A DNA stretch of 32,531 nt from Deltaproteobacteria bacterium RIFOXYD12_FULL_56_24 (GTDB lineage: Bacteria > Desulfobacterota > Desulfobulbia > Desulfobulbales > Desulfurivibrionaceae), in contig MGTD01000034.1 of the NCBI GenBank assembly GCA_001799285.1, positions 1-32,531 of the forward strand, written 5' to 3'. Below are positions 1 to 32,531 of this stretch, piece after piece. Under the pieces are notes generated by a model. The model was not told where the DNA came from, did not search any database, and worked only from the letters and a program-made list of their open reading frames with translations. The first letter of the stretch is position 1; every line of letters begins with the position of its first letter. The position numbers were made by a program, and so were the translations under genes.

Positions 1-36
1 GGGAAGCTTGGTGGGAGAGTAGGTCGCCGCCGATTC
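1..36 (+). rRNA. rrf: 5S rRNA, 3' end (partial)
   Basis: The first 36 bases contain the GGGAGAGTAGGTCGCCGCC block typical of the 3' end of bacterial 5S rRNA, ending in a T-rich stretch. The body of the gene lies to the left of the window, so an rRNA operon ends here. Confidence 0.8.
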
Positions 37-48
37 TTTTTTTGTTGT

Positions 49-83
49 AAAACCCTTCCCCTCAAAAGGAAGGGTTTTTTTTT
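49..83 (+). terminator. Rho-independent terminator of the rRNA operon
   Basis: An 11-bp stem (AAAACCCTTCC at 49-59 pairing with GGAAGGGTTTT at 68-78) has an 8-nt loop and is followed by an unbroken T run. It sits directly behind the 5S rRNA end and would stop the rRNA transcript before the next gene. Confidence 0.8.
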
Positions 84-146
84 GCCTAAAACCAGAGTAT
101 GTTTTTTTTGAGTGCTTTAACAAACGGCTATTTTGCGGGGGAGTGT

Positions 147-1169
147 ATGGAGTATTCTTCAGTTGTTGCTATTGTGCTAGCGGCCGGAAAGGGCACCAGG
201 ATGAAATCCGATAGCCCCAAGGTTCTACACGAAACTTTTTTTTCTCCGATGATACATCATGTTTTGAATGCACTTCAGCCCCTATTTTTTGGGAAAAATA
301 TTGTTGTCACCGGGCATCAGCACCAATTGGTTGAAGAGGCTCTCCGGGAATATCCACTCTCATTTGTTCACCAGTCACAACAACTCGGAACAGGTCATGC
401 TGTTCTTGCCTGCGAGGGAGAGTTGCGCTCTCATAAAGGCCCTGTTTTCATATTGTGCGGAGATACCCCTCTCGTCAGAACCGAAACGCTCCGGCAGTTT
501 CTCCATGCTCATGTCGAAAGCGCCTCCCTTTTAACGGTGATGACGACCACCATAGCAACGCCTGACAATTATGGAAGGATTGTCTCCGATGAACACGGAA
601 ATATTGTGAAGATTGTCGAAGAAAAGGATGCTACCTCCGCAGAAAGGGGGATTAGGGAAATTAACGCTGGAATTTATTGTGTCGATGCGCAATTTTTGCT
701 TGATGCGCTTCACCGAGTCGGGACTGATAATATGCAAGGTGAAATATATCTTACTGATATTGTTGCAATTGCCACCGGAGATGGGGTTCATGTTCAGAAG
801 TATTCTTGTCTAGATAGTGAGGAAATCTTAGGCGTAAACTCAAGGCGAGAGTTGGCGCAAGCCCATGCTGTTCTGCAGAGACGCTATCTTGATGTGCTCA
901 TGGAAGCAGGAGTCACTCTTATCCAACCCGAGGCTGTCAGCATAGAAAAAACCGTAATGATTGGAAAAGATTCCGTTATATATCCCCACACCTCACTCAC
1001 AGGACTATGCAGTATTGGCTCTGGTGTGCGCATTGATTCTTTTGTAAAGATACATGATTGTGAGATCGGGGATTATGTGCGCATCGGCTCCTTTTCTCAT
1101 TTGCAACAGACCAATATCCCCGCCTGGACTACTGTTGCGCCTCATAGCGTCGATATACAGCTGACTTGA
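147..1169 (+). CDS. GlmU-like sugar-nucleotide uridylyltransferase with shortened C-terminal half
   Basis: Likely UDP-N-acetylglucosamine pyrophosphorylase, which makes UDP-GlcNAc from GlcNAc-1-phosphate and UTP for peptidoglycan and LPS. The N-terminus carries the nucleotidyltransferase signature LAAGKGTRM (residues 11-19) followed by SPKVLHE; CGDTPL and NAGIYC blocks follow, as in GlmU. I chose the ATG at 147 because GGGGGAG lies 5 nt upstream and the protein then starts just before the signature; an ATG at 99 would add 16 unrelated residues. The product is about 340 aa, against about 450 for full GlmU. A few left-handed beta-helix turns are present (residues ~250-330), but the acetyltransferase core and its catalytic residues are missing. 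It may act only as the uridylyltransferase, with acetylation supplied elsewhere. The stop codon lies inside an interspersed repeat. Confidence 0.8.
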   Translation: MEYSSVVAIVLAAGKGTRMKSDSPKVLHETFFSPMIHHVLNALQPLFFGKNIVVTGHQHQLVEEALREYPLSFVHQSQQLGTGHAVLACEGELRSHKGPVFILCGDTPLVRTETLRQFLHAHVESASLLTVMTTTIATPDNYGRIVSDEHGNIVKIVEEKDATSAERGIREINAGIYCVDAQFLLDALHRVGTDNMQGEIYLTDIVAIATGDGVHVQKYSCLDSEEILGVNSRRELAQAHAVLQRRYLDVLMEAGVTLIQPEAVSIEKTVMIGKDSVIYPHTSLTGLCSIGSGVRIDSFVKIHDCEIGDYVRIGSFSHLQQTNIPAWTTVAPHSVDIQLT

Positions 1170-1211
1170 GCATCTAGCATGCTCAAACGAAACTTATGCC
1201 CTTTGGGTATA
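1160..1211 (+). repeat. Interspersed hairpin repeat, copy 1
   Basis: This copy starts GCTGACTTGAGCA, forms a first hairpin (TTGAGCA...TGCTCAA), then reads ACGAAACTTAT and a second small hairpin GCCCTTTGGGTAT. The same two-hairpin unit recurs at 10900-10950 and, inverted and interrupted, at 15456-15613. It overlaps the stop codon of the upstream gene, as copy 3 overlaps the cysE stop. Confidence 0.75.
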
Positions 1212-1271
1212 AAAATATCCTAATTGTTGGGTGTGGTTATCGCAACGGTTTTTCTTTTCTGGATATAGGGC

Positions 1272-1301
1272 TTGACTTTCTTTTTTCCGAAAGGGTAAAT
1301 T
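1272..1301 (+). promoter_or_regulatory. Possible sigma70-type promoter for zapB-zapA
   Basis: TTGACT at 1272-1277 and TAAATT at 1296-1301 are separated by 18 nt and lie about 130 nt before the zapB start. The fit is reasonable, but similar matches occur by chance in AT-rich DNA. Confidence 0.35.
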
Positions 1302-1431
1302 CCCGGTTCATTCGACGGTTGCTGTATGAATATAGTTTTGTTTTTTTGCTTGCGGGCTGGGTTCTGGAACGTTGGGTTTTCTGGGTGTAATTTTATTCCT
1401 CCCGTCTGTTCTTGGGAGAAGAGGAGTCAGT

Positions 1432-1749
1432 ATGGAATATGAGGAAGATTTAAAGAAGCTTGAGAGTAACGTCGAGAAAATGTTGACTAATCTCGATTCA
1501 GTTCAGGGAGAAAAGATAAGGTTACAAGCCGATGTTGCCCGTTTGGAAAAGGAAAATAATGAGCTTGATGAGCAGATCAAGCATCTGACGAACGAGAAAA
1601 AGAATATCCTCCAACGGGTTTCAGGGCTGCTCGGGTCCATTGAGAAATGGGAAAAATCCGCGGCACTCGAGGTTGGGGCTTTATCTCCGGCGGACGCTCT
1701 TGGAAAGAGCTCTCCCGAACCTGTTCAAGGGGTTCTGATGGGCAACTGA
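1432..1749 (+). CDS. zapB: Cell division protein ZapB-like coiled-coil protein
   Basis: A 105-aa, strongly charged protein predicted to be almost entirely coiled coil over residues 1-75 (heptads rich in Leu, Glu and Lys, such as LEKENNELDEQIKHL), with a flexible Pro/Ser tail. ZapB-type proteins support the divisome by bridging ZapA and the Z-ring. The start is the ATG at 1432, preceded by GAGAAGAGGAG; a longer frame from 1372 would add a hydrophobic leader without a ribosome site. zapA follows 60 nt later, which supports the naming because small coiled coils are hard to assign by sequence alone. Confidence 0.65.
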   Translation: MEYEEDLKKLESNVEKMLTNLDSVQGEKIRLQADVARLEKENNELDEQIKHLTNEKKNILQRVSGLLGSIEKWEKSAALEVGALSPADALGKSSPEPVQGVLMGN

Positions 1750-1809
1750 TTGTGGAAATATATTGCTTTCAAGGAGTTATTCTGTTAACCCTTTCATGGA
1801 TGGTGCATT

Positions 1810-2091
1810 GTGGAACGATTGGTCACCTTTAAAGTGCTTGGCCAGGAGTATCCTCTCTATACTGATGCCCCGGAAAAAGATGTGCAGGAAATCCTGTTTT
1901 TGGTAAAAATGCAACTAGAGGATGCGGGACAAGCCTCTCAGCATTTTTTGCCAGCGAGCAAGCTTGGTATCCTAACGAGTTTGAATATCGCAAGTAAATA
2001 TGTGAAGATGAAAAGGGAATACGAAGAATATAGGCAACTGGTTGAGGAAAAAATCAGTCTGCTCAGTGAAAGGATAGAGAAAAATATTTAG
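1810..2091 (+). CDS. zapA: Cell division protein ZapA
   Basis: A 93-aa protein of usual ZapA length. It begins MERLVTFKVLGQEYPLYTD, the conserved N-terminal beta-strand region of ZapA, and ends in a helical coiled-coil segment (residues ~55-93). ZapA binds FtsZ in the cytoplasm and cross-links protofilaments in the Z-ring. The start codon is GTG at 1810 with only a weak GATGG ribosome site; this start gives the family's N-terminus. It follows zapB and precedes a 6S RNA, the zapA-ssrS neighbourhood found in many proteobacteria. Confidence 0.85.
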   Translation: MERLVTFKVLGQEYPLYTDAPEKDVQEILFLVKMQLEDAGQASQHFLPASKLGILTSLNIASKYVKMKREYEEYRQLVEEKISLLSERIEKNI

Positions 2092-2100
2092 ATGGCACAG

Positions 2101-2285
2101 AGTTTTCCCCTGCCTTGTTAGTGATCTGGGAGAGTGTCTCGAGCCAACATTGAGATTGAGGGCGACTTTGCTGTTTCTGGAAAGGAATCCACTTCGGTGG
2201 AATTCCTTCAAGGGAATTCAAGTACCGCCCACCTAACGCAGTTAGGTTCGATGTCGCTGCCTGACACTTCAATGGCGGGGGATTT
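2101..2285 (+). ncRNA. ssrS: 6S RNA
   Basis: This region matches the layout of 6S RNA, the regulator that mimics an open promoter and holds sigma70 RNA polymerase in stationary phase. The 5' part TTTTCCCCTGCC pairs with GGCGGGGGAT at 2274-2283. The block TGTTAGTGATC, then CGAGCCAACATTGAG, aligns with the conserved 5' half of E. coli 6S (TGTTCGCAAGC ... TGAGCCGATATT). A terminal hairpin is formed by GGAATCCAC, TTCG, GTGGAATTCC (2184-2206). It lies 9 nt after zapA, the usual position. The boundaries are my estimate from the closing stem. Confidence 0.8.
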
Positions 2286-2777
2286 GCCTATTATTGGCCC
2301 TTCAAGATATGGATGGGGCTTTTACATAATATGTGTGGGGATGCCCTTCGGGCAGGCAGAATAAACTGTAATAATACTCTGCCCATCACGAAGATGCGAG
2401 AACGGAAGTATTTGTCGCTTTTCCCCAAGTGGGAACTGCGCATCGGGTTGTGGTTCAGGTCGCTTGTTTGCATCATACGACAAAAAAAGTTCTCCGGAGA
2501 TACGGGGAGATATTATATCGATTATTGAAAAAACGTCGTCTGAAGATTTTTTTTGCCAAAACAAGAGAGTTACACCTGAAGCAGACCTTTTCTTCCCGTT
2601 TTTGTCTCTTTCTGATTCATTCCCCCGGGCTGTAAATTAGGGTTGGCGCATTTTGTTGCAAGGCTGACAGCCAGGCTTGCATTTTTCCGTCCCCACTTCT
2701 TTTAGACATGAGTGCGATATGTCCCCCAAGGGGACTGTGCGTGCTTTTCAGATAAATTCGACATTGAGGTTGTCTCC
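2286..2777 (+). other. Long intergenic stretch between 6S RNA and rny
   Basis: About 490 bases with no protein I recognise. The 5-formyltetrahydrofolate cyclo-ligase gene that often follows 6S RNA is not visible here. A GCCCTTCGGGC hairpin lies at 2343-2353. Several short open frames exist in all phases, one of them free of stops from about 2362 to 2638, but none combines a start codon, a ribosome site and a family match. It may hold the rny promoter and leader or decayed sequence. Confidence 0.4.
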
Positions 2778-4337
2778 GTGACCGTACAGATAATATTAGC
2801 GATTGTCCTTGGCATCTGCTGTGGAGTTGGCCTTGGTTTTTTGGTGCGTAAAAAATTTATTGAAGATCGCACGGAGAATCTTGAGGCTCAGGGCCGCAAG
2901 CTTATTGAAAATGCTCTGTCCGAGGCAGAGCAAATTAAAAAGGAAGCTGTCCTGCAAAGTAAGGATGAAGCCTTTGCTCTGAAGCAGGAAGCAGAAAAAG
3001 ATATCAAGGCTCTGAAGAAGGATGTTCTTGAGGAGGAAAAAAAATTCATTCAGAAGCTTGAGCAGATTGAACGGAAAATGGATTTTCTGGACAAGCGAGA
3101 GATGGACTTTTTGAAAAAGGAGCAAGCATTTTCCCGAGATGAAGAAGTTTTGGCCCGTCGTCAAAAGGAGATCGATCTCCTTATAGAAGAACAGCGAGCC
3201 CAGCTTGAAAAAATCTCCGGAATATCCCGCGAGGAAGCGATTAAGCAGCTTACCGACAGCATCGAAAGTGAAGCACGGATGGAAGCCGCCAAAATGGTGG
3301 TCAAGATCGAAAACGAAATGAAGATCACCGCGGATAAGAAGGCAAAGGATATAATCTCCTTGGCTATTTCTCGATATGCCGGTGATTATGTCGCTGAAAA
3401 AACGGTTTCGGTCGTGCCTTTGCCAAATGAGGAGATGAAGGGGCGAATTATCGGTCGGGAAGGTCGGAATATCCGGGCCATCGAAGCCGCCACCGGGATC
3501 GATATCATCATCGATGACACTCCCGAAGCAGTCATCCTCTCCGGTTTCAATCCGGTCCGGCGAGAGATTGCCCGTCAGTCCTTGGAACGCTTGATCACCG
3601 ATGGCCGAATTCATCCAGCCAGAATCGAGGAGATTGTGGAAAAGGTGACCGAGGAGCTTGACGTGACCATGCGGGAGGCAGGGGAACAGGCAACCTTTGA
3701 TGTGGGCGCGCATGGCGTTAATCTCGAATTGATCAAGCTGCTGGGCCGTCTTAAATACCGGACCAGTTATGGGCAGAATGTTTTGCAGCATTCCCTAGAA
3801 GTCGCTTTTCTTTGCGGGGTTATGGCGGCCGAGCTCGGTATTGATGTGAAGCTGGCAAAACGGGCCGGATTACTCCATGATATCGGTAAGGCTGCGGATC
3901 ATGAAATTGAAGGGTCACATGCCAGCATTGGCGCTGATCTGGCTAAAAAATATGGGGAATCATCGGTTATCGTCCATGCCATTGCTGCTCACCATGAAGA
4001 TGTCCCGCCGAATGGAATTCTTGATGTTCTCGTGCAATCAGCTGATGCCCTTTCCGGTGCCCGGCCAGGGGCGCGGAAGGAAATGCTGGAGTCGTATGTC
4101 AAGCGGCTGGAGGATCTTGAGAAAATAGCCAATTCTTTCAAAGGGGTGGAAAAATCCTATGCCATTCAAGCCGGCCGCGAGGTAAGGATCATTGTCAACA
4201 GTGGGGTGATCAGCGATGCGGAGGCAATGATCGTCAGTAAGGACATTGTCAAGAAGATCGAGCAGGAGCTTACCTATCCCGGGCAGATTCGAGTAACCGT
4301 AATCCGGGAAACCAGGGCCGTGGAATACGCCAAATAA
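2778..4337 (+). CDS. rny: Ribonuclease Y
   Basis: A membrane-anchored endoribonuclease that starts mRNA decay. Domains in order: one N-terminal membrane segment (residues ~2-24), a long Glu/Lys-rich coiled coil (~28-185), a KH RNA-binding domain with [11 protein letters not shown] (~212-222), and an HD domain with H337 and the H366-D367 pair in LLHDIGK. From the GTG at 2778 the protein is 519 aa, matching the family (about 520), and the membrane segment comes at the very start. GAGG lies 9 nt upstream. An upstream ATG at 2712 would add 22 residues and lacks a good ribosome site. A strong terminator follows. Confidence 0.93.
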
Positions 4338-4354
4338 AATTGTCACCATCTGCA

Positions 4355-4399
4355 ATACTGAGGGAACCAGGCAATCCATGATTCCCTCAGTATTTTTTT
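4355..4399 (+). terminator. Rho-independent terminator after rny
   Basis: A perfect 12-bp stem (ATACTGAGGGAA at 4355-4366 with TTCCCTCAGTAT at 4382-4393) is followed by a T run. It lies only 27 nt before the tyrS start, so either tyrS is read through it or a promoter is squeezed in or around it. Confidence 0.85.
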
Positions 4400-4426
4400 C
4401 CCGGACCACTTCCCTTTGATCACCAC

Positions 4427-5644
4427 ATGAAAATATCAATTGAAAAACAAATAGAGCTGATAGAGCGCGGGGCGGTCAACGTTATTTCCAGGCCGGACCT
4501 TGTCAAGAAACTGGAAAAATCGGCAGCGACCGGAGTACCTTTAAAGATCAAGGCCGGTTTTGATCCGACCGCTCCTGATCTCCATCTTGGCCATACCGTT
4601 CTCATCCAAAAGCTGAAGCATTTTCAGGATCTCGGACATGAAATATGTTTTTTGATCGGGGATTTTACCGGGATGATTGGGGACCCGACCGGGAAGTCCG
4701 AGACCAGGAAACCTTTGACCGTTGAACAGGTTGAGAAAAACGCCGAGAGCTACAAGGAACAGATCTTTAAAATTCTCGACCCCGAGAAAACAAAGGTCGT
4801 TTTTAACAGCACCTGGCTGAACAAGCTTACTTCCAAGGAGTTCATCATGCTGGCCTCGCAACTTACCGTGGCCCGCATGCTTGAGCGGGAGGATTTCAAG
4901 GTCCGTTTCGAAAATGAGCGGCCGATCAGCATTCACGAGTTCCTCTATCCTCTTATTCAGGGGTATGATTCCGTTGCTCTTCAGGCGGATGTGGAGATCG
5001 GCGGCACCGACCAGCTCTTCAATCTGCTCATGGGCCGTGATCTGCAACGGGTGTGGGGGCAGGATCCCCAGGTGGTCATCACCATGCCTTTGCTCGAAGG
5101 ACTCGACGGGGTCAACAAGATGAGCAAATCCCTGGGCAATTACATCGGTATCACCGAAAAGGCCGATGACATCTACGGCAAAACCATGTCGGTTTCCGAC
5201 AGCCTCATGTTTCGGTATTTCGAGTTGCTCAGCGATCTTGCCGCAGAGCAGATAGCCGCGCTTCAGGCGGAGATGCAGGCGGGCCGCAGGCATCCCAAGG
5301 CGGTCAAGCAGCAGCTGGCCCGTGAGTTGACCGGCCGGTTTTATGATGCCGAGGCAGCCCAGAGAGCGGAAGAGAATTTCGAGAAGATCTTCAGCCAGCA
5401 TGACAACCCGGAGGAAATGTCCGAGGTTGTTCTCTCCGCCACTGCGGAAGGGATCTGGCTGCCGAAGCTTCTGGTGGAGACCAAGTTGGTCAGCGGCACC
5501 GGAGAGGCGCGCCGGATGATCCAGCAGAATGCGGTTTCCCTCAATGGCGATAAGGTGAACGACATCGACCACCTCGTGGCGACCCAGGGCGAGATTATCC
5601 TGAAGGTCGGCAAACGGCGTTTCTGCAAGGTGACATTCTCTTAG
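4427..5644 (+). CDS. tyrS: Tyrosyl-tRNA synthetase
   Basis: Charges tRNA-Tyr with tyrosine in the cytoplasm. Class I synthetase signatures are intact: the HIGH-type motif HLGH at residues 53-56 and KMSKS at 231-235. The C-terminal ~65 residues form an S4 RNA-binding domain ([20 protein letters not shown]). The length of 405 aa fits the TyrRS branch with the shorter HLGH motif. The start at 4427 comes 27 nt after a strong terminator. No T-box is visible in front of it. A bidirectional terminator closes the gene. Confidence 0.95.
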
Positions 5645-5667
5645 CTTTCACCGTATCAGCAAGGAAA

Positions 5668-5706
5668 CAAAAAAGGGGAATCGATAATTTCGATTCCTCT
5701 TTTTTG
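5668..5706. terminator. Bidirectional terminator between tyrS and dapL
   Basis: An A-run, then an 11-bp stem (AGGGGAATCGA at 5674-5684 with TCGATTCCTCT at 5690-5700, one G-T mismatch), then a T-run. A runs on one side and T runs on the other let it serve tyrS on the plus strand and dapL on the minus strand, which converge here. Confidence 0.8.
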
Positions 5707-5732
5707 TATCCAGCTTATTTCTGCCCCTGGCT

Positions 5733-6971
5733 TTATCTTTTACCCCATTTCCCTTGGATGCGTTTCACCGCCTCCTGCACATTCTCCCGCGCGCCAAAGG
5801 CTGAGAGGCGGAAGTAGCCTTCGCCGCTTGGCCCGAAGCCGCTGCCTGGGGTACCCACCACATGGCATTCGGTGAGCAGCTTGTCGAAGAAATCCCAGCT
5901 TGCCAGACCCCCAGGCGTCTTCAGCCAGATATAAGGGGCGTTCACCCCGCCGAAGCAGGTGATGCCTGCTGTTTTCAACCCCTCCAGAATGAGGCGGGCG
6001 TTGTCCAGGTAAAAGGAGATGGTCTCCTTAACTTGGGGCCAGCCTTCGTTTGAATAAACCGCAGCTGCAGCCCGCTGCACCGGATAGGAAACCCCGTTGA
6101 ACTTGGTGGTTTGGCGCCGATTCCAGAGTTTGTTCAGGCCCACTTTTTCCCCGCCCGCAGTTAGAGCCAGGAGCTGCTCGGGCACCACGGTCAGGCCGCA
6201 GCGAACTCCGGTAAAGCCGGCGGTTTTGGAGAAGGAGCGGAATTCAATGGCGCAATTTTTCGCTCCCTCAATCTCGTAGATGGAGTGGGGGATATCCGGC
6301 TCGGTGATATAGGCCTCGTAGGCTGCATCAAAAAAGATGATCGAGCCCTGGTCGTTGGCATAGTCCACCCAGGCCTGCAGCTCCGCCCTGGAGGCCACCA
6401 TGCCGGTGGGGTTGTTGGGGTAGCAGAGATAGATGATGTCCACCTTTTCCCTGGGGATGGCCGGGGCAAAGTTGTTTGCCTCGGTGCACGGCAGATAGAC
6501 CAGCCCCTCGTAGTAGCCTCTGGCGTCCGCCTCACCGCTCCGGCCGATCATGACATTGGTGTCGTTATACACCGGGTAGACCGGATCACAGATGGCGACT
6601 TTGTTGGCCAGGGCAAAGATATCGAGGATATTGGCGCTGTCGCATTTGGAGCCGTCCGAGACGAAGACCTCCGAGGGCAGAAGATCCACACCCAGCGGGT
6701 TGTATGATTTTTCGATGATGATCTTGCTCAACCAGTCATAGCCCTGCTCCGGCCCGTAGCCGTGAAAGGTCTCCCCAAGGGCCAGATCGTCAACCCCGTC
6801 ATGAAAGGCCTTGATCACTGCCGGGGCAAGCGGCCTTGTTACATCGCCGATGCCAAGGCGGATAACCTTGGCATCGGGATTGGCATCGGTAAAGGCTCTC
6901 ACCCGCCTACCGATTTCCGGGAAGAGATAGCCCGCTTTAAGCTTGAGATAGTTTTCGTTGATTAAGGTCAT
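5733..6971 (-). CDS. dapL: LL-diaminopimelate aminotransferase
   Basis: Makes LL-diaminopimelate from tetrahydrodipicolinate and glutamate in one PLP-dependent step, for lysine and peptidoglycan. The 412-aa length and the N-terminus ([20 protein letters not shown], then [11 protein letters not shown]) are characteristic of DapL. The PLP lysine lies in [12 protein letters not shown], and CYPNNPTG is the aspartate-aminotransferase-fold substrate motif. The start ATG has GGAG 6 nt upstream. DapL is found in plants, chlamydiae, Desulfobacterota and some archaea; its presence suggests that the succinylase branch is not used. Confidence 0.95.
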
Positions 6972-7062
6972 TCTTTTCTCCAGTTCATTTTTGGATCAAA
7001 TACCGTGTTGAGGCGAAAAATTTTACCTGCGAGCGGAAAAAAACGAAACAAAATAGTTACGT

Positions 7063-7773
7063 TCATTCTACCTTGGTCTGTCGGTGGTCTTCGAAAATTT
7101 TGCCGTCCTGGAGCAGGATCAAGCGGTCGGCCCAAGCGATGATGCGTGGATCGTGGGAGGAGTAGAGTACGGTAGTGCCGCGTTCCTCGTTTAAGCGGCG
7201 GAGAAGTGCGATAATGGACTCGCCGGTTGCTGAGTCGAGGTTGCCGGTCGGCTCGTCGGCAAGTACCAGCGATGGATTGCCGATCAAGGCCCTGGCCACG
7301 GCCACCCGTTGTTGCTGGCCGCCGCTCAGGTCCGTGATCCGCCGTTGGGCAAGCTCAGCAAGTCCTACCGCATCGAGCATCATCGTTACCCGTTTGTTGC
7401 GTTCCGCCGCTCCTATTCCTTGCAGCAGCAGGACATACTCAACATTTTCAAAAGCGGTCAGTACCGGAATGAGGTTGAAGGTCTGGAAGACAAAACCGAC
7501 GGCGGTTCGCCGGAAGAGGGCGCTTGCTGACCGACTCAAGCCGGAGATATCTCTTCCGCCAAAGTGAATGGTGCCGCTGGATGGCTGATCCAGGGTGCCG
7601 ATCAGGTGAAGCAGAGTACTTTTACCAGAACCGGAAGGTCCTGCCAGACAGACAAATTCGCCTTGGTGCATGGTCAGGTCGACGCCAGCCACCGCCTGCA
7701 CCTGGTGGCTATTGGTGCGGTAGACTCTGGTGACGCCGCGCAGAGTGATTTGGCTTTTAGTGGCGTCAGACAT
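7063..7773 (-). CDS. ABC transporter ATP-binding protein (LolD/MacB type)
   Basis: A 236-aa ATPase that would power the adjacent permease. Walker A is GPSGSGKS (45-52), the signature is LSGGQQQR (149-156), and Walker B is LVLADEP (169-175). The sequence resembles the LolD/MacB/FtsE group, which drives periplasmic mechanical movements or extrusion of lipids and lipoproteins rather than classical uptake. The start overlaps the permease stop by 8 nt (ATGTCTGA), so the two are translationally coupled. It is the last gene of a five-gene minus-strand set with isoprenoid and methyltransferase enzymes, so the cargo could be a modified lipid (inference). Confidence 0.9.
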
Positions 7774-9031
7774 GGGAGAGTGCTTTGACCGGATTAAGCC
7801 TGGACGCCTTCCAGGCAGGATAGAGCCCGGCTGTTGCAGCGGTTGCCAGGGTGATGGTGTTGGCCAGAATGAGATCGCCTGGAGTGAGTACCGCCTTGAG
7901 CACCGAGCCGACTACGAAATACTGGTTGGCACTGGTGAAATGAGTCAGGTCGATGCCGTAGCGGGCTAGATAGACGCAGGCCCCGAAGCCCGTAAGGCTG
8001 CCCGCCAAAGCGGCGAACAGGCCGAGCAGCAGGGACTCGGTCATCACCAGACTAACGATGCCTCCAGGCGTGGCACCCAAGGCGGTCAGAGTGCCGAATT
8101 CCCTGAAGCGCTCAAAGATGACGGTGGTCATGGTGTTGGCAATGCCCATGGCCACAATGGCAAAAAGGATGATGATCAACAGCCGGAAAGTGGCATCGTT
8201 GAGTTCCATAAGCTGGGCCAGATCCGGGACAAGTTCCTGCCAGGTCATCACTTGATAAGCGGCGGTCGGCAGGTATTGTTGCAGATGGCCGGCCAGTTTG
8301 GCTGCCTGGGCCGGCGGGCAGGCGGCGGCTACTTCGCTGATGGAGTCTTCGGCATCAAGCAGGGTTTGGGCGGTGGCCAGCGAGAGATACACGCGGCTCT
8401 GGTCAAAGGAGTCGAGTCCGGTGGCAAAAAGGCCGGTCACCGTGAATCTGTCGGTTCTGGTCTGGCCGAAGAAGCTCTGCACCATGAGGGTCATGGAATC
8501 GTTGATATTGAGGTCGAGCGCATCGGCAAGACCTTTGCTGATAAGGACTTGACCAGGGGCGAGCTGGTAGGTGCCCCGCACTATTTTTTGTCGGATCAGG
8601 GTGACGGATGCCTCTTGAGCTGGGTCGATCCCACTCAGGTAAACCGAGGAGCTGTGTCGGCCGGCGATGATCAGAGCCGGAGCCTTGAGGCGCGGCGCAA
8701 AGTTGGTGATTCCTGCGGCTTTAAAAGCGATGGTAATAGCCTTGGGGGTGGGCAGAGGCAGCAGGCGGGTCTGGTTGCGGGCAAAACCGGCGGCGTGGAC
8801 TTGGATGACACCGGTGTCGAGGCTCAGCGCACTCTCCATCATTTTCTGGTGCAGACCACCCATCAGCGCTTGAAAGACGATGAGACAGAAGACGCTGAAG
8901 GCTACCGCCGCCACAGTAAGCAGGGAGCGCCGCCGGTGGCGCAGGATGTTGCGCAAGGCTATTTGAAGATGGGCTCCGAGCAGCGCCGGGGAAAGAGTCC
9001 TGCCGGGGAGGATGTCGTCGGTCATCCGCAT
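7766..9031 (-). CDS. ABC transporter permease, FtsX/MacB-like
   Basis: A 421-aa inner-membrane protein with the MacB/LolC plan: one membrane segment near the N-terminus (~34-58), a large periplasmic domain (~60-275), then three membrane segments (~283-307, ~327-358, ~385-410). It ends in the conserved ASRLNPVKAL motif. The partner ATPase overlaps its 3' end, and its own start overlaps the upstream methyltransferase by 10 nt. The family couples cytoplasmic ATP hydrolysis to movement of the periplasmic domain. The substrate is unknown; the operon suggests an isoprenoid or other lipid. No adaptor or outer-membrane partner is encoded nearby. Confidence 0.88.
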   Translation of the reverse strand: MRMTDDILPGRTLSPALLGAHLQIALRNILRHRRRSLLTVAAVAFSVFCLIVFQALMGGLHQKMMESALSLDTGVIQVHAAGFARNQTRLLPLPTPKAITIAFKAAGITNFAPRLKAPALIIAGRHSSSVYLSGIDPAQEASVTLIRQKIVRGTYQLAPGQVLISKGLADALDLNINDSMTLMVQSFFGQTRTDRFTVTGLFATGLDSFDQSRVYLSLATAQTLLDAEDSISEVAAACPPAQAAKLAGHLQQYLPTAAYQVMTWQELVPDLAQLMELNDATFRLLIIILFAIVAMGIANTMTTVIFERFREFGTLTALGATPGGIVSLVMTESLLLGLFAALAGSLTGFGACVYLARYGIDLTHFTSANQYFVVGSVLKAVLTPGDLILANTITLATAATAGLYPAWKASRLNPVKALSHV

Positions 9032-9714
9032 GGGGCGTTACCTGCCTGGCCACCCAGTGGTTTTCTGGCACGGAAGAAGGAGATCAGGCCATGGAGATGG
9101 GCAAGGCGCTGAATATCAACAAAACCTGCGGAACTCATCAAGGCAGGCAGTTGCCCGCGCAGGTTGTCTTCAAGTTCAGGTTGCAGAAGGAGATAGCGGC
9201 CGAGCCAGCCAGCTGCTCCGGCCAGCAGAGTGGTTGGTCGGTCTATGTCTGCGGTAATCAACCTGCCGCCAGGCTTCAGAGTGCGCCAGGCCTCGCGGAA
9301 GAAACACTGCTTCAGCTCGCGGTCGATGTGATGGGTAAACATGGAGTTAACCGTGATGTCGAAAAAATTATCGGCAAAGTCGAGCTTTTCCGCAATACCT
9401 ACCCGGAACTGCGCGGCGCTTTCCGCGATGGCGGCTTTTTTCCGAGCGATGGCGATCATTTTTGGGGCTGCGTCGATGCCGATGATCTCTTTCTGTCCGG
9501 GGATAGCATCGGCAATCATCAGGGTCAGGGTGCCGGTGCCGCAGCCGACATCCAGCACCCGGTCAGTCGGCTTAAGCTCCAGCAGCGTCATGGTTTTGGC
9601 CCGGAAACGTTGCTCCCGGCCGAAGGAAAGTTTTTCGATCAGCGGGTCGTAGAGCCAGGCAACATGATTGAGATCGCGGCCGCGGGTTGTTGGCGGGACT
9701 TTAGTAAGGCTCAT
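9022..9714 (-). CDS. Class I SAM-dependent methyltransferase (UbiE/Methyltransf_11 type)
   Basis: A 230-aa cytoplasmic methyltransferase. Motif I is VLDVGCGTGT (53-62), followed by an acidic residue in IIGIDA and the late motif LKPGGRLITADI. The family includes UbiE/MenG-like enzymes acting on quinones and other lipids. Its start overlaps the polyprenyl-synthase-like gene by 4 nt (ATGA), and its end overlaps the permease by 10 nt, so it belongs to one tightly coupled operon. The substrate is not evident; an isoprenoid is suggested by its neighbour. Confidence 0.85.
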   Translation of the reverse strand: MSLTKVPPTTRGRDLNHVAWLYDPLIEKLSFGREQRFRAKTMTLLELKPTDRVLDVGCGTGTLTLMIADAIPGQKEIIGIDAAPKMIAIARKKAAIAESAAQFRVGIAEKLDFADNFFDITVNSMFTHHIDRELKQCFFREAWRTLKPGGRLITADIDRPTTLLAGAAGWLGRYLLLQPELEDNLRGQLPALMSSAGFVDIQRLAHLHGLISFFRARKPLGGQAGNAPCG

Positions 9715-10742
9715 GGCTCATGATGCCCTGCGGTCGCCGCAGTCGGGAAAAAAGGCAGCAGCTGTTTGACCCCCCGCAGGACAAAGAGATGGCGAACTAA
9801 ATCATACGCCTGCTGCTGATTGAGCCAGTACCCCGCCTCATGAAGCATGGCGAAGCCCCGTAACGCCTCGCTGACCGCTTTGAGCATAACCTGCCGGATG
9901 GTGGCAGGAAAGATTGCCTCGACAGGGGGGTGCTCGGTTGCGGTGTCAAGAATGATCCGGAGTTGGCGCCGTTCTTCCGTTGTGCCTTGATGGAAAATTG
10001 CTGAGACTAGATAGTTGTGGTTGTCGGCCCTGATATCCTCGTAAAAATCGGTGAGATCGTCGATCAATTGGAGAGCCACCCCAATGTGGAATATCCCCTG
10101 GTCGGCACAGGCAAGCCGATCCTGAAATTCTGGCGGTTCCAGTAGTCTGGGAGCGACAAAGGATAAACAGAGGAGCTTGCCGCCCTTGTACATATGGACG
10201 GTATCGAGCACTGCCTCCGGGGTGATGATCTCCTTGACGCCGCCCTCTTCCCGGGCTTCTTCAGCGCCGATGGGGACAATGGCCTTAAAGAGCGCGCCGT
10301 CCAGGTTGGTGCTGTTTAGAGAGAGCAGCGGCAAGCTCCGGAAGCGTTCATGGATGCGGAATAGCATCCGGTCAAAAATCAGGATATGCATGACACTCTT
10401 GAAACGGGTTGCCGGCTCCGGAAAGTTTAATGGCAGCAGCTCCTTGTACTCGTCGTCCAACAGGTTGTCGGCGCCGGTGACAATGCCTCGCAGGCAGTGG
10501 TTGACCATGCCGTAGAGTAACCGGCGTTCTGCCGGGATGCCGATTGCTTCATAGATGGACAGGAAAAGAATGGAGAAGAAATGGCGTTGGGCATAAGTCA
10601 ACGGGTTGTGGCGCGGCAGCCCTGATGCCCGGATGTACTCCGGTTCCAGGAGCTGGTCCAGCAGTTGCTGGATTTCTTTTTCCACCCGGTGGTGTTCCTT
10701 TAGTGAGGAATAGAGTCTGCGGTATGCGGCAAGCGGAAACAT
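9711..10742 (-). CDS. Polyprenyl-synthase-like isoprenoid enzyme
   Basis: A 343-aa all-helical protein of the isoprenoid synthase fold. The second aspartate-rich motif is clear: LIDDLTDFYEDI with D228, D229 and D232. The first is atypical, DNLLDDE at residues 92-98, instead of a plain DDxxD. A YKGGKLL segment near 185-191 resembles the conserved Lys region between the two motifs. It could be a prenyl transferase or a terpene-cyclase-like enzyme acting on prenyl diphosphates; sequence alone does not decide. Downstream genes overlap or nearly touch. About 215 nt of repeats separate it from the upstream ICMT-like gene. Confidence 0.75.
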   Translation of the reverse strand: MFPLAAYRRLYSSLKEHHRVEKEIQQLLDQLLEPEYIRASGLPRHNPLTYAQRHFFSILFLSIYEAIGIPAERRLLYGMVNHCLRGIVTGADNLLDDEYKELLPLNFPEPATRFKSVMHILIFDRMLFRIHERFRSLPLLSLNSTNLDGALFKAIVPIGAEEAREEGGVKEIITPEAVLDTVHMYKGGKLLCLSFVAPRLLEPPEFQDRLACADQGIFHIGVALQLIDDLTDFYEDIRADNHNYLVSAIFHQGTTEERRQLRIILDTATEHPPVEAIFPATIRQVMLKAVSEALRGFAMLHEAGYWLNQQQAYDLVRHLFVLRGVKQLLPFFPTAATAGHHEP

Positions 10743-10791
10743 GATGGAGATTCCTCATCGGTTACGTCAGGGTCTTGGGGCGTGGCCAGGT

Positions 10792-10896
10792 AAGCGGTCA
10801 CAGGGCACCACATCTTGCGGCGATCGGTCCGGCTCACGTACAAAAGTACGCATCGCCAGCCCGCTTGTCGCAACCTGCGGCACCCTGTGGCCGCTT
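10792..10896. repeat. Large imperfect palindromic element
   Basis: Outer arms of 18 nt are complementary with three differences (AAGCGGTCACAGGGCACC at 10792-10809; GGCACCCTGTGGCCGCTT at 10879-10896). Inside lie GGCGAT/ATCGCC arms (10819-10824, 10852-10857) and the short palindrome CGTACAAAAGTACG (10837-10850). It can fold into a branched cruciform or RNA structure and looks like a non-autonomous intergenic element. Confidence 0.6.
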
Positions 10897-10899
10897 TTA

Positions 10900-10950
10900 G
10901 CTGAGTTGAGCAGCTTGTCTGCTCAAAACGAAACTTATACCCGAAGGGTG
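10900..10950 (+). repeat. Interspersed hairpin repeat, copy 2
   Basis: This copy reads GCTGAGTTGAGCAGC, loop, TGCTCAA, AACGAAACTTATACCC, GAA, GGGTG. It is nearly the same as copy 1 at 1160 and is the cleanest copy. It lies at the 3' side of the ICMT-like gene, which is on the opposite strand, directly beside the large palindrome. Confidence 0.75.
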
Positions 10951-10959
10951 ATTCCTTGG

Positions 10960-11496
10960 TTATTTGACCTTTGTGGGCTTACCCCGTGATTGGTTACGTG
11001 GCCAAGGCAGCAGCAGGGGCACCTGCTTTATGTAATCAGCATAATCCTTCTGAAAGCGGCGGGAAAGGAGATATTCTTCGTTCTTGAGAAAGCGGAGCTG
11101 CCAAACAAGCATGAGCGGGAAGCTGATCAGGAGCATGGACCAGGAACGGCAGAGCAGGATGACACCCAGGGCGGCCAGATCATAACCCAGAAACATCGGG
11201 TGGCGACACCAGCGATATGATGAGGTGGTGACGAGGATTTTCGGTGGCCGGAAAGGGCTGGGAGTGCCTTTGCCGTATTGCCTGAGATCTCCCGCTGCCT
11301 TGCCGATCAGCCATGTTCCGGCCGTCAGCAGCGCAAGTGCGCCGCTGGTGAGCGTAACCCCGTCCGGCGCCAGGGGGAATCCGAAAAGGGTGTCAACTGC
11401 CAGTCCGGAAAGGATAACGGCCGACGGGACAAGCAACCAGTACACGAGCGCAGCGCGGAGTTGTTTAAGCCAAATTTCGGAATGAAAAAGCGCCAT
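10960..11496 (-). CDS. ICMT/PEMT-like integral membrane methyltransferase
   Basis: A 178-aa membrane protein with hydrophobic segments at about 14-37, 46-65, 108-125 and possibly 120-140. It carries the family motif YRWCRHPMFLGYDL (the RHP-x-Y/F-x-G core that binds S-adenosylmethionine) and a C-terminal YADYIKQVPLLLPW like the Y..Y...VPR..P end of isoprenylcysteine carboxyl methyltransferases. Bacterial members methylate lipids or prenylated molecules. The gene is the first of the minus-strand set leading to the polyprenyl-synthase-like gene. GGAAAG precedes the ATG. A strong terminator for the gene upstream ends 13 nt before its start codon, so it probably has its own weak promoter or is read through. 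Confidence 0.75.
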   Translation of the reverse strand: MALFHSEIWLKQLRAALVYWLLVPSAVILSGLAVDTLFGFPLAPDGVTLTSGALALLTAGTWLIGKAAGDLRQYGKGTPSPFRPPKILVTTSSYRWCRHPMFLGYDLAALGVILLCRSWSMLLISFPLMLVWQLRFLKNEEYLLSRRFQKDYADYIKQVPLLLPWPRNQSRGKPTKVK

Positions 11497-11508
11497 AACT
11501 TTCCAAGA

Positions 11509-11548
11509 TAAAAAGGCCTCACCCCGAATGTCGGGGTGAGGCCTTGTG
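11509..11548 (-). terminator. Rho-independent terminator of the pyruvate:ferredoxin oxidoreductase gene
   Basis: On the minus strand a long GC-rich stem (AAGGCCTCACCCCGA, CAT, TCGGGGTGAGGCCTT) is followed by a T run. It lies just after the nifJ stop at 11574. Confidence 0.85.
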
Positions 11549-11573
11549 GTTGTTCTAACGGGATGCCGACAGG

Positions 11574-14500
11574 TTACTTAGCAGGCTCCAGGGCCTTGGC
11601 GCGGCCTTCCAGAAACTTCCAGCCTTTTTCCACGTCCTTCTGGCTCATGGCCATCAGTTCATCCGCATGCTCCGGATTCATCATTTTCAGAGCCCGGTAA
11701 CGGTTTTCGTTCAAGGCGTATTCGGCAAAGGGAATGGACGGCGCCTTGCTGTCGATGGTCAAGGGATTTTTGCCCTGCTCTTCGAGCTCGGGGTTGTAAC
11801 GGTAGAGGGGCCAGTGGCCGCAGGCAACCGCTTTCCTCTGCTGGTCAAAGCCCTTGGCCATGTTGATGCCGTGGTTGATGCAGTGGGCGTAGGCAATGAT
11901 CAAGGAGGGGCCATCGTATGCCTCAGCCTCGGCAAAGGCCTTGACCACTTGGGTCGGGTTAGCGCCTAAGGCGATTTTAGCCACATAGACGTTGCCATAG
12001 GTGGAGAAGATCATGCCGATGTCCTTTTTGGGCATCTTCTTGCCGCCGGCGGCAAACTGAGCCGTGGCCGCACGCGGGGTGGACTTGGACATCTGGCCGC
12101 CGGTGTTGGAGTACACCTCGGTATCCATGATCAGGACGTTGACGTTTTCGCCGGAAGCGAGAACATGGTCGAGGCCACCGTAACCGATGTCGTAGGCCCA
12201 ACCGTCACCGCCGAAGATCCAGACGGATTTTTTTACCAGATAGTCCGCCACCGGCAGGAGCCGCTTGGCGATTACCGATTTGTTCCCGGTCAGCACTTCT
12301 TTCAGCTTGGCAACTCGATCCCGTTGCGCCTCGATCTCGTCCTGGGATTTCTGGGAGGCGGTGGTGAGTTCGCCGGCCATTTTTTTGGTGATGATTTTTT
12401 CAGCAACCGCCTTTTCCAGCAGTTCCGCAGCCTGCTCCGCGAATTTGTTCGCGGTGTTGCGCATGCCAAGGCCGAACTCTGCGTTGTCCTCGAACAGAGA
12501 GTTGGCCCAGGCAGGGCCACGGCCATCGGCCCGCTTGCAGTAAGGGGTGGTGGGGAGGTTGCCGCCGTAGATCGACGAGCAGCCCGTGGCGTTGGCAATC
12601 AGCATCCGGTCGCCGAACATCTGGGTGGCCAGCTTGATATAGGGGGTTTCCCCGCAACCGGAGCAGGCCCCGGAGAACTCAAACATGGGGCGGAGCAGCT
12701 GGCTGCCCTTGACGGTGGAAGGATCGATTTCCTTGTTCGCGACCTCGGGCAGGTTCAGGAAATATTTAACATTGGGTATCTCCTGGGTGCGGACCGCTTC
12801 GGTGTTTTCGATCATCTTCAGGGCTTTTTCCTTGGCCGGGCAGGCATCGACACAAAGGGTGCAGCCGCAGCAGTCTTCGGTAAAGACCTGAATGATGGTT
12901 TTGCTTCCCTTGAACTGGGCGCCGACAGCATCGGCACTCTTCATGCTCTTGGGCTGTTTCTTGAGGTCTCCGGCCTTGACGATCTTCATCCGGATCGAGG
13001 CGTGGGGGCAGACCAGAGAACAGCGGCCGCACTGGATACAGTTGGCCGGAATCCACTCGGGCACATGCACCGCGATGTTGCGCTTCTCGTACTGGGTGGT
13101 GCCGGTGGGCCAAGTGCCGTCGCAGGGCATCTGGGAGACCTTGATCTGGTCGCCTTTGCCCTCGATCATCTTGGCGGTGACTTCCTTGACAAAGGCGGGG
13201 GCGTCAGCAGGAACTACGGACGGTTTCTCATGGCCTCCGGCGGTCTTGGGAATTTTCACCTCAACGATGTTGTTCACCGCCACGTCAACCGCACCGTAGT
13301 TCATGTTGACGACCTTGTCGCCTTTTTTGCCGTAGGTTTTCTTGATCGCGTCCTTGATGGCCTTGATGGCCTCTTCCCTGGTGAGGATGCCGGAGATCAG
13401 GAAGAAGGCGGTCTGCATGATCATGTTGATCCTGGCGCCCAGGCCGATGGCCTCGGCCAGGGTGATGGCGTCGATGATGTAGAACTTGGCCTTCTTCTCG
13501 ATCAGATCCTTCTGGACCGAGGAGGGCAGCTGCTTCCAGACCTGATCCTTGTTGAAGGTGGTGGTAAGGAGGAAGGTGCCGCCTGTCTCCAGGTTGCCCA
13601 GCAGGTCGTACTTGTCGAGGAAGGTGAAGTTGTGGCAGGCTACGAAGTTCGCCTTGTTGATCAAGTAGGGGGCAACGATTTTGTTTTTGCCGAAGCGCAG
13701 GTGGCTGGTGGTGATGGAGCCGGACTTCTTGGAGTCGTAGACAAAGTATCCCTGAGCGTTGTTGACGGTCTCGGTGCCGATGATCTTGATGGTGTTTTTG
13801 TTGGCGCCCACGGTGCCGTCCGCGCCCAAGCCGTAGAACATGGCCCGGTAGACGTCCTTGCCTTCGATGTCGAAGGAGGGGTTGTACTTGAGGCTGGTCT
13901 TGGCCACATCGTCATCGGGGCCAACGCAGAAATTGTTCTTGGTCTTTTTTGCGGCCATGTTGTCGAATACCGCCTTGACCATGGCCGGGGTGAATTCGGC
14001 GGAACCCAGGCCGTAACGGCCGCCCAGGATGCTGGGGGACTTTTTGAGGGTACCCGCTTCCACCGCCTCGCCGATTGCCGTCCGGATGTCGAGATAGAGG
14101 GGCTCGCCGGCAGCGCCGGGCTCCTTGGTGCGGTCGAGCACGGTGATGCGTTTAACCTTTTTGGGCAGAGCCTTGATGAGGGCGGCGGAGTCAAAGGGAC
14201 GGAAGAGACGGACAACGACCAGACCGAGCTTTTTGCCTTTCTTGGCCAGATGTTCGATGGTGGCGATAACGGTCTCGGCGCCGGAGCCCATCATGATGAT
14301 GATATCCTCGGCGTCCGGAGCGCCATAGTAGTCAAAGAGGTGGTACTTGCGGCCGGTAAGCTTGGCGAACTTGTCCATGGTTTTCTGGACAATGGTCGGG
14401 GTGGCGCTGTAGAACTTGTTCACCGTCTCGCGGCCGGTGAAATAGACATCGGGGTTCTGGGCAGTGCCGCGCATCATGGGCCGGTCCGGGGAAAGGCCTC

Positions 14501-15116
14501 GCGCCCGGTGTTCGATGATTAGATTCTCGTCGATCATTTTACCCATGTCGTCAAAAGTGAGCTGCTCGATCTTCTGAATCTCGTGGGAGGTGCGGAAGCC
14601 GTCGAAGAAATGCATGAAGGGGATGCGGCTTTGCAGGGCGGCCTGGGTGGAGATAAGGGCCAGATCCTGGCATTCCTGGACGTTCTGGGAGCAGAGCATG
14701 GCCCAGCCGGTCTGGCGGGCGGCCATGACATCGCCGTGGTCGCCGAAGATGGAAAGACCCTGACAGGCAAGGGAGCGGGCTGTAACATGGAAAACGGTCG
14801 GGGTCAGCTCGCCGGCCAGTTTGTACATGTTGGGGATCATCAGAAGCAAGCCCTGGGACGCGGTAAAGGTGGTGCAGAGAGCGCCGGTGGTCAGGCTACC
14901 GTGCAGGGCTCCGGCCACGCCGCCTTCGGACTGCATCTGGGTGACAACCGGAATGGAACCCCAGATGTTCTCCTGCTTGGCGGTTGCCTTGGTGTCGGAC
15001 TCCGCCGCCATGGGCGTAGAGGGGGTGATGGGGTAGATCGTGATGATCTCGCTGGTGGCGTAAGCCACATGGGTACATGCCTGATTACCATCAATGGTGA
15101 CCATTTTCCGGGACAT
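11574..15116 (-). CDS. nifJ: Pyruvate:ferredoxin (flavodoxin) oxidoreductase, single chain
   Basis: Converts pyruvate and CoA to acetyl-CoA, CO2 and reduced ferredoxin; central to anaerobic carbon metabolism. The 1180-aa chain has the full domain set: an N-terminal pyruvate-binding domain starting MVTIDGNQACTHVAYATSE with TIYPITPSTPMAE-like residues, a gamma domain, two [4Fe-4S] clusters (CIQCGRCSLVCPH and CCGCTLCVDACP), and a C-terminal thiamine diphosphate domain with ACSGCGETPY, GGDGWAYDIGYGG and EVYSNTGGQ. I chose the ATG at 15116 because GGAGATGA precedes it and the product then starts at the family's N-terminus; a longer frame to 15335 would add 73 unrelated residues over a structured leader. 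The gene is also called por. Confidence 0.95.
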   Translation of the reverse strand: MSRKMVTIDGNQACTHVAYATSEIITIYPITPSTPMAAESDTKATAKQENIWGSIPVVTQMQSEGGVAGALHGSLTTGALCTTFTASQGLLLMIPNMYKLAGELTPTVFHVTARSLACQGLSIFGDHGDVMAARQTGWAMLCSQNVQECQDLALISTQAALQSRIPFMHFFDGFRTSHEIQKIEQLTFDDMGKMIDENLIIEHRARGLSPDRPMMRGTAQNPDVYFTGRETVNKFYSATPTIVQKTMDKFAKLTGRKYHLFDYYGAPDAEDIIIMMGSGAETVIATIEHLAKKGKKLGLVVVRLFRPFDSAALIKALPKKVKRITVLDRTKEPGAAGEPLYLDIRTAIGEAVEAGTLKKSPSILGGRYGLGSAEFTPAMVKAVFDNMAAKKTKNNFCVGPDDDVAKTSLKYNPSFDIEGKDVYRAMFYGLGADGTVGANKNTIKIIGTETVNNAQGYFVYDSKKSGSITTSHLRFGKNKIVAPYLINKANFVACHNFTFLDKYDLLGNLETGGTFLLTTTFNKDQVWKQLPSSVQKDLIEKKAKFYIIDAITLAEAIGLGARINMIMQTAFFLISGILTREEAIKAIKDAIKKTYGKKGDKVVNMNYGAVDVAVNNIVEVKIPKTAGGHEKPSVVPADAPAFVKEVTAKMIEGKGDQIKVSQMPCDGTWPTGTTQYEKRNIAVHVPEWIPANCIQCGRCSLVCPHASIRMKIVKAGDLKKQPKSMKSADAVGAQFKGSKTIIQVFTEDCCGCTLCVDACPAKEKALKMIENTEAVRTQEIPNVKYFLNLPEVANKEIDPSTVKGSQLLRPMFEFSGACSGCGETPYIKLATQMFGDRMLIANATGCSSIYGGNLPTTPYCKRADGRGPAWANSLFEDNAEFGLGMRNTANKFAEQAAELLEKAVAEKIITKKMAGELTTASQKSQDEIEAQRDRVAKLKEVLTGNKSVIAKRLLPVADYLVKKSVWIFGGDGWAYDIGYGGLDHVLASGENVNVLIMDTEVYSNTGGQMSKSTPRAATAQFAAGGKKMPKKDIGMIFSTYGNVYVAKIALGANPTQVVKAFAEAEAYDGPSLIIAYAHCINHGINMAKGFDQQRKAVACGHWPLYRYNPELEEQGKNPLTIDSKAPSIPFAEYALNENRYRALKMMNPEHADELMAMSQKDVEKGWKFLEGRAKALEPAK

Positions 15117-15208
15117 AGACTCATCTCCTTCCATTCTGCTGGGGTTGATAACGGTGGAAGCCGTCGTTAAAAAATAACTTGCACGATTGTTATCCCGTGA
15201 ACGGCATA

Positions 15209-15313
15209 AGGAGCCGTAACGAAATGATCCAGACTGTGCAGGTTGTTTTTTAACGGCTCCTAAACTTTCAGGGCCGCATCCCGTTGTGTTCGGGATACAA
15301 ATGAGGTGCGGCC
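15209..15313 (-). promoter_or_regulatory. Structured 5' leader of nifJ
   Basis: Two strong stem-loops lie upstream of nifJ in its transcription direction. The first closes with GCGGCC/GGCCGC (15308-15313 with 15272-15277) and an inner ATCCCG/CGGGAT arm (15278-15283 with 15291-15296). The second is a 9-bp stem AGGAGCCGT/ACGGCTCCT (15209-15217 with 15253-15261) with a 35-nt loop. I do not recognise a known riboswitch. The rest of the 15117-15608 gap is AT-rich, and a near-palindrome TATTTACGTATAAATA near 15358 could be an operator or promoter. Confidence 0.45.
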
Positions 15314-15455
15314 AAAATAACGTTGTCAGCGGCAAAAAATCAAAATTACAAACAGCTATTTACGTATAAATACGGGTGGTTAAGGACTTCATCTTGGGTG
15401 TCGTTCTTGCTGAACTTGATAATCTAAACGAAGTTTTCAAGAATATCCAGTTTTT

Positions 15456-15613
15456 TCACCCAAAGGGTATAAGTTTGTTGAAATCGTAAAAAGCCACGAT
15501 TACAACGGGTATTAATGCGTAAGTGTCTGATTTTGCGCGGTGGGCCTGTAAACTTTTCAGGTTGTTACGAGTTCATCAAATTTCGTTTGAGCAGGCAAGC
15601 TGCTCAACTCAGC
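15456..15613 (-). repeat. Interspersed hairpin repeat, copy 3, interrupted
   Basis: The same unit as at 1160 and 10900 but on the other strand and split. CACCCAAAGGGTATAAG (15457-15473) and TTTCGTTTGAGCAGG...CTGCTCAACTCAGC (15581-15613) are separated by a 107-nt insertion. The cysE stop codon lies inside its outer end, as with copy 1 and its upstream gene. Confidence 0.65.
15474..15580. mobile_element. Small MITE-like insertion inside the interspersed repeat
   Basis: A 107-nt segment breaks the otherwise continuous repeat unit. Its ends form an inverted repeat with one mismatch (TTTGTTGAA at 15474-15482, TTCATCAAA at 15572-15580), and TTT occurs on both sides of the body, as a 3-nt target duplication would leave. 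It contains an AATCGT/ACGATT hairpin and no coding capacity. Confidence 0.45.
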
Positions 15614-16601
15614 TTGATTTTACCGGCTGGTTTTGCGTGGTTTTCATGACCAGCTCCTGGGATTTGAGCAGGACCTTGGTGTCGGGAGGCACTGACTGGG
15701 TCAGCCAGGTGTTGCCGCCGATGACCGATCTGGCGCCGATGATGGTGTCGCCGCCCAGAATGGTGCTGCCGGCATAGACCGTGACATCGTCTTCAATGGT
15801 GGGATGGCGTTTGCTCTGGCGGTCAAGGGCGCCGGAGTCATCCCGTTTGAAAGAGAGGGCACCCAGGGTCACGCCTTGATAGAGTTTAACCCGCTGGCCG
15901 ATGACGCTGGTTTGCCCTATGACCACGCCGGTGCCGTGGTCAATGAAAAATGAGGCGCCGATGGTAGCGCCCGGATGGATGTCGATGCCGGTAATGCCGT
16001 GGGCGTACTCACTCATGATGCGCGGCAGGATGGGCACTCCCAGGGCATACAGCTCGTGAGCCACCCGGTAAACCATGATGGCGTGGATGCCGGGATAGCT
16101 GAAGATTATTTCGTCAAAACTGCCGGCGGCAGGGTCACCTTCGTAGGCCGCCCGTACATCCGTGGCCAGAATCTCCCGCAAGGCTGGCAAGGTGGTGATG
16201 AAGTTGAAGGCGTTTTCCTTGCCGGTATCTTCGCAGTGCTGGCAGCTTTTGCCATGGCGGAGACACTCGTGCCGGATGGCATTGGTGATTTCCCTGGTCA
16301 GTTTTTCATAGAGACCTGAGATCTCCAGGCCCAACTGGTATTTCAGGCTGATCCGGTCAATGCCCTGGTTGCGGAAATAGCCTGGGAAAAGGATATCGCG
16401 GCAGGATTCCAGAATGTCCCTGATGTGTTGCCGGCTGGGCAAGGGGTTGGCCTCGATGTGTTCAAAGCAGGAGTTGTTGTAGCAGGTGTCCACCACTTGA
16501 TCAACCAGTTGCGGAAGCCGGCTTCGAAAGTCGGAGGTGACCGGATGTTCCTTGGGGCAGGCGTCATTCTGGGCAAGGGGAATTTGGGGTGTCTGGCTCA
16601 C
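15609..16601 (-). CDS. cysE: Serine O-acetyltransferase (long form)
   Basis: Makes O-acetylserine from serine and acetyl-CoA, the first step of cysteine synthesis. The 330-aa protein has an N-terminal helical domain (~1-190) and a left-handed beta-helix (~205-310) with GIDIHPGATIGASFFIDHGTG and GVTLGALS, which carry the catalytic Asp/His and the acetyl-CoA turns. Length and sequence fit the EpsC-like long serine acetyltransferases. The start is GTG at 16601 with AGAGGA 6 nt upstream. The N-terminal part has several Cys residues (CYNNSCFEH and HGKSCQHCED). The stop lies in an interspersed repeat. Confidence 0.9.
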   Translation of the reverse strand: MSQTPQIPLAQNDACPKEHPVTSDFRSRLPQLVDQVVDTCYNNSCFEHIEANPLPSRQHIRDILESCRDILFPGYFRNQGIDRISLKYQLGLEISGLYEKLTREITNAIRHECLRHGKSCQHCEDTGKENAFNFITTLPALREILATDVRAAYEGDPAAGSFDEIIFSYPGIHAIMVYRVAHELYALGVPILPRIMSEYAHGITGIDIHPGATIGASFFIDHGTGVVIGQTSVIGQRVKLYQGVTLGALSFKRDDSGALDRQSKRHPTIEDDVTVYAGSTILGGDTIIGARSVIGGNTWLTQSVPPDTKVLLKSQELVMKTTQNQPVKSS

Positions 16602-16720
16602 GGTTTGTCCTCTGATTTTCGCGCAAAAACAGGAAAAGAATCAAACAACGGCATATGGATTGAGATAGTAACAACGATTTGTTGTTCCCTCAAGAACTCC
16701 CTGAAACTATTTGGTGTTTT

Positions 16721-16822
16721 TTAGGGAAAAAGGGGATGTTTCGGCAACAGGACCATGGCATAGGAAAGTCTGGCAAAGAAGCCCACGGTGCAGAGCGCGG
16801 TAAACGGGGAGAGAAATTTCAT
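16721..16822 (-). pseudogene. MFS transporter N-terminal remnant (33 codons)
   Basis: A short frame reads MKFLSPFTALCTVGFFARLSYA and stops after 33 residues. The FFARLSYAM segment followed by LP..PLF resembles the first membrane helix of major facilitator transporters (typically RLSYAMARTPVLPLFA). GAGGAAAAG precedes its ATG. It is probably the decayed start of a transporter gene; a real small membrane peptide cannot be excluded. Confidence 0.4.
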
Positions 16823-16908
16823 CTTTTCCTCACGCCTTGACAGGCCGCTTGCGTGGGGATGGCGCCGATGGGGTTGACGATGGCGAAGATGGAGATGGTT
16901 TGAGGGAA
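16819..16908 (-). pseudogene. MarC-family remnant
   Basis: A start-less frame reads FPQTISIFAIVNPIGAIP and then loses similarity and stops. FAIVNPIGAIP is the conserved N-terminal membrane segment of MarC/YhgN-type proteins. The frame continues upstream to about 16945 without a start codon or similarity. Its TGA overlaps the ATG of the MFS-like remnant. Confidence 0.4.
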
Positions 16909-17217
16909 AAAAGAAAATGGTTGGTAAAAGAATATGGGGCGTTTTTTTTTGCCCACCTGGGACACTATTTGACCCAGGTGAAGTGGTATGCTTTGCGCAT
17001 GGTGGAAAAAAATTTACGGTCTCAAGCTAAAAAAAATACAAAGATTCCCTTTGTTTCTTGCCGGAATCCGCCGGGTGGAATACGATTAATCCTGACAATG
17101 ATTTTGCATTTCAGGGAAACGGCTCATCCTAACCGTCGCCAGCGAGCCGGGGCACAAGGATATGCTGGTGAGGTTGACCGCCAATCTGCTGGTTGAAGCG
17201 GGGGAAGGGGGGAGACG
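16909..17217. other. Low-information stretch before the CRISPR locus
   Basis: This contains a CACCTGGG/CCCAGGTG hairpin (16954-16961, 16973-16980) without a U-tract, and a start-less plus frame from 17102 reading KRLILTVASEPGHKDMLVRL and onward to a TGA that overlaps the ATG at 17218. The latter may be the tail of a lost gene formerly coupled to the next one. The promoter of the following operon should lie here, but I see no convincing one. Confidence 0.3.
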
Positions 17218-17817
17218 ATGAAGCAGGCCTTTATTGAACAGGCTAAAATTATGAGGCAACCGGTTATTCTCCTTGAAGGGACCCGCAAGGTGCCGGAGGA
17301 GCATGCTCAGCGCCTGCATGCCCTGGCGAATTTTCTGGCGGCGTCATTGCCGGACGCGGTCTTCCGCAGCGGCAACGCCCAAGGGGCGGACACCTTCTTT
17401 TTTCAGGGGCTGGTCGCCGCAAATCCGGAACGGCTCGAATACATCCTCCCCTACCCCAATCAAGGCAAGCAACGGATTCCGCCCAAGGCCTCCGTCTTTG
17501 CCCTGGAAGATCTGACGCCGGAGGAACTCAAGGCCGTGGTCGATATCACCCTGGCCGCCTCCCCGGAACTGGAAAGTCTGATCCGGGCCTATCTCGCCCG
17601 TGGCCGCAACCGGGTTACGGTCAAGGCCATGTATCTGTTGCGGGATGCGTTCAAGATCATCGGCGCGGAGTCCCTTGCTCTTCCCCCCGCCGATTTCGCT
17701 TTCTTCTTCGTCAATCAGGACAATCCGCTCACCGGTGGCACCGGCCATACCATCAGGGTCTGCCGGGCGATGCAGGTGCCGGTTTTTACCCAGGATGATT
17801 GGGGTGTGTGGTTGTGA
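17218..17817 (+). CDS. SLOG/DprA-like Rossmann-fold protein
   Basis: A 199-aa cytoplasmic protein I assign to the SLOG/DprA-like nucleotide-ligand-binding superfamily. VILLEGTRKVP (16-26) is the first beta strand and loop, FRSGNAQGAD (49-58) is the family's SGxAxGAD loop, and GGTGHTIR (173-180) is a late Gly-rich loop. SLOG domains bind nucleotides or nucleotide-derived ligands, and some act in defence systems as sensors or effectors. The ATG at 17218 has GGGGGAG 3 nt upstream; a second Met at residue 12 is possible. It lies 98 nt before a nucleotidyltransferase gene and at the head of the type I-C cas operon. The function is not known. Confidence 0.6.
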   Translation: MKQAFIEQAKIMRQPVILLEGTRKVPEEHAQRLHALANFLAASLPDAVFRSGNAQGADTFFFQGLVAANPERLEYILPYPNQGKQRIPPKASVFALEDLTPEELKAVVDITLAASPELESLIRAYLARGRNRVTVKAMYLLRDAFKIIGAESLALPPADFAFFFVNQDNPLTGGTGHTIRVCRAMQVPVFTQDDWGVWL

Positions 17818-17915
17818 AGGGGGGGTATTTGCCGCCATTACGCCGACAGGCCTCGAATGAATTCATTTATCTCGGGCACTGATTGACCGGGATGGTTTGG
17901 GATGAAAGGTACTGG

Positions 17916-18716
17916 ATGAAGAAAGATATTCAATCGCGCCTCGACGCAATAGAGCACTCCTTCGGGGTGAAAATTCTCTATGCCTGCGAATCCGGCAGCC
18001 GCGCCTGGGGCTTTGCCTCGCGGGACAGCGATTGGGATGTACGCTTTATTTACCTGCACCCGCCGGACTGGTACCTCTCCATCGATGTCGAGCGCAAGCG
18101 GGATGTGATAGAAGAGGTTACGGGCGACCTGGACATCAGCGGCTGGGATCTCCGCAAGGCCCTCTGGTTGTTGCACAAGAGCAACCCGCCCCTGATCGAA
18201 TGGCTCAACTCGCCGATCATCTACGCCGACCGGTTTGAACTTGCGGCCAGGCTGCGGGCTATCTCCGGCCTGTACTACTCGCCGACGGCTTGCCGACATC
18301 ATTATCGGCACATGGCCGAAGGGAACTTTCGCGAGTATCTGCGCGGAGAGATCGTCCGAACCAAGAAGTACCTTTATGTGCTGCGGCCATTGCTGGCCCT
18401 GCGCTGGATCGAAACGAGGGGAGGCCCGCCGCCGATGCCCTTTGCAACGCTGGTGGACACCATGTTGCCTGATGACCTGCACAAGGAGGCGGTGCATGAG
18501 CTGCTCGCCTGCAAGAAGGCCGGGGTGGAACTGGGGGAGGGGCCAAGGATTCCGCTAATCAACGAGTTTGTTGAGCAGGAGTTGGCCCGGCTGGTGGTTG
18601 GGAGCAGTAAGAAAGGAACAGCGCCTAAGCCTTCATTGGAGCCGTTGAACCGGCTGTTTCGGGAAATGTTGGCTGAGGTGTGGGGAGAGGTTCAGTGTAA
18701 GGAGGGAATGGCGTGA
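17916..18716 (+). CDS. Predicted nucleotidyltransferase, YcgL/COG3541 type
   Basis: A 266-aa protein with a polymerase-beta-type nucleotidyltransferase core: ESGSRAWGFASRDSDWDVR (25-43), giving the GSR..G motif and the metal-binding D39 and D41. The C-terminal helical half (~95-260) fits the YcgL-like family, whose substrate is not established. The ATG at 17916 has AAGG 6 nt upstream; starts at 17883 (TTG) or 17892 add residues without similarity. The end overlaps the cas3 start by 4 nt (GTGA), so translation of cas3 is coupled to it. Together with the preceding SLOG gene it may be a nucleotide-signalling or modification pair tied to CRISPR expression (inference). Confidence 0.7.
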   Translation: MKKDIQSRLDAIEHSFGVKILYACESGSRAWGFASRDSDWDVRFIYLHPPDWYLSIDVERKRDVIEEVTGDLDISGWDLRKALWLLHKSNPPLIEWLNSPIIYADRFELAARLRAISGLYYSPTACRHHYRHMAEGNFREYLRGEIVRTKKYLYVLRPLLALRWIETRGGPPPMPFATLVDTMLPDDLHKEAVHELLACKKAGVELGEGPRIPLINEFVEQELARLVVGSSKKGTAPKPSLEPLNRLFREMLAEVWGEVQCKEGMA

Positions 18717-20974
18717 AATTTTATGCCCATAGTCTGGAAGGGGAGCCACCCGAAAAGTGGCAGCCATTGGAAGATCACCTGCGGAACGTGGCTGAACTTG
18801 CGGCAGAATTCGCCCAGCCCTTCGGCGGAGAGGAATGGGCCTGTCTCGCCGGGCTTTGGCACGATCTGGGTAAGTATTCGGAAGCCTTCCAGAAGAAACT
18901 CTATGACGCAAATGGAGTGGAGTGCCATATCGAGACCCAGCCGGGCCGGGTGGTCCACTCGGCAGCCGGCGGCCATCAGGCAAGCCTGCAGGGCTGGAAA
19001 GGTGTCGATCGAGTGTTTTCCTGGCTTATCATGGGTCATCATGCCGGGCTGACGGACTTTCATACGGACCATATCGGTTCGAAGGCTCTTGAGCCGAAAA
19101 TGCGTGAACCCGCCAGCTCGAAAGAAATCATCAAGAATGCACCGTCGTCAGTACTGGATCAGGCCAAGCCCCGGCAGCCCTTTCCTCCGGGAGCGGACCC
19201 GGCCCTGTTTATCCGGATGCTGTTTTCCTGTATTGTTGACGCTGATTTTCTCGATACGGAAGCCTTTATGAACAAGGGGAAGGCAACTCTGCGGAATAAA
19301 GGCTATCCGGAATTGAGTGAACTGCTGATCCATTTTGATGCCTACATGGATCAACTTTGCGTTGAAGCAGAGACTACATCCATAAATACAATTAGGGCAG
19401 AGGTCTTGTCTCAATGCCGGATGGCGGCTGACAAGGAGCCTGCCGTCTATTCCCTATCAGTCCCTACCGGCGGCGGCAAGACCCTGGCTTCACTTGCCTT
19501 TGCCCTGCGTCATGCGGTAAAGCACAAGGCAGGCCATGGGAAGAGCCGAATCATTTATGTGATTCCCTATACCAGCATCATTGAACAAACGGCGGATGTC
19601 TTTCGAAAGATTCCTGGATTCGAAAACGCGGTTGTCGAGCACCACAGTAACCTGGCCGAAACCGATGAGGATAAAGAAACCGTCCGCAACCGCCTGTCCG
19701 CCGAAAATTGGGACGCGCCGCTGATCGTCACCACCTCGGTGCAGTTCTTTGAATCCCTTTATGCCTGCCGGACCAGTCGCTGCCGCAAGTTGCATAATAT
19801 TGTCAACAGTGTGGTCATTTTTGACGAAGCCCAGTGCCTGCCGCCCGAATATCTGCGTCCTTCGGTCCATGCCGTGCGCGAGCTTTTCCGACATTATCAG
19901 GTCACACCCATGCTGTGTACAGCCACCCAGCCGGTTTTAAACCGGACCGAGTCCTTTGATTTTAAATTCAGGGAGGGGTTTGAATCGGTTACGGAGATTG
20001 TCGAGAACCCCGATGACCTGGCAGTGAGATTAAAGCGGGTGGAAGTAGTGTTATATCGAGATAACTTTCAGCCGGTTGAGCTGCCGGAACTTGCCGAGGC
20101 AATCAAAAAGGAAGGCAGGTCGGTTCTCTGTATTGTGAACAGGAAGGAGGATGCCCGCCGTTTGGCCCGGTTGTTGCCGAAGGAACAAACCATCCACCTT
20201 TCCACCAATATGTGCGCCGAGCATCGGACAAGCACCTTGGCCAAGGTGAGAGAAAGACTCGAAGACAAAAAGAACCCCATCATTGTGATCAGCACCTCGC
20301 TGGTTGAAGCCGGAGTGGATATTGATTTTCCGGTTGTGTATCGAGCCTTGACCGGGCTCGATTCCATCGCTCAGGCAGCCGGACGATGCAACCGTGAAGG
20401 TGGCCTGGAAGAGCATGGCCAAAAAGTACTTGGTAAAACCGTTGTTTTTGTCCCAGCCGATCAGCCGGGTTATGTCCGGCAGCCCGCCGGAATCGCCAGC
20501 GAATTATTACAGGGAAAGAATCTGGAAAATCTTCTTGCCCCGGCGAATTACGAAAAATATTTTCGGCAACGGTTCTGGCAACTGGGGGCGGAGTCACTGG
20601 ATGAAAAACAGATCATGGCGCTGTTGTCCGGGCGGATGAACTATTATTTTCGCACCGCCGCCCAACGCTTCAGGTTTATTGAGGATGATTGGCAGGAGAG
20701 CGTTTTGGTCCCTTACGGCAAGGCGATTGAACTCCTTGGCCGCCTGACCTCTGAGCCCTGGAACCAGTATGCGCTCTTGAGGCAGATAGGCCGTTATACC
20801 GTAGGCATTCCTCGGGACATGTTCGGGCCGCTGGCAGCCAGGGACTATATCAGGGAGTCCGGTTATCCCGGCCTGCTGATGCTTGACCTGGTGCTTTATG
20901 ACGACGATTTGGGATTTGTCCCGCCGGATGAGGCGACAGCTATTGATCCGGGAAAATTCATGGTGACAGACTAA
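18713..20974 (+). CDS. cas3: Cas3 nuclease-helicase, type I-C
   Basis: Degrades target DNA recruited by Cascade. The 753-aa protein has an N-terminal HD nuclease (H22, the WHDLGK motif with H50-D51, and MGHHAGL near 104-110), then a superfamily 2 helicase: Walker A PTGGGKT (~251-257), the DEAQ box (~371-374), and motifs V-VI STSLVEAGVDIDF and QAAGRCNREG (~553). All catalytic residues look intact. The start is GTG at 18713, with GGAGGG upstream, overlapping the nucleotidyltransferase stop by 4 nt. cas5 follows after 14 nt. Confidence 0.95.
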   Translation: MKFYAHSLEGEPPEKWQPLEDHLRNVAELAAEFAQPFGGEEWACLAGLWHDLGKYSEAFQKKLYDANGVECHIETQPGRVVHSAAGGHQASLQGWKGVDRVFSWLIMGHHAGLTDFHTDHIGSKALEPKMREPASSKEIIKNAPSSVLDQAKPRQPFPPGADPALFIRMLFSCIVDADFLDTEAFMNKGKATLRNKGYPELSELLIHFDAYMDQLCVEAETTSINTIRAEVLSQCRMAADKEPAVYSLSVPTGGGKTLASLAFALRHAVKHKAGHGKSRIIYVIPYTSIIEQTADVFRKIPGFENAVVEHHSNLAETDEDKETVRNRLSAENWDAPLIVTTSVQFFESLYACRTSRCRKLHNIVNSVVIFDEAQCLPPEYLRPSVHAVRELFRHYQVTPMLCTATQPVLNRTESFDFKFREGFESVTEIVENPDDLAVRLKRVEVVLYRDNFQPVELPELAEAIKKEGRSVLCIVNRKEDARRLARLLPKEQTIHLSTNMCAEHRTSTLAKVRERLEDKKNPIIVISTSLVEAGVDIDFPVVYRALTGLDSIAQAAGRCNREGGLEEHGQKVLGKTVVFVPADQPGYVRQPAGIASELLQGKNLENLLAPANYEKYFRQRFWQLGAESLDEKQIMALLSGRMNYYFRTAAQRFRFIEDDWQESVLVPYGKAIELLGRLTSEPWNQYALLRQIGRYTVGIPRDMFGPLAARDYIRESGYPGLLMLDLVLYDDDLGFVPPDEATAIDPGKFMVTD

Positions 20975-20988
20975 GAGGAGGTATCGGC

Positions 20989-21651
20989 ATGGAGAAAAGC
21001 AGTCCTTTCCGGTTAAAGGTGAGCGGTACCAATGCCTGCTTTACCAGGCCGGAGATGAAGGTGGAGCGGGTCAGTTACGATGTAATGACCCCGTCGGCGG
21101 CCCGTGGAATTCTTGAGGCAATTCTCTGGAAGCCCGCCATTGTCTGGAGAATTCTGCGGATAGATGTCCTAAATCCGGTGCGCTGGGAATCGGTGCGGCG
21201 CAACGAGGTGGGCGCGGTTGTCCCGGCGGGGACGGTAAAGACGGTAATGAACAGGGGAAGGGGTAATCTGGGCCTGTATGTAGAAAATGAGCGGCAACAG
21301 CGGGCCGGGCTTTTCCTGCGGGACGTGGCTTATGTGATCCACGCCGAATTTGCCATGACCGATCAGGCGGGTCCAGAGGACAGCGTTACAAAGTTCGAGC
21401 AGATGTTCATCCGCCGCGCGACGAGCGGCCAGTGTTTTCAGCGCCCCTATTTCGGCTGCCGGGAGTTTCCGGTTGATTTCGAGTTTCTGTCTCGGGAGCT
21501 GGAGTTACCGGCAGCCATTGAGGAGAGCCGCGATCTGGGCTGGATGCTGTACGACATGGATTATTCCGGCAAGGAGCCGATGCCGCAGTTCTTTCATGCC
21601 AGGATGGAGAACGGCAGCCTTGACCTCAGGAATGTGGAGGTGCGGTCATGA
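20989..21651 (+). CDS. cas5c: Cas5c (Cas5d), crRNA-processing subunit of type I-C
   Basis: A 220-aa RAMP protein. In type I-C systems, which lack Cas6, Cas5c cuts the pre-crRNA in the repeat and caps the crRNA 5' handle. The N-terminus (FRLKVSGTNACFTRPEMKVERVSYD, given here in part) and the following TPSAARGILEAILWKP match the Cas5d family, and its catalytic Tyr/Lys/His candidates lie in this region. It starts with an excellent AGGAGG site 7 nt upstream and overlaps cas8c by 4 nt (ATGA). Confidence 0.93.
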   Translation: MEKSSPFRLKVSGTNACFTRPEMKVERVSYDVMTPSAARGILEAILWKPAIVWRILRIDVLNPVRWESVRRNEVGAVVPAGTVKTVMNRGRGNLGLYVENERQQRAGLFLRDVAYVIHAEFAMTDQAGPEDSVTKFEQMFIRRATSGQCFQRPYFGCREFPVDFEFLSRELELPAAIEESRDLGWMLYDMDYSGKEPMPQFFHARMENGSLDLRNVEVRS

Positions 21652-23393
21652 TCCTCAAGTCATTATCTGACCATTACGAACGTATGCTCAACGACCCTGG
21701 TTGTGATGTGGCACCGCCGGGATTTGAAAAAAAGGCTATCCCTTTTCTACTGATTATCAATAAAGCAGGCTCTTTTATCAATTTACGGGATACTCGACTT
21801 GGAGAAGGCAAAAAGAAGGTTGCCCGTGAATTCGTGGTCCCTCAAGGAGAGAAAAAGACCTCTGGCATTAAATCTAATCTTCTTTGGGACAGCCCGCAGT
21901 ATGTGCTTGGTGTTTCAAAGGGAGAAGAAGAAAAAGACAGGGATAGGGCGGCAGAATCTTTATCAGAGTTTGAGAAGAAACTGGATGAGACCTTCGGGAG
22001 TGACTTTTCTGATGAGGGCATTGTTGCTGTCAGGAATTTTCTCGCAAAAAAGGATTTCACGGAAATTTTTAAGCATGTTGCGTGGCCCGAAATAAAAGAA
22101 AACAATTCCAACCTGACCTTTGTATTGGAAGGTGATGAACGGCTAGTGTCCCAGCGGCAACAAGTCTTGCAAACGCTGATGACGAAGACACACCCCTCCG
22201 CATCAACACAAACATGCGCTATTTCAGGGGCAGATGATACACCCGCAGAATTGCATACATCAATCAAAGGAGTATGGGGTGCGCAGTCTTCTGGTGCCAA
22301 TATCGTTTCTTTTAATCTTGATGCTTTTCGCTCTTTTGGCAAAAAGCAGGGGTTAAACGCGCCGGTTGGAAAGCGCACGGTTTTTGCCTATACCACGGCG
22401 CTTAATACGCTCCTTGCAAAAGGATCAAGCCAACGCATCCAGGTGGGTGACGCCAGCACTGTTTTTTGGGCAAGTGCAACCCATCCTTTTGAGGATGACT
22501 TTTCCTGTTTCCTTGGGGAGCCCCCAAAGGGCGAAGAGCCGGATTATGGGAAAATACGTGCTCTCTTGTCATCCGTCAGAACAGGGGTGCTTCCTGCCGA
22601 GGATGAAATGTCGTTTCATGTCCTCGGTCTAGCTCCCAACGCTTCTCGAATCGCCATCCGGTTCTGGTATGAGGGTAGCATCCGGGATCTCAAGAAAAAA
22701 ATTGCCCAGCATTTTGAGGATATGGAAATTGTCCGTGCCCCACATGATCGGGAATTTCTCTCATTGTTTCAATTGCTGGTTTCAACTGCGGCAGAGGGAA
22801 AAGCGGATAATATTCCTCCCAATCTTGGCGGTGAGATCGCGCGGGCGGTTCTCAGTGGCGGCGGCTACCCGCGAACATTGCTGGCGGGTGCGATCCGTCG
22901 CTGCAAGGCTGAACAGAGAATTAATCACGCACGAGCCGCTCTCATTAAAGGTTTCTTGGTCCGCGATTCACGACTTCGAGGAATAACAACAAAGGAGGTT
23001 GGTATGGCTTTGGATAAGACAATCGAAAATCCCGGTTATGTTCTTGGCAGGCTGTTTGCCGTGTTGGAGCGCATTCAAGAACAGGCCCATGCCGGGCTCA
23101 ACAAGACAATCCGCGACACCTATTTCAGCGCGGCAACAAGCAACCCGCTGGTGATTTTCAAGCGTTTGCAGGATTTAGCCATTCATCATCTTGCCAAGAT
23201 CAGAAATTCCGGCAAGAGCACGGTGTGGCTGGACAAACTCATGCAGGAGGTCATGGGCAAGGTTCCGGCCAGTGGTGTTCCGGTAACATTGACCCTCGAA
23301 GACCAGGGCCGATTTGCCGTGGGCTATTACCATCAGCGGCAGGATTTTTTCAATAAAAATGAGAATGAGACAAAGGAGAACAACGATGAGTGA
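21648..23393 (+). CDS. cas8c: Cas8c (Csd1), large subunit of type I-C Cascade
   Basis: A 581-aa large subunit that recognises the PAM and supports R-loop formation. The N-terminal part ([15 protein letters not shown]) and the central [20 protein letters not shown] segment are typical of Csd1/Cas8c. The start overlaps cas5c by 4 nt, and the end overlaps cas7c by 8 nt. The 3' part holds an internal in-frame start for Cas11c. The first two thirds look more AT-rich than cas5c and cas7c, which may reflect faster evolution or exchange of this PAM-reading subunit. Confidence 0.93.
23004..23393 (+). CDS. cas11c: Cas11c small subunit from internal start in cas8c
   Basis: Inside cas8c and in the same frame (codon 453), an ATG at 23004 is preceded by AAAGGAGGTTGGT, a near-perfect ribosome site placed correctly. 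The 129-aa product ([18 protein letters not shown]...) is helical and of the size expected for Cas11c. Separate translation of Cas11 from the cas8 3' end is established for type I-C systems and completes the Cascade belly. The site inside the coding frame is too good to be accidental. Confidence 0.85.
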
Positions 23394-24246
23394 TCCAATC
23401 AAAAACCGCTATGAATTTGTCCTGCTGTTCGATGTTAAAGACGGCAACCCCAATGGCGACCCGGACGCCGGCAATCTACCCCGCATTGATCCGGAAACCG
23501 GCAATGGCCTGGTGACTGATGTCTGCCTGAAACGCAAGGTCAGAAACTATGTCGGTCTGGTTCATGGCGAACAGCCCCCTTATGAGATTTACGTTAAGGA
23601 AAAGGCCGTTCTGAACAGGCAGCATGAGAGGGCATACCAGGCATTCGAGCTTAAACCGGAAAGTAAAAAATTACCCAAGAACGAAGAGGATGCCCGCAAG
23701 ATCACCGGCTGGATGTGTAAGAATTTTTTTGATGTCCGGGCCTTTGGCGCGGTCATGTCAACCGAGGTCAATGCCGGTCAGGTTCGTGGCCCGGTGCAGT
23801 TTGCCTTCGGAAGAAGCATTGACCGGGTGTTCACCGGAGAGCACAGCATCACCCGCATGGCGGTCACCAACGAAAAAGACCTGGAGAAAGAGCGGACCAT
23901 GGGCCGGAAGTTTACCGTTCCTTACGGCCTCTACCGCGTCCACGGCTTCATCTCCGCGCCGCTGGCCAAACAGACCGGTTTTTCAGAAGGCGATCTGGAG
24001 TTGTTCTGGAAATCATTACAGAACATGTTCGATCATGACCGCTCTGCGGCCCGTGGCGAAATGGCGGCTCAGAAACTGATCGTCTTCAAGCACGAGAGCG
24101 AACTTGGCAACGCCCCGGCCCATAAGCTTTTCGATCTGGTTACGGTTGAAAAGAACTGCGGCGATGCGCCACCTAGGTCGTTTGGTGATTATGACGTGGC
24201 AGTCGGTGCAGCGCCAGCAGGGGTCGAGCGGATTGAAATGCTGTAA
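23386..24246 (+). CDS. cas7c: Cas7c (Csd2), backbone subunit of type I-C Cascade
   Basis: A 286-aa RAMP protein that coats the crRNA spacer and builds the Cascade filament. The N-terminus [20 protein letters not shown] is diagnostic of Csd2/Cas7, followed by [12 protein letters not shown]. The chosen ATG at 23386 has GGAG upstream and overlaps the cas8c stop (ATGAGTGA). The frame extends further left without similarity. The gene is followed by a 19-nt gap and then by a gene that is not part of the canonical operon. Confidence 0.95.
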
Positions 24247-24265
24247 TCCTTTGAGGTGATCCGCG

Positions 24266-25132
24266 ATGCACCCGAAACTTGAAAAACAATTCCGGGAGCG
24301 GGCGGTGGCGCTGGGCGAGTCCGGCGACCCGGCCGTTTTGCCGGAGCTTGTCGAGCTGACGCTCTCGCCCGTTGCCAATGTGCGGCGGCTGGCAGCCTCG
24401 GCCATCGGCAAGCTGGCTGGATTGGCGGACTCCAAGGGGGCGGTGACGGCATTGCAGCCCCTGCTTCAGGATGGCCACCCCCAGGTTCGGCAGTATGCGG
24501 CAAAGGCTTTGGGTACTTATGGGGTATCTGCCCGAGGCGCCCTTGCCGATCTGCGCGACATGGCCATTAACCCGGCGGAAAAGGAATATAACCACGACGG
24601 GGCGAAGAGGGCGATCGAACTCATCGAGGAGGCGGGCCGAATTCTGGAGCAGCAAGCCGAGCATTGTTGCCAGCGCTGCGGCGTCAAGTTGGAGCCGGAC
24701 GAATATGTCCGCAGCCGGCAGGCCTTTCAGCGACCTTTTTGCAACTACTGCTTCGACGAAGTGTTCCTTGAACGGCGCAACTTCGAAACCAAGGTGGAAC
24801 TGCAGAAAAACATCCGTGCCAAGGACGGTACTTGGGTGCAGTCGGACGGCGAACGGCTGATTTGCGAAATCCTCGACGAGGAGAGGATCAGATACCGGTA
24901 CGACGAGCGCTTTCGCATCCTCGACGGCTACGCCATCCGCCCCGATTTCTATCTGCCGGAATTCGATGTGTACATCGAATATTGGGGCATGGACACCGCC
25001 GATTACAAAATCGGCATGCTCAAAAAGCAACAACTCTATCAGCAGCAGGGCAAAAAACTTGTTTCACTCTTTCCGGAGGATAGATCGGGGATGCGGGAAA
25101 AATTGTTGAGCAAACTGGGGAAATACCGGTGA
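24266..25132 (+). CDS. HEAT-repeat / zinc-ribbon / PD-(D/E)XK nuclease protein in the cas operon
   Basis: A 288-aa protein not found in the standard I-C operon. Domains: HEAT/armadillo-like helical repeats (~14-105, with VRRLAASAIGKLAGL and VRQYAAKALGTYGV); a helical linker; a four-Cys zinc ribbon (C135, C138, C159, C162); and a C-terminal restriction-endonuclease-fold domain (~190-288). The last has an early acidic E196 (SDGERLICEIL), RPDFYLPE with D227, and VYIEYWG with E238. The usual Lys two residues after that Glu is W240; K248, K253 or K254 in the next helix could supply it, as in helicase-linked nucleases with YIEYWG-like motifs. The ATG at 24266 has GAGGTGAT upstream. It sits 19 nt after cas7c and 61 nt before cas4. 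Its role in interference or adaptation is unknown. Confidence 0.75.
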   Translation: MHPKLEKQFRERAVALGESGDPAVLPELVELTLSPVANVRRLAASAIGKLAGLADSKGAVTALQPLLQDGHPQVRQYAAKALGTYGVSARGALADLRDMAINPAEKEYNHDGAKRAIELIEEAGRILEQQAEHCCQRCGVKLEPDEYVRSRQAFQRPFCNYCFDEVFLERRNFETKVELQKNIRAKDGTWVQSDGERLICEILDEERIRYRYDERFRILDGYAIRPDFYLPEFDVYIEYWGMDTADYKIGMLKKQQLYQQQGKKLVSLFPEDRSGMREKLLSKLGKYR

Positions 25133-25193
25133 CTCGCTGCGCGTCTGCTTTGCAATGTCACCATCTCGGAGCAACAGCGGAGTAAGTGAAAAA

Positions 25194-25901
25194 ATGATGC
25201 ACAGCGAAGACGACCTGCTGCCGCTCTCGGCCTTGCAGCATCTGCTGTTTTGTGAGCGGCAGTGCGCCTTGATCCATGTCGAACAGGTGTGGAGCGAGAA
25301 TTTGTTCACCGCCGAAGGGCGCATCCTCCATGAGCGGGTTGACAGCGGGGAGCGACAAACCCGCAACGATGTTCGCACCGAAACGGCGGTGGCCCTGCGT
25401 TCCTTTCGCCTCGGGCTGTCCGGTAAGGCGGATGTGATCGAGTACCACCGCGATGCCCAGGGCAATTGGCAGCCCTTTCCGGTGGAGTACAAGCGGGGCA
25501 AGCCCAAGGCGGCCAACTGGGATCAGGTGCAGCTCTGCGCCCAGGCTCTTTGCCTTGAAGAGATGCTCGACTGCCTCGTGCCGGAAGGGGCCTTGTTTTA
25601 CGGGACAAATCGGCGGCGGCAGGTGGTACGCTTTGATGAAAAGTTGCGGCGGGAAACCGAGGAGGCGGCCAGCCGGTTACATGCGCTGATTAGTTCCGGC
25701 ACCACCCCGCCCGCCCGCTATGAAAAAAAATGCGAGAGCTGTTCGCTCCTGAATCTCTGTATGCCCAAGGTGGCGGGGGCGAAAAAGAATGTGAGCCGAT
25801 ATCTTGCACGGATACTGACTGAGGAAGCAGTTGTCCAGGATTCCTTGACAACTGCTTCTGACGGGAAAAGCTCTGCCGGGTCAATTGGTGAATCGTCATG
25901 A
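25194..25901 (+). CDS. cas4: Cas4 exonuclease of the adaptation module
   Basis: A 235-aa RecB-like iron-sulfur nuclease that trims prespacers and selects the PAM together with Cas1-Cas2. An N-terminal Cys lies in LLFCERQCALIH; the nuclease core has GKADVIEY and PVEYKRGKPK (the D-x(n)-E-x-K motif); then comes QLCAQALCLEEML. The C-terminal CESCSLLNLCMP cysteines complete the cluster. The start at 25194 (or 25197) gives the family N-terminus HSEDDLLPLSALQHLLFC; a longer start at 25155 lacks a ribosome site. The stop overlaps cas1 by 4 nt. A perfect 12-bp inverted repeat lies near the 3' end. Confidence 0.93.
   Translation: MMHSEDDLLPLSALQHLLFCERQCALIHVEQVWSENLFTAEGRILHERVDSGERQTRNDVRTETAVALRSFRLGLSGKADVIEYHRDAQGNWQPFPVEYKRGKPKAANWDQVQLCAQALCLEEMLDCLVPEGALFYGTNRRRQVVRFDEKLRRETEEAASRLHALISSGTTPPARYEKKCESCSLLNLCMPKVAGAKKNVSRYLARILTEEAVVQDSLTTASDGKSSAGSIGESS
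25824..25858 (+). other. Perfect inverted repeat in the 3' end of cas4
   Basis: GAAGCAGTTGTC (25824-25835) and GACAACTGCTTC (25847-25858) form a perfect 12-bp stem with an 11-nt loop, about 40 nt before the cas1 start. No T run follows, so it is not a standard terminator. It could stabilise mRNA or affect cas1 translation. Confidence 0.55.
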
Positions 25902-26929
25902 AAAAACTCCTCAACACCCTCTATGTCACCACTCAAGGCGCATATCTGGCGCGGGAAGGCGAAACCGTGTTGGTGCGGGTGGAGAAGGAAACCCGCCTTC
26001 AGGTGCCGGTTCATACCCTTTCCGGCATCGTCTGCTTTGGGCAGGTTTCGTGCAGCCCGTTTTTGCTTGGCCTTTGTGCCGAGCGCGGGGTGGGAGTCAG
26101 CCTGCTCACCGAAAACGGCCGATTCCTTGCGCGGGTCCAGGGGCCGGTTTCCGGCAATGTCCTGTTGCGGCGGCAGCAGTACCGCTGGGCCGACGATGGG
26201 GATCGGTCTGCCGATTTGTCCCGCTCCTTTCTGATCGGCAAAATCGCCAACAGCCGCACCGTGCTCCAGCGGGCCTTACGCGATCACCGGGAAAAACCGG
26301 GGGGCGAGGACCTTGAAGGGGCGTCCGTCCGACTGCGGTTTTCTTTGGAGCAGCTGCCGCGTGCCGCTTCCCTGGACACGCTGCGCGGCATTGAAGGGGA
26401 TGCGGCCGGGACCTATTTCGGGGTGTTCAACCATCTGATTACCGCCCAGAAGGAGGATTTCCTGTTTCACGAACGTAGCCGCAGGCCGCCGCTCGACAAG
26501 GTGAATTGCCTTCTCTCTTTCGTTTACACCCTGGTGATGCACGATATCCGCAGCGCCTTGGAATCGGTGGGACTCGACCCGGCGGTCGGCTTTCTTCATC
26601 GGGATCGGCCTGGGCGGGCCAGTCTGGCCTTGGATCTGATGGAGGAGTTCCGACCGGTACTGGCGGATCGCCTGGTGCTTTCCCTAATCAACCTTGGGGT
26701 GATGAAAAAATCCGGTTTCCGGCAGGCTGAAACCGGTGGGGTGACCATGGATGCCGATACCAGAAAAGCACTGCTGGTTGCCTACCAGAAACGAAAGCAG
26801 GAGGAGATCAATCATCCGTTTCTCAATGAAAAGATCGAAATCGGCCTGTTGCCCTTTGCCCAGGCGCTCCTGCTGGCCCGGCATGTGCGCGGCGATCTGG
26901 ATGGGTATCCGCCGTTTATCTGGAAGTGA
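25898..26929 (+). CDS. cas1: Cas1 integrase
   Basis: A 343-aa metal-dependent integrase that inserts spacers at the leader end with Cas2. Typical I-C features are the N-terminal LLNTLYVTTQGAYLAREGE, the central GIEGDAAGTYFGVFN (catalytic Glu region), and LDKVNCLLSFVYTLV followed by GLDPAVGFLHRDRPGRASLA, where the conserved His and Asp lie. The ATG overlaps the cas4 stop (ATGA). The length fits the family, and no damage is seen. Confidence 0.95.
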   Translation: MKKLLNTLYVTTQGAYLAREGETVLVRVEKETRLQVPVHTLSGIVCFGQVSCSPFLLGLCAERGVGVSLLTENGRFLARVQGPVSGNVLLRRQQYRWADDGDRSADLSRSFLIGKIANSRTVLQRALRDHREKPGGEDLEGASVRLRFSLEQLPRAASLDTLRGIEGDAAGTYFGVFNHLITAQKEDFLFHERSRRPPLDKVNCLLSFVYTLVMHDIRSALESVGLDPAVGFLHRDRPGRASLALDLMEEFRPVLADRLVLSLINLGVMKKSGFRQAETGGVTMDADTRKALLVAYQKRKQEEINHPFLNEKIEIGLLPFAQALLLARHVRGDLDGYPPFIWK

Positions 26930-26938
26930 GGTGAAACG

Positions 26939-27229
26939 ATGTTCGTGTTGGTGACCTATGACGTGGCCACCTCTGAGCCGGGAGGGCAGAAGCGGCTGCG
27001 GCGGGTGGCCAAGGCATGCAAGAATTTCGGCCAGCGGGTGCAGTTTTCGGTTTTCGAGTGCATTGTCGATCCGGCCCAGTGGACAGCGCTCCGGCAACGC
27101 CTCGAATCCGAAATCGACCCGGAAACGGACAGCCTGCGCTTCTACTTTCTTGGCTCCAATTGGCGGCATCGTGTGGATCATGTGGGGGCCAAGGCCTCCT
27201 TTGATCAAGAAGGACCACTCATCGTTTGA
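26939..27229 (+). CDS. cas2: Cas2
   Basis: A 96-aa ferredoxin-fold protein that forms the centre of the Cas1-Cas2 complex. It starts MFVLVTYDVAT, the conserved first strand with the Asp, and continues RLRRVAKACKNFGQRVQFSV, close to the family pattern. GAGGTGAAACG precedes the ATG, 9 nt after cas1. It is the last gene before the leader. Confidence 0.95.
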   Translation: MFVLVTYDVATSEPGGQKRLRRVAKACKNFGQRVQFSVFECIVDPAQWTALRQRLESEIDPETDSLRFYFLGSNWRHRVDHVGAKASFDQEGPLIV

Positions 27230-32470
<5,241 letters not shown>

Positions 32471-32531
32471 TGTCAATGGTCATCTGAAAGTGTACCAGTT
32501 CTGGTCATTTGAAAGTGTACCACTTTAGTAT
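32471..32531. mobile_element. End of an IS21-like insertion sequence (partial)
   Basis: The CRISPR repeat breaks off and a new sequence begins with TGTCA. It holds two near-identical 20-nt direct repeats, GGTCATCTGAAAGTGTACCA (32478-32497) and GGTCATTTGAAAGTGTACCA (32503-32522). Multiple terminal repeats of this kind behind a TG end are typical of IS21-family elements. The transposase genes lie beyond the window. Confidence 0.65.

Follow-up and report, generated by a model that had tools for sequence, protein, structure and literature searches.

Between cas7c and cas4 of a type I-C CRISPR operon lies a gene encoding HEAT repeats, a zinc ribbon and a predicted nuclease domain (here called the HEAT gene). 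Its best explanation, to which we give close to even chances, is that of a mobile nuclease cassette consisting of a single gene, which behaves in the manner of free-standing homing-endonuclease genes and recurrently enters type I cas operons. The analysis established the predicted fold of the nuclease, the family of the protein, the mobility of the gene, the specificity of a flanking element and the recurrent entry into cas operons, and it revealed copies with the same element in unrelated contexts. The HEAT gene is not simply a new Cas accessory: what had been a candidate "CRISPR accessory" becomes a case, open to testing, in which a mobile nuclease gene repeatedly enters adaptive-immunity operons, and a specific DNA element is now at hand as a candidate substrate of the nuclease. 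Nucleases have passed from mobile elements into CRISPR systems, and the HEAT gene could be one caught on the way.

The HEAT gene of the window and its predicted nuclease domain

The window, that is, the whole stretch of 32,531 nucleotides that was analyzed, harbors a complete I-C operon with its array after it (Table 1); throughout the analysis, genes were defined with a simple longest-ORF script. The preliminary description had placed a 288-aa HEAT/four-Cys zinc-ribbon/PD-(D/E)XK-fold protein between cas7c and cas4, and Pfam, an alignment of 47 sequences and an AF2 model bear this out, as do the profile matches in the window for the order cas3-cas5-cas8-cas7-HEAT-cas4-cas1-cas2. The HEAT gene is separated from its neighbors by 19 nt and, counted to the in-frame ATG at 25194, by 61 nt, and the ORF ends give overlaps of 4 nt for cas5-cas8 and cas4-cas1; for cas8-cas7, the extent of overlap varies with the start codon chosen for cas7. 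The reading of an added gene at the junction of the interference and adaptation modules was correct, and the observation is not an artifact. The family is already catalogued in databases, since the window protein matches the PADLOC family PDLC01150, HEAT_CxxC_PDDEXK, over its full length (1-288/288, E 3e-172). Residues 3-130 of the AF2 model matched HEAT/alphaRep structures, and in Pfam the zinc ribbon was matched by Zn_ribbon_2 at an E value of 0.024 only.

Table 1. Features of the window around the HEAT gene
Feature	Positions	Strand	Basis
HEAT/zinc-ribbon/PD-(D/E)XK-fold gene, 288 aa	24266..25132	+	ORF, ATG start; PADLOC HEAT_CxxC_PDDEXK match
HEAT-repeat domain, residues 3-130	24272..24655	+	Pfam HEAT_2 E 1.5e-11; alphaRep/HEAT structures, Z up to 18.5
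Four-Cys zinc ribbon, C135/C138/C159/C162	24668..24751	+	Invariant in 47 sequences, window included
Predicted nuclease domain, residues about 192-288, with invariant E196, D227, E238 and K254	24839..25129	+	Alignment and predicted structure
31-nt partly palindromic tail element (type 2), beginning at the HEAT stop codon	25130..25160	+	Model R2
cas7c, borders the slot upstream; start codon uncertain	23377..24246	+	Profile matches
cas4, borders the slot downstream; ATG 25194 is the probable start, mechanical ORF opens at 25155	25194..25901	+	Profile matches, sequence
cas1c	25898..26929	+	Profile matches
cas2c	26939..27229	+	Profile matches
cas3, cas5c and cas8c, remaining effector module	18713..23393	+	Profile matches
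CRISPR array, 76 exact 32-nt repeats and 75 spacers of 33-37 nt	27414..32421	+	Repeat count

The last 120 residues of the protein were modeled alone (31 sequences, AF2 pLDDT 84.3, pTM 0.79), and residues about 192-288 are predicted to form an alpha-beta-beta-beta-alpha-beta domain. Structure prediction, a check proposed in the preliminary description, returned a PD-(D/E)XK core fold: the best match of the isolated domain was the catalytic domain of the homing endonuclease I-Bth0305I (3r3p, Z 10.5, rmsd 2.3 over 90 residues), followed by two mitoribosome proteins (Z 10.4 and 10.1), Vsr (9.2), Bax1 (8.9) and TnsA (8.0). Foldseek alone gave no match to this model at an E value of 0.001 or better. 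The acidic residues that had been singled out, E196, D227 and E238, are invariant in the 47 sequences. The superfamily signature D-(D/E)-x-K is represented by the invariant D227 and E238, with the Lys absent from its place; the Lys position of (D/E)xK is taken by an invariant Trp, W240 (E238-Y-W-G), in the 47 sequences. K254, invariant in the same alignment and located in the next helix after E238, is a possible substitute for the active-site Lys, and catalysis by the nuclease domain is likely though not certain. The active-site signature of the I-Bth0305I homing endonuclease family is EDxHD, and in the alignment of 47 sequences none of the columns that are invariant or nearly so holds a His.

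Scanning viral contigs with the family alignment gave at least 54 relatives, and those listed align only from residue 111 onward. The NUMOD3 motif was found in 5 of 10 viral relatives scanned, and several match phage endonuclease I. Searched against PHROG families, the HEAT-family protein P0001 matched Holliday junction resolvase (E 2e-6), HNH endonuclease (2e-5) and homing endonuclease (4e-5). Phage and plasmid collections searched for copies of the HEAT gene itself gave no match.

Genomic contexts and inheritance of the family

A scan of a genome collection, by design enriched in close relatives, yielded 74 loci. In 22 of these, cas7 lay upstream and cas4 downstream of the HEAT gene, two (L042 and L047) had cas3 upstream and cas4 downstream, and one stretch (L010) opened at the HEAT gene, with cas4 downstream; the unusual ones among these that were checked proved to be I-C or divergent I-C. 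Eleven loci were assigned to type I-G from ORF clusters, and a Pfam check of three of them found the Cas4/1 fusion in L059, Csb1 in L068 and GSU0054 in L067. Most of the remaining loci had no cas genes that were seen nearby.

Evenly drawn phylum samples were used against sampling bias, comprising 395 genomes of the window's phylum and 387 of the phylum of Pontiella sulfatireligans (G129, locus L066). In the window's phylum, where cas8c was found in 84 of the 395 genomes, the HEAT gene was present in 5, always directly upstream of cas4, and the other flank was cas7 in four cases and cas3 in one (G170). In the Pontiella phylum it was present in 61 of the 387 genomes at 87 places, counting one per split gene, with up to 5 per genome. 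The genome G142 had 8 HEAT matches at 6 places. In the Pontiella sample, among the Cas1 matches listed, 16 of the 87 places had cas1 at a distance of at most 1.5 kb, another 2 had it within 20 kb and 69 did not, draft contigs being able to hide such linkage, as in one of the 69, L240 (G837:C67), which has cas3 right behind it at the contig end. The 16 cas1-near places lay 29-1446 nt from cas1, 14 of them at 628-989 nt, distances that fit one cas4-sized stretch between the HEAT gene and cas1. By our estimate, well under one copy in 87 would come to lie this close to cas1 under random placement, and the CRISPR link of the family is therefore real, yet it is a minority state in the Pontiella phylum. 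A Cas1 match was found in 41 of the 61 HEAT genomes versus 147 of the 326 without the gene (188/387 overall; Fisher p 0.002), and 20 of the 61, which are drafts, had no Cas1 match at E 1e-10. The dedicated Cas role put forward in the preliminary description thus finds partial support. Homologues mostly away from cas genes, which by that description would refute it, were seen in the Pontiella phylum (69/87 places without cas1 within 20 kb among the Cas1 matches listed, contig breaks being possible) but not in the window's phylum (5/5 directly before cas4).

The HEAT gene was also found upstream of cas3 (L237 and L240), in L231 with a probable cas4 on one side and a divergent cas1 on the other, likewise beside a divergent cas1 in L232 (cas4 only probable), and before the I-G Cas4/1 fusion in L059, L072 and L236. 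In the loci read, it was mostly intergenic or just overlapped its neighbors.

The I-C cas7-cas4 junction is a general, variable cargo slot between the effector and adaptation modules. The sample consisted of 80 stretches plus the window and covered 81 of the 84 cas8c genomes; after one stretch without cas7 and six without cas4 had been dropped, 73 plus the window were resolved. Among these 74 readable loci of the window's phylum, 45 junctions were empty, 4 held the HEAT gene (window included), 20 held other cargo or remnants and 5 were unclassified. Pfam applied to representatives recognized the other cargo as S23/23S_rRNA_IVP-type, RhuM or RhuM-Fic, Bro-N and Fic genes, along with one PIN-like gene in L214 that was called by eye, Pfam having found nothing there. 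A Bro-N fragment lay beside the HEAT gene in L196, and a 5' cas4 fragment preceded the HEAT gene in L047/L227 (one genome, by matching coordinates and scores) and other cargo in L190, L192 and L143; such remnants suggest turnover of cargo. The search for cas4 remnants returned 13 rows, with L135 being a whole extra cas4, and the apparent remnants in the window, L009, L010, L013, L026, L053 and L235 were judged artifacts, the query having read into HEAT in another frame.

Tree, distances, neighbors and ends of similarity all show the HEAT gene to be mobile relative to its neighboring genes, as expected of a homing-endonuclease gene. In a quick tree of 78 copies (proteins of 241-344 aa), the I-C label needed 12 changes, at least 7 of them forced by starred branches, against a shuffled mean of 22, and the I-G label needed 2. 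The I-C copies did not form one clade, and solitary and CRISPR copies interleaved, with solitary/I-C tip pairs such as L033/L039 inside one genome (G106). Distances were compared in 20 of 21 loci plus the window (L009 is without cas2), with cas3 left out, protein starts untrimmed and some cas4 ORFs too long at the 5' end. In these 21 I-C-like loci, the HEAT distances correlated (rho) at 0.05 with cas1, 0.13 with cas4, 0.25 with cas8, 0.32 with both cas2 and cas5 and 0.37 with cas7, and the Mantel p values were 0.004 for cas2, 0.013 for cas7, 0.018 for cas5, 0.35 for cas1 and 0.14 for cas4, with cas8 failing too. In the same loci cas5, cas8 and cas7 agreed with one another at 0.86-0.89 and cas4 with cas1 at 0.52. 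Co-evolution with the adaptation module, which had been expected, was thus not found in the 21 loci; without five divergent-effector loci (16 left), HEAT against cas1 gave 0.23 (p 0.04) and HEAT against cas4 gave 0.05. Since the correlations with cas2, cas7 and cas5 pass the Mantel test, the HEAT gene appears to share some history with the cas operon.

The neighbors of solitary copies were unrelated and mostly housekeeping genes (polA, carB, deoA, thrA, nadA, uvrA, acnA, metG and others). No NCBIfam family occurred in more than 2 of the 41 upstream or 2 of the 38 downstream neighbors scanned, out of 50 and 49, respectively; those omitted were mostly short or partial but included L045, L071 and L074 (upstream) and L037 and L049 (downstream). 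Because polA precedes the HEAT gene in three related loci (L016, L018 and L070), some solitary copies have been inherited in place. A DNA-repair operon, considered in view of the polA and uvrA neighbors, was rejected, with polA recurring in related loci only and other neighbors being single or double cases. The DNA similarity of related copies in different contexts tended to end near the ORF ends. A clean empty site was sought for the solitary copy L025, and in the related genome G147 carB aligns up to the insertion side but the downstream side does not. Of 56 solitary copies listed, 5 were broken and 1 more lay at a contig edge; among I-G copies 1 of 12 was broken, and 0 of 29 in the I-C-type list, which excludes copies cut by contig ends. 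The difference between solitary and I-C copies is small. The solitary list, which also served for the neighbor scans, wrongly includes L240 (cas3 follows), includes L052 and L017 (Cas3-like helicase genes near) and omits L070. dN/dS was 0.05-0.15 in 10 pairs, and this purifying selection and the intactness of I-C copies are compatible with a useful function.

Flanking elements and comparison with known systems

Comparing L025 (solitary) with L026 (I-C) revealed short repeats on both sides of the HEAT gene, with one 55-bp block lying downstream of it in one of the two loci and upstream in the other. In many copies a 37-nt element (R1) stands just before the HEAT start codon, or sometimes after the stop codon, with the layout GACGCnGTGGAG, a variable stem and loop, and CGnAACAAGTC; this stem-loop element beside the HEAT gene is new here. 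Seven pairs, assigned by eye on the very sequences used for the test, are kept in 93.9% of cells; double changes number 28, versus 8.8 in shuffled sequences and at most 5 in slid versions. R1 did not behave as a very stable hairpin: single-strand folds did not exceed shuffled sequences in stability (z -0.1 to -1.1), so the case for its structure rests on covariation.

A covariance model of R1 was built from 24 sequences picked beside HEAT. In the 1.13 Mb around the 87 HEAT loci, it gave 32 matches in 27 loci, all of them (32/32) within 95 nt of the HEAT gene, 25 upstream and 7 downstream. Training sequences accounted for 23 of the matches, and the other nine, also all beside HEAT, were found in L023, L033, L052, L055, L060 (a second one), L071 (two), L095 and L098 (a second one). 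In 91 other loci (0.59 Mb, including the window and three further HEAT loci), the model matched L196, which is a HEAT locus, and weakly L179 (E 0.41), not near HEAT. In 78 whole genomes, 31 of 31 matches, in 26 genomes, lay beside HEAT (24 training, 7 outside training), and 47 HEAT-negative genomes gave none among the best 86 first-look candidates per genome under stricter filters. Dispersal of R1 in the manner of a REP element accordingly found no support, with no match away from HEAT in the 78 genomes among the best 86 candidates scored per genome. In six loci, Rfam returned nothing matching R1 at E values up to 1.

At the window's HEAT gene R1 had no match, the tail element reaching 5.7 bits at best. 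This tail element is common to close I-C HEAT copies, and the model made from it (R2) scored 25.0 bits on the window, which is one of its 9 training sequences, with 0 matches in 87 control loci. A regular expression written after the tail motif had been seen found 8 extragenic rows, representing 5 distinct loci and never more than 101 nt from HEAT, and 0 elsewhere in 2.08 Mb. The sole new R2 match near HEAT was in L047 (E 0.1), 22 nt behind the gene, while matches away from HEAT were found in L066/L092 (one locus), L067 and L079 (E 0.3-2.3). R2 is less secure than R1 because it was trained on its own group.

A mobile HEAT gene might work as follows. The HEAT repeats and zinc ribbon probably recognize DNA, to judge from the fold and from what is known of homing endonucleases, and nicking or cutting is the probable task of the C-terminal Vsr/I-Bth0305I-like PD-(D/E)XK-fold domain. 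The moving unit would be little more than the ORF, flanked in many copies, on one side or on both, by a short stem-loop element. The protein may recognize this element or the insertion site, and the nuclease may nick or cut the element or a position close to where cas4 starts, after which recombination would copy the gene in. Entry into type I cas operons has happened more than once, with the place immediately before cas4 as the commonest. Inside the operon the gene is maintained intact and under purifying selection, and because it is so maintained, some benefit to CRISPR may have followed. A bolder proposal, which we find doubtful, is that of a minimal mobile element of a new kind, made of one HEAT/zinc-ribbon/PD-(D/E)XK nuclease gene and its own structured stem-loop end, which spreads through bacterial chromosomes with no transposase or integrase belonging to it, prefers cas operons just upstream of cas4, has repeatedly been tamed there and now serves in CRISPR adaptation.

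The PADLOC entry PDLC01150 has the same three parts as the window protein; it is a candidate name only, and mobility, a flanking element and slot behavior were not described in what the searches could see. A 2018 PNAS survey is reportedly the likely source of this name. REP/RAYT pairs tie a single nuclease gene, RAYT being a Y1/HUH transposase, to a structured short element. The HEAT gene likewise combines one nuclease gene with a structured short element, but its nuclease has the PD-(D/E)XK fold and R1 was not seen dispersed, occurring only at HEAT (best 86 candidates per genome). I-Bth0305I and Vsr-like nucleases resemble the HEAT nuclease in domain fold and as a single mobile nuclease gene. 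In contrast to I-Bth0305I, the HEAT protein has a HEAT/zinc-ribbon recognition part, E-Y-W-G in place of E-x-K and no EDxHD, and homing of its gene is putative. Free-standing phage homing endonuclease genes are characterized, in the accessible part of PMC10448857, as stand-alone genes lodged beside important genes, with related copies at many places; HEAT genes, however, are found on bacterial chromosomes and in cas operons, and the phage collection gave no copy. Toxin modules embedded among cas genes, such as CreTA (PMC9458426, in its accessible part), are likewise extra genes inside a type I cas operon, but no Cascade-guided antitoxin RNA was seen in the window.

A literature search by titles and abstract openings gave, among the matches listed, no description of the HEAT family, the element or the slot. 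In the accessible text of the 2025 classification paper (PMC12669027), "heat" is present only as heat map, and that of the Cas4 phylogenomics paper (PMC5704561) does not contain the word HEAT. The mobility, element and slot behavior of the family, for which no earlier description was found among the matches listed, are not established as new in print.

Alternative roles and the mosaic operon

Several observations weigh against a mobile gene. R1 is present in only 27 of the 87 loci, mostly at one end, and not at the window gene; the enrichment near cas1 (16/87 within 1.5 kb among the Cas1 matches listed) is not explained by random mobility; no insertion boundary with a clean empty site was found, the active-site Lys is missing and there were no phage or plasmid copies; and the "solitary" loci L052 and L017 have Cas3-like helicase genes near, the polA loci are inherited in place and some correlations are Mantel-positive. 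A retained benefit for spacer acquisition is possible and constitutes the main alternative. As a domesticated adaptation accessory, the nuclease would trim or nick prespacers or help Cas4-Cas1-Cas2 to integrate and hence be kept beside cas4-cas1, a role that we regard as somewhat unlikely. It would account for the recurrence of the pre-cas4 position in I-C, in I-G (Cas4/1 fusion) and beside divergent cas1, for the position of all five copies of the window's phylum upstream of cas4 and for the 16 of 87 places in the Pontiella phylum that lie 29-1446 nt from cas1 (among the Cas1 matches listed), 14 of them with room for one cas4. It also agrees with the higher frequency of Cas1 in HEAT genomes and with the intactness of 29/29 I-C-type copies compared with 5 broken and 1 contig-edge copy among 56 solitary ones, a small difference, and it is slightly favored by the weak Mantel-positive correlations and the case of L240. 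However, 69 of the 87 places were not seen near cas1 among the Cas1 matches listed, 20 of 61 genomes (drafts) had no Cas1 match, and the HEAT distances were not significantly related to those of cas1 and cas4 in 21 loci, the cas1 p of 0.04 being confined to the 16-locus subset. Moreover, the sample of the window's phylum has HEAT in only 4 of 74 resolved I-C slots, the slot takes unrelated genes, and in L237 and L240 the gene is instead upstream of cas3.

The diversity of the slot could alternatively point to a guard or abortive effector, with the slot carrying toxin-like genes that, in the manner of CreTA, penalize a cell whose CRISPR immunity is lost or fails, and the nuclease being one of them. 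The RhuM(-Fic), Fic, Bro-N, S23-type and PIN-like genes of the slot speak for this, as does a degenerate CRISPR-repeat-like stretch right before HEAT in G464, which reached an alignment score of 20 against a background with a 95th percentile of 18 and a maximum of 20. But no antitoxin partner was visible and solitary copies occur in genomes without a Cas1 match, and we consider such a function improbable. In the window, no CRISPR-repeat-derived antitoxin was seen: the cas7-HEAT junction scored 18, equal to the background 95th percentile, and the match lies inside the cas7 coding sequence. We give hardly any credence to a second interference nuclease acting with Cascade/Cas3; its location in the operon between cas7 and cas4 and its PD-(D/E)XK fold would suit this task, but the gene is absent from most sampled I-C loci, and it also accompanies other subtypes and occurs in genomes that gave no Cas1 match.

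By sequence comparison, the window operon is a mosaic, which raised the idea that the HEAT nuclease is the motor of module shuffling, its cutting driving effector/adaptation exchange at the cas7-cas4 junction. Nuclease genes at phage exchange boundaries offer a parallel (PMC10448857, in its accessible part), but effector and adaptation distances were equally decoupled without HEAT, and we consider this idea very improbable. The correlation between cas7 and cas4 (rho) was 0.34 with HEAT (22 loci), 0.10 with empty slots (44) and -0.10 with other cargo (27); since the modules are decoupled with or without it, the HEAT gene does not appear to be needed for the exchange. The window's cas3, cas5 and cas7 were nearest to L013 (78, 83 and 87%), with cas8 as the exception, nearest to L041 at 65%. 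Its cas4, cas1 and cas2 were nearest to a family-level relative (G017) or an order-level one (G090) at 81-88%, the cas8 of these being unrelated (26-28%), and among the loci compared, the window's HEAT protein was nearest to that of L009, at 84%.

Cargo at the cas7-cas4 junction

The slot between the effector and adaptation modules of type I-C loci, the cas7-cas4 junction, was also found to be occupied in loci lacking the HEAT-repeat gene (HEAT), where RhuM, Bro-N, 23S_rRNA_IVP-type and Fic genes were present, loci L150, L148, L204, L198 and L102 being examples of such other cargo. In L190, L192, L143 and L047/L227 (the last two from one genome), the cargo was preceded by short 5' remnants of cas4, as if an older cas4 had been replaced near its 5' end by new cargo together with a new cas4. 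Separately, two loci without HEAT (L140 and L142) carried a Cas3-like gene between cas7 and cas4.

HEAT copies and their flanks in other genomes

In a single draft genome, G142, eight HEAT matches were detected at six places, several of them broken, which suggests multiplication and decay of the gene. A degenerate CRISPR-repeat-like stretch lay immediately 5' of the HEAT start in L242 (genome G464). In addition, the solitary locus L025 and the I-C locus L026 share a 55-bp block, which includes an inverted half-element and was located on opposite sides of HEAT in the two.

RlaP gene and CRISPR array of the window

The RlaP family nucleotidyltransferase gene overlapped the start of cas3 by 4 nt, and searching the compared loci at E 1e-5 returned no homologue. 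Within the array, three spacers were present in duplicate, and a fourth pair was identical across 33 nt; one further spacer looks like a variant of the latter.

Features of the window
Feature	Position	Remark
RlaP family nucleotidyltransferase gene	17883-18716	PF10127, E 9e-91
CRISPR array	27414-32421	
Duplicate spacer	27713/27979	
Duplicate spacer	29569/31162	
Duplicate spacer	30496/31228	
Fourth spacer pair	29107/29306	
Variant-like spacer	31759
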